From Cyclobacteriaceae bacterium (lineage in GTDB: Bacteria > Bacteroidota > Bacteroidia > Cytophagales > Cyclobacteriaceae): a stretch of DNA of 64,000 nt. Made by a program: the position numbers and the translations under genes. The stretch lies in the NCBI GenBank assembly GCA_958296015.1, contig CATQIH010000049.1, positions 1 through 64,000 of the forward strand, written 5' to 3'. Below, one piece after another: positions 1 to 64,000 of this stretch. A model generated the notes under the pieces. The model ran no database searches, was not told the origin of the DNA, and saw only the letters and a program-made list of their open reading frames with translations. How positions within the stretch are numbered: the first letter of the stretch is position 1; each line of letters opens with the position of its first letter.

Positions 1-3000
1 GTACATAGTCACTGTTTCTCAGGTAATAAGAGTTGTTACTAGAATAGTACTGGTTGCCACGATCGGCGATACGAGGATATTCACTGCTTGGGTTTTCTAC
101 CGTCCAGCGATGGTCGTAGTCGTATGTCAGATAATTACCAATACTGCCCGATTCGGTGATGACCGGAATCTGGGCACCAAACGCACCCTGGAAGAGGATA
201 GAAAGATCAAAACTACCATACTGTGCGGTCAGGTTCACAACCACCCTGAAACAGCGGGTTGGAAGTTTTATTGTTTCTTACCTGATCATCGGGCGTGATT
301 TTACCGTCAGGCACGCCGTCTGGTCCATACAGGTCTTTGAACTTCATATCGCCTGGGCGCAGTGTATTGGTGACCGAAGAGTAATCAATCTCATTGGCAT
401 CAATTTCTGCCTGATCTTTGAACACGCCGTCATACTGATAAATCTGATAGGTATACATAGGTCTGCCTGTAGTCCTTTGCCATGCAGGAGCACCGGGAGC
501 TTCATCCCAGAAAAGAATCTTGTTCTGTGCATAGCCACCGTTGGCACTGATGCCATAGTTGAAATCACCTATTTGCCCATTGTAGCCCAGCAAAAACTCC
601 CATCCCTGATTTTTCACTTTTCCAATGTTCTGCGGAGGCAGCGTCATACCGGTGCTTTGGGGTACGGAGCCATATTTTGGCCAGAGAATGTTGGTGCGTT
701 TGGTTGATAAAGTAGTCAAAGCTGAAATTAACTTTACCCTGAAACAGTTGTCCTTCCAGACCAATATTGGCGTTGTTAGCTACCTCCCAGGTAATGTTAG
801 GATTGGGTACGCGGGTTTCGTACAGCGTTTTCACCTGATTGTTGCCAATGACATAACTGCTGAAACCGTAGGTAGACAGGTACTGGTATTCCAGCAAAGG
901 TTCATTGCCATCGATGCTTCCGTTTCTGTTGGCATCATAATATACCTGGTCATTACCCATTTGTCCCCACGAACCACGTAGTTTAAAGTAGTCCAATGAA
1001 GGTGATATTGTCTTTCCAGAAATTCTCTTCAGAAATGACCCATCCTGCCAGTACGCCAGGGGAAGAAGCCATAACGGGTATTTTCCGGAAAACATATACG
1101 AACCATCAAAACGCCATAAGAACTCAGCCAGGTATTTCTCCTGAAAGTTATAAGCTACCCGACCGAAATAGTTTAGTCGCGCTCTTTCAAAGGCACTACT
1201 TCCATTGTTTTTCTCCTCATCACCCCCGGCAAAAAGCTGGTCGATGTTGGGTGATATAAAATAACGGCGGTATGCATTGAAGCTACTGTTCTGAATAGTC
1301 TCCCGGTTGGTACCGGCCAGCACATTGATGTTGTGCGGCCCAAAGGTACGTTCATACGTAAAGATACCGCCCAGCAGAATATTGAGCTGGTCTTCATTGC
1401 CCTGGGTAAGGCGTGGTTCCGCAGGTCCACGTTGCCCTCCCACCAGCAGAGGTGTTGTACCGTCGTCTTCAAAACTCACCTTATCCCAGGTATAGAGCGT
1501 CCAGGGTGTTTGCCATCTTTTATTTTGCTTGATGTATTTATCCAAAGAAGCGGTTCCCTGAAACTTCAAGCCTTCTACACCCGGTATACTAATATCCAGT
1601 GTACCATTAGTCTGTATATAATAGCGGGTATCATTGTCATACCCTGTCTGGTTAGTGGTAATCACCACGGGATTTTCCCCGTTCTCAATATCCGGGCCAG
1701 GTCGGCCATCAGGCCAGTAAGCAGGCGAGGTAGGCAGGCCGCGCATCTGCATTCTGAAAATAGCACCAGCAGAACTGGTAGGATATCGACGGTCTTCCTG
1801 GCGAATCAAGGCACCCACTGTAGTTTTGATGTATTTGTTGATGGTTCCGTCCAGGTTGATACGCATATCATATTGCTTGTAGCCAGTAGCCGCATCTTTG
1901 TAGAAAGCATCCTGGTTTTGATACCCTAGCGAGGTAAAGTATTTGAATGACTCTGTGCCGCCAGACAGCTGCAAATTATGTTGTGATTGAGGAGACCAAG
2001 TCTTCAGAGTAGCGTCATACCAGTCGGAGTTGGGGTGCCCCCAAGGGTCGGAACCGTCTCTGAACTTCTGGAAGTCATCCGGGCCAAAAGGTGCCTCTAC
2101 CAAGGTACCATCGGCTTTGGTGTAGCTTCCGGTAGTTTTGAAAGCTTCCGTAGCAGCACCCCATTCATTAGTAGGCAAGTTGTACACCTCCAGGTCGTTG
2201 CGCATTTCTGCAAACTGCACGTTATTGGCTAGTTTGGGAATAACCGTAGGTTGGGCAAACCCCTGATTGAAGTTGTAGGACAACTGCGGTTTGCCTGACT
2301 TGCCTCGTTTGGTGGTAATCAGGATAACACCGTTGGCTGCACGTGCCCCGTAGATAGCTGCCGAAGCATCTTTGAGCACCGACATACTTTCAATATCCGC
2401 CGGGTTCAGTCGGTCGATGCCCCCCTGGCGGGCAGGAATACCGTCAATGACGATCAGGGCAGAGTTATTACCGAGCGTGTTGGCACCACGGATGCGGATA
2501 CTAGAGCCGTCAGCACCTGGTTCACCACTTCGGTTCACCGCAAATACACCAGGGATACGTCCGGCAACAGCATTGGAAAGGTTCACCGAAGGTGCTTTTT
2601 TCAGTTCCTCCCCATTCACCGCTGCCACCGAGCCGGTTACGGTTACTTTTTTCTGGGTACCATAGCCTACTACCACTACTTCAGAGAGTGATTGAATATC
2701 AGGGGCTAAATTAACATCGATGGTGGTTTTGCCATTGATGTTTATTTCCTCCGTAGTATAACCGATGGATGAAAAGATTAAAGTCGTTACATCATCGTCT
2801 ACATTCAGGGTGTACTTGCCTTCAATATCTGTCACGGTACCATTGGTGGTACCCTTCGCCAGAATGTTGACACCGGGAAGTGTCTCTCCTGTTTCCAGGT
2901 CTGAGACAATACCGCTGATCTTTTGCGCCACTGCTTTTACTGTGGCAGGGTAAGTAGCGGGTGAGACCAAACTATTCCTGGCAGCCCTGGCATCTTCGGC

Positions 3001-3120
3001 CAGCAGGCGGTCATTGGGAAGTTTGTGCAGGGAGGCCATCTCCTGCGCTCCAGCTGTGGTGCACCAAAGCATGGTACAGCCCAACAGCACCGGCTGGATG
3101 TTGCGTAATGAGTATATCAT
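1..3120 (-). pseudogene. SusC/RagA-type TonB-linked outer membrane receptor, frameshifted and cut by the window edge
   Basis: Outer-membrane TonB-dependent transporter of the SusC/RagA family, which imports oligosaccharides or peptides with a SusD lipoprotein. It starts at 3120 with a signal peptide (about residues 1-25, ending AGAQ). A carboxypeptidase-regulatory-like domain follows (GETLPGVNI, then TVTDIEGKYTL), then the TonB-box region SEVVVVGYGTQKK and the plug domain with SIRIRGANT. The barrel is readable to about position 700. There the frame is lost by one extra base in a TTT run (about 699-701). A second frame carries the protein to about 240, where one extra A (about 238-240) shifts it again, and the original frame then runs off the window at 1. 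Both shifts look like single-base insertions because the downstream frame restores normal barrel sequence. The SusD partner would lie beyond position 1. The family is certain; whether the gene is truly inactive or misassembled is not. Confidence 0.85.
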
Positions 3121-3302
3121 AGATTGTTGTAATTGGTTGCATAGTTGTTTGCGTATTGCTGGTGATGATTACCTTATTGTTTGACCCACGAAAAATAGTG
3201 GTTTTACAATAAATGGGCATAGAAATATCATAAGTATCATATCAGCATTTATTCATGCGGTTAAATTATAAAATTTATTAGTTAGTCAAAGAGAGTTAAC
3301 GT

Positions 3303-3320
3303 AAAAATTAATTAATTTTT
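3303..3320. promoter_or_regulatory. 18-bp perfect AT palindrome upstream of the SusC gene
   Basis: A perfect palindrome built from A5-TTAATTAA-T5, about 185 bp upstream of the receptor start at 3120. In an AT-rich leader such a palindrome may occur by chance, so a regulatory role is only a suggestion. Confidence 0.2.
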
Positions 3321-3436
3321 CCTAAAAAAGACTGCTCAACAGTTGGAATGAATTGCTGCCATATCTGACAAACTGTATTCATCTTAAAAAGGCTCTTCTT
3401 ACAATAGCTGTTAGGCAGTGGGAAAACGTACTACGT

Positions 3437-3660
3437 TGCACATCCGTGCACTTGTTTTGATGAGCAATACACGTGTGTTGCACGTCTGTGCACCAATTTT
3501 AACCTCCAACGCACATGTATTATACATCTGTGCATCTATTTTACCGCCCAACGTATGTGTGGTGTACGTCTGTACATTGATAATGGTGCCCAATACATCT
3601 ATGTTGTGCATCTGTGCACACGTATTGGTGAGTAAAGTGCAAATGATGCACATCTGCACA
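3437..3660. repeat. Array of six near-palindromes with an exact 42-bp period
   Basis: Six 14-bp cores related to TGCACATCTGTGCA start at 3437, 3479, 3521, 3563, 3605 and 3647, each exactly 42 bp apart. The consensus is two 6-bp arms with dyad symmetry around a 2-bp centre. In the fourth unit the core is TGTACGTCTGTACA, where paired changes keep most of the dyad. The spacers between cores are poorly conserved. Because 42 is divisible by three, both strands stay open across the array and read as degenerate 14-residue repeats (for example LHVCAPILTSNAHV on plus). No start signal or homology supports a protein. The array lies between divergent genes, the SusC receptor (minus) and the S10 protein (plus). 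Confidence 0.75.
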
Positions 3661-3675
3661 CTACTAGCTTCCACG

Positions 3676-3715
3676 CTCTAGGTCTGTGAGGACCGCGCCA
3701 CGGCGGCACCTAGAG
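3676..3715. repeat. GC-rich hairpin, copy 1 of a dispersed intergenic element
   Basis: Stem CTCTAGGT (3676-3683) pairs with ACCTAGAG (3708-3715). The loop contains a 24-nt core at 3686-3709 that includes ACCGCGCCACGGCGGCAC. The same core, with one mismatch, occurs at 54696-54719 inside a different stem. Function unknown; it could be a RNA hairpin, a REP-like element or a mobile-element end. Confidence 0.6.
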
Positions 3716-3890
3716 TATATACATATTTTAATTTACCGCCTGACTCCGTGGCCTTGTGTCTCACAGGCCACCTTAAAGGGAGATTTATTTTGACTGTCTT
3801 GTGAGGTATAGGCCGGGGTTTATACTTGTGTATATACTCTAGGTGAGGACACAGACCTGGGGGTTCGGGGTTGTCTTCTCAGGTCTGTGA
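3707..3890. repeat. Nested inverted repeats in the 3.7-3.9 kb intergenic region
   Basis: A perfect 16-nt inverted repeat, CACCTAGAGTATATAC, lies at 3707-3722 with its complement at 3830-3845. Within it, CCGTGGCCTTGTG and TCACAGGCCACC (about 3746-3772) resemble a loop-deleted reverse copy of the hairpin at 54690-54730. Nineteen bases at 3758-3776 match 19539-19557 in reverse complement with one mismatch. A third hairpin, CACAGACCTG at 3850-3859, pairs perfectly with 3880-3889. No coding sequence is seen between 3121 and 4057. The region may be a small non-autonomous mobile element or structured intergenic repeats. Confidence 0.5.
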
Positions 3891-4057
3891 CTGAGGCGGG
3901 AGAGAAATAGAAGTAAAGCCAGTGATATTTCTCAATTAATCATCCCTGAGCTTCCAAATGGAAGCAAACTTACCTATTTTTCTGGCTGTCTTTTAATTGG
4001 ATCGTCTCCACAGGCATGGCTCCAACCATTATCATACGAAACCTAACCGTCAATTTT

Positions 4058-5572
4058 ATGAAACACGCTGTTATTTTCCTGCTCTTTACTATTATCTTTT
4101 CACCCCTCATGGCCCAGAAGCTAACCTTCAGCATGGACACTGCCGTGACCACGCAACATGAGGTGACCATCAAAGGCAAGCGCATCGCCTACTCGGCAGA
4201 GGCTGGGATGCAGCCGGTGTGGAATGAAAAGGGTGAACCCATTGCCGGTTTGTTCTATACGTATTATGAACGCTCAGGGGTGGAAGACCGTGCCAGCCGC
4301 CCGCTGGTATTTTCATTTAATGGTGGCCCCGGCTCGGCCTCTGTCTGGATGCACATTGCCTACACAGGACCGCGGCTGCTGCGCATTGATGACGAAGGAT
4401 ACCCGGTGCAGCCGTATGGCATCAAAGAAAACCCCAACTCTATCCTGGATATAGCCGACATTGTGTATATCAACCCCGTCAATACCGGCTACTCACGGGC
4501 TTCTGATACGCTCGATAAAAAGGAAGTGGCCGATAAGTTCTTTGGCGTAAATACCGACATTGCCTACCTGGCAGAGTGGCTGAACACGTTTGTGTCGCGC
4601 AAAGACCGGTGGCTGTCTCCCAAATACCTGATTGGTGAAAGCTACGGTACCACCCGTGTCTCCGGCCTGGCCCTGGAGCTACAGGAGTCACAGTGGATGT
4701 ATCTGAACGGCGTGGTGCTGGTGTCTCCCACCTCGCTTGGCATCGAGCGGGAGGGACCGGTAGCCGAAGCCAGTGTACTACCTTATTTTGCGGCTACCGC
4801 CTGGTATCACAAAGCCTTGTCTGCTGAATTGCAAAAGAAAGACCTGAATGAACTTTTGCCCGAAGTAGAAGCCTTCACCATCAATAAGCTCATCCCCGTG
4901 CTCACAGAGGGGGGCTTTGTGAATGAGCAAGTAAAAAAAGACATCGCTGCACAGATGTCTGCTTACTCCGGGCTTTCTGAGAAAGTGATTTTACAACATA
5001 ATCTGGTGGTACCCACTAACTTTTTCTGGAAAGAGTTACTCCGCGATAAAGGCTACACCATTGGCCGTCTGGATTCCCGCTACCTGGGCATAGACAAAGA
5101 GACTGCCGGAGAACGGCCTGATTACAATGCCGAACTTTCTTCCTGGCTGCATTCATTTACTCCAGCAATCAATCATTATCTCAGAGACGAACTCAAGTTC
5201 AAGACCGATCTCAAATACAATATGTTTGGTAAGGTATATCCGTGGGATCAGGAAGGTAGCAATAAAGATAACACCGCCGAAAACCTGCGTGAGGCAATGG
5301 CAGAAAACCCTTACCTACAGGTGATGATCCAGTCCGGCTACTACGATGGTGCCACCGACTATTTCAATGCCAAGTATAACTTGTGGCACATCGATCCCAG
5401 CGGCTTGCTCAAAGACCGGCTGTCGTGGAAAGGGTACCGCAGCGGACATATGATGTATCTGCGCAAAGAAGATCTGGCCACCGCTACCCAAGACATCAGA
5501 AACTTCATTGAAAAAACGCTGCCCAAAGCCGGTCAGCCAGCAGAGTATCAGCTTAAAGAAGCAGGACAGTAA
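4058..5572 (+). CDS. Secreted S10-family serine carboxypeptidase-like protein
   Basis: Predicted secreted serine peptidase of the S10 (carboxypeptidase Y-like) family, which removes C-terminal residues from peptides. I place the start at ATG 4058 (MKHAVIFLL), giving a clean signal peptide ending at MAQ; the frame is open 14 codons further upstream to 4016, but that extension would spoil the signal. About 504 residues. It carries NGGPGSAS (oxyanion region), the nucleophile motif GESYGTTR (Ser about residue 195 from this start), a late GYYDGATD segment that should supply the Asp, and SGHMMY with the catalytic His. The length fits the family. It is followed by a hairpin and T-run, so it is probably monocistronic. 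Its position ahead of an M20 hydrolase and a SusCD/metalloprotease cluster suggests a role in peptide scavenging. Confidence 0.88.
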   Translation: MKHAVIFLLFTIIFSPLMAQKLTFSMDTAVTTQHEVTIKGKRIAYSAEAGMQPVWNEKGEPIAGLFYTYYERSGVEDRASRPLVFSFNGGPGSASVWMHIAYTGPRLLRIDDEGYPVQPYGIKENPNSILDIADIVYINPVNTGYSRASDTLDKKEVADKFFGVNTDIAYLAEWLNTFVSRKDRWLSPKYLIGESYGTTRVSGLALELQESQWMYLNGVVLVSPTSLGIEREGPVAEASVLPYFAATAWYHKALSAELQKKDLNELLPEVEAFTINKLIPVLTEGGFVNEQVKKDIAAQMSAYSGLSEKVILQHNLVVPTNFFWKELLRDKGYTIGRLDSRYLGIDKETAGERPDYNAELSSWLHSFTPAINHYLRDELKFKTDLKYNMFGKVYPWDQEGSNKDNTAENLREAMAENPYLQVMIQSGYYDGATDYFNAKYNLWHIDPSGLLKDRLSWKGYRSGHMMYLRKEDLATATQDIRNFIEKTLPKAGQPAEYQLKEAGQ

Positions 5573-5930
5573 GAAGATATTTTTTATCATCATCCGTATT
5601 AACGAGCAGCAGTCCCGGATACAGGAAAGTTCAATGTGCTCATTGTCTTTCGTGTAAGGGGGTGCTGCTATTTTTTTACGAATAGCTATTAATTGGGTAA
5701 TATTCTAAGGTGAGTTTCGTGTATAAAATTTAATTTGCCTTTTATGTCAGAAAACTAATGCTTTATTTTGTATAAATACATATCTGCATTATATTGCCGC
5801 AGTGATATTCTAATTATTGATACAGCAATCTATTTTTTAAGATAAAGCCATTACGATTATTATTTCCGTGCCTGGCATGGATAAGTTAAGGTGCTATTAC
5901 ATAAATTTTAGTTTCATAACAAACACTACC
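5573..5930. other. Intergenic, no gene seen
   Basis: The stretch holds the terminator-like hairpin described separately and an AT-rich leader for the M20 gene. No coding potential with homology and no RNA gene were recognised. Confidence 0.6.
5605..5677 (+). terminator. Possible intrinsic terminator after the S10 gene
   Basis: AGCAGCA (5605-5611) can pair with TGCTGCT (5663-5669), supported by neighbouring CCC/GGG, and is followed by a run of seven T at 5671-5677. The loop is long (about 50 nt), so this is weaker than a canonical terminator. Confidence 0.4.
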
Positions 5931-7667
5931 ATGAAAGAAACAATACTTTTAAGGGAAAGGTCTGCCCTTTCCGGTCTGCTTGCTTTGCTCAATGCTTGTT
6001 CCAAAACCCTTGTTTTGTTAGGGGTGCTCCAACTGGCAGTGTATAGCCTTAGTGCAGCTACCCTGATAGCACCCGGACCCCGTGCTAAGATCAAGGCTGG
6101 CAAAGTGGAAGCCATGAAAAAGCAAGTGGCAGCGTACATTGAAGATCATAAGAAAATGGCCCAGGTGATGAACGATAAGATTTTCAGCTTTGCCGAACTG
6201 GGTTTTCAAGAGTATGAAACCTCTAAATATCTCTGTAGCATTCTAAAAGAAAACGGCTTTGAGATTACAGAAGATATTTCTAATATCCCTACGGCATGGT
6301 TGGCCAAATGGGGGAGTGGTGAGCCTGTCATTGCCATTGGCAGCGATATTGACTGCATCCCGAAGGCATCCCAAAAGCCAGGCGTAGCCTACCACGATCC
6401 GATCATAGAAGGTGCGCCTGGTCATGGTGAAGGTCATAACTCAGGGCAGGTAGTAAATGTGCTGGCGGTGCTGGCCGTCAAAGAGATGATGGAGCAGGAA
6501 AATATGCCCGGAACGCTGATCCTCTGGCCAGGGGTGGCAGAAGAGCAGCTGGGTACCAAAGCTTTTTATGTACGCGACGGATACTTTAAAGACGTGGATG
6601 CCTGCATTTTCACCCACGTGGGTAGCGACCTGGGTACCGCTTATGGTGCAAGCTGGGGCAACGGCATGGTATCTATTCAGTACGATTTTGAGGGTGTTGC
6701 TGCGCATAGTGCGGGTGCCCCGTGGAGAGGGAAAAGTGCGCTGGACGCTGTAGAACTGATGAACATTGGCTGGAATTTTCGTAGAGAGCATCTGTATCCT
6801 ACCCAGCGGTCGCACTACGTCATCAACGATGGAGGCGACCAGCCCAACGTGGTGCCGTCCAAGGCTTCCGTCTGGTACTATCTGCGGGAAAGAACGTACC
6901 CTGCTATCAAGAATCTGTACGATGTATCGATCAAGATTGCTGAAGGTGCTGCCATGATGACCGATACAAAAATGACATATAAGTACATGGGAAGCGCGTG
7001 GCCAGGGCATTTCAACAAACCAATGGCTGAAGCTGCTTACGAAAACATGAAAACAGTAGGTTTACCCACATGGAGCGATGATGATATTGCCCTGGCAAAA
7101 GCGGTGCAAAAGGAAGTGGATGCCGACCTGAAAGATGAGAAAGAAGGGTTGGTGACCGAGATAAAAGAGCTGAAGCCACCGGCTGAATTTTCGCTGGGCG
7201 GTGGTTCTGACGATATAGCAGATATCTCCTGGACGGTACCTACCATTGTGCTGCGTTATCCTTCCAATATTCCCGGTTTGCAGGGTCACCATTGGTCCAA
7301 TGCCATCAGTATGGCCACACCCATTGCGCACAAAGGGGTGGTGACCGGGGCAAAAGTAGAAGCTATGACCCTGGTTGATATGCTCTCCAATCCAAAACTT
7401 ATTCAGGAAGCCAAGACTTATTTTACCGATGTACAGAAAAAAGACACGGAATATACGCCTTTTGTCACCAAAAAAGACAAACCGGCTACGCACCTTAATA
7501 AGGAAATTATGGCAAAGTTTAGGGATGAGATGCGCAAATACTACTATGATGAAGCCAAGTACGATACGTATCTCGAGCAGTTGGGCATAGATTATCCTAC
7601 GCTGAAACCGGAGAGTGAAAGTGTGAAAACCAAGCCGTCAGAGAAAAGCAATACGAGCAATGAATGA
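5931..7667 (+). CDS. M20-family amidohydrolase (AbgB-like), exported
   Basis: Zinc-dependent amidohydrolase of the M20D group, related to p-aminobenzoyl-glutamate hydrolase subunit B, which cleaves amide bonds of N-acyl amino acids or dipeptides. I choose ATG 5931 (MKETILLRE) over the in-frame ATG at 5868; the protein is then about 578 residues. A hydrophobic stretch (LVLLGVLQLAVYSLSAA) near residues 27-45 looks like a signal or anchor. Metal-ligand motifs are readable in order: GSDIDCIP, GHGEGHNSG, the VAEEQLG segment with the catalytic Glu pair, VAAHSAGAPWRG in the lid domain, and a late GLQGHHWSNA. The C-terminal tail is Lys-rich and low complexity. It lies 185 bp upstream of a SusC/SusD/metalloprotease operon, which suggests that it processes imported or periplasmic peptides or acyl-amino acids. 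Confidence 0.87.
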   Translation: MKETILLRERSALSGLLALLNACSKTLVLLGVLQLAVYSLSAATLIAPGPRAKIKAGKVEAMKKQVAAYIEDHKKMAQVMNDKIFSFAELGFQEYETSKYLCSILKENGFEITEDISNIPTAWLAKWGSGEPVIAIGSDIDCIPKASQKPGVAYHDPIIEGAPGHGEGHNSGQVVNVLAVLAVKEMMEQENMPGTLILWPGVAEEQLGTKAFYVRDGYFKDVDACIFTHVGSDLGTAYGASWGNGMVSIQYDFEGVAAHSAGAPWRGKSALDAVELMNIGWNFRREHLYPTQRSHYVINDGGDQPNVVPSKASVWYYLRERTYPAIKNLYDVSIKIAEGAAMMTDTKMTYKYMGSAWPGHFNKPMAEAAYENMKTVGLPTWSDDDIALAKAVQKEVDADLKDEKEGLVTEIKELKPPAEFSLGGGSDDIADISWTVPTIVLRYPSNIPGLQGHHWSNAISMATPIAHKGVVTGAKVEAMTLVDMLSNPKLIQEAKTYFTDVQKKDTEYTPFVTKKDKPATHLNKEIMAKFRDEMRKYYYDEAKYDTYLEQLGIDYPTLKPESESVKTKPSEKSNTSNE

Positions 7668-7852
7668 GCGGGTTCAATATTGAATCCGAACTAATGTATA
7701 GGGTGATGGTCGTTCGATAATACGAATTACGTTTCACATACAGTAACCGTTAGCTAATAAGTAGTCGGCTTGTATTCCTATGCATTTATTTAAGAATTCT
7801 TGCTAAAAGCAAGCACATCACGATATTCAATTATTTAACCAACCAAACTGAT

Positions 7853-10800
7853 ATGAAAAGATCTTTACTGATGCTATTCATGGTTTTGTGTCCCTTAATG
7901 CTGCTGGCACAGGAAAGGACTATCCAGGGAACCGTTATCTCGCTGGAAGACAATGAGCCGATTCCTGGTGTCAACGTGACGGTCAAAAATACCATGAACG
8001 GCACCATCACAGACATTGAAGGAAAGTACAGCCTGACTGTGCCTGAAGATGCACAAACGCTGATATTCTCTTTTATTGGTATGCTTACCAAAGAAATGCC
8101 TATCGGCAATCAATCTACCATCAACGTAGACCTCACCGATGAAACGACTCAGTTGAATGAACTGGTGGTGACAGCCATCGGCATCGAGCGGGAGAAGAAA
8201 GCCCTGGGCTACTCGGTGTCCAATATTGAAAGCAATGCGATCACCAACAAGGCGGAAGCTGATCCTATCCGGGCACTCACCGGTAAGGTGCCGGGAGTAA
8301 ACATCCAGGGTGGCGGTGGAGCGGTTGGCTCCAATACCAATATCACCATTCGGGGCAACACGTCGCTCACGCAGAATACGCAGCCGCTGTTTGTGGTAGA
8401 TGGCGTGCCGTTTGACAATTCTACCTTCACCACAGACGGTACCAGCGGCAACTTGTTCACCAACAGGGCTTTTGATATTGATCCGAACAGTATTGCTTCC
8501 ATGACAGTGCTCAAAGGAGCTTCTGCTGCGGCACTATATGGATCAAGGGCAGCCAATGGGGCTATCATCATTACTACCAAAGCTGGAAGCGGTGGTGCTG
8601 GCAAAGGGCTGGAAGTGAGTTTCAATACTTCGTACGCTATAGAGCAGGCAGCCAAACTACCCAATTATCAAACCATGTATGGTTCCGGGCAGCACCAGTC
8701 GCTGGTGGTGGCTTTCAACGGAAGTGTTGGCCCGGCCTTTAGTGAGTATGATTCGGTGCAGCATGTCTATGATGCCTCTCACCTAAAAGGAACCGCGATC
8801 TATGACCAGTATGCCGGCACTAAAATGGCGTACCAGGCATATCCGGATAATGCTAAAAACTTTCTGCAAACCGGTGGTCTGCTGGAAACAGCCGTCAACA
8901 TCAGCGCGGGCGATGAGAAAGCTTCGCTGGCTACCGGTGTATCCTATACCAACAATACAGGCATCATCCCCAATAGCTCTATCACCCGTAGCAATGTCAA
9001 TATCGGTGGCAAAGTCAACCTGGAAAATGGTTTGTATATGAATGGAAGCATCAACTACGTGCAGACATCCCAGCAAACACCGCAGGTAGCCTCCAGCCTG
9101 GAATCTGCTCCCTCTGTCATTGAGCGGCTGCTGTATGTGCCAATCATGTACGACCTGACCAACCTGCCGTTTGAAGACCCCGTGACCCATGCCAATGTCT
9201 ACAACCGGTCTGATGTGGACAATCCTTACTGGGTAGCCAAGTATGCTCCTTACACCAGCGACGTGGACCGGGCGTTTGGTAAAGTACAAATAGGCTACGA
9301 TTTCACCAAATGGTTATCCGCTACCTATCAGCTAGGCTTCAATGCCTATACCGATCGCAGGAAAAGCGTCATCCAGAAAGGGTCTTACAATGTGCCGCTC
9401 GGCAGAGTCACTACAGACAACATTTACCGTGAAGAACTGGATGGTACCCTGCTGCTCACGATCAATCGTGACCTGAACTCTGACCTGAGTTTGAGAATGA
9501 TCCTGGGGCATAACGTCAACCAGCGCCTTACCAAGCGGGAGATCAACGAAGGAAACGGGATCATTGTGTTTGGCAATAACAACTTCACCAATACCGCTTC
9601 TCAGCGTGTGCTTCGGGACGAAATGTTTCTCCAACGTTTCCAGGGTGTTTTTGGGGATATGTCGCTCTCCTACAAAGACACGTATTTCCTCAACCTGGTA
9701 GCCCGTAACGACTGGTCGTCTACACTTCCTGCACAAAACAGGAGTTATTTTTATCCTGGCGCGAGCGGTTCTGTGATCTTCACGGACGCTCTGAATATGT
9801 CCGGTGGTCTGCTTTCCTTTGGAAAACTCAGAATGGGCTTCACCCGCGTAGGTAACGAGGCAGAACCGTATAAAACCAATACGCCTTTTATCACCAACAG
9901 TGCGTTTAACGGCACGGAATTTCCCTTTACCCAAAACGGTGTCACCTACAATAGCCTGACTCTTTCGGATAATGCCGGTAATCCGAATCTGAGTCCGGAG
10001 TTTATCACGGAGTTTGAAGTGGGTACCGAACTGGGCCTCTTCAACAACCGGCTGAATGTGGATTTGACGTACTACGATAAAAAGACCACCAATAGTATTG
10101 CAGCGATTGTGCTGCCGGCTTCTTCCGGTTTTAGTACCAAGCTGGCCAATATCGGTACTTTGCGCAACCGGGGCATTGAACTAGGTATTGATTACACGCC
10201 TTTTGACCTTGCCAGTGGCTTTACCTGGAACATCTTTGCTTCCTTTACCCGCAACCGCAACAAGGTGCTGGATATGGGAGGCAAAGACCAGATTGTGGTA
10301 GGCGGACGTGCTTCCAGCAATATCCTGGTGGTACACCAGGTGGGCCAGCCGGTGGGGCAACTGTATGGCACTAAGATGCTGCGCGATGATGAAGGCAATA
10401 TCCTGATCGGTAATAACCAGCTTGGCAGGCCGCTACCCGGCGGACTGGGCATCATTGGCGACCCTAATCCGGATTTCATTTTAGGCGTAACCAATACCGT
10501 GTCTTACAAAAACTTTACGCTCAACTTTTTGATAGACTATAAAAAAGGAGGCGATATGTGGTCGCAGACCGCCTCAGAACTGCTGGGCCGGGGTGTGGTA
10601 GATATTGGTGACCGGGAAGCCGGTCGGGTCATTCCCGGGGTGCTTGCCAACGCCGAAGGCACCGGGCCGCTGATCGTAGACGGTGAGAAAGTGCGGAACA
10701 CTATTGTGATTGCCAACTACGACTGGTGGTTTACCGATAGCTTTGGTGTGACTAGCTTTCGGGATGTACACACGTTTGATGCATCAGTGGTGCGTCTGAG

Positions 10801-11035
10801 GGAAGTATCGTTGGGCTACAGGCTGCCGCAGGCCCTACTGGATAAAACTCCCTTTGGCAGTGCCTCTGTGTCATTTTCCGGCAGAAACCTCTGGTACAAA
10901 GCACCCAACTTTCCTGAGGTGCTCAACTTTGATCCTGAAACAGCGGCTTCCAGTGGCAGCAATGCGCAAGGGCTTGATTTTATCGGCGTACCTACCACTA
11001 AAAGGTATGGCGTGAACCTTAACTTTACTTTTTAA
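7853..11035 (+). CDS. SusC/RagA-type TonB-linked outer membrane receptor
   Basis: Full-length 1060-residue SusC-like transporter. It has a signal peptide (residues 1-20, ending LLAQ), a carboxypeptidase-regulatory-like domain (about 24-105: TIQGTVISLEDNEPIPGVNV), a TonB-box-like segment LNELVVTAIGIERE, a plug domain (ALTGKVPGVNIQGGGG, then VLKGASAAALYGSRAANG) and a 22-strand-type barrel ending in the aromatic C-terminus NLNFTF typical of Bam-inserted proteins. It is 12 bp upstream of its SusD partner, so the two are surely co-transcribed. The operon also holds a lipoprotein and a zinc metalloprotease, a combination pointing to peptides rather than glycans as the substrate, as for RagAB; this is inference. 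No FecI/FecR genes or hybrid two-component system adjoin it. Confidence 0.95.
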   Translation: MKRSLLMLFMVLCPLMLLAQERTIQGTVISLEDNEPIPGVNVTVKNTMNGTITDIEGKYSLTVPEDAQTLIFSFIGMLTKEMPIGNQSTINVDLTDETTQLNELVVTAIGIEREKKALGYSVSNIESNAITNKAEADPIRALTGKVPGVNIQGGGGAVGSNTNITIRGNTSLTQNTQPLFVVDGVPFDNSTFTTDGTSGNLFTNRAFDIDPNSIASMTVLKGASAAALYGSRAANGAIIITTKAGSGGAGKGLEVSFNTSYAIEQAAKLPNYQTMYGSGQHQSLVVAFNGSVGPAFSEYDSVQHVYDASHLKGTAIYDQYAGTKMAYQAYPDNAKNFLQTGGLLETAVNISAGDEKASLATGVSYTNNTGIIPNSSITRSNVNIGGKVNLENGLYMNGSINYVQTSQQTPQVASSLESAPSVIERLLYVPIMYDLTNLPFEDPVTHANVYNRSDVDNPYWVAKYAPYTSDVDRAFGKVQIGYDFTKWLSATYQLGFNAYTDRRKSVIQKGSYNVPLGRVTTDNIYREELDGTLLLTINRDLNSDLSLRMILGHNVNQRLTKREINEGNGIIVFGNNNFTNTASQRVLRDEMFLQRFQGVFGDMSLSYKDTYFLNLVARNDWSSTLPAQNRSYFYPGASGSVIFTDALNMSGGLLSFGKLRMGFTRVGNEAEPYKTNTPFITNSAFNGTEFPFTQNGVTYNSLTLSDNAGNPNLSPEFITEFEVGTELGLFNNRLNVDLTYYDKKTTNSIAAIVLPASSGFSTKLANIGTLRNRGIELGIDYTPFDLASGFTWNIFASFTRNRNKVLDMGGKDQIVVGGRASSNILVVHQVGQPVGQLYGTKMLRDDEGNILIGNNQLGRPLPGGLGIIGDPNPDFILGVTNTVSYKNFTLNFLIDYKKGGDMWSQTASELLGRGVVDIGDREAGRVIPGVLANAEGTGPLIVDGEKVRNTIVIANYDWWFTDSFGVTSFRDVHTFDASVVRLREVSLGYRLPQALLDKTPFGSASVSFSGRNLWYKAPNFPEVLNFDPETAASSGSNAQGLDFIGVPTTKRYGVNLNFTF

Positions 11036-11047
11036 AGATTATTCATC

Positions 11048-12676
11048 ATGCAACAAATGATACGATCACGAAAAAAAATAGCCTTAACGCTTGTATTATG
11101 CTTCGTGCTGGCTTCCTGCTCAGAATCTTTTCTGGATGTCAACACCGATCCGAATAACCCCTCTGAGGCTTCTCTGGATCTGGTAATGCCTGCTGTGCAG
11201 GTAGGATACGCGTCGGCCTTTCTGGGTGGCGTAGAGCGGGCATCGGCTGCGCTGGTAGATCAGGAGTGGAGCAGTACCTTTGGCCGGTGGCGACTCACAG
11301 AAGCTGACTTCAACAGTTCCTGGAAAGGTTTTTACACCCAGGCACTGGCCGATATAGAGGTGGTTATCGCGCAGTCTGAAGAAAACGATCAGCAGGCGTA
11401 TGCAGGTATTGCCAAACTACAAAAAGCCTATATCTACAGCATGATGGTCGATTTGTGGGGAGACATTCCCTATAGCGAAGCCCTTGCCACCGAAAATCCG
11501 GTGTATGACGCAGGAGAAACCATCTATACCGATCTGTTTTTGCTCATCGACGAAGGCATGGCCAACCTGGCAGGCACCGATGTGATACAACCCGGTGCCG
11601 ATATGATCTATGCAGGAGATAAAAGCAAGTGGCTCCAAATGGCCAACGCGCTCAAACTAAAGATGTATCTGCAAACCCGGCTGGTCAACCCGGAAGCATC
11701 AGCCAGCAATATCAGTGCGATACTCAGCCAGGGCGCGTTTATCAGCGACAATACCGATGATTTTCAGTTCCGCTTTGGTTCGGGCATTGCTCCCCAAAAT
11801 GCACATCCGTATTGGATATCCGATTACAATACTTCCACGCGGGAAGGGTATCAGTCCAATGCGTTTTTCGTCAAACTGCGCGGTGGTAGCGAGCGTTATC
11901 CCAACGATTACAACAACCTAAGTGCCAACGTTCGCTACGGGGTAGCCGATCCCCGTCTTCGCTATTATTTTTACCGGCAGGTAGACGGTCTGCCGGATGG
12001 CAACCCCAGCATTCCGTGTGAGCTTAACCAGATTGGCTGCTATTTTTTCTATAGTGGCAATGGCTATCTGGGCCGTGATCGCGGCGACAACAGTGTAGTG
12101 CCAGCAGACGGAGCCGAATATACCACGTATGGCGTTTATCCGGTAGGTGGGCTGTTTGATGCCGACCAGTTCAAGCAAGCTACCGTTAACGATGGCACCG
12201 GGCAGGGCGTATTTCCTATGGTTACCAACTTTATGATGAAGTTTGCCATTGCAGAGTCTATCCTCACGCTGGGCGTGGCCGGTGATGCCAGAGCTTATCT
12301 GGAAGAGGGCGTACGTGCCTCTATTAGCAAAGTGATGGATTTTGGTGATATGATAGCCTCGCCCGGGGAATACAAACCAACCGAGGAGGCAGTCGATACT
12401 TATGTGAATACCGTGCTTGCCAAGTACGATGCCACAGATGCAGCCGGTAAGCTGGAGATCGTGATAGATCAGGCGTATGTGGCTACCTTCGGCAATGGCA
12501 TAGAAGCTTACAATAATTACCGCCGTACCGGGTATCCAACGCTCACGCCGGTAGTGGATAACAACGAGGCTGGGCCCTTTCCCAACCGCTTGATCTATGT
12601 GGTGGACGAGGTAGGCTCCAATGCCAATATTCCTGAAAATTATTCGGTGACCGCTCCCGTATTCTGGGACAAATAA
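11048..12676 (+). CDS. SusD-like surface lipoprotein (SusD-like_2 type)
   Basis: Substrate-binding surface lipoprotein that forms the lid of the SusC channel encoded just upstream. The 542-residue product starts MQQMIRSRKK and has a lipobox LASC near residue 24. The early DVNTDPNNP segment, the TPR-like helices (YAGIAKLQKAYIYSMMVDLWGDIPYSEAL) and the C-terminal NNYRRTGYPTLTP are hallmarks of the second SusD-like family (PF12771 type). Spacing to SusC is 12 bp and to the next lipoprotein gene 10 bp. No damage is seen. Confidence 0.93.
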   Translation: MQQMIRSRKKIALTLVLCFVLASCSESFLDVNTDPNNPSEASLDLVMPAVQVGYASAFLGGVERASAALVDQEWSSTFGRWRLTEADFNSSWKGFYTQALADIEVVIAQSEENDQQAYAGIAKLQKAYIYSMMVDLWGDIPYSEALATENPVYDAGETIYTDLFLLIDEGMANLAGTDVIQPGADMIYAGDKSKWLQMANALKLKMYLQTRLVNPEASASNISAILSQGAFISDNTDDFQFRFGSGIAPQNAHPYWISDYNTSTREGYQSNAFFVKLRGGSERYPNDYNNLSANVRYGVADPRLRYYFYRQVDGLPDGNPSIPCELNQIGCYFFYSGNGYLGRDRGDNSVVPADGAEYTTYGVYPVGGLFDADQFKQATVNDGTGQGVFPMVTNFMMKFAIAESILTLGVAGDARAYLEEGVRASISKVMDFGDMIASPGEYKPTEEAVDTYVNTVLAKYDATDAAGKLEIVIDQAYVATFGNGIEAYNNYRRTGYPTLTPVVDNNEAGPFPNRLIYVVDEVGSNANIPENYSVTAPVFWDK

Positions 12677-12686
12677 CCTATGCAAG

Positions 12687-13706
12687 ATGAAACATATGAG
12701 AACATTGAAAACGATAGGCTGGGTAGCCATGATCACTGTGCTGTTTGATGCCTGCAAAAATGAGGCACTGTATCCTATACCCGAGCCGGAATGGGCACCC
12801 GTAGCCGAGGTGCAGTGGACAGATCAGAACAAGACGTTCTTTGATTATGAAAACCTGGCGGAAGCAGCCTTTGAGTTTACGCTGGTTGGAGAAGATTTTG
12901 GCTATGAGGAAGCCAGGGTAGCCTCCATAGATGTATTCACTAGCTATAATGGCAGTGAATCTGTGCTGCTAGGCAACTATAATAGCCTGCCTGCAACCGT
13001 GTCTTTGTCTGCTTCACAAGCAGCTTCCTTGTTTGGCGTGAGTGCTGCCGATTTGGCACTGGGCGATACCTTTACGTTTAGCTTTGTCGTGTATGGCCAG
13101 GACGGTAGGGTTTTCAGGATATATAATAACAATATCTGCAATCTTATCCGCATTGCAGGCATATGCTCCATAGATGCCTATGTGCTTAATCCTACGGTGG
13201 CCCTCACCAGCGTGAGCGAAGAAAACAATGCTTTTGACATGAGTGAACTGGCTTCTTCCAGCGACGATTCCTTTGTTTTTACGATGGATAAAAGAGACTA
13301 TACCAGCCTTGCTTCCAGTAGCGCGGAGGTGCAGTTGTTGTACAACAACGGTACGGATACTGCCGCCTGGAAAACGCTAACGTCTGTGACTACCTTCCCC
13401 TCGGAAGTAGCCGTCACCGCAAGTCAGGCAGCTTCTTTGTTTGGGATGACCACAGCGCAACTCTCTGCCGGAGATCAGTTCGACGTACGAATTGTCTTCT
13501 CCAATCCGGTGGGAAACTTTACCAACTATGGCTCCAAAGTGTGTGGCATGGACTTCCCTAGTAATATTGTCTATCCTCAGCACAGCAATGCCACAGGCGA
13601 CATTTCTTCGCTGAGTTGGGTTAATCCTTATGGTGCTACTACTGCTCCGGAACCTACTCCACTCACTGGCACCTGCTCGTTGACCATTGCGGTGACAGAT
13701 CAATAA
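12687..13706 (+). CDS. Two-repeat surface lipoprotein in SusE/F position
   Basis: Putative outer-membrane lipoprotein of 339 residues with a signal ending in a lipobox-like FDAC (Cys about residue 23). It contains two related modules: SASQAASLFGVSAADLALGDTF in the first half is echoed by TASQAASLFGMTTAQLSAGDQF in the second (only the shared pattern ASQAASLFG..(T/A)A.L..GD is claimed). Each module is probably a beta-sandwich. No catalytic motif is visible. Its position directly after SusD is where SusE/F-like ligand-binding lipoproteins sit, so a role in surface capture of the substrate is likely. I do not recognise a named family. Confidence 0.75.
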   Translation: MKHMRTLKTIGWVAMITVLFDACKNEALYPIPEPEWAPVAEVQWTDQNKTFFDYENLAEAAFEFTLVGEDFGYEEARVASIDVFTSYNGSESVLLGNYNSLPATVSLSASQAASLFGVSAADLALGDTFTFSFVVYGQDGRVFRIYNNNICNLIRIAGICSIDAYVLNPTVALTSVSEENNAFDMSELASSSDDSFVFTMDKRDYTSLASSSAEVQLLYNNGTDTAAWKTLTSVTTFPSEVAVTASQAASLFGMTTAQLSAGDQFDVRIVFSNPVGNFTNYGSKVCGMDFPSNIVYPQHSNATGDISSLSWVNPYGATTAPEPTPLTGTCSLTIAVTDQ

Positions 13707-13806
13707 AAGTGGGCGAGGCGTTGCAGCTTTGGTCGTATCAGCCGATATTAGCACAACATTCAAATAATATTTTACACAACACAGCTTCTACCTAACGATA
13801 ACAACA

Positions 13807-16236
13807 ATGTTTAGAACAGTAGCCGTATGGCTTATGATGGGTTTGTTTTTGTGCAGTTTTCAGCCGGGGTTTGCCCAAACCTCTATGGCAGAAAAGACGC
13901 AGGGCATGAAAAAATATGACGGACTTTTTCCTTTTTACTGGGATGCGGCTACCGGGAAAATATGGATGGAAATCAGCAAGTTTGATCAGGAGTTTTTGTT
14001 CTACACCTCGCTGGCCGCCGGTATGGGTTCCAACGATATTGGCCTCGACCGGGGAAAACTCGGGGCAGAATACGTGATAAAGTTTGTCAAATCAGGGCCA
14101 AAGGTACTGATGATGGCACCCAATATGGGCTACAGAGCCATTTCTGATAACCCACAGGAAGTACAGGCGGTGGAAGAAGCATTTGCCGAGTCAGTGCTGT
14201 GGGGTTTCAAGGTGGAAGCCACTACACAGCAAACCGTGCTGGTGGATATGACAGACTTCCTGCTACGCGATGCCTTCGGGGCAGCCAGCGACCTGAAGAA
14301 AACCGGGCAGGGCAACTACAAAGCAGACCCATCCCGTTCTGCTATCCATTTGGCCATGACTCGGAATTTCCCGAAAAATACTGAGTTCGAGGCGACCATC
14401 ACCCTGACGACCGATGACGTGCCCGGCGATTACACGCGCAGTGTCACGCCAGACCCGCAGGCGATCACGGTGCGGGAACACTTCTCCTTCGTTGAACTGC
14501 CCGACGATGGCTATCAGCCCAGGGTTTACGATCCACGGTCAGGGCTTTACTCGATCAGTTTTTTTGATTATTCTACGCCGGTAGACCAGCCCATCGAAAA
14601 GCAATACATCGCAAGGCACCGGCTGGTGAAAAAGAATCCGCAGGCAGCCATGAGTGAGGCTGTGGAGCCGATCATTTACTACATGGACCCTGGTGCTCCC
14701 GAACCTATTCGTACTGCGCTGATGGAAGGTGCTTCGTGGTGGAACCAAGCGTTTGAGGCCGCCGGTTTCAGGAATGCTTTTCAGGTAAAGCTGCTGCCCG
14801 AAGATGCCGATCCGATGGATATTCGCTACAACCTCATCCAGTGGGTACACCGCTCTACCCGCGGCTGGTCTTACGGGGCCAGCATCACTGATCCGCGTAC
14901 CGGAGAAATACTCAAAGGCAAAGTGACGCTCGGTTCGCTGCGTATCCGGCAGGATTTTCTGATTGCGCAGGGACTTATTGGAGATTATGAAACAGGCCAA
15001 CCCGAACAGCCGGAGTTGCTCCAGATGGCCCTGGCCAGGATACGCCAACTGGCTGCACACGAAGTAGGACATACCCTGGGCTTACCACACAATTATGCAA
15101 GCAATTTCAACGACCGAGCTTCGGTGATGGATTATCCGCATCCGATGGTCACTATCAAAGCCGGTCAGCTTGATCTCTCGGATGCTTATGCCACCGGTAT
15201 TGGCATCTGGGATAAGATCGCCATTGCTTATGGATACAGCCAGTTTGCCAAAGACAAAGAGAAACAGTCCCTGGACAGTATTGTCAATGATTATGTGAAA
15301 AAAGACATCCATTACCTGACTGATCAGGATGCACGTCCGGCGGGTAGTGCACACCCTTATGTACATTTATGGGACAATGGTAAAAGTGCAGCCAAGGAAC
15401 TCAATCATGTGATGGAAGTCAGGAAAATAGCCCTGAATACTTTTTCAGAAAAGAGAATTCCTTTGGGGCAGCCTATGTCTACCCTGGAAGAAGTACTGGT
15501 GCCGGTGTATCTTTACCACCGATACCAAACCGAAGCAGCCTGTAAGGTAATCGGCGGGCTGTATTATAACTATGCGCTGCGAGGCGACGGGCAGGTGATC
15601 ACCGAGATGGTGCCCGCTGGGGAACAGAGGGAAGCCCTGGATGCCATTATGAAAACGCTGGATGCTGAAAACCTGACGATTCCCGAGCATATCATCAAGC
15701 TGATCCCGCCACAGGCTTTTGGCTACACTAAAAACAAACGGGAAACCTTTGACAGCAAAAGTGGCCTGACCTTCGACCCTTTATCTGCTGCCGAAGCTGC
15801 TGCTGATATGACGCTCACCTTTTTGCTTCACCCTGAGCGCGCTGCCCGGCTGGTGCAATACCATGCCCGCGACAACAGCCAGCCCGGACTGGAGCAAGTA
15901 CTCGACCGCGTCATAGACCAGACCTGGAAGCAGTCGCCACCCAATGGGCTGCCCGGTGAGGTTTACAGCATGGTAGGCGGACAGTCGCTGGCACATCTGA
16001 TGAAGCTGATCAGCAACGAAGAAGCTTCCGGCGAAGTGCGCGCGATGGCAGCCCTGAAGCTGTCGGAACTCAAACAGTGGCTGGCTGATCAGACTGCGCA
16101 TAAGAATAACTCAGCACAGCAAGCACACTATACTTTTGCGCTGTCAATTATCGATACATTCGACAAATCCTATCAGGCACCTGTGCCCAACGATCCATCA
16201 GCCATTCCCGATGGCTCACCAATTGGTAGTGACTGA
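13807..16236 (+). CDS. Secreted zinc-dependent metalloprotease (DUF5117/DUF4953 type)
   Basis: Large secreted metallopeptidase of 809 residues with a signal peptide ending near PGFAQ (residue 24). The N-terminal half (KYDGLFPFYWD, KIWMEISKFDQEFLFYTSL) matches the DUF5117-type N-domain of Bacteroidota zinc-dependent metalloproteases. The zinc site HEVGHTLGLPHN is at residues 418-429, followed by an ASVMDYPHP-like Met-turn segment (RASVMDYPHP). The C-terminal third is helical with no recognised domain. It follows the lipoprotein by 100 bp and probably belongs to the same transcription unit. In other Bacteroidota such proteins also accompany SusC/SusD pairs. Likely role: extracellular or periplasmic cleavage of peptides brought in by this SusCD system. 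Confidence 0.9.
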   Translation: MFRTVAVWLMMGLFLCSFQPGFAQTSMAEKTQGMKKYDGLFPFYWDAATGKIWMEISKFDQEFLFYTSLAAGMGSNDIGLDRGKLGAEYVIKFVKSGPKVLMMAPNMGYRAISDNPQEVQAVEEAFAESVLWGFKVEATTQQTVLVDMTDFLLRDAFGAASDLKKTGQGNYKADPSRSAIHLAMTRNFPKNTEFEATITLTTDDVPGDYTRSVTPDPQAITVREHFSFVELPDDGYQPRVYDPRSGLYSISFFDYSTPVDQPIEKQYIARHRLVKKNPQAAMSEAVEPIIYYMDPGAPEPIRTALMEGASWWNQAFEAAGFRNAFQVKLLPEDADPMDIRYNLIQWVHRSTRGWSYGASITDPRTGEILKGKVTLGSLRIRQDFLIAQGLIGDYETGQPEQPELLQMALARIRQLAAHEVGHTLGLPHNYASNFNDRASVMDYPHPMVTIKAGQLDLSDAYATGIGIWDKIAIAYGYSQFAKDKEKQSLDSIVNDYVKKDIHYLTDQDARPAGSAHPYVHLWDNGKSAAKELNHVMEVRKIALNTFSEKRIPLGQPMSTLEEVLVPVYLYHRYQTEAACKVIGGLYYNYALRGDGQVITEMVPAGEQREALDAIMKTLDAENLTIPEHIIKLIPPQAFGYTKNKRETFDSKSGLTFDPLSAAEAAADMTLTFLLHPERAARLVQYHARDNSQPGLEQVLDRVIDQTWKQSPPNGLPGEVYSMVGGQSLAHLMKLISNEEASGEVRAMAALKLSELKQWLADQTAHKNNSAQQAHYTFALSIIDTFDKSYQAPVPNDPSAIPDGSPIGSD

Positions 16237-16441
16237 TAGTGTTGTTTTTCTTGTTATTGTAGAAAAATTGTTTAACAGGGCACCTTATCAAAGGTTACTG
16301 CATCTCTGAGGATTGGCCAATTGTGCAGGACATAGATAGATGATGAAATCACTGGTATTCTTATTGAGTTTGGTGCGGTATAAAAATTGGATGTTAGGTT
16401 GCCAATCCGTCAATTTCAGACAAAATCTGGAAGACAACTAA

Positions 16442-17047
16442 TTGCTCGGGGGTGGGCTGGCCAACCGCATCGTCCTGTTTGTAACTTCTATGATGGAAGT
16501 CAAAAGCTCGATGGGTGTTATTGTGGCGGCTCCTACGGCTGACTCGTGTGGTGAGGTGCACGGAGCCATCATCGGCACAGCCGCTACGCTCGGACTGGGT
16601 GAAGACAAGGTAGTAAAGGCATTGCTTTTGGCAGGAATCATCGGCGTATTTATTGCGGCTCATGCCACCTTTGCTGCCGAAGTAGGTGGCTGCCAGGCAA
16701 AATGCGGATCAGGTTCCGGCATGGCCGCTGCTACCCTAGTGGGCATGGCCAATGGTACGCTGCATCAATCGCTGGGGGCAGCTTCCATTGCGCTGCAAAA
16801 CTGCCTGGGCATGATCTGCGATCCGGTCGCTAATCGGGTGGAAGCACCCTGCCTGGGCAAAAACGTGATGGCGGCTACCAATGCACTCTCCTGTGCCAAC
16901 ATGGCTCTCGCCGGCTACGACCATCTGATTCCTTTGGACGAAGTGATTCATACCATGGACCAGGTTGGCCACAGCATACCCAACACGCTGAGGTGTACCT
17001 CGCTGGGTGGCTTGTCTATCACCAAAACGTCCAGTCCAAAGAAATAG
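16442..17047 (+). pseudogene. C-terminal fragment of Fe-S L-serine dehydratase (alpha domain)
   Basis: The 201-residue open frame matches the C-terminal part of the iron-sulfur L-serine ammonia-lyase alpha domain, which deaminates serine to pyruvate. Readable motifs are EVKSSMGVIVAAPTADSCGE, VGGCQAKCGSGSGMAAA and ALQNCLGMICDPVANRVEAPC, holding cluster cysteines. The family motif APTAGSCG is changed to APTADSCG. The frame begins with TTG immediately after an in-frame TAA at 16439-16441, with no beta domain or N-terminal alpha part upstream. This is a truncated remnant, presumably inactive. It is followed by non-coding debris and an AT-rich foreign gene. Confidence 0.85.
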
Positions 17048-17482
17048 AAGAAAGGCTTAACCACCCTGCGTTCAAGAGTTGTTAGCATCTACCGATCACG
17101 GTCAAGGACTTGCTGCATCAGCGCAGGCTGTGTAAGGTGACATTCTTGCTGATGCACGGTTTTGACAAGCGTTACCAAACACTTTACGCAAACTTTGCGA
17201 AGAACAGGTAAAGGAGCTTCTATTAGCACTTCCTTTCCCAACATGCCGCTGACCGTTGAATAAATACGCTTGTGGTTGGTACGTTACGCTGTAATAGCCT
17301 TTTAAAAGGAGTAAAGATTTGCATATTCAGTTAGAAGAGCGGTATAAAAAAATGCCTGAAAAGGTTTGGATATACAGCTTTGAGATATTTGTTTTCCCAG
17401 CACAAATTACATAGGTTTGGTTATTAAAACGTTGGGCATTATTAGAGAAAAAACCGAACATACAATAAACAGAATCGAGTAA
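17048..17482. other. Intergenic debris before the DUF262 gene
   Basis: No intact gene. A minus-strand frame of about 57 codons (about 17085-17265) is open but unrecognised. Base composition changes to AT-rich near 17300, close to the start of the DUF262 gene, which suggests a junction of foreign DNA. A GTTGGGC motif at about 17431-17437 resembles an integron core site, but no attC fold was found. Confidence 0.4.
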
Positions 17483-19381
17483 ATGAAGGCAAACGAAACG
17501 AAAGTAGAAGACTTTTTATCTTCAAATAAAACCCAATTTGTGATTCCTGTTTATCAGAGAAATTATGATTGGTCGACAAGCCAATGCAAACAGCTTTTAG
17601 ATGATATTTTGGAAGTTGGTACAAGTAACAGAATGAATGCTCATTTCATTGGAAGCGTTGTTTATGTTCACGATGACGTTTACACTTCTTCAAGAATTAA
17701 GGAATTGACCGCAATTGACGGACAGCAACGTTTGACCACATTGACTTTAATTTATTTAGCACTGTATAGTTTAGCACTTGAAATAAATGACGAAGCACTT
17801 GTAAATGAAATAAGCGAAACCTATCTAATTAACAAATTTGCACCCGAAGAAGAAAAACTAAAACTTCGACCAACTGAAAACAACGACAAGGCAATTAAGT
17901 ACCTTTTGAGAAGCGACAAAGATGAAGAATTTAGCGATTTTTCAAAGGTTATAGATAACTACAACTATTTCAAAAGTCGGATTAGTGAAGAAAATTTTGA
18001 GTATGTTCTCAAAGGACTTTCAAAGTTAATGTTTGTAGAAATTTCACTTGACCGCGAAAAAGACGACCCACAAAGAATATTTGAAAGTTTAAATTCAACA
18101 GGTCTTGAACTCTCACAAGCAGACCTAATTAGAAATTATATTTTAATGGGGCTTAATCGCAGAGACCAAAATAAAATTTACAATAACTATTGGGAAATAA
18201 TAGAAAAACTTGCAAAGGATGAAACTTTAAACACAAGTAAAGTTTCCGATTTTATTAGAGATTATTTGACTTTGGCAAACAACAAAATCCCGAATAAAAA
18301 CAAGGTTTATCTAGAGTTCAAAGCAAAATTTCCGACAACTGATTTACAGGAATTGGAAACAAAACTTTCACCAATTAAATCACTTGTTAAGTTTTATAAC
18401 AGACTACTGAATCCAAAGAACGAATCTGATAAAGACATAAGATTACAACTTGAATACATTAATAAACTTGAAATAAATGTTGCGTATCCATTCTTAATGA
18501 AAGTCTATGAAGATTACTCTGAAGATATAATTGATAAATCCACTTTCATAGAAGTTTTAGATTTTATACAATCATTTGCTTGGAGAAGATTTATAGTTGG
18601 TTTACCTACAAATGTACTCAATAAAATATTTATGACACTTTACGAAAAAGTGGATAAAAACGAATACTTATTGTCCTTACAAAAATGGTTACTTAAATGA
18701 CCAGGCTCACAACGTTTTCCTAAGAATAACGAAGTTATTGAAAGCCTGAAATTCAAAGACGTTTACAACATAAAATCCAAAAACAGAACTTATCTGCTTG
18801 AGCGAGTTGAAAATTTTGAAAATAAGGAACCTGTAATTATTGAAGGAAACACCGATATAACAATTGAACATATTTTTCCTCAAAATCCTGACCCAAGATG
18901 GAAAGTCGATTTAGGAACAGATGAATATAACTCAATCAAAGAAACATATCTGAACACAATCGGGAACTTGACATTGTCAGGTAACAATGGCAAACTTGGA
19001 AATAAGCCGTTTGTATTTAAAAGGGATTTGGAAAATGCCGGTTATAGAGACAGTCGCTTATGGCTTAATAAATACCTTTCGATATCAGAAAAATGGAATA
19101 AAGTAGAAATCGAAAGACGCTTTGACTTGCTCGCTGAACGATTTTTAAAAATTTGGCAATTACCAGCGATTGAATTAGAAGATAGAGATGAAAACAATGA
19201 AGTTAATATTTTTGAAGCAGAAGACCCAAAACATAAAAAATTAGAGTATGCGATTTTCTTCGACCAAAAAATAGAGGTTAATCAAGTTGCAAAGTTATAC
19301 GTTGAAGTATTTAAACAACTTTTTGATTTACAACCAGAAACTTTTTTCACAACTGACTTGGCTGAAAAAGTTACACTTTAA
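17483..19381 (+). pseudogene. DUF262/DUF1524 (GmrSD-like) protein interrupted by one TGA
   Basis: A GmrSD-type protein, a family that includes modification-dependent DNA endonucleases used in phage defence. The N-terminal DUF262 domain has FVIPVYQRNYDW, the nucleotide-binding-type motif AIDGQQRLTTLTLIY and FESLNSTGLELSQADLIRNY. The C-terminal DUF1524 nuclease domain has IEHIFPQN and NTIGNLTLSGNNGKLGN (His-Me finger type). Both parts are in the same frame, separated only by TGA at 18698-18700; the frame stays open through 18701-18967 and keeps family sequence (GSQRFP). With read-through the product would be about 632 residues, a normal size. Its low GC content compared with neighbours on both sides suggests recent transfer. 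The lesion could be a nonsense mutation (for example CGA to TGA) or a sequence error. Confidence 0.85.
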
Positions 19382-19504
19382 ACAGAAATCAAGAAAATAA
19401 AACCTTGAGCTGAAAAATCCGTATAAAACCCTCCATTACTTACAATTATACAAAACCGTTGGTGCGCCAAAAAGTCCAATTGAAAAAGAATTTACTTTCC
19501 CCGC

Positions 19505-19575
19505 CCTATGGCTCACAGGACGGTCAAATGACTCTCCGTTAAGGTGGCTTGTGAGACTATTCCACGGTGGCAATG
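19505..19575. repeat. Divergent copy of the dispersed hairpin element
   Basis: CTCACA (19512-19517) can pair with TGTGAG (19550-19555). TTAAGGTGGCTTGTGAGAC at 19539-19557 is the reverse complement of 3758-3776 with one mismatch. The following CCACGGTGGCA resembles the GCGCCACGGCGGCAC core at 3686-3709 and 54696-54719. It sits between the DUF262 gene and the M24 fragment. Confidence 0.45.
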
Positions 19576-19579
19576 TTAC

Positions 19580-20368
19580 TTATCGGCTTCGTATGTCCCT
19601 AATATCAGCCACATCAACAGGCAACTTGTTGCTTAGTGCTTTGTATCCATTAGCAGTGATCAAGAAATCGTCTTCCAGGCGGATGCCGCCAAAGTCTTTA
19701 TAAGATGCCACTTTATCATAACAGATGAATGCTGCATGTTTGTGGGTGCTTTGCCAATCGTAGATAAGCTCGGGAATCAGATAAATGCCCGGCTCTACAG
19801 TGATGACAAATCCAGCTTCCAGTGCTTTGCCCAGGCGCAGCGATCGTAAACCAAATTCCGTACTTTTAGGGCGTTCCGGTGTGTATCCCACATACTGTTC
19901 TCCCAGATTTTCCATATCGTATACATCCAGTCCCATCATATGCCCCAGCCCGATGTCTTTCAGCCCGTCCACCAGCGTTTCGCAGGCGAGTACATGAACA
20001 TCTTTGTACAAAGCTCCGGACTTTAATGATTTGATAGCTGTTCGATGGGCATTGAGCACGATCTCATATACTTCTTTTTGACGGGTATCAAACCTTGAAT
20101 CTATGGGAAAGGTACGAGTAAGATCGCTGGCGTAGCCCATGCTGGTTTCGGCTCCACAATCGCACAGCAACATCTGCCCTTCGGTAAGGGTATTGTCATA
20201 ATGGTGGTTGTACAGAATCTGCCCCCTGACAGTAACAATCGGAGCAAACGAAATATTCCCCTCGGAAGCCAAGGCGGCCTGATACAATCGCCCTAGCAGT
20301 TCTGCTTCCTTCATTCCTGCTTTGATCGCTTGTAGCCTTAATAGCGTAATACTCCTTCTACCCCACAT
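19580..20368 (-). pseudogene. M24 peptidase (Xaa-Pro aminopeptidase-like), catalytic-domain fragment
   Basis: The 262-residue frame encodes most of a pita-bread-fold M24 metallopeptidase domain (aminopeptidase P/proline dipeptidase type). Metal-binding segments are present: LCDCGAETSMGYASDLTRTFP (two Asp), GHMMGLDVYD (His), VEPGIYL (Glu) and GGIRLEDDFLI (Glu). The usual N-terminal creatinase-N domain is missing: sequence upstream of MWGRRSITLL does not match the family although that frame stays open a little further. It is therefore probably a recombination-truncated remnant. A truncated product could still fold, so loss of activity is inference. Confidence 0.75.
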
Positions 20369-20722
20369 AGCCAGTTGGCTTTCCGGTAAGCCAGAAGGTA
20401 TTGTTGCGCAGCCAGGTTTATCAGATATATTAAATTTATTTAATAAAAATATAAATAATAGAAGATATGTGGATTTACTGTTACTGGTTTTTTATGATAT
20501 GGAAGGATTTACCACCTTAATTTTTTAACTTGTATTTTGCTTACGATCCGATGTGTACGGACCAATTTTTAAGTAGCAAACATAGACAAGGATAAAAAAG
20601 TGAATATCTAAGTAGAAATTTATTTTAATATCTTGTTTTTGGATGGTGTAATGATAGGAAGACTGCACTTGCTATCAATCACGATATATAAAACTACATT
20701 TTTAACTTAACCATATTATACC
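20369..20722. other. Intergenic leader of the second SusC gene
   Basis: AT-rich stretch without a recognisable gene. It separates the divergently oriented M24 fragment and SusC gene and should contain the SusC promoter, but I could not single out a convincing TTG/TAnnTTTG pair. Confidence 0.5.
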
Positions 20723-23707
20723 ATGAAGAACAATTATCTGTGTAAAAGATGGGGCTACTACATGAGCCTCCTGGTTGTGGTCGGCAGCCTGACTTTTATT
20801 CACTACTCAGTAAGAGCAACAGCCATATCGTACTGGCAGGATCTGGCAGAAGTTCAGGTGAATGGCACCATTACCGATGAAGCCAACAATCCTTTGCCAG
20901 GCGTTTCTATTGCTGTGCAGGGCACCACTCGGGGCACTATTTCTGATGCGGATGGCCGCTATAGTTTGCAGGTTCCTACCTTCGAGTCAGTACTGGTTTT
21001 TTCTTACGTAGGTTATAAGCGTAAAGAAGTGACAACAGGTTCTTCCTCGCAAACCATCGATGTGCAACTAGAAGAAGATACAGGGTTGTTACAGGAACTC
21101 GTAGTGACTGGCTATAGCAAGCAGAAAAGAGAAAACTTAACAGGTTCGGTGGCAACCGTGAGTGCTGAGAAACTCACAGACGTCACCACACCCAATGTTG
21201 GTAACTTATTGCAGGGAAAAGTATCAGGCGTCAATGTTACCCAGAATACCGGCAGGCCAGGTGCGTTGCCTACCATCCGAATCCGGGGCAGAAACTCTAT
21301 CAACTCTTCGGCAGAACCGCTGTGGGTAGTTGATGGGGTGATCGTGGCAGGTGTGCCTACCCTGAATCCTCAGGATATTGCCTCCGTATCCGTTCTTAAA
21401 GATGCTTCAGCCGCCGCCTTGTATGGCTCACGCGGAGCCAATGGCGTAGTGGTAGTCACTACCAAAGCCGGAGAGTCTGGCACCAGTACTGTCAATGTTT
21501 CTGCCAGGACTGGTGTGTCTATCTTAACGATGGGGAATTTTGATGTGATGAACAGCAACCAACTTTATGATTATTATCAGGGGTTCGGTAATCCGGATGC
21601 TATTCCCAACTGGTATACGAATGATCTGCTCAATACCAATACTGATTGGTTTAAACTGGGTACACAACCCGCACTTACCCAGGACTATAATCTTTCTTTC
21701 GGAGGCGGTAATGAGAACATGAAAGTTTATATGGCGGGCAATTATTACAACGAAGAGGGTACGGTTAAAGGATATGACTATGATCGGTTCACTGGCAGGA
21801 TCAACTTGGAGTATAATGTCAACAGTTGGTTGATGCTGAAGCCGAAAATCATGGCAAGCTACACTTCTGTTAACGATCAGCAACACGAGCTGTACGATAT
21901 GTACCGTAACCTTCCCTGGGATTATCCTTTCAATAAAGAGGGTCAGCCAATCAATCCTTACAATCCTGGAGTGAACTGGTACAGTCGTGATCAGAACAAT
22001 TACTATTATGATCTACAGTGGAACTACAACACTACCAGCGAACTCCAACTCATGACCAATCTGGACTTTCAGATAGATCTGACCAAAGATTTGTCTTTTA
22101 TTTCTACAAATAATGTTACCTATGGCAACAAAGATTCACTAAACTATCAGGACCCTCGGTCAATTTCCGGTGAGGCAGATCAGGGGCGTATTGCTAACGG
22201 AGAGAACCGCAGAATTACCCGGTTCACCAACCAGATGTTGAATTATCAGAAAAGTTTTGGGAATCATCAAATCAACGCATTGGCAGCTTATGAATTCAAT
22301 GATTACCACTATAACAACGTTTTTGCACAGGGAAAAGGTGTGGTACCTGGTACGCAAGTGCTGAATGCTACCTCTGAAGCTGTGCAAACCCAGGGAACAT
22401 TAAACGAATATGCGTTTCAATCCGTGCTGTTCAATGCCAACTATGCTTTTGCCGAACGGTATTCTCTTCAATTCTCTTTCCGTAGAGATGGAGCTTCCCG
22501 TTTTGGTTTGGAAAAGCAGTATGGAAACTTTTACTCTATTGGTGGTGCCTGGAATATACATAACGAAGCCTTTTTTAACGCCAGTGCTTTCACATATCTC
22601 AGGCTTAAAGGAAGCTATGGAGGCTTAGGCAATACGCCTGATGCGTACTATCCACAGTATGAAACGTATCGGTTGGATATCATGTACAATGGTCGGCCCG
22701 CTATCTTCCCCAATACTTTAGGCAACAACAATCTGACCTGGGAAAAAACTTATGAAACTAATTTGGCTATTGAGGCTGGTTTGTTCGACCGGCTGGATAT
22801 CATCGTGGAAGCTTACAATAAGAATACAACTGACCTGTTGCATTATGTGCCTTTGCCGGATGTATCGGGCTTCTCAGGCTTTTGGGATAACATAGGTGGT
22901 GTGAAAAATACCGGAATTGAAGTAAGTCTGGGGAGTGATATATTAAAAACCGATAACCTCAATTGGAGACTGGATGTAAACCTGGGAGCCAACCGCAACC
23001 GGATTACCAACTTGTATGAAGGCAGTTCTCAGATCAACGGCAACAAGATCATTGAAGTGGGAGAAAACGTCGATACCTGGTACTTGCAACAGTGGGTTGG
23101 CGTGAATCCGGCAGATGGTACACCTCAGTGGAATATCGTAGACCCAGAGACGCAGGAAGTGACCCTGACCAGCAACTATGCACAAGCCACTTTGCAGAAA
23201 GTAGGCAACGCTACACCGGATTTCTATGGAGGGATCAATTCCTTGATACAATATAAAGGCATATCGCTGAGTGCCAACTTTGGCTTCTCTAAAGGAGCAC
23301 AGGTGTATAATGCTGCCCGCGAAACTTACGACAGCGACGGTGCTTATCCCACCTACAATCAGATGAATTTGCAGGATGGATGGAGCCGTTGGAAGGCACC
23401 GGGCGATCAGGCAACGCACCCTCAGCTTATTTATGGCGGCAACAGTAATTCGCACAAGCCTTCTTCGCGCTTTCTGGAAGATGCCAGCTACTTGCGCCTG
23501 AGAAACGTCAGACTTGGATACGCACTGCCAACTGCATTGCTAAGCCAGCTCCCTGTCAAAAATCTGGATATATACCTATCTTCTGACAATCTGTTTACGC
23601 TGACCAAATTCTCTGGTCTGGATCCGGAAGCAGCCATCAATGGTAATACCAATACGTTGTATCCGATGCCCCGCCGATTTTTGGTAGGCTTAAACTTTTC
23701 ATTCTGA
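20723..23707 (+). CDS. SusC/RagA-type TonB-linked outer membrane receptor
   Basis: Intact 994-residue SusC-like transporter. The N-terminus has a hydrophobic signal (SLLVVVGSLTFIHYSV). It is followed by a carboxypeptidase-regulatory-like domain (VNGTITDEANNPLPGVSI), the TonB-box region LQELVVTGYSKQKRENLTG, a plug domain (LLQGKVSGVNVTQNTGRPG, SVLKDASAAALYGSRGANG) and a barrel ending GLNFSF. The SusD gene starts 14 bp downstream and a GH109-like gene follows, so this is a small polysaccharide-utilisation-type locus. The substrate may be an N-acetylgalactosamine-containing glycan if the GH109 call is right. Confidence 0.95.
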   Translation: MKNNYLCKRWGYYMSLLVVVGSLTFIHYSVRATAISYWQDLAEVQVNGTITDEANNPLPGVSIAVQGTTRGTISDADGRYSLQVPTFESVLVFSYVGYKRKEVTTGSSSQTIDVQLEEDTGLLQELVVTGYSKQKRENLTGSVATVSAEKLTDVTTPNVGNLLQGKVSGVNVTQNTGRPGALPTIRIRGRNSINSSAEPLWVVDGVIVAGVPTLNPQDIASVSVLKDASAAALYGSRGANGVVVVTTKAGESGTSTVNVSARTGVSILTMGNFDVMNSNQLYDYYQGFGNPDAIPNWYTNDLLNTNTDWFKLGTQPALTQDYNLSFGGGNENMKVYMAGNYYNEEGTVKGYDYDRFTGRINLEYNVNSWLMLKPKIMASYTSVNDQQHELYDMYRNLPWDYPFNKEGQPINPYNPGVNWYSRDQNNYYYDLQWNYNTTSELQLMTNLDFQIDLTKDLSFISTNNVTYGNKDSLNYQDPRSISGEADQGRIANGENRRITRFTNQMLNYQKSFGNHQINALAAYEFNDYHYNNVFAQGKGVVPGTQVLNATSEAVQTQGTLNEYAFQSVLFNANYAFAERYSLQFSFRRDGASRFGLEKQYGNFYSIGGAWNIHNEAFFNASAFTYLRLKGSYGGLGNTPDAYYPQYETYRLDIMYNGRPAIFPNTLGNNNLTWEKTYETNLAIEAGLFDRLDIIVEAYNKNTTDLLHYVPLPDVSGFSGFWDNIGGVKNTGIEVSLGSDILKTDNLNWRLDVNLGANRNRITNLYEGSSQINGNKIIEVGENVDTWYLQQWVGVNPADGTPQWNIVDPETQEVTLTSNYAQATLQKVGNATPDFYGGINSLIQYKGISLSANFGFSKGAQVYNAARETYDSDGAYPTYNQMNLQDGWSRWKAPGDQATHPQLIYGGNSNSHKPSSRFLEDASYLRLRNVRLGYALPTALLSQLPVKNLDIYLSSDNLFTLTKFSGLDPEAAINGNTNTLYPMPRRFLVGLNFSF

Positions 23708-23721
23708 CACACGACAAAAAT

Positions 23722-25370
23722 TTGACAAAAATGAAGATATTATCTAAAATAACAATGGCTATTTTCCTGCTTGGTATTGTAGCCTGTGAAGTAGAACGCT
23801 ATCCGTACGACAGCATTGTAGCGGACAAACTGGACGAGTCGGGAGCTGGTATTGAAGCAGCCACCTTAGGCAACTATGCCATGCTTAAAAGCTGGACTGA
23901 CAACTGGTACCGCCTTGTTGAGTATCCAGGGGACAATGTGGCTTTGAGTGGCACAACATCAGATGCTTTGTTTTTCAACTACAATTATCAGCACATCCCC
24001 AACAACTACCGGGTGGCTACTTATTGGCAAAATTCTTATCAGGTCATTGTAGGCACCAACAAAATCTTTGATACATTTGAAGAGGGCGTATCCGAAGAAA
24101 ATGATCAGCTGTTGGGTGAGAACTATTACCTGCGGGCCATGACGTATTTCTACCTGACCAACATTTTTGGGAGACCTTATACCCAGAATCCGGCCAGCCT
24201 GGCTGTTCCGCTAAAACTGGATGCCGATGCCAAAGTATTTCCTGAAAGAGCTACCGTAGAGGCTGTTTACCAGCAAATTGAAGCGGATTTACTCAAAGCA
24301 GAAACACTGATGTCCAGCTTTAAAGAGAACGTATACGCATCTCCGGAAGCTGCCCAGGCATTGCTTTCCAGGGTATATCTGTATATGGAAGACAACCAGC
24401 AGGCTTTGGCGTATGCCGACAAGGTGCTTGCCTCTACGAATGTATCTTTACTGCCTACCGAAACATTGGCCAGCTATCCTACAATCGTGCCTGAAAGCAA
24501 CGATGAGACTATTTTCGCCATCAAGTTCGTCAAAGATGCTGATAACCTGGAATGGTCGAGCATAGGTTCCATGTTTGCCAATATCCAGGGAGTTGGCTGG
24601 GGAGAAATGTATGCTTCTCAGCCTTATCTGGACCTGGTGCGTCAGTACCCAAGCGATCAGCGAAACGGATTTATTGACCCGGTGTATCTGCTTAATGATG
24701 CGGGCGAAAAGACGCTGTGGGCATTGTACGTAGACAACAAATATCAGTATGAATGGCTACCAGTAGAGGGAGCACCAGGCCAGTATACCTATACAGATGC
24801 CAATGGAAACATACAAAAGCTTGGCATTACTATGGCAGCAGATGATACAACCTACACAATCAAGCTGGCAGATAACACCCGGCAGGAGGTTGAGTTAGAA
24901 TACCGGATGGCCGACAGAAACGGGTATCCCAAGTATTACATTACCAAATGCTCGGGCAGGAAGGACAGGCGCAGCTTTGGTCACCGGTTATTTCCAGGCT
25001 GGCAGAGATGTACCTCAACCGTGCCGAAGCAAATGCAAAGTTAGGCAATGACGCTGATGCTTTGGCAGACGTAAACATGATCCGCACACGGGCAGGTATA
25101 CCCGACGCAGGGTTGTATACTACGGATAACCTGGGGGATATGAGCGTGCTGGATGTGGTATTGCAGGAAAGAAGGCTGGAACTGGCTTTTGAAGGACATC
25201 GTAAATTTGATGTTTATCGAAACAAGCAAGATATGAATCGCCGCTACCCAGGTACTCACCTTGTTGGTACTAATCCATATCTTGAAATTAGCTGGCAAGA
25301 TGATCGTGTGGTGGAATATATCCCGCAAAATCAGCTTCTGATTCAGAATAATTTAACCCAGAATCCATAA
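23722..25370 (+). pseudogene. SusD/RagB-like lipoprotein with a -1 frameshift
   Basis: Surface glycan-binding lipoprotein partner of the upstream SusC. The first frame (23722-25044) begins MTKMKILSKITMAIFLL with lipobox GIVAC (Cys about residue 22) and reads through SusD TPR helices (ENYYLRAMTYFYLTNIFGRPY). At about 24957 the normal sequence continues in the frame of 24948-25370 (GQEGQAQLWSPVISRLAEMYLNRAEA, of which AEMYLNRAEA is the clearest SusD signature, then LQERRLELAFEGHRKFD). The change fits loss of one base in GGCAGG. Joined, the protein would be about 548 residues, a normal SusD length. Everything else is intact, so either a very recent mutation or a sequence error is plausible. Confidence 0.88.
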
Positions 25371-25489
25371 TTTTAATTACTTTGTCTCGCCTGGGTTTAT
25401 GCCGGGGTCTTCCGGATAGCCTGGGTGAGAATTTGATGAAAAGTAACCGATACATTGAACGCTAATATTCAAACATAAATATTCAAAAG

Positions 25490-26839
25490 ATGAACCGAAG
25501 AAATTTTGTCAGAAGCTCCGTTGCTTCAGGAATAGGTCTTTCCATGCTTTCTGTGCCGAACCTTGTTTTCGGTAAAGATGACCGAAAGGTCAATTTAGGC
25601 TTCATTGGGGTAGGTATGCGGGGCAGAAACCATGTGCGTGTAGCGGGTGCCAGGCCCGATGTGGTTATCAAAGCCATCTGCGATATTGATCCCAACTCTA
25701 TTCAGGAAGCTCAGAAAGTACTTAAAGAAGTAGGCCAGACCAATGTTGCCACCTATACCCAGGGTGAAGATGATTACCTGAGAATGCTGGAACGTGATGA
25801 TATTGATGCAGTGATCATTGCAACACCCTGGCTATGGCATACCCGCATGGCCTTAGCCTCTATGAAAGCTGGAAAATTTACCGGCGTGGAAGTGTCGGCA
25901 GCCAATACTATGGAAGAATGCTGGGATCTGGTGGATGTGCATGAAGCCACCAAAACGCCATTGATGATCCTGGAAAATGTATGTTACCGCCGTGATGTGA
26001 TGGCGGTGCTCAACATGGTACGGGATGGCCTTTTTGGTGAACTCGTTCATTTGGAATGCGGTTACCAGCACGATCTGCGTAATGTCAAGTTCAACGATGG
26101 CAAGTCTGCCTATGGCAAAGGTGTGAAGTTTGGTGAGGAAGGATTTTCAGAAGCCAGATGGCGCACCGAATACTCCATACACCGCAATGGCGATATGTAT
26201 CCCACCCACGGTATCGGACCGGTAGCACATATGGTCAATATCAATCGGGGCAATCGTTTTGATACCATCACCTCGGTGGCTTCCAAAGCCAGAGGACTAC
26301 ACAAATACATTGTAGATCAGGTAGGCGAAGACCATCCCAATGCTGATGTAGCGTTCAGAATGGGCGATGTGATTACTTCTCTGATCAAGACAGTGAACGG
26401 TGAAACCATCATGGTACAGCACGATACCAACCTGCCGCGTCCTTACTCTCTAGGATTTAGAGTACAAGGTACGGAAGGTATCTGGATGGATCTGAACCAG
26501 TCTATCATGATTGAAGGCGTTACCTCGCCGCCGGATGAGTGGCAAAAGGATACGGAGTTGATGGAAAAATACGACCATCCTTTGTGGAAGAAATACGGAG
26601 AAAAGGCGACCGGTGCCGGGCACGGTGGCATGGACTTCTTCCTAATCCAGGCTTTTGTAGAAGCTGTAAAAAACAATGAACCTGCTCCCATCGATGCCTA
26701 TGATGCAGCCACCTGGAGTTCTATCACGCCACTTTCCGAACAGTCTATTGCTTTGGGTGGAGAGACGATGCAGTTCCCGGATTTCACCAGAGGAAGATGG
26801 ATGAACAGTAAGCCACAATTCGCCCTCAGCAACGCTTGA
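25490..26839 (+). CDS. Exported Gfo/Idh/MocA protein, GH109-like
   Basis: NAD(P)-dependent oxidoreductase fold of 449 residues with a twin-arginine-like leader (MNRRNFVRSSVASG). The Rossmann motif GFIGVGMRGRNH starts near residue 37. The segment GDMYPTHGIGPVAHMVNINRGNR closely resembles the signature of glycoside hydrolase family 109, whose members cleave alpha-N-acetylgalactosaminides through a bound NAD+ redox cycle (the shorter part YPTHGIGPVA is the diagnostic stretch). EVSAANT replaces the EKP motif common in ordinary family members, again as in GH109. It follows SusC and SusD by 119 bp in the same direction. Predicted role: periplasmic glycosidase for the glycan taken up by this locus. 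Other exported Gfo/Idh/MocA enzymes are the alternative. Confidence 0.82.
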   Translation: MNRRNFVRSSVASGIGLSMLSVPNLVFGKDDRKVNLGFIGVGMRGRNHVRVAGARPDVVIKAICDIDPNSIQEAQKVLKEVGQTNVATYTQGEDDYLRMLERDDIDAVIIATPWLWHTRMALASMKAGKFTGVEVSAANTMEECWDLVDVHEATKTPLMILENVCYRRDVMAVLNMVRDGLFGELVHLECGYQHDLRNVKFNDGKSAYGKGVKFGEEGFSEARWRTEYSIHRNGDMYPTHGIGPVAHMVNINRGNRFDTITSVASKARGLHKYIVDQVGEDHPNADVAFRMGDVITSLIKTVNGETIMVQHDTNLPRPYSLGFRVQGTEGIWMDLNQSIMIEGVTSPPDEWQKDTELMEKYDHPLWKKYGEKATGAGHGGMDFFLIQAFVEAVKNNEPAPIDAYDAATWSSITPLSEQSIALGGETMQFPDFTRGRWMNSKPQFALSNA

Positions 26840-26922
26840 AACTAAGTATCAGAAGGTGGAATGCATATGAAGCGTAGTGCTTTAAGAGGTGGTAAATACT
26901 TTATATCTGTCAATGCCACTGT

Positions 26923-26955
26923 TCGGTTTTGTACAGCTAATGATCGGTTTTGAAC
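26923..26955. promoter_or_regulatory. Two 13-bp direct repeats spaced 20 bp upstream of the PadR gene
   Basis: TCGGTTTTGTACA (26923-26935) and TCGGTTTTGAACA (26943-26955) differ at one base and start 20 bp apart, so they lie on the same helical face. They are about 85-115 bp ahead of the PadR start and may bind a regulator. Function is inferred from position only. Confidence 0.4.
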
Positions 26956-26970
26956 ACCCTTGAGATAACA

Positions 26971-26989
26971 TAATGGCCAAAATAGCCAT
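26971..26989. promoter_or_regulatory. Inverted repeat AATGGC-N7-GCCATT upstream of the PadR gene
   Basis: Perfect 6-bp arms at 26971-26976 and 26984-26989, about 50 bp upstream of the chosen PadR start. PadR proteins are dimers and usually repress their own operon through a dyad like this. This is a candidate operator only. Confidence 0.3.
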
Positions 26990-27039
26990 TAGGAGCATTG
27001 GCCACTTCTTTGCGTTTATTAGACATATACGAAACAAAC

Positions 27040-27378
27040 ATGAAAGGAACCCATCTTGGTGAATTTGAAGAACTGGTGTTACTTACCGTTGGTATTCTGT
27101 ATAATGATGCCTATGGCCTGGCCATTACCGATGAAATAGAGCAGCGCACGGGTCGGACGGTCACCATCAGTTCCGTACACAAAGCACTGATGCGGATGGA
27201 GCAAAAAGGCTTTTTACACTCCTATATGGGCGGTGCTACCGAAGAACGGGGTGGCCGGAAGAAACGCTTGTTTACGATCACCAACTCCGGTAAAGAAGCA
27301 CTGCGGGAAGCTTATACTATGCGCAATGCACTCTGGCAGGCAATTCCTACAATAGTGTGGGATAAAGGAAGTATATAA
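27040..27378 (+). CDS. PadR-family transcriptional regulator
   Basis: Winged-helix regulator of 112 residues when started at ATG 27040 (MKGTHLGEFEELVLLTVGIL); the frame extends upstream to 26998 but without family sequence. The wHTH shows YGLAITDEIEQRTGRTVTISSVHKALMRMEQKGFL and the wing EERGGRKKRLFTITNSGKEAL (only the pattern GGRKKR.F.IT..GKEAL is diagnostic). It ends 3 bp before an FtsX-type permease gene. This PadR-permease pairing is common in Cytophagales, where the regulator presumably controls the permease operon. Confidence 0.9.
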   Translation: MKGTHLGEFEELVLLTVGILYNDAYGLAITDEIEQRTGRTVTISSVHKALMRMEQKGFLHSYMGGATEERGGRKKRLFTITNSGKEALREAYTMRNALWQAIPTIVWDKGSI

Positions 27379-27381
27379 GAA

Positions 27382-29166
27382 ATGCATCAATCGCCAAGAT
27401 ATCGTCCTGTACCACCGAAATGGGCCACCCGCTTCCTGCGCTGGTACTGCCATGCGGATTTAGTAGATAAGGTAGAAGGTGATTTGTACGAGCTATTTCA
27501 ACGCAGAGTAGAAACGCAAAGCTTATGGAAAGCGAAAGCGTTTTATTGGCTCAATGTGTTGATGTTTTTACACCCGTATTATATTGGAAAGAGAAAAAAG
27601 AATTACACGACAAACCATACGGCTATGTTTAAAAACCATTTTAAAGTTGCCCTTCGGAATCTTCTAAATAAGAAAGTTTACGCTACAATCAATATCTTGG
27701 GATTATCCATAGGCATTGCCTGTTGCCTACTTCCCATGGTGGATTTGCTACAGAAAAGTGCATTCAGCGACCCTTCTACAGGCTGGGGCTGGACCAACTT
27801 CATTACCTATGTTCAACTCTATGAAAACGCTGATCTGGCAACCGTTGCGCAAAAGTTCACCAAGATAGTAGTGCGAAACAGGGAGGAGGAATGGCGGCAA
27901 ACCAACACAACCGGTCACGTCAATGTCCAGCCTCTGCAAGATGTTCACCTCAATGCGGATCTGGCTGCTCCAAGAGAGGTCACTGGCAACTACCAGACGG
28001 TGTATTTCTTCTCTGTCATCGGTCTGGTCATACTGCTTATTGCCCTGGTTAATTATACCAATCTTACGACAGCCCGTGCTTTTGATCGGGCGAGAGAGGT
28101 CGGTGTCCGCAAGGTCGTAGGTGCCAGGCGGGGGCAGCTTATGATGCAGTTTCTGACAGAATCTGCTCTTGTTATTCTGATAGCTTTTGCGCTGGCTGTA
28201 GCTATTGCCGATGTGTTTAGACCTGCATTGAACAAGTTAACCGGATTAACCATGATTAATGTGCTATGGATGAATTCGAGTTTCTGGGCATCTTTGTTGG
28301 CTTCACTATGCCTGACCACCCTGCTTGCCGGGCTGTATCCGGCTTTTGTGCTGTCTTCGTTTCAGCCTGTCGTCGTACTCAAAGGAAGAGTTAGCAAAAC
28401 AGCTATGAGCAACTGGTTGCGGCGTGGGCTGGTGGTATTTCAGTTTACAGCTTCTATTGCATTGCTTATTGGTATCACAGTTTTATACACTCAGATCAGC
28501 CACATGCGCAATAGGGAGCTTGGTATGAACCTGGAGCAGATTCTTACGGTAGATGCCCCCCGCGTACTTCCGGAAGGTATTGATCATGTGAGTGCAGTGG
28601 AGACATTTACCCAGGAATTGAGCCGACTTTCTGCCGTGGGGCAGATCGCTACCTCAGCAGCGGTTCCAGGCAAAGGGTTTAACTATTATACCAACGATGT
28701 CCGAAAGGCAGCAGCAGACCCTTCTACCAGCGTTGCCGGAGTCGTCACTAACATTGACACCAGCTTTGCTGCGCTTTACGGTATGAAACTGGTTGCTGGC
28801 AACGGATTTAAAAACATGACAGCCCCGCCAGAAGGAGAGCCTCATCCTGTTATTATCAATGAGACCGCTGCCTTTGCGCTCGGTTTTGTTATCCCAGAAG
28901 ATGCTATCAACCAAGAGGTAGATATAGAAGATAACCCGGCCAAAAACTTTGTGGGTACCATTGCGCTGTCGTTCCTGCTGGCTAGCCCCCTTGACTGGTA
29001 TATCATGAACCAATGGCTACAAGATTTCGCCTATCGGATACATGTTGAATGGTGGATGTTTGCGATTTCTGGGACTTTAGTGCTGCTAATAGCTCTAATA
29101 ACTGTCAGCTTCCAATCCATCAAAGCCGCGCTGGCCAACCCGGTAGATTCGCTGCGGAATGAATAA
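27382..29166 (+). pseudogene. FtsX/MacB-type ABC permease with internal deletions
   Basis: Inner-membrane ABC permease of the MacB/FtsX class. It has a cytoplasmic N-terminal prefix domain (PPKWATRFLRWYCHADLVDKVEGDLYELF), typical when paired with PadR (the core WYC....DKVEGDLYELF is what I rely on). It then has the first membrane helix, FKVALRNLLNKKVYATINILGLSIGIACCL. Two jumps indicate in-frame deletions: most of the first periplasmic domain is missing after IACCL, and near 28955 the text passes from the second periplasmic domain (DNPAKNFVG) straight to the final helices (FLLASPLDWYIMNQWLQDFAY), skipping the KE.G.RKVLGA region of the second permease repeat. The frame remains open at 594 residues versus about 800-900 expected. 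Probably a non-functional paralogue. Confidence 0.75.
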
Positions 29167-29403
29167 GGCAACCGTAAAAAGCAGTAGTTTTTGTCTGTCT
29201 ATACCTGTATATGTACATTTTAAATCTGTAGACACTAAAAGGTTATTTTCAAAAGCAAATATACAAACGCGCAATAACTTTAGTTATGTTAAACAGTAAT
29301 AAACATTTTTTATTAAGCCTGAATCCATTGCTTTAAGTGATACGGATAAAATAAAGTAACGAAGTTTCAGTTATCTTTGATTTGAATTAACAAAGGTAAA
29401 ATA

Positions 29404-30333
29404 ATGGTAAGATACAACCAAACTACTGAGCAGATGATGCTACGCTTCTACAGCGGCTTGCAAGAGAGAGGATGTCGTCACTACGCTGCACAAGAAGTAG
29501 AGAAGCTAGGCTATGGGGGGGGCAAGAGCTACATTAGTTGGCTGCTGAACATTAGCCCTAAGACGATTCGCAAAGGAAAAATTGAACTGCCAGAGGTTGA
29601 CTTATATGCTCAGATTCCCGTGGGCAAACAACGACGTGATGGGGGTGGGCGGAAAAAATTTTGTTCAACATTTTGAGGTAGGTGAGTCGCTAAGTGCCTT
29701 TATTACTTGGCATCGGGCGGGCAGCCCCACCGATGAGAGCATTTACTGGCTTCATTTGAAGCCCAGAGAGATTGCCCAAGGCTTTGCGCGGCGACATAAT
29801 ATCGTAATTAGCTATGATATACAGCGCAACGAAGCTTATTTATCCATTGGTACCAATCATGGAACGGCTAATTTTATTGCCGACAACCTCTTGTGGTGGT
29901 GGGGGCCACCCCGTGGGATTACTTTGGTATTCACCATTCCCCCGAAGCACAAACTATACTGATTCTCTGCGATGCGGGCGGGGCTAATAGCTACCGCCAC
30001 TACGCCTTCAAAAAGCAGATGCTCTGCCTCTCTCAACAGATAGGTATATACTTTGTTCATCTGCCACTATCCCCCCTATGCTTCCAAACATACCCCATTG
30101 AACATCGCCCCTTCCCTCATTTGCATCGGGCAATGAAGGGCGTAGTGTTTTCAGATTATCAACTCGTCAAGAAACTCATAGAGAAAACCGCCACCACTGG
30201 TTTGAAGGTAGAAGTCAGGATTAACGAGCAATACTATTCTACCAGCATCAAAACTACCCCACAAGAAGTAAATTTTCAACGCATTCAACCTCACCCGGTA
30301 GTACCGCAACTATCTTACAGAATATGTGCTTAG
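29404..30333 (+). pseudogene. ISAzo13-family transposase remnant
   Basis: Three overlapping frames together cover an ISAzo13-type transposase. Frame one (29404-29676) has the N-terminal helix-turn-helix part (GGGKSYISWLLNISPKTIRKG) and KQRRDGGGRKKF. Frame two (29582-29962) has NHGTANFIADNLLWWW. Frame three (29893-30333) has the catalytic-core segment ILILCDAGGANSYRHYAFKK, IEHRPFPH and the terminal TTTGLKVEVRINEQYY. Shifts occur near 29650 and 29940 and internal sequence is missing, including the DSRSA-type region, so the element is dead. Element ends and target duplications were not identified. A TATCTTTG box (about 29372) precedes it. Confidence 0.8.
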
Positions 30334-30612
30334 TTAGGTACTTTATTTTATTGCTATCCCTAATGCATTTTAAGGGTTGGAGTAGAAGAATAAATATGAA
30401 TATTACCTTTAGCCTAGGGTTTTTCCAAACGGATATTTAGTTTTCAACACTTCGTAAATTAATATTTCCGAAATATGTTGAAAATTTTAACCATCATAAG
30501 CTTGCGTTGAATGTCGGATCGTTTTTAGAATTTTGTGGTTCCAGAAAAATACCGGAATGATCATCTTCACCCCGGCATCTTTTATTTCAAAAATTATAAG
30601 ACAGAATTCATC

Positions 30613-31089
30613 TTAGTTTAAATATGAGCGAATCATCCAGGCCATTTTTTCATGTTGTTCCATTAGGCCGGTCACAAAGTCGCTGGTACCTGCATCCCGA
30701 AAGGCTTCTTCTTCTTTTTTCAGATCTTCGCGCATAATGCGAATGATAGTTTCATGGTCTTCCAATAAACTTTCCAACATACCTTTTGCATCACCTTCCC
30801 GATGGTCAGTTTCCAGCAGACTTGCCAGTTCCACAAAAGAACTCATAGAGCCTAGAGCAAAATGGCCCAATGATCGGATGCGCTCCGCAATGTCATCGAT
30901 GATGATGGCCAGTTCTGTGTATTGCTCTTCAAAAAACTCGTGCAGACTGCGGAAGTGCATGCCTGTTACATTCCAGTGGTAATTACGTGTCTTAATGTAC
31001 AGTACATGTTCATCCGCCAGGTTTTTATTCAACATGGTGGCTACTTTTTGACGATTCTCTTCATTAATTCCTATAGCTGCATTTCTCAT
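30613..31089 (-). CDS. dps: Dps-family DNA-protection ferritin
   Basis: Mini-ferritin of 158 residues that oxidises Fe(II) with peroxide and stores iron as a dodecamer in the cytoplasm. The inter-subunit ferroxidase ligands are all present with family spacing: His38 (NYHWNV), His50 (SLHEFF), Glu54, Asp65 and Glu69 (DDIAER). The start at 31089 (MRNAAIGI) fits the known length. The gene stands alone between an ISAzo13 remnant and a divergently unrelated exported oxidoreductase gene on the same strand. No OxyR- or PerR-type operator was identified by eye. Confidence 0.93.
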   Translation of the reverse strand: MRNAAIGINEENRQKVATMLNKNLADEHVLYIKTRNYHWNVTGMHFRSLHEFFEEQYTELAIIIDDIAERIRSLGHFALGSMSSFVELASLLETDHREGDAKGMLESLLEDHETIIRIMREDLKKEEEAFRDAGTSDFVTGLMEQHEKMAWMIRSYLN

Positions 31090-31162
31090 GACTTTCAGTT
31101 ATTTAAGCTTTACAATTAAAACAATGGGAAAAGACTACTCATGTAAATTTTACTATCCGACT

Positions 31163-32281
31163 CTAAACTTTCAATTCAATCTTTTTACCAGTTTGAGCAG
31201 CCTGATAGATAGCATCCATAATCTTGAGGTCTTTCACACCTTCTTCTCCATTAACTGGCACTTCAGGCTTTTTGTTATCTAAAATAATTTGTGCCATCTC
31301 ATCCATTTGCTTGGTTTGGTGGGTAATATGTGGCTGTTTGAGCGGGCCTTTGTTCGTTTTACCTTCTATTGGCCCATAACCGGTCGCTGGTTGCAGTTCG
31401 GCAAATCCGTCTGTACCATCCAGAAAAAACCGGTCTAAGTTGTTCATAGCATACGTTGACAGACAGGAAGCAACAGCCCCACCCGGAAATCCTAGCTGAA
31501 ACATAATGGTTTCGTCAATACCTTTTTTAAACTTTTCAGGATTGGTTTTATTTTCCTGCGCTGTCACCCATTCGGGTTCTTGGCCCACCATATATCTGGC
31601 TCCATTGACTGCATAAATGCCAATATCCATCAATGCACCTCCGCCTGAGAGTTTCTTGTCGAGCCTCCATTGGTTTGGATCACCGATCGTGAAGCCACAT
31701 AACCCCTGAAAAAACATAATCTTACCAAAATCACCCGCCTTACGCATATGAATAATCTCCAGCGTCTTTGGTTCAAAATGCAACCTATAGCCTACCAATA
31801 GCTTCACATTTGCCTGCTTACAGGCATCTACCATCTCCTGCCCTTGCTGTGCATTGACGGCCATCGGCTTTTCGCAAATTACCTGCTTGCCGGCTTTGGC
31901 TACCCGTATCACCTGATCGTGGTGCAGAGCATTGGGTGTAATGACATACACTGCATCGATATCCGGATTGTCTTTAATCTGGTCAAAGTTTTCATAGTTG
32001 TAACAGTTTTTTTCTGCAATACCATATTTTTGTTGCCATTCTTTGACCTTAGCCGGAGTGCCACTGATCAAGCCTGTCAGCTTTGCTCTCTGACAGTCTT
32101 GCATGGCTGCTGCTACCCGGCTGCCATAACTTCCAAGACCCATGATAGCTACGTTGAGCATTTTTCCCTGGTATGGCTGACTAATAATTTTCTCTAAGCT
32201 ATCAGCAGTATTTAGCTGTATCATAGGCCAGGCTAAAGCTGTAGCAGTAAACTTCTGCAAAAAATCTCTTCGTGAACGCAT
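31163..32281 (-). CDS. Exported Gfo/Idh/MocA oxidoreductase (glucose-fructose oxidoreductase-like)
   Basis: NAD(P)-dependent sugar oxidoreductase of about 372 residues. I start at ATG 32281 (MRSRRDFLQKFTATALAW), which gives a twin-arginine leader; nine further codons are open upstream. The Rossmann fold has VAIMGLGSYGSR, the conserved ICEKPMA motif and the catalytic segment GGALMDIGIYAVNGARY, whose Asp and Tyr fit the Gfo-type active site. The protein matches the group represented by glucose-fructose oxidoreductase. The actual sugar cannot be read from sequence. It stands about 75 bp upstream of dps on the same strand, and co-transcription is possible but not indicated. Confidence 0.88.
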   Translation of the reverse strand: MRSRRDFLQKFTATALAWPMIQLNTADSLEKIISQPYQGKMLNVAIMGLGSYGSRVAAAMQDCQRAKLTGLISGTPAKVKEWQQKYGIAEKNCYNYENFDQIKDNPDIDAVYVITPNALHHDQVIRVAKAGKQVICEKPMAVNAQQGQEMVDACKQANVKLLVGYRLHFEPKTLEIIHMRKAGDFGKIMFFQGLCGFTIGDPNQWRLDKKLSGGGALMDIGIYAVNGARYMVGQEPEWVTAQENKTNPEKFKKGIDETIMFQLGFPGGAVASCLSTYAMNNLDRFFLDGTDGFAELQPATGYGPIEGKTNKGPLKQPHITHQTKQMDEMAQIILDNKKPEVPVNGEEGVKDLKIMDAIYQAAQTGKKIELKV

Positions 32282-32499
32282 AGTATTAAGTTTGTGTGTG
32301 AATAGCATATAAGATATATAAGTTAGTTAACCTATTCTTTCTGTAAACTGTTTGTGTTTGTATGACAAGATAGTTATGCATACAATTAACAGGAACAAAA
32401 ATAGATTGGGAAGAAGTAATCTGTTCTCGTCCGGCATAACCTAAACAAAACAGACTTGTAAGATAATAAATCCACAAATTTATTTTATTTAACATAATT

Positions 32500-33597
32500 T
32501 CAGTTATTTCCCTTATTTATCAGATTTATAATATAGTACAGAAAGAGTAGATCAGCCTCAGAAAGCCGTTGATTGATAGCCTTATCCAGATCATTGTCCA
32601 GCGAATATTTTACTTCTGAGCCATCGGTTTTACAAGAAATCAACAGGGTATACTTTTCTACTACTGCTTGATGTGAACTCTGTGCATTCCACAAGTAAAC
32701 AGGCTGGCTATATATCTTACGGGTCATAGGGCCCTTACTGCCTTGTCGGAAAGTATAAGTTTTCCAGTCTTGCTACTTAACTTGGTTGAGCAGTTGGTTA
32801 ACCTTAACCGGCTTTTGCTCACTGATACACTTAGTAGGTTTTCTGCCTATACCTGACCAAAAGGGAAGATAAGGATCAGGATGAGTTAGATACACGTTTT
32901 GGTCTTGGTGAATATCCAATATAAATAGCTTTCCATGCTTGTTTAGCCCTAAACGAAAACCTCGGGCATTCCCATAAAAGGCATCAGCGTTTACCCAATC
33001 ATAGCCTACTACCCCTTCCATCTCATCAATCATATCCAAGGCTAACTCCCACTTGCTCTTATACACTTGGGCTTGTTGGGGTATGCCTGCCTTTTGACAT
33101 CTTTTTTTATCCTTTACCCACTGCTCTGGTAAAAATAAACCTACATTGACCATGGGTGGGCTACATCATCTTGTTGGTTTAAGGCGGCAAGCACGCTTAC
33201 CTGCCCGTTATCTACTTTGCCTATACTACCTAAGTACTGACGAGCGACTCCTGCTGACTTTGTTCCTTTCTTTACATGACCTTCTTCATCTATGATCAGA
33301 CCGCGATAGCCTCCTTTACTTGTCAGTAGTTGACGTATATCCCTGCCTACCTCTTGTAATACCGGCTTATGATCCCAAGGAGAATCACTGATAAAGTGCT
33401 GTAATTGGTGATAAGTTGAATCGGCTACTTGCTCTACCATGCGATCTATATTATGCTTACCTTCTTGATACAAGCCTTATAAATACTCATTTACTCGCTG
33501 ACCATTACAACGGCGATATACCTTGAATAAGGCTTTATACTTGCTTGTATACTTTTCTATTCCTGTTAATTTTAAGCTGCTCTCATTCTTGTTTTAA
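32500..33597 (-). pseudogene. IS701-family transposase remnant
   Basis: Reading leftward from about 33597, the frame has KNESSLKLTGIEKY and RRCNGQRVNEYL, then a TAA at 33477-33479, then in the same frame the IS701 core (GLIIDEEGHVKKGTKSAGVARQYLGSIGK, whose diagnostic parts are IDEEG..KKG and GVARQY). After a frameshift near 33145 the sequence continues as VNVGLFLPEQWVKDK, RCQKAGIP and VNADAFYG, and after another break near 32770 as YSQPVYLWNAQSSHQAVVEKY (up to 32500). The first Asp (LIIDEEG) and second Asp (NADAFYG) of the catalytic site remain; both ends are degraded. The remnant abuts the truncated 5' end of the SprB-type adhesin, so its insertion probably removed the adhesin's N-terminus. 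Confidence 0.82.
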
Positions 33598-33677
33598 TAC
33601 CTTTTTCCCATTTCAGTTTAAACTGTTAAAGTAGTAGTAAGCCAATAACGTTTATAAATTTTACTTTTTGTTTAGAT

Positions 33678-33704
33678 TGTATGGAGTATGTAGCACTCCA
33701 TACA
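33678..33704. repeat. Perfect 10-bp hairpin at the IS701/adhesin junction
   Basis: TGTATGGAGT (33678-33687) and ACTCCATACA (33695-33704) are perfect inverted arms around a 7-nt loop. There is no T-run. The position between the IS remnant and the truncated adhesin suggests a mobile-element end or an old terminator. Confidence 0.45.
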
Positions 33705-33728
33705 CAAAGGTAATCAATCCTATGCTGA

Positions 33729-36700
33729 CACCACCATCAGACTTGGTTCAACTATAGCGGTGCAGGCAGAAGTACTAATAAGATTACCGGGTTAAGAGAA
33801 GGCACTTACAGGCTTATCGTGACTGATAAAAATGGCTGTAGTGTAACCACCAGCGAATATATCTTGGCTGATCCGCAAGAACTTAGCATGGATGAGGTGG
33901 CTGTTCAACATGTCACCTGTAAAGGAGCCAATGATGGCAAAATCAAACTGGTAGTCAGTGGCGGATGGGGCAACTATATATTTACGTATCGCAAAGCTGG
34001 ACAGGGCAGTTTTACTACCTTTACAGATACTACCCCTTTTGATGTGGGTACTTATACTATTCAGGTAACAGACAAGGAAGGTTGCAGTGTGACTTACGGG
34101 CAGACAGTGACAATTACTGAGCCGCAGGATGCACTTACCCTACAGTATGCACTGTCAGCGTATGACGGATACCAGGTATCTTGTTTTGACAGCAACGATG
34201 GCTGGATTGATGCTTCGGCTGCCGGTGGTAATAGTGCTCCCTTTGGCAATCAATACCTGTTTGCCCTGGGGGATGGAGCATTTAGCACCAATCCCCGTTT
34301 TGAAGGACTGTCAGCAGGCAGCTATACCCTGAAAGTAAAAGATGAGCGTGGTTGCATGGTCACAAGTACAGTAACTTTGTCTGCCCCTGCGGAATTGATA
34401 CTCTCTACTTTAGATAAGAATTACATCCAGTGCTTTGGTGACAGTACCGGCTATATCACTGTGCAGGCATCAGGGGGTGTTTCCCCTTATCGCTATCGCC
34501 TGGATTCGGGTATATGGCAGGATAATCCTGTCTTTGAGCAACTGCCTGCCGGTGGCCATGCTTTAACAGTCACAGATGCCCGAGGCTGTCAGACAGTGTT
34601 CCTTGAGTCTATGACAACCAATGACCTGCTGGTGATTTCTTTTGACAAGACTGATGTACGCTGTTATGGAGAAAACAACGGAGAGATCACAGCGAATGTC
34701 TCCGGGGGCAAAGCACCCTATGTGCTCAACTGGCAGCAGGTTTCTTCTTCCGGAGATCACTTAGAAGCCCTGGCTCCTGGATGGTATACCCTGACTATTG
34801 CCGATGCTGATGCCTGTGCGCTGACTGATAGCGTATTGATCAGGCAGCCAGAAACAGAGTTAGCTACCACTCCTGTTGTAACGCCGGTACGCTGCTATGG
34901 AGAAAACAGTGGCGTAATTGCCCTTGCCACAACTGGGGGAAACTTGCCCTATCGCTATTCTATGGATCAGTGAACTACTTTCCAGACGGACAGCCTGTTT
35001 ACCAGCCTTGTGGCAGGCACTTATACAATTATGACCATAGATAGCAAAGGTTGCGGCTTCAGCATGGAAGCTGTAGTTACTCAACCTGAGCTACTGGAAA
35101 TAGCCTTTGCATCCAAGTCAGATATTCTGTGTTATGGTGAGGCAACCGGTGCTATTACTGTTTCATCGGCCGGCGGTACGCTTCCCTACAGGTATTCTTT
35201 GGATGGGCAATCATGGCAGGATATGGCAGATTTTACCAACTTACTTGCTGGTAAATATCAGGTACTGCTACAAGATGCCCGCGGGTGTCAGGCGATGCTG
35301 GAAATAAGCTTGGTACAGCCTGAGCAGCCACTGGCACTTTCCTTCCAGGTAACACCTGTTCAATGTAAAGAAACAACCACAGGAGCTATCAAGACTACGG
35401 TTTCCGGTGGCACGTCACCCTATGTGTATCAATGGGAAAGTTTAGCAGATAAGAATCCGGAAAGTTTTCCGGATGGGCAGTATTCCGCTGCCGATGTATC
35501 TGGCTTGCCTGATGGTGATTATGTACTTACTGTTACCGATGCACATGGCTGCCAGTTGCGCGATACCATTGCTGTTACCGAGCCAGAAATCGCCTTGCAG
35601 GCCAGTATCACTATACAAAGAAATGTCAGTTGCTTCGGCCTGTCTGATGGTTTTGTACAGATAGAAGCACTGGGCGGATATCCTCCCTATCGATATGCAT
35701 GGCAAGGGAGAAAGTTCTTAGATACATTGGCCTATGATGATCTGGCGGAAGGCCATTATCAGATGCTCGTCAAGGATACGATGAACTGCCAGGTAACGAT
35801 AGAGGTTTACATATCCCAACCTGATGTGCTAGCAGTGAGTGCTGAAGTATTACAACATGTCAGCTGCTTTGCAGGCAGTGACGCCCGTTTTATAGCCAAA
35901 GTCACCGGGGGAACCCAAAGCTATCGTTATTCACTAGATGCAGGTCTGACCTTTCAGCCAGAGGCGATCTTTGCCGGTTACCCGAAAGGAGTATATAATA
36001 TTCTGGTAGAAGATGCTCTAGGGTGCACAGTCAGTACGCAGGTCAATATCACGGAGCCTGTCTTGTTATCAGCAAGCATTGACAAAGTGGTTCCCTCTGC
36101 CTGTACGCAGGCCAATGGCGAAGCTCTGGTCGTTACCCAGGGAGGGACTCCGCCCTACCGCTATGCCTGGATCAACCAACAGGGAGAGACCGTCGCTACG
36201 AATGCTTATCCAAAGACACTGTATGCTGGTGTGTACGATGTGTACGTAATAGATGCTCAAGATTGCCAGGTGCATCTGAGCCAGATCATCAGCGATCTGG
36301 ATGGGCCGGTAAGCTACATCTCTTCCTTTCAGGATGCCCGCTGCTTTACTTCCGCAGATGGTAGTGCCACTGTAGTAGCCGAAGGCGGGTCTGGTGGATA
36401 CACCTATCTCTGGTCCCTCCAGACCGGGTCCCTCCAGACCGGGTCCCTCCAGACCGGGTCCCTCCAGACCGGGTCCCTCCAGACCGGGTCCCTCCAGACC
36501 GGGTCCCTCCAGACCGGGTCCCTCCAGACCGGGTCCCTCCAGACCGGGTCCCTCCAGACCGGGTCCCTCCAGACCGGGTCCCTCCAGACCCGGTCCCTCC
36601 AGACCGGGTCCCTCCAGACCGGGTCCCTCCAGACCGGGTCCCTCCAGACCGGGTCCCTCCAGACCCGGTCTGATAAGACCCATGCTAATATACAGGCACA

Positions 36701-38055
36701 GACAAGTGCAACAGCGACTAACCTGATGCGGGGGAATACTTTGTCACTGTCACTGACCAAAGGGGCTGTAAGAGTATCTCCTCGGTAACAATTAGCTCAC
36801 CGGATGCCCTTGGGCTGGATACACTGCAATGGCAGCATCCAAGTTGCTTCCAGGCTTGTGACGGACAGATAAGCATGATGGCCAAAGGAGGCGTTGCCCC
36901 CTATACTTACCAGTGGGAAGGGCGCAGCGAAACCCTGCCTGCGCTGGAGCAGCTTTGCAGGGGGACGTATACGCTTACAGTCACCGATGCGGCGGGATGT
37001 AGCTTCTCTCAAAGCTTCTCCATGACACCTCCTGATCTGCTGCAACTTAATACTGTCTCTGTCAAAGCTCCCACCTGTTTTCAAGGATGTGATGGAAAAG
37101 CGCAAGTCACTGTGCAAGGAGGTACGGCCCCGTATCGCTATCAATGGAGTGAGCCTCACACCGATAATACGCTGTCTCAAACCACAGCCCAGGCAGATGG
37201 CCTATGCCCGGGAAGCTATACAGTCACCGTTACGGATGCACAAGGCTGTAGCGAGCAGCAGCAGGTTACTATACAGCAAACGCCTGCTATATCGTTACAG
37301 CTGCCCGATACGGTGAATCTATGCCTTGACCAGCAGGTAACACTTGACGCCACTGTTCCAATGGGACAATATCAGTGGACCCATAATGGTATTGCCTACA
37401 GTAAAAAGGCCAGCATCATCACAGACAAGGCAGGCACTTACCATGTGTCAGTGACCAATGCACAGGGATGCATGGAAACAGCCAGTACCCGGGTGAATAC
37501 TTACGATACGCTCTTCGAGGTTAACTTCCTGCAATCCAGTGAAGCTTATACCGGTGATACCCTTACCTTAAGTGAGATATGCTACCCGCAGCCTGATAGC
37601 GTGCAGTGGAGATACTCACAAGGCATACAGATGCTGGATCTTCTCCTTTTGAGCCGCAGATCACTTATCAACAGGCAGGCACCTACCAGGTAACCCTAAC
37701 CGGCTACTACAGTGCATGCAGTGATTCGGTGACCAAGACGGTGATCTTCTTCCCGGCTGAGCAAAACAAGACCACTAACAGCAGGCTGGCCACAGGGCCA
37801 CAGGGAATCAAGTCTATTACCATCTATCCTAATCCTACTGATGGTCGCTTCCGGGTGGAGGTAGCCTTGTATGCACAGACTGATTTGTATGTTTTCCTGC
37901 ATGATACAGGCGGACAGGAGCTAAGTCGCGGCAGCAAGCAAGGCAAGGATCTATATTCCTTTGACTTTGATATCAGCTCTTACGCCTCAGGTCAGTACTA
38001 TCTAAGACTTGTCACCCAATACGATAAAAAAGTAGCCAGAATCCTACTGCGATGA
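33729..38055 (+). pseudogene. SprB-repeat adhesin with T9SS sorting domain, broken and 5'-truncated
   Basis: Cell-surface adhesin built from many SprB-type repeats of about 80-90 residues, each showing V.C.G...G.I...V.GG..PY.Y.......F..L..G.Y...V.D..GC. The C-terminus carries a type IX secretion sorting domain (SITIYPNPTDGRFRVE, ending VARILLR), so the intact protein was exported and anchored, as for gliding adhesins. The 5' end begins inside a repeat just after an in-frame TGA at 33726-33728, with no signal peptide. Further lesions are a TGA at 34971-34973 (same frame on both sides, probably a former TGG Trp), a one-base loss at about 36727 (CTGATGC for CTGGATGC, which restores LDAGEY) and another near 37605. 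A 15-bp tandem repeat interrupts one module at 36414-36668. It overlaps the next gene by ATGA. Confidence 0.88.
36414..36668. repeat. 17-copy 15-bp tandem repeat inside the adhesin
   Basis: Seventeen units of TCCCTCCAGACCGGG, in perfect register from 36414; two units (starting 36579 and 36654) end ACCCGG instead. In the adhesin frame it reads (SLQTG)n with SLQTR variants. Because the unit is a multiple of three, copy-number change keeps the frame. Other frames are open too (PSRPG on plus, GPGLE and VWRDP on minus), so none of these alone indicates a gene. It replaces the middle of a SprB module (after YTYLW) and looks like a slippage-driven expansion. Confidence 0.93.
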
Positions 38056-39731
38056 TAATTAGGATAAAGCAGATGCAAAAGACCGTACAGGATAGGGTTA
38101 AAATGAACAGGGCAACGATGATAAATTATATTAAGAGGATATTCAATACTTGTAGCAATACAACAGGCTTATATCTTCCTGTCTTCTCTTTGATATTGAC
38201 CCTGTGTCTGCCGGTCACTGTTTATGCACAACGTGCTATCACCAGCACCTTGCAGCTGACACCGCCTTATTCAGTCTATCTCTCTGACTATGCCAGGCCG
38301 GGCAGTGAGCAAATGAAAGTGTACCTGCTGTTGCGTGACCTGAGAGAACCCCAGCACGATGTACGCCTGCGCCTCACGATTGAAGGGGCAGGTATCCGCT
38401 TGCAAACGAATCCTGCCTTTCTTCCTCCACCCATCACACTGGAAGGAGGCGTGCCTTTGATCATCTCAGGAGAAACACTGGCTCCTTACCTGGAAAGTGG
38501 CAACTTATTGTTTTCGGGTATCTCGCAGAGTGAGTATGAGCAACGGCGGGCGTTACCGGAAGGCTTTTACCGCTTTACAGTGGAAGTGACTGACTATCGC
38601 CGTGCTGATAGAGTCCTAAGCACCCCTGCCAGCTTCATGGCTTTGTTCACCCTGAACGAACCACCACGCATCACTGCCCCACGGTGTGGCGGCGAAATCA
38701 AGCTTCAGGAGCCTGTTAATATCATGTTCCAGTGGATGGATGGAGGTAATGTCTCACCGGGCAACGCCTTAAGTACCGAGTACGAATTTACTTTAGTAGA
38801 GGTATATCCACAAGATAGAAACCCTGAAGATGCTATTCGTTCATCCATTCCCCTTTTGCAGACAGTCACCACCGAGAAAAGCTTCTTGTATGGGATAACA
38901 GAATCGGCTTTGATTCCCGGACAAAAGTATGCCTACAGGGTCAGGGCCATAGATACAGAAGGCAGAAGCATGTTCAAAAACGAAGGCTATAGCCAGACCT
39001 GTACGTTTACCTATGGAGAAGGACTCATCCTGAATCCACCCGATGGCATTCGTGTATATGCCGAGAATGCCAGAAAAGCGTTGGTCAACTGGCACTTGTC
39101 TATTGACCCGGACAGCTATAGAATAGACTATAGGCGCAAAGCAGAGAAAGGAGAAGAAGAGCTTGCCTGGTTCAATATAGAGACACATGCAGACCAGATA
39201 GTGCTGCGTGACCTGGAACCAGAGACTACGTATGAAGTAAGAATCGCCAGCTTGTTTAACAACTATGTTTCCCGCTACAGCAGTATACAAACCTTTACTA
39301 CCCCGGAAGTCATTGTCAATGCTTGCGGGGCAGCACCCGTCATTGCTGTCAATGGTTCCACCAAGCCTCTGATCACAGCGATGGCAGGACAATACTGGCA
39401 GGTAGGAGACTTCAGTATGCAAGTCAGGGGCGTGAGAGGTGGGGATGGGGTATTTAGTGGCTGGGGCGTGATGAGCATTCCTTACCTGTCCATGCAGGCA
39501 GCAGTGAGGTTTGACAACGTATGGATAGATGAAGATTATAACTTAGTCAGAGGGGAAGTCATTGCCCTAAGCGAAGGCATTGAAGCTTTCCAGAAGCGTT
39601 GGGAAGAAACCGCTCCTGAGCAGGAAGATGAGAAAGATGAGGTAGTAGCCCAACAGGGAGAACAAACCAGTCCGAAAGATGGTGAAAAGCCTACAAGATC
39701 ATTCGCCGAAATATCAATAGAGAAGCACTAG
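38052..39731 (+). CDS. Secreted TANFOR/fibronectin type III-like protein, 3' end replaced
   Basis: Secreted protein of up to 559 residues, translationally coupled to the adhesin by an ATGA overlap; the true start may be a later Met, since the signal (LYLPVFSLILTLCLPVTVYAQ) begins around residue 40. The N-terminal module (LTPPYSVYLSDYARPGSEQMKVYLLLRDL, of which PPYSVYLSDYA is the clearest part) resembles the TANFOR domain of large Bacteroidota surface proteins. A fibronectin type III domain lies around residues 335-415 (VLRDLEPETTYEVRIASL). The last residues (FAEISIEKH) run into type I methylase sequence, which continues in the same frame after the TAG at 39729-39731. The gene is therefore probably a truncated chimera; relatives are usually much longer. 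Confidence 0.65.
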   Translation: MIIRIKQMQKTVQDRVKMNRATMINYIKRIFNTCSNTTGLYLPVFSLILTLCLPVTVYAQRAITSTLQLTPPYSVYLSDYARPGSEQMKVYLLLRDLREPQHDVRLRLTIEGAGIRLQTNPAFLPPPITLEGGVPLIISGETLAPYLESGNLLFSGISQSEYEQRRALPEGFYRFTVEVTDYRRADRVLSTPASFMALFTLNEPPRITAPRCGGEIKLQEPVNIMFQWMDGGNVSPGNALSTEYEFTLVEVYPQDRNPEDAIRSSIPLLQTVTTEKSFLYGITESALIPGQKYAYRVRAIDTEGRSMFKNEGYSQTCTFTYGEGLILNPPDGIRVYAENARKALVNWHLSIDPDSYRIDYRRKAEKGEEELAWFNIETHADQIVLRDLEPETTYEVRIASLFNNYVSRYSSIQTFTTPEVIVNACGAAPVIAVNGSTKPLITAMAGQYWQVGDFSMQVRGVRGGDGVFSGWGVMSIPYLSMQAAVRFDNVWIDEDYNLVRGEVIALSEGIEAFQKRWEETAPEQEDEKDEVVAQQGEQTSPKDGEKPTRSFAEISIEKH

Positions 39732-40058
39732 CTACAGGCAGTGATTAGTCTGCCCAGTGGCGTGTTTAAGCCTTATGCAAGGATGAGTATTGCCATCTTG
39801 CTTTTTACTAGAACCAACGTCTGTTGATTCTGGCAAGGTAGGGTTCTATGGTATGGAAAAAGAGGGCTATACGCTGGGTGATAAACGTACATACAAACCG
39901 GAACAAAGCAGTAGTATCTTACAATGCTGGAAAATCCGGCTGCTCAGGCTGATCGCAAACGCACCGATCAGTCTTTCTTTGTGCCGGTACAGAAAGTCAT
40001 TGACAACGACTGGAATCTGTCCTTTAACCGCTGCTGCGAGCGTATATGGAATGTGTAA
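39705..40058 (+). pseudogene. hsdM: HsdM (type I DNA methylase) C-terminal remnant
   Basis: Three pieces in alternating frames match consecutive parts of the C-terminal region of type I restriction-modification methylases. Frame A (from about 39711, across TAG 39729-39731, to TGA 39825-39827) reads IEKH[20 protein letters not shown] and AILLFTRTN. Frame B (39826 to about 39923) reads KVGFYGMEKEGYTLGDKRT. Frame C (39924-40058) reads RKRTDQSFFVPVQ and DNDWNLSFNR. These correspond to the family patterns [32 protein letters not shown] and D.NLSINRYKE. The catalytic methylase motifs (NPPF and the SAM site) are absent, so it is a dead fragment. No hsdS or hsdR sequence was recognised nearby. Confidence 0.82.
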
Positions 40059-40072
40059 ACAACTGTATGATA

Positions 40073-40084
40073 GCGCAATTGCGC
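40073..40084. promoter_or_regulatory. 12-bp palindrome upstream of the Xre/RES operon
   Basis: GCGCAATTGCGC is a perfect palindrome about 70 bp upstream of the antitoxin start at 40153. Xre-type antitoxins normally repress their own operon, so this is a candidate operator; a TATATTTA box lies nearer the start (about 40139). Confidence 0.35.
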
Positions 40085-40152
40085 CAAGCCTGTGTCACAA
40101 ATGTAGCTTAAAGATTTGGATGCTCTGTCAACTGTCGTTATATTTATGTCAA

Positions 40153-40638
40153 ATGTCTGATACTGCTATGCAAAATACAAACACTTCGCCCCAAACAAAA
40201 GGTCTTACCCAGGATACGCTGCTCTCTTACTTTGGAGGAGCTTCTACTCTGGGTATTAAACCGATAGACAATGCCCTGGATTTGATCTATCTCACCAGGA
40301 CTGGTATAGCTAAACTGGCATTGGCTGCGCTGGCTGAGAAGACTTCTCTTTCCATCAAAGAGATTGCACAGGCTGTTCATATTTCAGAAAGGACGCTACA
40401 GAGGTATGATGACCACCGCAAGCTGGACAAAGCCACTACCGAGAAAGCCATTGAACTGGCACAACTCTACCAGTATGGCATAGAAGTATTTGGCAGCCTG
40501 GACAAGTTCAACGGTTGGGTGCGGCATCCCAGCGTATACTTTAATGGTCAGCTTCCGGTAGAACTCCTGGATACCACCACGGGTATGTTGCTGATACGCG
40601 ACGAACTTACCCGTATTGCGCACGGCGTATTTGCCTGA
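40153..40638 (+). CDS. Xre/MbcA/ParS-type antitoxin of a RES toxin pair
   Basis: Antitoxin of 161 residues from ATG 40153 (MSDTAMQNTNT); an in-frame ATG at 40168 is an alternative start. The frame is open far upstream, but that part belongs to the HsdM remnant. The N-terminal half holds an Xre-like helix-turn-helix (SIKEIAQAVHISERTLQRYD). The C-terminal half is the MbcA/ParS toxin-binding domain (EVFGSLDKFNGWVRHPSVYFNG, where the pattern G....WL..P...LGG.P is slightly changed, then LLDTTTGMLLIRDEL). It ends 1 bp before the RES toxin ATG at 40640, the usual antitoxin-first order. It should neutralise the toxin and repress the operon. Confidence 0.88.
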   Translation: MSDTAMQNTNTSPQTKGLTQDTLLSYFGGASTLGIKPIDNALDLIYLTRTGIAKLALAALAEKTSLSIKEIAQAVHISERTLQRYDDHRKLDKATTEKAIELAQLYQYGIEVFGSLDKFNGWVRHPSVYFNGQLPVELLDTTTGMLLIRDELTRIAHGVFA

Positions 40639-40639
40639 C

Positions 40640-41095
40640 ATGATGGAATTATACAGGGTTGGCAAGAAAAAGTATATTGAAGATATGTCAGGTACAGGAG
40701 CCAGGCTAACAGGCAATCGTTGGAACAGTAAGGGAACGGCTATGCTTTATACCAGTGGCACGCTTTCGCTATGCCTGCTGGAATGCCTGGTGCACTTCCC
40801 TCCTGCTTACATTCCTGATGATTATGCCTTTGTCAAACTCTTTTGTCCTGACGACAGCCTGACAGAAATCATGACGGATACGTTGCCCGGGCATTGGAAA
40901 GTGCAGGCAGATGATGAGCGTACTAAGCAGATGGGAGATGATTTTGTCAGAGCACAAAAGCATTTGTGCGTAAAGGTGCCATCGGCCATTGTGGCTACGG
41001 AATATAACTATCTACTGAACCCACATCATCCTCGCTTTTCGGAAGTGAAGCTACTTGAAGTGAAAGATTTTATATTTGATAACAGGCTGTTTTAA
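40640..41095 (+). CDS. RES-domain toxin (NAD+-degrading family)
   Basis: RES-family toxin of 151 residues. Characterised members deplete NAD+ by phosphorolysis or hydrolysis and arrest growth. I start at ATG 40640 (MMELYRVGKKKY); 40643 is equally possible. Expected features are visible: Arg in ELYRV, GARLTGNRWNSKGTAMLYTSG with the conserved Arg and the G.RWN..G...Y signature, LCLLECLVH with the conserved Glu, and VPSAIV...YNYLLNPHHP with the conserved Ser and Asn/His tail. No damage is seen, so the pair is probably functional. It lies in a region full of decayed mobile and defence genes, where an addictive module could stabilise the segment. Confidence 0.9.
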   Translation: MMELYRVGKKKYIEDMSGTGARLTGNRWNSKGTAMLYTSGTLSLCLLECLVHFPPAYIPDDYAFVKLFCPDDSLTEIMTDTLPGHWKVQADDERTKQMGDDFVRAQKHLCVKVPSAIVATEYNYLLNPHHPRFSEVKLLEVKDFIFDNRLF

Positions 41096-41108
41096 AAAAA
41101 TACAAGCT

Positions 41109-41204
41109 ATGGAAAACGCATTGTTAACTTCAAGGAAATACAAACTCGTTCAGGAAATTATTAATCTTGAGAATGAAAAAGGTATAGCAAAACTGGAAGA
41201 ATAG
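41109..41204 (+). pseudogene. Remnant of a small antitoxin-like protein
   Basis: A 31-codon frame reads MENALLTSRKYKLVQEIINL and ends with TAG at 41202-41204. Beyond it, another frame gives KDKF-stop-EAIKPIR, which looks like the continuation. I recall short Bacteroidota proteins (about 70 residues, starting similarly and containing FWEAIKPIR) encoded next to toxin genes. If that match is right, this is a decayed antitoxin-like gene with a frameshift and a stop. Confidence 0.4.
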
Positions 41205-41304
41205 GTAAATTTTTTGCACCAAAAAGATAAGTTTTAGGAAGCAATTAAACCTATTCGCCAGTATACATCAAACAGAACTTACTTTGGCTAACGCATTTCT
41301 ACCA

Positions 41305-42906
41305 TCATATTTCATCGGATGAAGGTACTAATTTAGCTTTAAGATCTGGGTTTTTCATGTCTTTATCCAAAGGAAACATAGGTCTTTTGATGCGGCTATA
41401 CTCAAGACTTTCCAAGTCCTGATCCACACCACCGGGAGTAAGTGCCATGATCCAGTCTGCCCTCATGTCATAAAGCTCTGGGACTAAATAACCTATCTTT
41501 ACCACAACTATGTCGGTAGTACGAGGATTAAGCCCTAGACTATTGAATTGAGATTCATAATGATAAGCATTACGCCCTTTAGTAACAATGATATGTAAGC
41601 TTCCTACCTTCACTACCACTGCTCTATCTTCTTCCATAGCTTCTACTGTTGCTGTAAGCCGTACAGGAGGAGCAAAACGTGCATCAACGGTTGCCCCTAC
41701 ATAGGCATCTACTTTTCCACCCACTCCTGCTGCTATCGCCTGTTTCACTAATTCCGGTCCTGGAATAGAGGCATAAATAAGAGAAGGACCATTTTCAGAT
41801 TTAAATTCAGGGCAAGAAAGTATTTCCCGTAAAGTCCAGGTAACGTCACCGGCTCCTCCGGCAGTAGGATTATCGCCTGAATCACTGATAAAGAAAGGGT
41901 GCTTATTGCTTGCGATTGCCTTATCCAGGCTGCCATGTAAAGAATCTGTGGGAGCTACAAACTCAAATTCAGCTCTTACATTCCAAAAGCTGTTTGCCAG
42001 TTGCTCTGCTGTATTGGTTACTTTTGCTTTATCATCTCCGGTTACCATCACCACCGCATGGTTGCGTGGTTCATCGGCCCAGGCATAACCAATCCATATG
42101 GCCGCATCAATGACTCCTTCTTGTTTTGTAACAGGATCTACTTTAGCATATAAGCTCTTTCCTGGTTCCACCCTGGTACTTGTTTTTTCGCCTGGTAGTA
42201 ATATAGGCACTGGAATCCAGGCTTTGTAGGCAGGTTTTCCTTTGCCTGTTTCAATCCTTTGCAACAGATTGTCTACGGCCCGCTGCTTGGTTTGCATACG
42301 ATCTTCGTGAGGAGCCATGCGGAAACAGGTGATCAAATCGGTATTTTGTGCCAGGCGCCATGAAACATTGCCATGCAAATCCATAGAGGTTGAAATAATG
42401 GTTTTCTTACCTATTACTTCCCGAATTCTAACGATAAAGTCACCCTCAGGATCATCAAGACCTACCACACTCATAGCCCCATGAATATCAAAATAAAGGC
42501 CATCGTAGGGCAGATTTTTTTTGAGCAAATCAAGGGTTTGTTTGACCAAAGATTCGTATGCCTCACAGGTGACAGCACCTCCAGGTGAAGCCCCACCTAC
42601 CAAAGTAGGAAACCAATTTGCCCGGCTCCGATCCAATGAATCTTGAGACAAAAACGGATAAGAGGTGAAAACCTCATCGCCCTGTCTGGCGTGAAAAGCT
42701 TCTTCATGCGTAAGTGCTGGAGAAAATGTACTTGATTCTGTGGATAGTCCGGCAATGGCAATACGAGGAAGCTCTTTTGGCTGCGGATTATTTTCCAACT
42801 CCTTCATTGGCTGACTATTGATCCGGATGTGTTTTTCTGAAAGGAGAAAGAAAGTTGAGAATGTGATCAAGTGAAAAGAGAGCGTCAGGAAAAGCGTGCG
42901 TTTCAT
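41305..42906 (-). CDS. M81-family metallopeptidase (MlrC-like), exported
   Basis: Predicted zinc metallopeptidase of family M81; the founder MlrC completes microcystin breakdown, but most relatives act on unknown small peptides or amides. The 533-residue protein begins MKRTLFLTLSFHLITFSTFFLL, a signal peptide or anchor. The N-terminal M81 domain shows RIAIAGLSTESSTFSP, GLYFDIHGAMSVVGLDDPEGD (Asp/His), STSMDLHGN (Asp-His) and CFRMAPHEDRMQT. The C-terminal domain has SDSGDNPTAGGAGD. Family length and motifs are complete. It is monocistronic, divergent from the DUF2975 operon, and shares a 345-399 bp upstream region with it. Confidence 0.9.
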   Translation of the reverse strand: MKRTLFLTLSFHLITFSTFFLLSEKHIRINSQPMKELENNPQPKELPRIAIAGLSTESSTFSPALTHEEAFHARQGDEVFTSYPFLSQDSLDRSRANWFPTLVGGASPGGAVTCEAYESLVKQTLDLLKKNLPYDGLYFDIHGAMSVVGLDDPEGDFIVRIREVIGKKTIISTSMDLHGNVSWRLAQNTDLITCFRMAPHEDRMQTKQRAVDNLLQRIETGKGKPAYKAWIPVPILLPGEKTSTRVEPGKSLYAKVDPVTKQEGVIDAAIWIGYAWADEPRNHAVVMVTGDDKAKVTNTAEQLANSFWNVRAEFEFVAPTDSLHGSLDKAIASNKHPFFISDSGDNPTAGGAGDVTWTLREILSCPEFKSENGPSLIYASIPGPELVKQAIAAGVGGKVDAYVGATVDARFAPPVRLTATVEAMEEDRAVVVKVGSLHIIVTKGRNAYHYESQFNSLGLNPRTTDIVVVKIGYLVPELYDMRADWIMALTPGGVDQDLESLEYSRIKRPMFPLDKDMKNPDLKAKLVPSSDEI

Positions 42907-43305
42907 AAGTAGGTTTGTGATTTAGCTTGGTAGAACATACTGCAAGTGTAAATTATTAAAAAGAATCTAATCTAAACCGTATCATAAAGAATATTCTTTA
43001 AGATATTCTGCTCTTAGATAAGATGTGTAGAGCAAGATGATGAACTTTACACCGGCAGGGTCATGGCTCACTTTTAAAAGCCTCTATACTATATCGTTTA
43101 ATATAACTTTAGTTACATATATTTTGTATTGGCTCAAATACCAAAGGAATAGAACTAGCTGAGTAGCTTTTCGTATCTGGGTTAAAACGCCATTATCAAA
43201 GAATTCATCTAAATTCTCAATCAGAATAAAAAAATATTATGCAATAAATTATTGTTTTACAATAATTTATTGCTCTTTTGCAGAAACAAATCAAATTATT
43301 TAAAA
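42907..43305. promoter_or_regulatory. Divergent intergenic region with two long palindromes
   Basis: No gene seen. It holds a perfect 16-bp palindrome (TAAAGAATATTCTTTA, 42985-43000), 79 bp upstream of the M81 start, and the 14-bp inverted repeat at 43241-43273 described separately. Both are on the control side of the flanking genes. Confidence 0.4.
43241..43273. promoter_or_regulatory. Perfect 14-bp inverted repeat, candidate XRE operator
   Basis: GCAATAAATTATTG (43241-43254) and CAATAATTTATTGC (43260-43273) are perfect complements around a 5-nt centre (TTTTA). The element ends 32 bp before the ATG of the DUF2975 gene, where an operator overlapping the promoter is expected. The adjacent XRE regulator is the obvious candidate to bind it. 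Confidence 0.6.
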
Positions 43306-43821
43306 ATGAATAATGTCAAAGTAGTGGCTAAAGTCTTATTATATACCACCAGGTTTTTTGCTGCCTTTTATGGATTACTGACTCTCTATTCAGCGATTTG
43401 TTTGATGACTGGTTGGTTTTTGGCTTTTAAGGAAAACGGTCAATGTTTTTCTGTTCTGTTACCGCTCACACAAGAATCCATGCTAACCGGTGCCAATAAT
43501 TTGCCCTACATCTTTTTTGATTTTTTACTTCCTTTGACGCTTTATAGCATTTTCTTTCTGCTGGTGAGTAACGTTTTTAAGGTTTTTACCCATACTAAGT
43601 TGTTTACCCAAAATGGTGTTAGGCATTTACAATGGTTTTACCTGAGCAACCTAATTATCCCATCAGTCGCTGTCTTGCTTGCCGCTATGTTTGGCATGGC
43701 GGATATAGAAGTAATGGTGCTGGTCATGTTACATTTTGTCCTTGGCGTATTTGTCTATTTTTTAGCGGCTATATTCAAACAAGGGCTGTATTTACAGAAC
43801 GAACAAGATTTAATGATATAG
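43306..43821 (+). CDS. DUF2975-type four-helix membrane protein
   Basis: Integral membrane protein of 171 residues from ATG 43306 (MNNVKVVAKVLLY), the first start after the long inverted repeat. Four hydrophobic segments are readable: AAFYGLLTLYSAICLM, YIFFDFLLPLTLYSIFFLLV, LIIPSVAVLLAAMFGM and VLVMLHFVLGVFVYFLAAIF. Between helices two and three is KVFTHTKLFTQNGVRHLQWF, the F..N....L.. pattern of DUF2975 proteins. A YozG-like XRE gene starts 3 bp downstream. In such pairs the membrane protein is thought to modulate the cytoplasmic regulator; the signal is unknown. Confidence 0.82.
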   Translation: MNNVKVVAKVLLYTTRFFAAFYGLLTLYSAICLMTGWFLAFKENGQCFSVLLPLTQESMLTGANNLPYIFFDFLLPLTLYSIFFLLVSNVFKVFTHTKLFTQNGVRHLQWFYLSNLIIPSVAVLLAAMFGMADIEVMVLVMLHFVLGVFVYFLAAIFKQGLYLQNEQDLMI

Positions 43822-43824
43822 CAT

Positions 43825-44037
43825 ATGCCAATTGTTGTCAATGTAGATGTGATGCTTGCTAAACGTAAAATGCCAAGCAAAGAATTGGCAGAAAAATTAG
43901 GAATCACCGCAGCTAATTTATCTATTTTAAAAACAGGAAAAGCCAAAGGTATCCGTTTTGATACTCTGGAAGGTATTTGTAAAATTCTTGATTGTCAACC
44001 CGGTGACGTTTTGGAGTACGTAGCATCAACGCGATAA
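43825..44037 (+). CDS. Small XRE-family regulator (YozG-like) paired with DUF2975
   Basis: Cytoplasmic helix-turn-helix protein of 70 residues, little more than the DNA-binding domain: VDVMLAKRKMPSKELAEKLGITAANLSILKTGKAKGIRFDTLEGICKILDCQPGDVLEY (key parts KELAEKLGIT and LSILKTGKAKGIRF). It starts 3 bp after the DUF2975 stop, and 78 bp before the ABC ATPase gene. It likely binds the inverted repeat at 43241-43273 and controls this operon. Confidence 0.9.
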   Translation: MPIVVNVDVMLAKRKMPSKELAEKLGITAANLSILKTGKAKGIRFDTLEGICKILDCQPGDVLEYVASTR

Positions 44038-44115
44038 TATATCCATATGTAGTAGTGGCATCTTCAAAGTCTCTGAACAGAGATACAGGATGTATATTGC
44101 TTAAATACTAAAAAG

Positions 44116-44988
44116 ATGGTAAATACATTATGCATTAAAAACTTAACGAAAACCTACCAAAATGGTGTAAAAGCAATTAACAACATTTCACTGGAGGTGA
44201 GCAATGGCATGTTTGGTTTACTCGGACCCAATGGTTCCGGGAAATCTTCGCTTATGAAAACCATTGTTGGGCTACAAAAGCCAGATAGCGGTCAAATCAT
44301 TTTCAATAACAAGGATGTCATCAAAGAACCGGACATCATCAAAAGGCAGCTCGGGTTTTTACCGCAGGACTTTGGCGTTTACCCCAACGTTTCTGCCTAT
44401 ACTTTGCTGGAACATTTGGCCATGCTCAAAGGAATTGTCAATTACCGTGAAAGAAGAGCGCAACTGTTGACATTGCTGGATAAAGTCAATCTATACGCAC
44501 ACCGAAAAAAAGAGGTTCATACCTTTTCGGGGGGTATGCGACAACGGTTTGGTATTGCACAAGCGTTGCTCGGAAATCCGAAAATTGTGCTTGTCGATGA
44601 ACCTACTGCCGGACTTGACCCCGAAGAACGAAACCGGTTCAACCGCTTACTGAGTGAAATAAGCGAAGAAATGATCATAATTCTATCCACCCATCTGGTG
44701 GAAGATGTCAATAATCTTTGCTCCAAAATGGCAATCATCTAGGCAGGAACTGTGCTGGCGTGTGGACGCCCAAAAGATTTTATGCAAGCACTAAGGGGCA
44801 AAATTTGGCAAAAGCAGTTAGCTACATCCGAATCGGAAAACGATCACCGCGGATATCAGGTACTATCCTCTCAATTTGCGGAGGGGAAAAGGCGCATTCG
44901 TATTCTTTCAGCAATACCGATAGCAGGTTCAAAAGCAGTAAAACCAACCTTGGAAGATGTGTACTTTACCACATTGAAATTCAGATGA
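44116..44988 (+). pseudogene. ABC transporter ATPase interrupted by an in-frame TAG
   Basis: ATP-binding subunit of an ABC exporter. Walker A is LLGPNGSGKSSL (about residues 36-47), Q-loop GFLPQDFGVYP, signature FSGGMRQR, Walker B KIVLVDEPTAGLDPEER, H-loop STHLVED. After KMAII a TAG occurs at 44740-44742, and the same frame continues with AGTVLACGRPKDFM to TGA 44986-44988, completing a normal 291-codon ATPase. CAG (Gln) to TAG is the simplest lesion. All catalytic motifs precede the stop, so a shorter product might keep some activity. The last codons overlap the permease start (ATGA), indicating coupled translation of ATPase and membrane subunit. Confidence 0.85.
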
Positions 44989-47900
44989 GTGCTATATTTA
45001 TCTTCGATGTCACCATATATTCCCGACGGTGGGGCTTTTATTGGCTGTTAGTGCTGCTCTCAATTTTGGGATTTGGTGCGGGAAGCGTGTCTAATTTTTC
45101 CCTAGGAGATGATATTTTAAAAAATTCGCCGTACCAACTTAGCTACGTAACTGGTCTTTTAAGCCTGACCACCATTTTTTTCAGTACCGCAATGGCATCT
45201 CAATTGATATTCAGAGAAGCAGATGCCCGATTCGATTCCTTGATTTTTAGCCTTCCTATCAAAAGAACTCACTTTGTTTTTGGTAGGTTTTTGGCCTTGA
45301 TTACCCTCACTATTCTATACCTTCTCTTATTTACGATAAACTTTTTCATAGCACAGTCATTCAAGTATACGTCAGAAAAACTAATTGACTTTGATGCTTC
45401 ATCCTATGTTTTTGCCTTCCTGATGTTTGGGTTTGTCAACACGCTATTTACTACTTCGGTGGTAAGTTTTATTGGCTGGTTTTCGAAGAACAAGCTTTTG
45501 GTGTATGTGGGCGGTCTGTTGCTTTATATTGCTTATATGGCCGCCCTGCTTTATTCCGGTTCACCGTTGATGGCCCAAAGTATGCCACAGTCAGCACATG
45601 CAAGAACCATTGCTGCTTTTGCAGATCCTTTTGGCTTGTCGGCCTTCTTTTACCAAACATCAGGTTGGTCAGTGCTGCAAAGAAACACACAATTGATCTC
45701 ACTGAATGGCGTATTTTTAATCAATCGTGTCATAGTTTTATTGATTTCAACGGGCCTATTAATTGTAAGTGCTACTCGATCTTCATTCCGCTTAAATTCC
45801 AACACCGGGAATGCCAGAAATACCCACGGTTTAGATAAAATTACTCCAATTGGTGCTTATAGGCCGGTGAAAACAACCTACGGTTTTAAGGCGCATTGGC
45901 TCGCTTTTTTTTCATTGGTGAAAATTGATTTGACGTATACGTTTAAAAGTATCGCCTTTGTAATGACGGCCCTGGGGATGCTGTTCTATGTGGGTATGGA
46001 AATGTATGCTGCCATTGAGAAAGGTAGCAGGATTCCCCAGCAATATGCCAGCTCAGGGTTGATGGTACAGACGGTCATTCAAAGTTTTCATCCCCTCTGT
46101 TTGATCGCTGTGCTGTATTATGTTCAAGAAATTTTTTGGCGAAGTAAAAACACAAATTTTTATTTGATTGAACATTCGACCATCCATATCAAGGCAGGAT
46201 TCTACGCAAAATGGGCCTCCTTGAGCCTGATTATTTTGCTGTTCAGTGGCTTCATGATTTTGGAAGGAATCGTTTTTCAACTGATATTTAAGTATCCAAC
46301 CATTGAATGGCTGGTATATGCCAGCGTCTTTTTGTTCAATGCTATGCCGCTGATCGTGCTTAGTGGCGCGTTGCTGCTGATTCAAAAAGTAGTGAACCAA
46401 AGGGCAAGTGGATTGGCGGCTACCGCTTTATTTGCCCTACTGCTGGCCACTTCATTGGGTAAAACAGTAGTTTCCTTCCCCTTGCTGAAATTCTTCCAGC
46501 CGTTGAGTAACGATTATAGCGATATGAACGGTTTTGGCATCTATCAGAATGCTTTTGTCTGGCGATTGATATTTGGAATGACCGTGGTCATCATCCTGAT
46601 GATCATTGTTGCTGTTTCTAAGAAAAATTTAAAGAAATGGAAGCCGACTTCTGTATTCGTTTTATTATGGATAATAGCTATATACTCTGGAGAAAAATCA
46701 ATGAACGGCTACACCGTCAAAGACAAGGCAACAACGTTGCTAGCACAGGCCAGATACGAACAACAGTATAGAAAATTCCAGAATTTTCTGCAACCAACTG
46801 TCACCGACGTGCAAACTACCATTGATCTGTACCCTGACAAAAATGCTTATCATATTACCGGAACCTATGCTCTAGAGAACAAAACCCATCAACCGATCCA
46901 TCAAATATTGGTCAATTTTGTCGATGATTTCACCATCCATCAAGCTGTGCTGATTAGTGGAAATGAAACGAAATCTATCAAAAAACAATACGAGGTCATC
47001 TCGCTAAATCAACCCCTATTACCCACCCATAAAGCACACTTCAGCTTTGATATGTCTTATGACTGGAAAGCCGTGAACGGACACGCGTCTTTCAATGCGA
47101 TGGTAGAAAATGGCTCTTTTATGCGTATCAGTTGTTACTATCCTACATTTGGCTACTTAGCCGATAATGAGATACAAGGAGAAACCGTAAGGCAGCAGTA
47201 TCACTTGGGCATCGCCACATCCATCACAGCATTCGATGCTCCCAGAAGCAAAAATGATGATTTCATCAGTTTGGATATGATTGTTTCTACCAGTGGCCAA
47301 CAAACCGCTATCGGAATTGGAGAATTAATACGTCAGTGGCCATCAGACAACAGAAATTATTTTCACTATAAAACAACAACTTCTGTTCCCTTTCGCTTTG
47401 CCATTTCATCGGCAAACTACGCCATCAGAAAAGAAGCTTATCAGGGAAAAAGCTTTGAAATATACTATCATCCGGCTCATTACGAAAATGTGGATTATTT
47501 GCTGGAAAATGCAAAACGTACCATAGACTATTGCGAAGCAAATTTTGGTGCTTATCCTTTCAAGACCATTCGTTTTGCCGAAGTATCGGCCTTTACCAAA
47601 GGTTTTGCGGCCACTGCCTATCCGGAAACCATCTTTATGACTGAAAACAGAACGTTTCATGCCAATATCAAAGCCGATAAACAGCAGGATGTGATCAATG
47701 AACTGGCAGGACACGAGCTATCTCATGCATGGTGGGGAAACAGCCAAATCTCGCCCGATGACCGTGCCGGAGCCGCCCTGATGACCGAGACGCTAGCCAT
47801 GTATACCGAAATGATGCTGATCAAAAAGATGTATGGAAAACAAAAGCTTATCGAGCATGTAAAAACGTACCTGGAGATGTATCAGAATGAGCGAGGATTT

Positions 47901-48185
47901 ACCCAGGAACAACCCCTGTATCGTCTGCTGCCTGACAATACGCTATTGAGTTATTCCAAAGGAGCAGTAGTGATGTATTTGTTGAGTGAAATGATCGGCG
48001 AAGACCAAGTCAATCGTGCACTAAGAAATTTTCTGCAAAAATATAAGTACCCTCATCCAAAACCAACGTCAACCGATCTCTTACAGGAGATTTACCGGGT
48101 AAGCAATGAAGAAGCTTATCCTGCAATCAATGAATTGTTTAAAGAAGTAAAAGAAATAAAAGAAACTGATTTGTACGATAAATAA
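44985..48185 (+). CDS. ABC permease fused to an M1-family aminopeptidase domain
   Basis: Fusion protein of 1066 residues from ATG 44985 (MSAIFIFDVTIYSRRW), which overlaps the ATPase stop. The frame is open upstream but that part lies in the ATPase gene. The first half is an ABC-2-type permease with about twelve hydrophobic segments (for example WLLVLLSILGFG, FVFGRFLALITLTILYLLLF, FALLLATSLG). The second half is an extracytoplasmic gluzincin domain related to M1 aminopeptidases, with HELSHAWWGN at residues 910-919 and LMTETLAMYTE supplying the third zinc ligand (Glu935). The spacing HExxH-X20-E is two longer than classic M1, as in other members of this fusion class. Its substrate is unknown; coupling export to peptide trimming is a reasonable inference. 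Confidence 0.85.
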   Translation: MSAIFIFDVTIYSRRWGFYWLLVLLSILGFGAGSVSNFSLGDDILKNSPYQLSYVTGLLSLTTIFFSTAMASQLIFREADARFDSLIFSLPIKRTHFVFGRFLALITLTILYLLLFTINFFIAQSFKYTSEKLIDFDASSYVFAFLMFGFVNTLFTTSVVSFIGWFSKNKLLVYVGGLLLYIAYMAALLYSGSPLMAQSMPQSAHARTIAAFADPFGLSAFFYQTSGWSVLQRNTQLISLNGVFLINRVIVLLISTGLLIVSATRSSFRLNSNTGNARNTHGLDKITPIGAYRPVKTTYGFKAHWLAFFSLVKIDLTYTFKSIAFVMTALGMLFYVGMEMYAAIEKGSRIPQQYASSGLMVQTVIQSFHPLCLIAVLYYVQEIFWRSKNTNFYLIEHSTIHIKAGFYAKWASLSLIILLFSGFMILEGIVFQLIFKYPTIEWLVYASVFLFNAMPLIVLSGALLLIQKVVNQRASGLAATALFALLLATSLGKTVVSFPLLKFFQPLSNDYSDMNGFGIYQNAFVWRLIFGMTVVIILMIIVAVSKKNLKKWKPTSVFVLLWIIAIYSGEKSMNGYTVKDKATTLLAQARYEQQYRKFQNFLQPTVTDVQTTIDLYPDKNAYHITGTYALENKTHQPIHQILVNFVDDFTIHQAVLISGNETKSIKKQYEVISLNQPLLPTHKAHFSFDMSYDWKAVNGHASFNAMVENGSFMRISCYYPTFGYLADNEIQGETVRQQYHLGIATSITAFDAPRSKNDDFISLDMIVSTSGQQTAIGIGELIRQWPSDNRNYFHYKTTTSVPFRFAISSANYAIRKEAYQGKSFEIYYHPAHYENVDYLLENAKRTIDYCEANFGAYPFKTIRFAEVSAFTKGFAATAYPETIFMTENRTFHANIKADKQQDVINELAGHELSHAWWGNSQISPDDRAGAALMTETLAMYTEMMLIKKMYGKQKLIEHVKTYLEMYQNERGFTQEQPLYRLLPDNTLLSYSKGAVVMYLLSEMIGEDQVNRALRNFLQKYKYPHPKPTSTDLLQEIYRVSNEEAYPAINELFKEVKEIKETDLYDK

Positions 48186-48231
48186 ACACTTAAAAAATCA
48201 GGCAGGATACTTTTGTATATGACACGGTGAC

Positions 48232-49673
48232 TCACTGTTCAAAATCCAAATTGCTTGGAACCTTAGGTATACCCTGAGGCATTTTGATAGAAGTTGTAGG
48301 AATATTAGTATTCACCACGTCAAAATTTACATCATCAATCCAAACAGCACCTGTACCACTTAACAATACACCATAGGCAATCGCTATGCTTTCTTGGCTT
48401 ACGTCTAATACAATTTCATACTGCTGCCAATCTGTAGTTCCTTCGATAGGACGATCTTGCATATTATCAAAAGCCAGCTTTTTGTCACCAGCTCCATCTA
48501 CTCTAAACCATAATCCACACCATCTCGTCACACCTTCTGTTTTAATTTTTGCACTTAGTTTTACGCGTTTTCCTTTGTATTCGTCGGGGGAAACCATCTG
48601 CATGACGGTGCCGAAACCTTCTATTTGTTTTTCTGACGATTTAAGGAAAGCTACCATTCCTCCATTCATTTTAGAGGTTCCAGTGTCGTAAGAAGCAGGA
48701 TGGCTGCCAGTTTTATACCAGCCTTTTGGTACGTTAGATGATGATGTTTGTGCCTGAGCGGAAACATGCTGTAAAAATATATTTGCGAGAGGAAAAGCCA
48801 TCCCTGCCAAAAAAACAACAATAATAACAATGCCCAGTTTGTGTCCAAACCAGATCAACGAGGATTTTGTGCGATGGATCATGATGATTCTGTTTTTGAT
48901 GAGAGAATAATTAAAGCCGCTTCCTAAGAGCGGGTTGGTCAAAGCATTTGTATAGTCAAGAAGTTTTTGACAGTAGTCAGCAAAATGTCGTCTGTGCCTG
49001 ACAATGCAATTATCAGCCGTATATTCGTGATTGGCTTTCAAGGCGATACGATACAGCCACAAAAACGGGTTGAACCAATAAAATATGAGCACCAATTCGA
49101 TAAACATCACGTCGAGCGTATGATGTTGATTGATATGCGCTTTTTCATGCGCAACAATATCATCATCTATACAACCTTGGGTATAATCATGCTTGTTGAC
49201 GAAAATATACCTGCCAAAGCTGAATGGATAAATGGCTGTCTTTACTAACACCCGCTTGACCTGTTGATAATCGCTAACCTCATTATCGTTAATAAGACTT
49301 TTGATAAGTAATACATTGCTTGCATAGCGATAAGCCATCAGTACCAAACCCATTAGATATATTCCTAGAAAGATAAATTCTATTGCGACATTGGGCGATT
49401 TATTAGAATCAACGCTATTTATTATTATTGAACTAGCATACTGCATCATAGAGCTTCCTTGTTCAATAAAACCCGTTGGTATTTGTGTTGCTATTCTGTG
49501 AGAACTCAAACTTGCAACGGCAGGTAAGATTACGGGTGAAAGCAGTGAGATTGTGACTGATGCTAACACAAGATTCTATTGAATATTAAGTATTTATCTC
49601 TACTGAACAGAAAAAGAAAGCACACACATAAGAGCGCAAGACTTGCCGTAGATACTATGATATAGACAATCAT
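48232..49673 (-). pseudogene. M56 (BlaR1-type) membrane sensor peptidase with ligand-like C-domain, 5' frameshift
   Basis: Membrane metallopeptidase of the BlaR1/MecR1 M56 family, which cleaves or releases a BlaI-type repressor. The N-terminus starts at ATG 49673 (MIVYIIVSTASLALLC), overlapping the BlaI stop, but one base is missing near 49572 so that the rest (LASVTISLLSPVILP onward) lies in another frame. The downstream frame has AHEKAHINQHH with the HExxH zinc motif (about 50 residues past a helix), FYWFNPFLWLYR and the NHEYTADNCI segment. After the last helix, a periplasmic domain of about 150 residues (GLWFRVDG, FDNMQDRPIEGTTDWQQYEIVLDV, of which GTTDWQQY is typical) resembles a jelly-roll module found in some Bacteroidota regulators. 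It converges with the ABC/M1 operon. Confidence 0.78.
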
Positions 49674-49840
49674 TTCCTCTTGGTTTCAATTTGTTGTTGT
49701 ATGATCTTTTTTAGTTCCTCCAATTCCTCCAGCGACATATCCTTGCTAGAGGCAAAAAATGACGCAAATTGTGGGGTAGAGTTATTGAAAAAATTCTTGT
49801 GGAGAAGCAGCTTGATAGGAATAGCCAGTTGATGAGGAAT
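49670..49840 (-). pseudogene. BlaI/MecI-type repressor, C-terminal remnant
   Basis: The minus frame just ahead of the M56 gene reads KNFFNNSTPQFASFFASSKD then SLEELEELKKIIQQQ and stops at TGA 49672-49670, overlapping the M56 ATG (ATGA). This matches the C-terminal dimerisation part of BlaI-family repressors, the expected partner of an M56 sensor. Upstream an in-frame TAA at 49841-49843 cuts it off and no winged-helix part is seen before 49911. About 56 codons remain. Confidence 0.65.
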
Positions 49841-49877
49841 TTAAGAGTTGGCAACTGCTCTACAATATAAGTTATAA

Positions 49878-49912
49878 AACCCCCAAATATGATAAACCAA
49901 GGGTTCTTTTTT
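49878..49912. terminator. Weak hairpin after the lipoprotein gene
   Basis: AACCC (49878-49882) pairs with GGGTT (49901-49905), and a T-run (49907-49912) lies on the plus strand. It is close to the 3' end of the minus-strand lipoprotein gene. The stem is short, so confidence is low. Confidence 0.25.
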
Positions 49913-50342
49913 ACTTCTGCAAAACATAAATAGGAACGCCAGGAATTGATGCTTTAAGTGTTTTCGCTGTCTTACCGTTAAATGCTACACTTTCGTATTT
50001 ACTATTCTTATTTACATCTACGTATAGAGTGTCTATATCTCCATGCGCTTCTAAGTAAAAATCTTTTGTCCCTTCCATACTTAAAAAAGCAATATTTCCG
50101 CCGTCAAGGAAGGACGAGTCTCCATAGGGATTTATTATTATATCTAAGGATTTTTTGCTATTGCCGTTGAAGTAATATAGCTCCACTGAATCACCGTATT
50201 GCTTTAGATAATTAGCGTTTTCTACTGTGAGCACTGTCGCTAAAAAAGGGTCAGGCCCTGGCTCACAACAAACAGGTTTTTCACAACCAGATACACCTAA
50301 TATACTCACCGAGATTGAAAAAAAGAGCGTTAAGCGTTTCAT
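49911..50342 (-). CDS. Small lipoprotein of unknown function
   Basis: Predicted lipoprotein of 143 residues: signal MKRLTLFFSISVSILGVSGC with the lipid-accepting Cys at residue 20, followed by CCEPGPDP. The mature part is beta-rich (TVLTVENANYLKQYGDSVEL, DTLYVDVNKNSKYESV). No family recognised. It stands alone, separated from the BlaI remnant by a weak hairpin. Confidence 0.7.
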   Translation of the reverse strand: MKRLTLFFSISVSILGVSGCEKPVCCEPGPDPFLATVLTVENANYLKQYGDSVELYYFNGNSKKSLDIIINPYGDSSFLDGGNIAFLSMEGTKDFYLEAHGDIDTLYVDVNKNSKYESVAFNGKTAKTLKASIPGVPIYVLQK

Positions 50343-50819
50343 AATAAAAATTTATCGTACTACAATTATTTTTTCCCTTAATCTTCCTCCCTTTGCTCTG
50401 ATTTTTTCGCGCAGTTTCTACATCGTAGACACCAAGACTAAAGGAAGCATCGGTTAAACTCGCTATTTTTTCAGCTTAACTTATAATAAATGGTAACCTA
50501 AAAATATGCTTGATAAAAATTATAAGTTAAAGATTGAAAGGTAACTACTTAGTAAATGACAATGAAATTTTAATGTAAACCTACAGTTTACCTTGAGTTA
50601 TTTTCCGTACAAATATACGTTTTTGATAGAATTGCTTTTTTCCGCAGACAGTTGCTTTTACGTTTACATTAGAAGTATTAGCTGTACTCTCAGCATTACC
50701 TTGCTTTTCGCAGCAACATCGGTAGAGACTAAATTAAGTGAAGTAGCCTGCTGCTGATTGCCTGTTGTTTTCTGAACTTTAGTATCTTTACACTAACGAA
50801 AAGTTTTAATATCACAAAG
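50343..50819. other. 477-bp intergenic region with inverted repeats
   Basis: No gene recognised. A perfect 12-bp inverted repeat TTAACTTATAAT (50476-50487) / ATTATAAGTTAA (50519-50530) has a 31-bp spacer, and GTAAAC (50575-50580) pairs with GTTTAC (50586-50591). A Bacteroidota-type promoter candidate for the small ORF and topB consists of TTG at 50758-50760 and TATCTTTA at 50783-50790 with 22 bp between. Confidence 0.45.
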
Positions 50820-51038
50820 ATGAGAAAAGTAACTGATGAAGAAGAAGACGGACTTTGCCAACACGACAAAGACGTGATACGAGAGAATGTTGACATCCAG
50901 ATGGAAGAGATTGAGATCATTGCCGACCAATTGAAGGTAAGGCTGGGCGAAGATATTCCTAAAGCCAAACTTTATGCAATGGCCATCAGTATGCAGCAAT
51001 GCCTGCTCATGACCGATCTGTTGAATGACATGGAATGA
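50820..51038 (+). CDS. Small acidic protein coupled to topoisomerase III
   Basis: A 72-residue acidic, probably helical protein (MRKVTDEEEDGLCQHDKDV, then QMEEIEIIADQLKVRLGED). Its stop overlaps the topB start as ATGA (51035-51038), so the two are translated together. No family was recognised and no metal or catalytic motif is evident. The coupling suggests an accessory role with the topoisomerase or simply a leader cistron. Confidence 0.65.
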   Translation: MRKVTDEEEDGLCQHDKDVIRENVDIQMEEIEIIADQLKVRLGEDIPKAKLYAMAISMQQCLLMTDLLNDME

Positions 51039-53292
51039 GAGTAATTATTGCAGAAAAGCCCTCTGTAGCCCGGGAATATGCCCGTGTGCTCAAGGTAAAG
51101 TCTCGTAAAGACGGTTACTTTGAGCGCGAAGGGGTATGCATTACCTGGGCTTTCGGCCATTTGGTAGAACTGGCTGACCCTAAAGAATATGGTTTTGAGA
51201 AATGGCGTCTTGCCGATCTGCCCATCGTGCCCGAGCGTTTCAAACTGGCAGTGAGCAGCAACGAGGGTGCCCGTAAACAGTTCAATACCATCAAAAGCTT
51301 GTTCGACCGGGCCACTGAAATCGTGGTGGGTACGGATGCCGGACGGGAAGGAGAACTGATCTTCCGCTATATCTACCAGATGTGTCAGTGTAAGGTGCCT
51401 TTCAAACGCCTCTGGATTTCTTCTCAAACAGACAAAGCCATCCTGGACGGCTTTCGCAACCTCAAACCGGGTACCGAATATAATCACCTGGCAGATGCCG
51501 CCCGCTCCCGTTCCGAAGCCGACTGGATGGTGGGTATCAATGCTACGCGCTGCCTCACGCTTTCGGCTTATTCCAAAACGGTACTGTCGCTTGGGCGGGT
51601 ACAAACTCCCGTACTGGCCATGATCTGCTCCCGCTATATTGAGCACAGAGATTTTACACCGGAACCCTACTGGATGCTATTGAGCACAGAGATTTTACAC
51701 CGGAACCCTACTGGATGCTGTATATTATGCTGGAAAAAGACAGCCAAGTGTTCCGGGCAACGTACGAAGCCTCATTTCGGGAGGAAGAAAAGGCACAGGC
51801 AGCTTTGCAGCAACTCACTACCCTGGCCACCTGCACCAAAGCAGAAACCAAAAAGGTGAACGAGTACGCGCCGCTGCTTTTTGACCTGACCAGCCTGCAA
51901 CAAGAAGCCAACAGAAAATTCAGCCTGTCGGCGCAAGACACGCTCAACATTGCCCAGGACCTGTACGAAAAGCACAAGCTTATCACCTACCCCCGCACCG
52001 GTTCGCGCTACCTCACCGAAGATATGTACGAAGGCATCCCGGCACTTGTGGATGTGGTAGCCAACATTCCAAGATTTGCGCCGTTTGTGCAGGAACTCAA
52101 AAAACATCCAATCTCTCGCAGGCCCATCAATGGCAAAAAAGTGACCGATCACCATGCCCTGCTACCTACCGAAACCGACCCAACAAAAGCACATTTGTCT
52201 GCTATAGAGAAAAAAGTGTATGCGCTGATCGTGACGCGCTTCCTGGCGGCTTTCTCACCGGTTTGTCAAAAGGAAGTCACCAAACTGGAGTTTATGTGCG
52301 GAGAGCTGCTATTCAAAGCCTCGGGAACGGTCATTGTAGTACCTGGCTGGCGCGAGGTGGAATATGAGTCCCGGCAAAAGGGCAATGAGAAGACTGACGA
52401 TGATGAAGACCAGGAATTGCCTAAAGTAGCCAAAGGAGATATATTACCGGTCAGTGATCCTGCTGTGGTTAAAAAGATGACCAAAGCCAAGCCGATTCAT
52501 GCAGAAGCATCTTTGCTGAAGCTCATGGAAACGGCAGGCAAAGACCTGGAAGACGAAGAACTCAAAGAAGCAATCAAAGAATGCGGACTAGGTACGCCTG
52601 CCACCCGCGCCAGCGTTATAGAAACCCTTTTTACCAGAGAGTATATCATCAGAGATAAAAAGAAGCTACTTCCCACTGAGAAGGGTTTGCAGGTGTATGA
52701 ACTGGTGAAAGACCGCTCCATTGCAAGCGTTGATCTGACGGGGCGGTGGGAAAAGTCGCTCAACCTGATTGCCAGAGGAGAACGGGCATATGAGCAGTTT
52801 ATAGAAGCCATTCATAAGTATACGCACGACATTGTGAAGAATCTATCAGAGGCAGGTGCACACTACCAGGGAGAAAAACGGGAGGTGGCAGACCAGACAG
52901 AGATCGGCTTATTTGAAGAACAGATGGTTAGAGCAGGCAAAGGACAGTTTGGTACGTATCTGCTGCACAAAGGTAAGTTTTATCACGTAGAAATCAAAGA
53001 ACCGAACCAAGTCGAACTCCCCGAAGCCATCACTATCATAGAACAACGCAGAGCCTACGAAACAACACGGGATGCCGAGATGGAGAAGAATACCGTTGCC
53101 GTGGTAGGCAAACGATACACGATTCTTACCGGAAAATACGGCCTGTATGTCACCGATGGCCAGACCAATGCCTCACTTCCCAAACATATCAGCACCGATG
53201 AGGCCAAAACCTGGAACGCCCAGCAATGCCGCCAGACCATTACATCTTACAAGCAATGGAAAAAGAAGCAGATGAAAACCAAAAGAGCCTGA
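51035..53292 (+). pseudogene. topB: DNA topoisomerase III, disrupted by a 41-bp tandem duplication
   Basis: Type IA topoisomerase that decatenates DNA by single-strand passage. The first frame (from 51035) has the Toprim domain: MRVIIAEKPSVAREYARVL with the catalytic Glu, DAGREGELIFRYIY with the metal-binding acidic residues, and RLWISSQTDKAI. The second frame (to 53292) has LYEKHKLITYPRTGSRYL with the active-site Tyr, then RARP-like and LMETAGKDLEDEEL, GLGTPATRASVIETL and a C-terminal domain (GKYGLYVTDGQTNASLP). The frames are separated only by an exact tandem duplication at 51638-51719 (unit 41 bp); deleting one copy restores one frame of about 738 codons. A mobile-element-borne topB paralogue is possible, since integrative elements often carry one. 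Confidence 0.88.
51638..51719. repeat. Exact 41-bp tandem duplication in topB
   Basis: Two identical 41-bp copies, 51638-51678 and 51679-51719, beginning ATTGAGCACAGAG and ending CTGGATGCT. Because 41 is not a multiple of three it shifts the topB frame. It may be a real slippage event or an assembly artefact. Confidence 0.97.
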
Positions 53293-53437
53293 TCTGGCTG
53301 TGTTTTATCTCATAAAAAGGTAAATAATACGCTAAGCGTGAAAACAATCTGAACAAAACCATACTTTCAATGTCAGAAAATTAGCGTATCTTTAAAAAAG
53401 TCGGGACATTTACTTTTTCTAGTATCTTTTCTGACAA

Positions 53438-53445
53438 TATCTTTG
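53438..53445 (+). promoter_or_regulatory. Candidate -7 box of the sigma factor gene
   Basis: TATCTTTG matches the Bacteroidota -7 consensus TAnnTTTG and lies 24 bp before the ATG at 53470. No good TTG -33 box was found at the usual distance, so it is tentative. Confidence 0.35.
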
Positions 53446-53469
53446 CCAATAGCGTAACTACCCTATACT

Positions 53470-54333
53470 ATGAGACAATTAAAGATCAGTAAACAAATAA
53501 CCAACCGCGAGAGCCAGTCCCTCGACAAGTACTTACAAGAGATAGGCAAAGTGAGCCTCATCACCGCTGACGAGGAAGTGGAACTGGCCAAAAGGATCAG
53601 AGAAGGCGACCAAATTGCCCTCGAGAAGCTCACCAAAGCCAACCTCCGGTTTGTAGTTTCCGTAGCCAAGCAATACCAGAGTCCGGGACTTACGCTGGGC
53701 GACCTGATCAACGAAGGCAACCTGGGACTGATCAAAGCAGCCATGCGGTTTGACGAAACACGGGGTTTCAAATTTATTTCATATGCCGTATGGTGGATAC
53801 GCCAGTCTATCATGCAAGCCATTGCCGAGCAGTCCAGAATCGTACGGTTACCGCTCAACCGGGTGGGTTCGCTCAACAAAATCTCTAAGTCGTTTTCTGA
53901 ACTGGAGCAAAAGTTTCAGCGCGAGCCTTCCACAGAAGAGTTGGCAGAGATATTGGAAATGACTGAAGATGAGATCATCATCAACCTGAAAAACTCCGGA
54001 CGGCATGTATCCATTGATGCGCCGTTTGTAAGCGGAGAGGAAAACGGCTTGCTCGATGTATTGGAAAGCAATACCGACCAGACACCTGACGCAGCCCTGA
54101 TGTCAGATTCTCTGCGCGGCGAACTGGAAAGGGCGCTGGCCACCCTCACCCAAAGGGAAGCCGATATGCTCGGCTATTATTTTGGGCTTAACGGTGAGCA
54201 GGCTATGACCCTGGAAGAGATCGGCCAGAAATACAACATGACCCGTGAGCGCGTCCGTCAGATCAAAGAAAAAGCCACCCGAAGGCTCCGCCATAGCTCC
54301 CGTAGCCACCTGCTCCGTCCTTATTTAGGATAG
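53470..54333 (+). CDS. rpoD: RNA polymerase primary-type sigma factor (RpoD/SigA)
   Basis: Sigma-70 factor of 287 residues, the length of the Bacteroidota primary sigma, which lacks the long region 1.1. Visible parts are region 1.2 ([20 protein letters not shown]), region 2 ([32 protein letters not shown] and [21 protein letters not shown], of which [13 protein letters not shown] is the -10 recognition helix), region 3 ([16 protein letters not shown]) and region 4.2 ([23 protein letters not shown]). A genome may carry more than one such gene; I cannot tell whether this is the housekeeping copy. It is followed within 75 bp by a 14-bp tandem repeat. Confidence 0.93.
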
Positions 54334-54406
54334 ATAGATAATTCCTTAAAGTTGCCCCTCTTCCCTCGCTTCGACCGCGGCGGCGCATCGCTTGTAACCA
54401 AAGCGA

Positions 54407-54490
54407 AGTCCGGGACGCGTAGTCCGGGACGCGTAGTCCGGGACGCGTAGTCCGGGACGCGTAGTCCGGGACGCGTAGTCCGGGACGCGT
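54407..54490. repeat. Six-copy 14-bp tandem repeat
   Basis: Six exact copies of AGTCCGGGACGCGT from 54407 to 54490. Each unit contains two small palindromes, GTCCGGGAC and ACGCGT. It lies 73 bp past the stop of the sigma factor gene, in non-coding DNA, preceded by GC-rich sequence (CCGCGGCGGCGC). Confidence 0.95.
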
Positions 54491-54667
54491 AGTTTTCAGA
54501 TGCAAGCTGAAGCTAGTTACGCCTATGATATGACACCATCCTGCAAACTAGCCTGATGGATGATTTCATATGAGCTTTGTTTAGTAACAGTTTTACTAAG
54601 GAATGGCGAATAAATAACATATTCAACTTAACTCCTGGGTTTGTGCGGAGCACCCCCTGGCCACCGA

Positions 54668-54726
54668 GGCCCGGTCTAAACCCCTCAGACGGCCTGTGAG
54701 TACCGCGCCACGGCGGCACAAGGCCG
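54668..54726. repeat. GC-rich hairpins with the conserved core, copy 2 of the dispersed element
   Basis: Two mutually exclusive hairpins. AGGCC...GTCT can pair with AGAC-GGCCT (about 54668-54695). CGGCCT (54690-54695) pairs with AGGCCG (54721-54726) around a loop with the 24-nt core at 54696-54719, which matches 3686-3709 with one mismatch. The closing stem differs entirely from copy 1 (CTCTAGGT/ACCTAGAG) but is still complementary, so pairing rather than stem sequence is conserved. Confidence 0.6.
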
Positions 54727-54944
54727 TGGTTACGTTTATATTGTGGATTACTTTATTGTATCAACATTCCTAAAAACCAGAAAACGACGGACGAGAACAA
54801 AGGAAACCAAAGCGACAATCGATGGTACAACGAAATGCTGCAAATACTTGCAGAGGATATGCGCAAAACCAAAATGTTGGTGAAAGAAACCAGGAAGAAG
54901 ATAGGCATACTCGGCACTATGAGTGCGCGGCAAACCGTAAGAAT

Positions 54945-56048
54945 CTATGCTGGTGGAGCCTTGCTTTTCATCAAGGGTTTGTCTCTCCAGTAAGATGCCA
55001 GCATAGAACCTGTGATATTCATTACCGGGCCAAAGATTGCAGGTGCCAGTCCTACAGTAGCTACCCTGCCCATCTCATTGGCAAGGGCGGAGGCCAGTCC
55101 ACCGTTTTGCATGCCTACCTCGAAGGCAATCGTGCGGCAATCCCGCTCGGGCAGGCTGCATAACCTGCCGCCCCAATACCCCAGAAAATAACCGGACACA
55201 TTATGAAAGATACCAGCTACGATGAGCAACGCACCCACGTCCAGTAAGTTATCGCGGCCTGCGGCAGTAATGATAGTGATGATGTAGGCAATGCCAAACA
55301 TAGAAATCAGTGGCATGGCATCATCGAGCCACTTGAAGCGGCCATGAGCAAAATAGTTGAACAACAGTCCTGCAAAAACTGGCAACACAATCATCTTGAC
55401 CATGCTCCACATCATGTCCAGCACATCCACCTGCACAAACTCACCGGCAAGCCAGCCCATCAGCGTGGGTGTGATCAAGGGTGCCAGCAGCGTAGCAAAG
55501 GCGGTGAGTGTCACAGAAAGTGCCAGGTTGGCCCTAGACAGGTAGGCCATCACATTAGAGGCCAGTCCGCTGGGCGAAGCCCCGATGAGGATAATACCCG
55601 CAGCGATCTCCGGATCTACACCCAGCAGATTGGCCAGGGTAAAGCCAACAAAAGGCATGATGGTAAACTGACAGACTACGCCTACCAGCACGCCTTTGGG
55701 CATCTTCACCACTGCGGCAAAATCGCGCAGGCTCATGGCCGTACCCATACCAAACATGATGATTTGCAGCAAAGGCGTGATCAGGTTTTTCAGGTCAAAC
55801 CCATTGATCTCCTGAAAATACGAAGGATAGAACATACTGATGGTGACCGCCGCAAAGATGATGACGGTGAAAGAGAAGCCTTGCAGCCTGGCATATCCTC
55901 TGAATCCTATTGCCAGACATACAAAAAAGCCCGTCAGCAACCAGCCTATTTCTTCTCCATATCCCAAAAGTAACAACACCAACACCGCCAAAGCACATAC
56001 AGCAGCTAAGATCAATATTATCTGGTAGAGTTTCTTATATTTCATCAA
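54945..56048 (-). CDS. BASS-family (bile acid:Na+ symporter-like) transporter
   Basis: Inner-membrane sodium-coupled symporter of the bile acid:sodium symporter family, 367 residues with about ten hydrophobic segments (for example LIILAAVCALAVLVLLLLG, VIIFAAVTISMFY, ISMFGIAYIITIITAAG). Family hallmarks are LQIIMFGMGTAMSLRDF, GIILIGASPSGLASNVMAYLSRANLALSV with sodium-site residues, and AFEVGMQNGGLASALA (EVGMQN is diagnostic). Substrates are organic anions or acids. It is translationally coupled to the upstream mandelate racemase-like gene (ATGA overlap at 56045-56048). It probably imports the acid that the operon degrades. Confidence 0.9.
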   Translation of the reverse strand: MMKYKKLYQIILILAAVCALAVLVLLLLGYGEEIGWLLTGFFVCLAIGFRGYARLQGFSFTVIIFAAVTISMFYPSYFQEINGFDLKNLITPLLQIIMFGMGTAMSLRDFAAVVKMPKGVLVGVVCQFTIMPFVGFTLANLLGVDPEIAAGIILIGASPSGLASNVMAYLSRANLALSVTLTAFATLLAPLITPTLMGWLAGEFVQVDVLDMMWSMVKMIVLPVFAGLLFNYFAHGRFKWLDDAMPLISMFGIAYIITIITAAGRDNLLDVGALLIVAGIFHNVSGYFLGYWGGRLCSLPERDCRTIAFEVGMQNGGLASALANEMGRVATVGLAPAIFGPVMNITGSMLASYWRDKPLMKSKAPPA

Positions 56049-57538
56049 CTAAATGATCTGTCGTGTGAACGAATGTTATCCCACTCTTTGGTGGGAGCAA
56101 AATAGCTTTTATCCATTGGACTCAGATGTTGTTTTACCACTTCATCGTTGAGCTCAATGCCTAGCCCTGGGGCTTCCAGGGGCACGTTGGCAAACCCTTT
56201 TTCAAACAGCTTCCTGCCGTCTGTAGTCTTTACCATATCTGTCCACCAGGGTACATCTACAGAATGGTGTTCCAATGACAGAAAGTTTTGCGTTGCTGCT
56301 GCACAATGCACATTGGCCATGAATGAAATGGGCGTTCCGGCCTGGTGCAACGCCATTGCGATGCCGTGTTCTTCTGCATAATCACCGATCCGCTTGGTCT
56401 CCAAAAGCCCTCCGGAAGAAACCAGATCCGGATGCACGATATCCACGGCACGGGCTTCAATAAGCGGTTTAAAGCCTTCCAGCAAATAAATATCTTCGCC
56501 CGTGAGCATGGGCGTTTCCAAAGCGTCAGACAATTGTTTCCACTGCTCCGTATATTGCCAGGGCACCACGTCCTCTAACCAGGCCAGCCGGTATTTTTCC
56601 AGGGCTTTGCCCAGGCGAATACCATTGTTCACATCAAAGTGACCATAATGATCGGTAGAAAGCGGAATCTCATATCCTATCACATTTCTGATATTTTCTA
56701 CGATGGAAGCCAGTTCCTCCAAACCTTTATCCGTGATCTGCACCTGTGTAAACGGATGCATGGTATTGGCATACGACATATAATCTCCCTGCCACTGCGA
56801 AAGATTGCCCTTGCTATCTTTCCAGTATTTGTCGTTCACCAGGGCACCGGGTATGTCTTTGAGTTCGGAGATGGAGACATCCATTTTCAGCCAGGTATAA
56901 CCCTGGTCTTCTATCCGGTATTTGATAAGCTTTATCTGTTCTTCAGGAGAATCTGCCTCTGGCGTGTCAGCGTACATGCGCACTTTATCGCGATACCGGC
57001 CACCCAGCAACTGCCAGGCAGGTACGTCATAGGCTTTGCCGCACAAATCCCAGAGAGCCATTTCCACGCCGCATACCCCACCGGCCTGCCGACTGGGGCC
57101 ACCAAACTGCTTGATACTTCTAAACAGCATTTCCACATTGCAGGGATTTTGCCCCAACAGGCGGCTTTTGAGCATCAGCGCGTAGCGTTCGTCTGCACCA
57201 TCCCGCACTTCTCCCAGACCGTAAATACCCTGGTTGGTATCAATACGGATGATAGGCGTGCGCCCTACATTTTGTACAACTGCGTAGCGTAAATCTGTGA
57301 TCTTAAGATCGGAAGGACTGGAAGCACGCTTGACTTTAGAGGTGGTTTGGGCCATCGTATCTTCAAAAGACAGTCCCATCAATGCGCTCAGGCTCATACC
57401 TCCCAAAGCTGTTTTTTTCAGAAAATTACGCCGTTTATTATCTGTGGCAGGATGCAGTATTTCCTGCTGCACCGCCTTTGCTGCTGCCTGTTCCCGCTGC
57501 TTATTATCAGCGGTGATTTGTTGTATGATACTTTTCAT
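56045..57538 (-). CDS. Exported mandelate racemase/enolase-superfamily enzyme
   Basis: Enolase-superfamily enzyme of 497 residues that abstracts a proton alpha to a carboxylate, typically dehydrating or racemising sugar acids. A twin-arginine leader is seen after a short extension: NKRRNFLKKTALGGMSLSALMG (only RRNFLKK is the motif). The capping domain (IYGLGEVRDGADERY) is followed by the barrel with LKMDVS, the metal-ligand segments STDHYGHFD (Asp), AWLEDVVPW (Glu) and LTGEDIYL (Glu), and ALHQAGTPIS with the candidate catalytic His. The specificity (mannonate, galactarate or other) cannot be read. It lies 57 bp after an RraA-like gene and overlaps the BASS gene, forming a sugar-acid-like catabolic operon. 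Confidence 0.88.
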   Translation of the reverse strand: MKSIIQQITADNKQREQAAAKAVQQEILHPATDNKRRNFLKKTALGGMSLSALMGLSFEDTMAQTTSKVKRASSPSDLKITDLRYAVVQNVGRTPIIRIDTNQGIYGLGEVRDGADERYALMLKSRLLGQNPCNVEMLFRSIKQFGGPSRQAGGVCGVEMALWDLCGKAYDVPAWQLLGGRYRDKVRMYADTPEADSPEEQIKLIKYRIEDQGYTWLKMDVSISELKDIPGALVNDKYWKDSKGNLSQWQGDYMSYANTMHPFTQVQITDKGLEELASIVENIRNVIGYEIPLSTDHYGHFDVNNGIRLGKALEKYRLAWLEDVVPWQYTEQWKQLSDALETPMLTGEDIYLLEGFKPLIEARAVDIVHPDLVSSGGLLETKRIGDYAEEHGIAMALHQAGTPISFMANVHCAAATQNFLSLEHHSVDVPWWTDMVKTTDGRKLFEKGFANVPLEAPGLGIELNDEVVKQHLSPMDKSYFAPTKEWDNIRSHDRSFS

Positions 57539-57595
57539 GAGATTTGAAGTGTTAGGTTGTTAAAAATATGATATATAAAAGGGTATTTATGATGA

Positions 57596-58522
57596 TCACC
57601 AGGTTCTGTCTTTGAGAAAGGCATCCAGCTCCTGCCTTGACATGGGCAGCTTGTCCGGATTTTTGTCCAGCCAACCCATAAAGTTATTTTTGATCTCATC
57701 AGTCCATTGGGTGTCAATCTGACCGGGTGTGTATTTACCTTCGCGGAGCATCTGGTGGCCATACTGGTCTCTGAGTGCAATAAATTCGGCATTGATGAGC
57801 ACCTCTTCTGCCAGGTAAGCCGGGATAAAAACCACGCCTTCCCGCTTGGCAAGCACCACATCGCCTGGCAACACGGTGGCACGGCCTATGCGGATAGGCG
57901 TATTCAGCCCGGTCAGCATCATGTCCCGGATATAAGAAGGGTCCCAGCCACGGACAAAAGCATTGAATCCTTTGATCTGTTCCAGCCCTGCAATGTCTCT
58001 AACCGAACCATCAAAGACCACCCCATTACCGGATTTGGCATAGATAGAGTTGCCCAGGTTGTCTCCGATCAGCGTGCCGTCCACGATTTTACCGTAGCCA
58101 TCGGCCACATACACGTCGCCCTGCTTTAGCTCGTCGATAGGCCAGGAATTTGAACTGCCGATTCGTCCCTGCCCTTTCCCTTCTTTGCTGATCATTTCCT
58201 CCATATCGGGCCGTGAGGGCATATATTGTGCTGTGAGTGCTCGCCCTACGATAGGTTCTTCCTCATGCAACATCATCCAGTTGCCTTCAAACTGGTTTTG
58301 GTAGCCTTTGTTGCGCAGCACTCCCCAGGCTTCCTCGATGGAGATATTTTTGATTCTCTTCAGAACATTGTCCGGCACCTTCGGGCGGCCATCATCATAC
58401 CGCTCCCCTTTCCATTGAGAAGTGAGGTGGGTCATTTGTGTTTGGGTTAAGGCGATAGACTGCGCCTGAAGTTCACTCTGCAAGAGGAGAATGAGAGAAA
58501 ATAAACATAGGAATTGTTTCAT
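57596..58522 (-). CDS. Exported RraA-like aldolase/demethylmenaquinone-methyltransferase-fold protein
   Basis: RraA-family protein of about 308 residues from ATG 58522 (MKQFLCLFSLILLLQSELQAQ, a signal peptide); eight more codons are open upstream. The RraA core is present: GDNLGNSIYAKSG and GVVFDGSVRDIAGLEQIKGF with the substrate-binding Arg-Asp, then VLPGDVVLAKREGVVFIP. Some members are HMG/CHA aldolases acting on 4-hydroxy-4-methyl-2-oxoglutarate-like acids; the RNase E inhibitor function is irrelevant in Bacteroidota. A secreted RraA next to an enolase-superfamily enzyme and a transporter suggests sequential breakdown of a hydroxy- or sugar acid outside the cytoplasm. Confidence 0.85.
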   Translation of the reverse strand: MKQFLCLFSLILLLQSELQAQSIALTQTQMTHLTSQWKGERYDDGRPKVPDNVLKRIKNISIEEAWGVLRNKGYQNQFEGNWMMLHEEEPIVGRALTAQYMPSRPDMEEMISKEGKGQGRIGSSNSWPIDELKQGDVYVADGYGKIVDGTLIGDNLGNSIYAKSGNGVVFDGSVRDIAGLEQIKGFNAFVRGWDPSYIRDMMLTGLNTPIRIGRATVLPGDVVLAKREGVVFIPAYLAEEVLINAEFIALRDQYGHQMLREGKYTPGQIDTQWTDEIKNNFMGWLDKNPDKLPMSRQELDAFLKDRTW

Positions 58523-58636
58523 GATCAGGTTGTTGTAAGTACACATTAAGATGCTATTGAAAAGCGATTGGAATGTTAACCAATCATTTTACTTTTTCAA
58601 AGAATTTTTTTTCAAATAAAGTAAACTGCCACAAGT

Positions 58637-60193
58637 TTACTGCTCTACATCCCACCACACCTGTGTATCCAGGTTATCTGGCCCCTGTCGGCTGATGGCT
58701 TCCCGGATATGGCCGGTATTAACGGCAAATTCTGCATCAGGATAGGTCAACCGGTGGATAAAATCACCCTGAATCTCACTGCCAGGAAAGGGATTGGGTG
58801 TTAGTATAGGATACCCAGTGCGCCGGAAATTAGCAAAAGCTTCGGGTCCATTCAGGAAAGAAGCCACCCAGTATTGGTTGTTGATCTGTTCCAACGCATT
58901 GGCGGTGTTGAGCGGATGCGCCTGGATATACGCTTCTATGGCTTCCGGGGGTACAGCCGTATCTTCACCATATTCAGCCAGTTGTTCCATATCGGCTCTG
59001 ATACCTTCTTCAAATAAACCAGCCGCGTTGCCTTGCACCCATCCCCGAATGACTGCTTCTGCCAGCAACAGCTGTGTTTCAGCATAGGTAACCAGGTAAG
59101 CAGGCGCGTCACGTTTGCCCATCCGGGTGCGGTCCAGCTGAGAATAATCATAAAAACTGGCCAGCCCCTGGCTTTCTGCTACCGGAATGATGGTGGCGTT
59201 ATCGAACCCCATCGGCATACCAACCTGATCGGCAGGGATTGTGGATACGTATACGTTTTCGGGTGGAGTACCGTCGATCGCACTATTCTGGTCCGGGCCA
59301 CTGGTAGCTCCTACATACCGCACGGCAATGGATGCTAAACGGGGGTCGTTATTGCTACTCAGGTAATCTACAAAAGGCTTGGCCAAGTAAAAGTTATTGG
59401 CTTCCGTAGCGTTCAGAATATTTCCTACCGGATTAACATAATTGAAGTCATGCCGGATGGCGGCATTATCTGCATTGGCTTGCATCAGCCCTCCTGCTAC
59501 AGCTTTGGCCACATACTCACTGGCCAGGTCTGTATCAACTTTGGATAGGCGCATAGCCGCTCTCAGCATCAGAGAATTACCGAACCTTTTCCATTTTTCC
59601 ACGTCGCCGCCGTACAACACATCACCTGTTTCGATGCTTTTTGTATCGTCCAAATTAGCCGTCGCCTGCTCCAGCACCGTGAGCAAAGCCTGGTAAATTT
59701 GCTGTTGCGGATCGTACTGTGGTGTAGCGATACCTTCCAAATATCCAAGTCCTGCATCAAAATAGGGAACTTCACCATAAGTATCGGTGAGAATCATGGC
59801 TGCCAGTGAGTACCATATCCGGGCCATTTGATAAAGATTGGTTTTGCTTTCATCCTCCATCGTCATCTGCATCACATCGGTGGTATGCTTGATCACTTCC
59901 CGGTAATAATTGTTCCAGTTGCCCAGCGTCACCGGACGATTGTCCTGGTTGAAGTTGCCACCCGCCAGTACGCCTGAGTAAGGAGTAACCATCTGCTGTA
60001 CGATGGCTAGTTCGTAAGGCAGCGTAGAACTGGGGAAGGAAGCCATGATGATAGCATAGTTCATTAGAAAGCCTGGGTTTAGAGAAGTTGGCTGTACAGG
60101 GTTTTTGTTGAGTTCATCAAATCCTTTATCGCAGGCGGTTATGCCGGTTAGCAGGGTGAGAGTGGTCAGGAAATATATGATTGATTTTTTCAT
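58637..60193 (-). CDS. SusD-like surface lipoprotein (SusD-like_2 type)
   Basis: SusD-like partner of the adjacent SusC, 518 residues. Signal MKKSIIYFLTTLTLLTGITAC ends with lipid Cys21, followed by DKGFDELNKNPVQPTSLNP (the N.NP..P pattern of PF12771-type proteins). The TPR-like core shows ARIWYSLAAMILTDTYGEVPY and the C-terminal part FANFRRTGYPILTPNPFPG. It starts 34 bp after the SusC stop and precedes the RraA gene by about 115 bp. Confidence 0.93.
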   Translation of the reverse strand: MKKSIIYFLTTLTLLTGITACDKGFDELNKNPVQPTSLNPGFLMNYAIIMASFPSSTLPYELAIVQQMVTPYSGVLAGGNFNQDNRPVTLGNWNNYYREVIKHTTDVMQMTMEDESKTNLYQMARIWYSLAAMILTDTYGEVPYFDAGLGYLEGIATPQYDPQQQIYQALLTVLEQATANLDDTKSIETGDVLYGGDVEKWKRFGNSLMLRAAMRLSKVDTDLASEYVAKAVAGGLMQANADNAAIRHDFNYVNPVGNILNATEANNFYLAKPFVDYLSSNNDPRLASIAVRYVGATSGPDQNSAIDGTPPENVYVSTIPADQVGMPMGFDNATIIPVAESQGLASFYDYSQLDRTRMGKRDAPAYLVTYAETQLLLAEAVIRGWVQGNAAGLFEEGIRADMEQLAEYGEDTAVPPEAIEAYIQAHPLNTANALEQINNQYWVASFLNGPEAFANFRRTGYPILTPNPFPGSEIQGDFIHRLTYPDAEFAVNTGHIREAISRQGPDNLDTQVWWDVEQ

Positions 60194-60226
60194 TGTTTTT
60201 GTAGTTAAACTTATGTGTTCAAACTT

Positions 60227-63200
60227 TTAAAACTTAACATTCAGATTGAACCCGATGCTACGGGTAGTGGGTAGGCCAGGTGCTTCCAGCCCAATAAGGT
60301 TGTCAGAAGAAAAGCCAAACTGTTCGGGATCAATATTGGGTACCCATTTTTTCAGCAGTAAGACGTTGTTGGCTACTGCATTCAGGCGCACGGCCCTAAT
60401 GAACTTATTTTCTGGCAGCAACCCGGTAAAATCGTAGCCAAAAGTAACCTGCCGCAACTTCCAGAATCCGGCGTTAGATACGAATTCTTCCTGTATCCTC
60501 AGAGAGCGCACCGTTTCGTAGTAAGCCTGCAAAGGCGATTGTACGGTATTGGGTTCGTAGCTGATCTCTGTTACCTCTCCGGCATCATTTCTTACTTCTT
60601 CCTGGATGATCACCCCGTTGCCAACAACGTATCCCTGCTCTCTTCCTACCAGCGTACCTTTGTGCAGGCCATGCCGCCAGGCATTAAAGTTGGTACCTGA
60701 GATTAGCTTATTGCCTAGCTTGAAGTCAACCAGGAAAGAAAAGTTGAATCCCTTATAGTTGAATGTATTGGTAATACCCCCTATCCATTTGGGAATAGCC
60801 GTTCCATAGGGAATCTGAGCAGGGGTTCGTAGCGGTCGGCCACTATTGGCATCAAATACCTGTTGCCCCAGATCGTTTCTGAGATAACCAAACCCATACA
60901 ACTGGCCCAAAGGTTGTCCTACTACCTGGCGAAGTTCACCATCAAATTGCCCGGTGCCAACGGTGATGATCGTATCTGCAGGATTGGCACCTAACTTCAA
61001 TACTTCTGAGTTGTTGTAGGAGCCGTTGAGGCTCAGGTCCCACTTAAAGTTTGAGGTTTGTACGGGTGTTGCGGTCAGCAAAAGTTCCACGCCACGGTTG
61101 ACGCTCTCCCCCACATTAATGAGCTGTGTGATGTAACTGGAAGCATCAGAAATCTGTGCTGCCAATATCTGATCGGTGGTGAGCTTATGATAATAGGTAA
61201 TATTAAACCCTATGCGATCCAAAAATCTTAGCTCAAGGCCGGCTTCCCATTCCGACACCCGCATAGGACGCAGGTTGGCATTGGGAACGGTGGTGGTATT
61301 GATAACCCCCACAGGTTGCTGCTGACCATCCGGATTGGGAAACAAGTTGTTGTTCACCCTATAGTAAAGATTGTCGGCATAAGGCTGCACATCGGTATCG
61401 CTACCCACCTCAGCATAGCCGGCGCGTAGTTTGCCGAAAGAAAACCAGTTGGGAAAATTCTCAAAAGCCTGGGTAAACACAAAACTGCCGGTGACAGAAG
61501 GATACAAAATGCTCCTGTTTGCAGCAGAAAGGGTAGAGAACCAGTCGTTGCGCGCTGTTGCATTCAAAAATAAGAACTCTTTATAAGACAATTCTGCCAT
61601 GCCATACAAAGAATTGACCTGCCTTTCGGATATTTCATAGATAGGGTCTTTCAAGCGGCCATTCATCACCGTATATAGATCTCTCACCACAAAGTCGTCT
61701 ACCACCACATTATCTCTGTCCATGCGGCGGTACATGCGGTTTCCACCCAGCGTCAGGGTTGCCCCAAAATTGCCAAAGCTACGGTCGGCACCCAGCAGAA
61801 AATCAGTGTTGACTTCACGAAAGCGACGAGTATCCTGCACATACTGGCCGTTGACAAACCCTTCGGGCGCATTGCCCAGCGAAGCCGTACCTGTAGGAAA
61901 ATTGTAGTCCTGATCGCGGGCATAAAAATCCTGCCCTATCCTGCCTTGCAAATACAGCCAGTCTGTAAAATTGTATCGCGCCGTGATGTTTCCAAAAAGG
62001 CGGTCTCTTTTCACCTGATCAAATCGTTCGTATGCAGCCCAGTAGGGATTGGTGCGGTTTGTGAACCTGGAATATACAAACTCATCGCCGTTGGCATCTT
62101 TCATATTTTCTTTCAGCAGCTCCAGCGGCATGGAGTTGGCCAGCGAATAGATGGTAGTAGGCGTACTCATGTCCTGCTCGGCAATCTGTGGCGGGTTTTT
62201 GATACGCTCGTTGGAATAGTTAACATTCCCGGACACGTTTAGCTTATTGGCAATATTCTGAGTAAAACCCAGGTTAATAGTCTTGCGGTTGTAGTCCGAG
62301 TTAGGGACAATACTCGTGTTAGCCATGTTAGACAACGACAGGTTGAACCCTCCAAACTCACCACCGGACGATAGCGTAACGGTGTTTGTCCATGTTTGTC
62401 CGGTACGGTAAAATGCGCCAACATGGGATGGCTGCGGCACATACGGCACTTCTATGCCATCAAACAGGATTTGAGTCATCCCAGGCTCGAATTTCTCTCC
62501 AAAGCTCCATACGCCGGAGGTAGGATTCGGATCGGTGGGCCGGAGACCATTTTCTCCCTGGCCATACACATACTGATAATCCGTAAAATCCAACGGAGTG
62601 TCCACAGTAAAGTTGGTATTGTATTCTACACCAATGCCCTGCCCTTCGTTCCGCATCCTGGTAGTAATCATAATCACCCCATCTTTGGCACGGGCACCAT
62701 ACAGGGCAGAAGCCGCTGCCCCCCCGCAGTACTGTCATAGATTCAATATCATCCGGGTTGATACTGGTGAGGCCATCGCCACCATCAGAGGTGCGGCTTC
62801 TGCCCCGGTCGGTGTTGGCCGCATCAGAGCCCAGGTTACCCGTTGTTGCGCCATAATTGGTATTGTCAATGGGTACTCCGTTGACTACCACCAGCGGTTG
62901 GTTTTGCCCTCCGAAAGAAGACTGTCCTCTGATACGGATCTTGCTGGTGCCCGCCGGCCCTGTGCCCAACGAAGTGATATTGACACCGGGAACTTTGCCC
63001 TGCAAGGCATTCATGAAATTGGGTGTGCGGTTGACCGTGATTTCCTCCGGCTTTACGGTTGAGGTGGCATAACCAAGTTTCTTTGATTCTCTTTTGATAC
63101 CCAAAGCAGTAACTACCACCTCTGAAAGTGACTGGACATCCTGTGAAAGCGTAACATTGAGCTTGCTTTGCCCATTGATGGCTATCTCTTTGGTAGTGTA

Positions 63201-63863
63201 ACCCACTGACGAGAACACCAGCGTTGTTGCGTCATCAGGGGCATCAATAGTATAACGCCCGTCAATATCAGTGACAGTACCAAGCGTGGTACCTTTAACC
63301 AAGACGCTCACGCCGGGCAAGGCCTGGTCGTTATCCATATCGGTGACAATGCCGGTCAGGTTCCTTTCTATTTCTTTATCAGATGAAAAAGGCGCATGGG
63401 CATGTCGCATTAATAAGGACTGTAACGACCGGTTAGCAGTCTGAACCGATGAAGTACCTGTGTAGAGCGAGTTCTTTTTGATTTTTTCAATATCAGATGG
63501 ACTTTTGTTTTCATCCGGAAAAATGATATAGGTACTTGCATCCATCTTTTCGTAAGACAAATGATATGGCGATAAAATCTTTGTCAGGTTTTCTTCGAGA
63601 TTCATTTTGTCATTAACTTTTACGTTAACGGCCTTATCTTCCAGCGATTTTTTCTCGTAGAGAAACGAAATCCGGTATTGCTGCTGAAGTTGCTGTACGA
63701 GCTGGCTGAGCTTTTTTTCCTGATACAGGCTTTGCGGAATTTTAGCTTTCGGCAAATTTTCAAAGGAAGCCAGAGTTTGTGCCTCCGCTGATGCATACCA
63801 TCCGGTGAACAGTAGAGCGTAGAGACAGCATAGCAATAGGTTGTTGTGTAGAGACTTTACCAT
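60227..63863 (-). pseudogene. SusC-like receptor with N-terminal STN domain, frameshifted in a G7 tract
   Basis: TonB-linked receptor with a signalling-type N-terminus. Signal peptide (to ASAEAQ), an STN domain (about residues 40-115: SLYQEKKLSQLVQQLQQQYR, with FLYEKKSL), a carboxypeptidase-regulatory-like domain (LTGIVTDMDNDQALPGVSV), TonB-box region LSEVVVTALGIKRESK and plug (ALQGKVPGVNITSLGTGPAG). In VLRGG the frame breaks at a run of seven C on the plus strand (62719-62725, G7 in the gene). With six G the frame reads on as VLRGGAAASALYGARAKDG into the rest of the barrel (60227-62677), ending GFNLNVKF. STN plus an upstream fecR indicates cell-surface signalling through an ECF sigma factor. 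Joined length is about 1211 residues. Confidence 0.9.
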
Positions 63864-63866
63864 ACT

Positions 63867-64000
63867 TTAAGTATTTAATGGGTTGAAGTATACATGATTA
63901 CCGGAACGCCTGACTTCTATACCAAAAAGTCTGGAGACGGCTTTTAAAAGAATCGTAATATTCTGTGATGAGATTTCTCCCGAGATGCGCTTATCAAGCA
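63867..64000 (-). CDS. FecR-family anti-sigma factor, C-terminal part (cut by the window edge)
   Basis: The minus frame running in from position 64000 reads LDKRISGEISSQNITILLKAV, then FGIEVRRSGNHVYF, and stops at TAA 63867-63869, only 3 bp before the SusC ATG at 63863. This is the C-terminal STN-contacting part of FecR anti-sigma factors (DUF4974-like). It would relay substrate sensing by the downstream STN-SusC to an ECF sigma factor encoded beyond the window. Confidence 0.75.
   Translation of the reverse strand, partial: LDKRISGEISSQNITILLKAVSRLFGIEVRRSGNHVYFNPLNT

Follow-up and report, generated by a model that had tools for sequence, protein, structure and literature searches.

In Bacillus subtilis, the autorepressor SdpR is sequestered by the membrane immunity protein SdpI, as set out in the relevant passages of PMC1626106. 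LytTR Regulatory Systems (LRS) such as HdrRM and BrsRM join a membrane protein to a DNA-binding partner, and PMC6193735 describes them as widespread and as carrying repeats at their promoters. A further arrangement, a YoaS-like membrane protein with an Xre protein, appears with 32 occurrences in Table 2 of Makarova et al. 2009 (PMC2701414), who excluded it, since type II toxin-antitoxin systems that include a membrane protein were not known at the time; the part of that paper concerned with the pair gives no operator, tail, mechanism or exporter-linked form for it.

Here we analyse a locus within a 64-kb stretch of bacterial DNA (the window), where a 33-bp inverted repeat precedes genes for a DUF2975 membrane protein, an XRE-family regulator, an ABC ATPase and a permease fused to an M1 peptidase. 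DUF2975, a domain without an assigned function, occurs in several bacterial phyla, and the literature searched held no papers on PF11188 or IPR021354, nor any that matched phrases for an ABC/M1 fusion. The YoaS-like/Xre pair, which by its name we take to be B. subtilis yoaS-yozG, presumably comprises the same two families as DUF2975/XRE. Our preferred reading, to which we give a probability of about 0.6, is that an XRE autorepressor and a DUF2975 membrane sensor form a switch that controls an ABC-2/M1 exporter. Its basis in sequence consists of gene order, conservation of operator and tail, overlap with two promoter-like boxes, the zinc ligands and clustering on the M1 tree; repression, contact between tail and XRE protein, membrane sides, signal and substrate are what we infer.

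The four genes of the operon

All genes, motifs and promoter elements located below lie on the + strand, and the repeat and its core are given without strand. The DUF2975 gene (43306..43821; 171 aa; stop codon TAG) encodes a protein that scores 30.2 bits against PF11188, for which the Pfam gathering cut-off is 27. Four transmembrane (TM) helices are predicted from hydropathy and from a structure model with a mean pLDDT of 88.7, in which residues 39-63 form three strands. No match was found for the sequence among PDB sequences at E 5 or for the model in Foldseek at E 0.001. TARP and designed claudin folds were rejected, their Z of 5.0-7.2 being the level expected for helical bundles and several of the matches being partial; the weak TARP/claudin rows do resemble DUF2975 in their order of one TM helix, strands and three TM helices. 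The protein ends with EQDLMI (43801..43818), a tail on which the XRE protein may dock. Among 88 membrane proteins adjoining an XRE gene, of which one (L136) contributes a tail from a frame picked in error, E occupies position -6 in 83 and I or V position -1 in 83, the full motif E-[NQ]-[DE]-L-T-[IV] being present in only 40.

The regulator gene (43825..44037; 70 aa) encodes an HTH_26 protein (PF13443, 82.1 bits against a Pfam cut-off of 22) that we take to be YozG-like. Relatives of this protein occur in 208 plasmid records and 19 phage-collection records, reaching 75% identity in a Bacillota plasmid among the matches listed, and 13 columns are invariant across phyla in 25 sequences. SdpR is an ArsR-type protein, whereas here the regulator is an HTH_26 XRE protein and the membrane family is DUF2975; a Pfam search of the window's proteins at E 0.1 found no LytTR, ArsR-type or SdpI match. 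The third frame (44116..44742) matches PF00005 with 108.7 bits against a cut-off of 25.

The last gene (44985..48185; 1066 aa) encodes a probable ABC-2-type double permease fused to an M1 metallopeptidase. Its likely start at 44985 overlaps the ABC frame's own stop in an ATGA, the listed reading frame from 44718 having too early a start. Hydropathy predicts 12 TM helices and a probable 13th in a permease part that scores 24.4 bits against PF12730 (gathering cut-off 27), and the M1 domain, at about residues 604-1066, gives the protein 59.4 bits against PF01433 (cut-off 27.7). Loop charges place this domain outside provided that the weaker 13th helix is counted, and it probably faces outward. 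In the same-family relative G024, an in-frame TAA in the M1 match probably lies at the gene end, because the frame is 1059 codons long.

The M1 domain superimposes on the M1 aminopeptidase 1z1w with a Z of 29.4 and an rmsd of 3.2 over 397 residues, and it shares with aminopeptidase N, ERAP1/2 and Tricorn F3 the M1 fold with its HEXXH and Glu zinc ligands. In the zinc site HELSH-X20-E (47712..47789), the ligands H910, H914 and E935 are invariant in 27 sequences. The usual M1 spacing is HEXXH-X18-E, and GxMEN is the signature by which M1 aminopeptidases bind the N-terminus. In contrast to those enzymes, the domain here has HEXXH-X20-E, is fused to a permease and lacks GxMEN, which is absent from all 43 of 43 M1 sequences, the window's included. 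Of the on-the-spot peptide trimming suggested in an earlier, sequence-only reading of this DNA, the kept zinc ligands are in favour and the missing aminopeptidase signature is against, so that trimming by this domain is possible; the role in peptide sensing or self-protection also suggested there is one that we infer by analogy.

That reading's gene order agrees with the Pfam scores, the 208-aa part of the ATPase alone scoring above the PF00005 cut-off. The same four-gene order was found in 32 of 42 named relatives, the regulator pair being conserved there with the ABC/M1 genes, contrary to what would have refuted the earlier reading. On a tree of M1 sequences the pair-bearing rows group together, with 2 changes where shuffles give 13.8.

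The inverted repeat, its core and the promoter

The repeat occupies 43241..43273 and has the form GCAATAAATTATTGT-TTT-ACAATAATTTATTGC, two 15-nt arms that are 100% complementary around a 3-nt centre. It was described as perfect and as lying 32 bp ahead of the operon, and both hold: 32 nt separate its end from the DUF2975 start codon, an ATG at 43306. It is the sole perfect repeat with 15-nt arms and a loop of at most 8 nt in the 64-kb window. Its two-arm pattern, with up to three mismatches, has no second place in the 5.9-Mb assembly. The repeat also contains CAATAA-A-TTATTG and CAATAA-T-TTATTG, and hence four half-sites. The core operator within it, TTATTG-TTTTA-CAATAA (43249..43265), is an exact instance of TWATYG-N5-CRATWA.

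We counted this core upstream of DUF2975/XRE genes elsewhere, with expected numbers taken from dinucleotide shuffles that ignore kinship among loci; counted by group, exact sites occur in 27/38 genera and 11/14 families. It is present with at most one mismatch in 33/33 four-gene loci (1.5 expected); L004, a cut stretch, was left out of this count, although an exact site is present in L080, which covers the same locus in full. From 83 scanned DUF2975 loci (L002, L091-L172), 62 Bacteroidota operons were retained after exclusion of duplicates and of loci lacking an XRE gene directly behind the membrane gene, and 51 of these carry the core with at most one mismatch (2.0 expected), leaving 11 in which it was not found at that stringency; some upstream starts in this set are wrong, and the G331 region is counted twice, giving two misses of the first motif form. 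The four-gene and pair sets overlap in genomes (L043 with L167, L064 with L168). Since the motif was first noticed in the four-gene loci and in L091-L120, those sets are not independent tests. The loci L121-L172 were fetched once the first, stricter motif form had been fixed, and of the 43 kept, two of which (L121, L123) overlap earlier stretches, 25 have it exactly and 31 with at most one mismatch (0.04 and 1.0 expected). The Y/R form was set after L173-L184 had been viewed; in L185-L197, fetched later, it is exact in 6/13 and within one mismatch in 7/13 (0.01 and 0.3 expected), compared with 2/13 and 5/13 for the first form.

Twenty-five plasmid loci, a hand-picked and non-random sample from 60 listed among the 208 records, extend the core to four phyla, with exact TWATYG-N5-CRATWA in 10 (0.03 expected) and two core sites in 6 (0.0 expected). 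In 12 of the 25 it was not found with at most one mismatch, among them Paraclostridium, Lactococcus lactis, Methylosinus, Roseburia and both Klebsiella loci. Even in G+C-rich upstream DNA the core is kept, in 3 of 4 Streptomyces loci and, with one mismatch, in Mitsuaria.

The conserved place, spacing and symmetry bear out the repeat as a candidate operator tied to the regulator pair. Its linkage to the exporter operon in particular is looser than had been supposed: the stretch read around 49 of the 62 Bacteroidota pairs contains no ABC-like frame, and 40 of these 49 carry the core with at most one mismatch (1.5 expected). Judged from these sequences, the predicted operator is one that belongs with the DUF2975/XRE pair generally, exporter present or absent, and because so many pairs are without an ABC-like frame, the pair's main job may differ from exporter control. 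The window falls within this proposed grouping of pair and upstream dyad, with an exact site at 43249-43265 and the two genes 3 nt apart.

A large regulon under the core was considered and rejected. In the window's own genome, the looser core pattern with at most two mismatches has 12 places against 16 for a reversed control, and the exact short core 5 against 4. Summed over nine genomes, the exact short core has 52 against 23, and a gene of the same XRE family is present at 9 of the 18 exact-short-core loci read. We read these counts as those of a local switch.

The left half-site of the operator contains the TTG (43252..43254) of a probable -33 promoter element. In 31/33 four-gene loci (0.5 expected), TAnnTTTG follows this TTG at a distance of 17-19 nt, usually 18; in the wider pair set it does so in 20 of 51 operator-bearing loci (0.8 expected). 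The two four-gene loci without it are L040 and the window, where the place of the -7 element (43273..43280) reads CTCTTTTG.

State of the copy in the window

The ABC ATPase gene is cut by an in-frame TAG at 44740-44742 that the sequence-only reading overlooked. Only 208 of 290 codons are left, and the window lacks a full-length open ABC gene of the kind that relatives have. None of 41 aligned homologues, which are 286-298 aa long, has a stop at that position. The post-stop frame (44743..44988; 81 codons and TGA) matches an ABC profile built for this analysis at 2e-18.

With its ATPase truncated and its -7 box departing from consensus, the copy in the window may be decaying, weakly expressed or recently lost. 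That it is a decaying remnant with an ABC pseudogene and a failing promoter we put somewhat short of even odds. Beyond the stop without parallel in homologues, this explanation draws on the departure of CTCTTTTG from the TAnnTTTG of 31/33 loci, the relative G024 (L080) having TACATTTG at the same place, and on one same-genus genome in which a search at E 1e-20 gave no ABC-M1 match. Against it, no stop breaks any of the other frames, of which there are three, and the M1 domain retains its zinc ligands. By our reading by eye, Walker A, signature, Walker B and H-loop all precede the stop, so the truncated ATPase retains its presumed nucleotide-binding motifs; a single-base error of the draft assembly at the stop is possible too. 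A remnant in the window is compatible with the preferred switch as the explanation for the family.

The proposed switch and its alternatives

In the switch that we favour, the XRE protein, presumably a dimer, would bind the dyad TTATTG-N5-CAATAA and, as the dyad covers the -33 element, would repress its own operon. DUF2975 would lie in the membrane with its small beta element outside and its conserved tail inside. When a signal arrives from outside the cytoplasm, most likely a peptide that acts on the membrane or envelope, the tail would capture the XRE protein as SdpI does SdpR, and the promoter would open. The level of the ABC-2 exporter would then rise; as its permease would hold the M1 peptidase at the inner membrane's outer face, a peptide could be expelled and cleaved at one place. 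The likeness to SdpR/SdpI lies in an autorepressor and a polytopic membrane protein within one operon, membrane capture being described for SdpR/SdpI in the relevant passages of PMC1626106 and here only proposed.

The XRE protein might instead be an activator that DUF2975 keeps inactive, under positive autoregulation like that of LRS, which according to PMC6193735 also combine a membrane inhibitor and a regulator with repeats at the operon promoter. In E. raffinosus we read the dyad as preceding a -35-like box, a position that would also suit an activator. We nevertheless consider this alternative unlikely, because the dyad's TTG, with TAnnTTTG 17-19 nt later in 31/33 four-gene loci, puts the dyad over the -33 place, the usual site for a repressor. 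Moreover, LRS have a LytTR regulator and positive feedback, and their sites are direct repeats located just upstream of -35 (PMC6193735), whereas the locus here combines an XRE regulator with an inverted repeat that covers the -33 place.

We regard a toxin-antitoxin role of the DUF2975/XRE pair as improbable, even though the pair is compact, its operator resembles one for autoregulation, and relatives of the XRE protein occur in plasmid and phage-collection records. One clade links the pair to an exporter, and the YoaS-like/Xre pair was omitted in the passage of Makarova et al. 2009 (PMC2701414) that deals with it. PADLOC gave no match for DUF2975 or M1, a weak one for the XRE protein (1e-4) and ATPase matches (best mad3, 1.5e-29) that look generic; on the same outcome an anti-phage system was rejected. 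Least probable of all is that the repeat acts in the 5' leader RNA as an attenuator or terminator hairpin: its predicted fold is stable (-15.5 kcal/mol, z -4.14, equalled in 0/200 shuffles), but the -7-like box at or past its far edge in four-gene relatives would place the transcription start downstream and the repeat outside the RNA, no Rfam match reached gathering scores, and the core is kept in the G+C-rich DNA of Streptomyces and Mitsuaria.

Whether DUF2975/XRE constitutes an unrecognised class of membrane-to-DNA switch that extends across four or more phyla, with an ancient operator TTATYG-N5-CRATAA over -35/-33, an acidic docking tail E-[NQ]-[DE]-L-T-[IV] and exporters that plug in, is in our judgement evenly balanced. 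If operator and tail work as proposed, the pair would gain a function and its targets in other genomes could be predicted by a sequence rule; the ABC-M1 exporter would then be a regulated system with a screenable inducer. Three of the 25 plasmid loci have MacB or ABC exporter genes beside the pair. Other Bacteroidota ABC-M1 fusions have the same architecture of ABC ATPase and permease/M1, but in place of DUF2975/XRE they neighbour a divergent histidine kinase and a LytTR protein, which Pfam identifies together in L063 and singly in L070 (LytTR) and L081 (kinase), the others being assigned by eye.

The inverted repeat and its conserved core

The inverted repeat at 43241-43273, described as perfect over 33 bp in the sequence-only reading, has exact 15-nt arms around a 3-nt centre. 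No other repeat in the 64-kb window combines perfect 15-nt arms with a loop of at most 8 nt, and this one is unique in the 5.9-Mb assembly at up to three mismatches. The operon reported beside it is also there: 3' of the repeat, all in one direction, lie genes for a DUF2975 membrane protein, an HTH_26 XRE regulator, an ABC ATPase and a permease/M1 peptidase fusion. A gap of 3 nt separates the DUF2975 stop from the XRE start, and the M1 gene, starting at 44985, overlaps the end of the ABC frame by ATGA.

In relatives with the same four genes the repeat recurs at a nearly equal position 5' of the DUF2975 start, its conserved part being TWATYG-N5-CRATWA. This candidate operator occurs exactly in 27 of 33 four-gene loci and within one mismatch in all 33, where dinucleotide shuffles expect 0.08 and 1.5; the set includes the window and leaves out locus L004, which is cut. 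The full stretch of the L004 relative (L080) carries an exact site too.

We found DUF2975 in 63 of 247 Bacteroidota genomes and retained 62 DUF2975/XRE pair operons out of 83 loci. The operator was exact in 43 of these and had one mismatch in 8 more (expected, 0.08 exact and 2.0 within one). Pairs lacking an ABC-like frame in the stretch read (n = 49) gave 34 exact sites and 40 within one mismatch, against 0.08 and 1.5 expected, and 43 pairs fetched later, scored with the motif as first written, TWATTG-N5-CAATWA, gave 25 and 31 (expected 0.04 and 1.0). Exact sites span 27 of 38 genera and 11 of 14 families. Judged from sequence, the same predicted site is one that precedes DUF2975/XRE pairs in general; the earlier guess of an operator looks right, and its scope is much wider than the window's operon. 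The window's own genome holds a second pair (L002, G000:C51:22558-22926), which has a one-mismatch operator 40 nt 5' of its start; in the 3.4 kb that we read there, nothing matched ABC or M1.

The Bacteroidota -7 consensus is TAnnTTTG. Such an element lies 17-19 nt 3' of the operator's TTG in 31 of the 33 four-gene loci (expected 0.5), at a spacing of 18 nt in 28 of those 31, which puts the operator over the -33 position. The two exceptions are the four-gene locus L040 and the window, which has CTCTTTTG there. In the wider pair set the element follows the operator in 20 of 51 cases (expected 0.8).

Relatives of the window XRE also occur in 208 plasmid records, the best among the matches listed being 75% identical (Paraclostridium, Bacillota). 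We read 25 hand-chosen loci among these matches, from Bacillota, Pseudomonadota, Actinomycetota and Bacteroidota. A putative membrane-partner frame directly precedes the XRE gene in all 25 (19 annotated as DUF2975, 5 as hypothetical and 1, in L178, newly found). The operator is exact in 10 and within one mismatch in 13 (expected 0.03 and 0.56), and two core sites, ATYG-N5-CRAT, occur in 6 (expected 0.0). Three of four Streptomyces loci, with 65-68% G+C upstream, have TATCG-N5-CGATA; the fourth lacks the site. Since 12 of the 25 plasmid loci have no site within one mismatch, the operator rule is not universal. By eye, the site in L174 (Priestia) overlaps a promoter-like TTGTTA-N17-TATAGT in the manner seen in the four-gene loci. 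In L190, a Klebsiella oxytoca plasmid locus, the half-sites 5' of DUF2975 are everted (CGATAA...TTATCG) relative to the usual order.

The exporter and its neighbouring regulators in relatives

An ABC-M1 match was present in 45 of 98 genomes searched, our own counted, and absent at E 1e-20 from the one same-genus genome searched. The sequence-only reading had proposed a survey for the same gene order. Searching named genomes for the M1 fusion, we obtained 42 loci, 32 of which have the order DUF2975, XRE, ABC, M1; this survey favours close kin because peptides of the window's own M1 fusion seeded it. Flavobacterium supplies 20 of the 32. Seven loci have M1 and ABC without the pair, and three (L069, L073, L074) start too near the gene for a call. 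The same reading of 29 further relatives' loci (L004-L032) found the pair in L004 only.

We built an M1 tree of 41 rows by a quick method with SH-aLRT support; besides the window it holds 25 named loci out of the 42 and 15 further ones. The pair-bearing rows belong to a single group of 20 rows (support 100), whose sole member without the pair is L041; the window's sisters are two Pedobacter. The pair label changes twice, versus 13.8 times in shuffles. One gain and one loss would account for this pattern, the tree being blind to gain versus loss.

Several relatives that are further removed carry their ABC-M1 genes divergently from genes for a LytTR response regulator and a histidine kinase. One exporter family thus adjoins two different signalling systems, DUF2975/XRE here and LytTR/kinase elsewhere. 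By eye, L063, L070, L081, L083, L084, L086 and L087 each have ABC-M1 with a divergent histidine kinase gene, and most of them a LytTR-like regulator too; Pfam supports kinase and LytTR in L063, LytTR in L070 and kinase in L081.

An in-frame TAG at 44740, absent from the earlier note, breaks the window's ABC frame. None of 41 aligned ABC homologues has a stop at the equivalent position, where the residue is variable. What we take to be the ATP-binding motifs (Walker A, signature, Walker B and H-loop) all lie, by eye, 5' of the TAG.

Hydropathy gives the permease of the fusion 12 transmembrane segments. A weaker thirteenth, read from hydropathy after the lysine-rich KKNLKKWK and coinciding with a helix in the model, would place the M1 domain outside. 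In the exporter model (mean pLDDT 82.2, 27 sequences), residues 604-1066 match M1 peptidases (Z 29.4, rmsd 3.2, 397 residues aligned). All 43 sequences retain HEXXH and the third zinc ligand, spaced by X20 in 34 and X19 in 9, and none of the 43 has GxMEN; the domain is therefore likely a working zinc peptidase and less likely a classical aminopeptidase.

A putative two-part membrane switch

The AlphaFold2 model of the DUF2975 protein (mean pLDDT 88.7, 21 sequences) shows one helix, then three strands, then three more helices; the charges of its loops suggest termini on the inner side of the membrane and strands on the outer side. PDB sequence and Foldseek structure searches found no solved relative. 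Among 88 membrane proteins adjoining an XRE gene, the tail has the majority motif E-[NQ]-[DE]-L-T-[IV], complete in 40; of the 88, 83 have E at -6, 70 have L at -3, 59 have T at -2 and 83 have I or V at -1. Predicted to lie on the XRE protein's side of the membrane, and encoded just 5' of the XRE gene, this tail is a candidate docking site for that protein; alternatively, it could be a degradation signal. In the 32 named exporter-linked DUF2975 proteins (L033-L072), position -2 is F in 23, Y in 7, I in 2 and never T; in the window it is M. This difference between exporter-linked and pair proteins might insulate coexisting pairs.

On the simplest reading, the XRE protein would be an autorepressor covering its own promoter, and the DUF2975 protein would strip it from there upon an outside signal. 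SdpR/SdpI (PMC1626106) and the LytTR Regulatory Systems (PMC6193735) are precedents for a two-part membrane-protein/regulator switch of this kind. The DUF2975/XRE pair was remarked in 2009 and then set aside, according to excerpts of PMC2701414. A partial literature search found no published operator, tail or function for the pair and no published ABC-M1 fusion. MacB or ABC exporter genes adjoin the pair in 3 of the 25 plasmid loci, namely Enterococcus raffinosus (other strand), Cedecea and Serratia marcescens, which would fit export control.

Neighbouring genes

At 39790-41095 lie genes for an Xre/MbcA/ParS-type antitoxin (PF09722, PF20432) and, after it, a RES-domain protein (PF08808); the two probably form a RES-Xre toxin-antitoxin pair. 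The operon is flanked on the minus strand by a divergent M81/MlrC-type metallopeptidase gene (PF07364, PF07171) at 41305-42906 and by a BlaR1-type M56 peptidase gene (PF05569) with a C-terminal extension at 48232-49569, convergent with the M1 gene; no further minus-strand ORF of at least 70 aa is listed between the latter and 49911. A near-identical element, ATTTATCGTACTACAATNATT, occurs at 50350-50370, and at G000:C39:108428-108448 elsewhere in the genome; one copy sits just 5' of the minus-strand ORF 49911-50342, and the element is perhaps a different operator.
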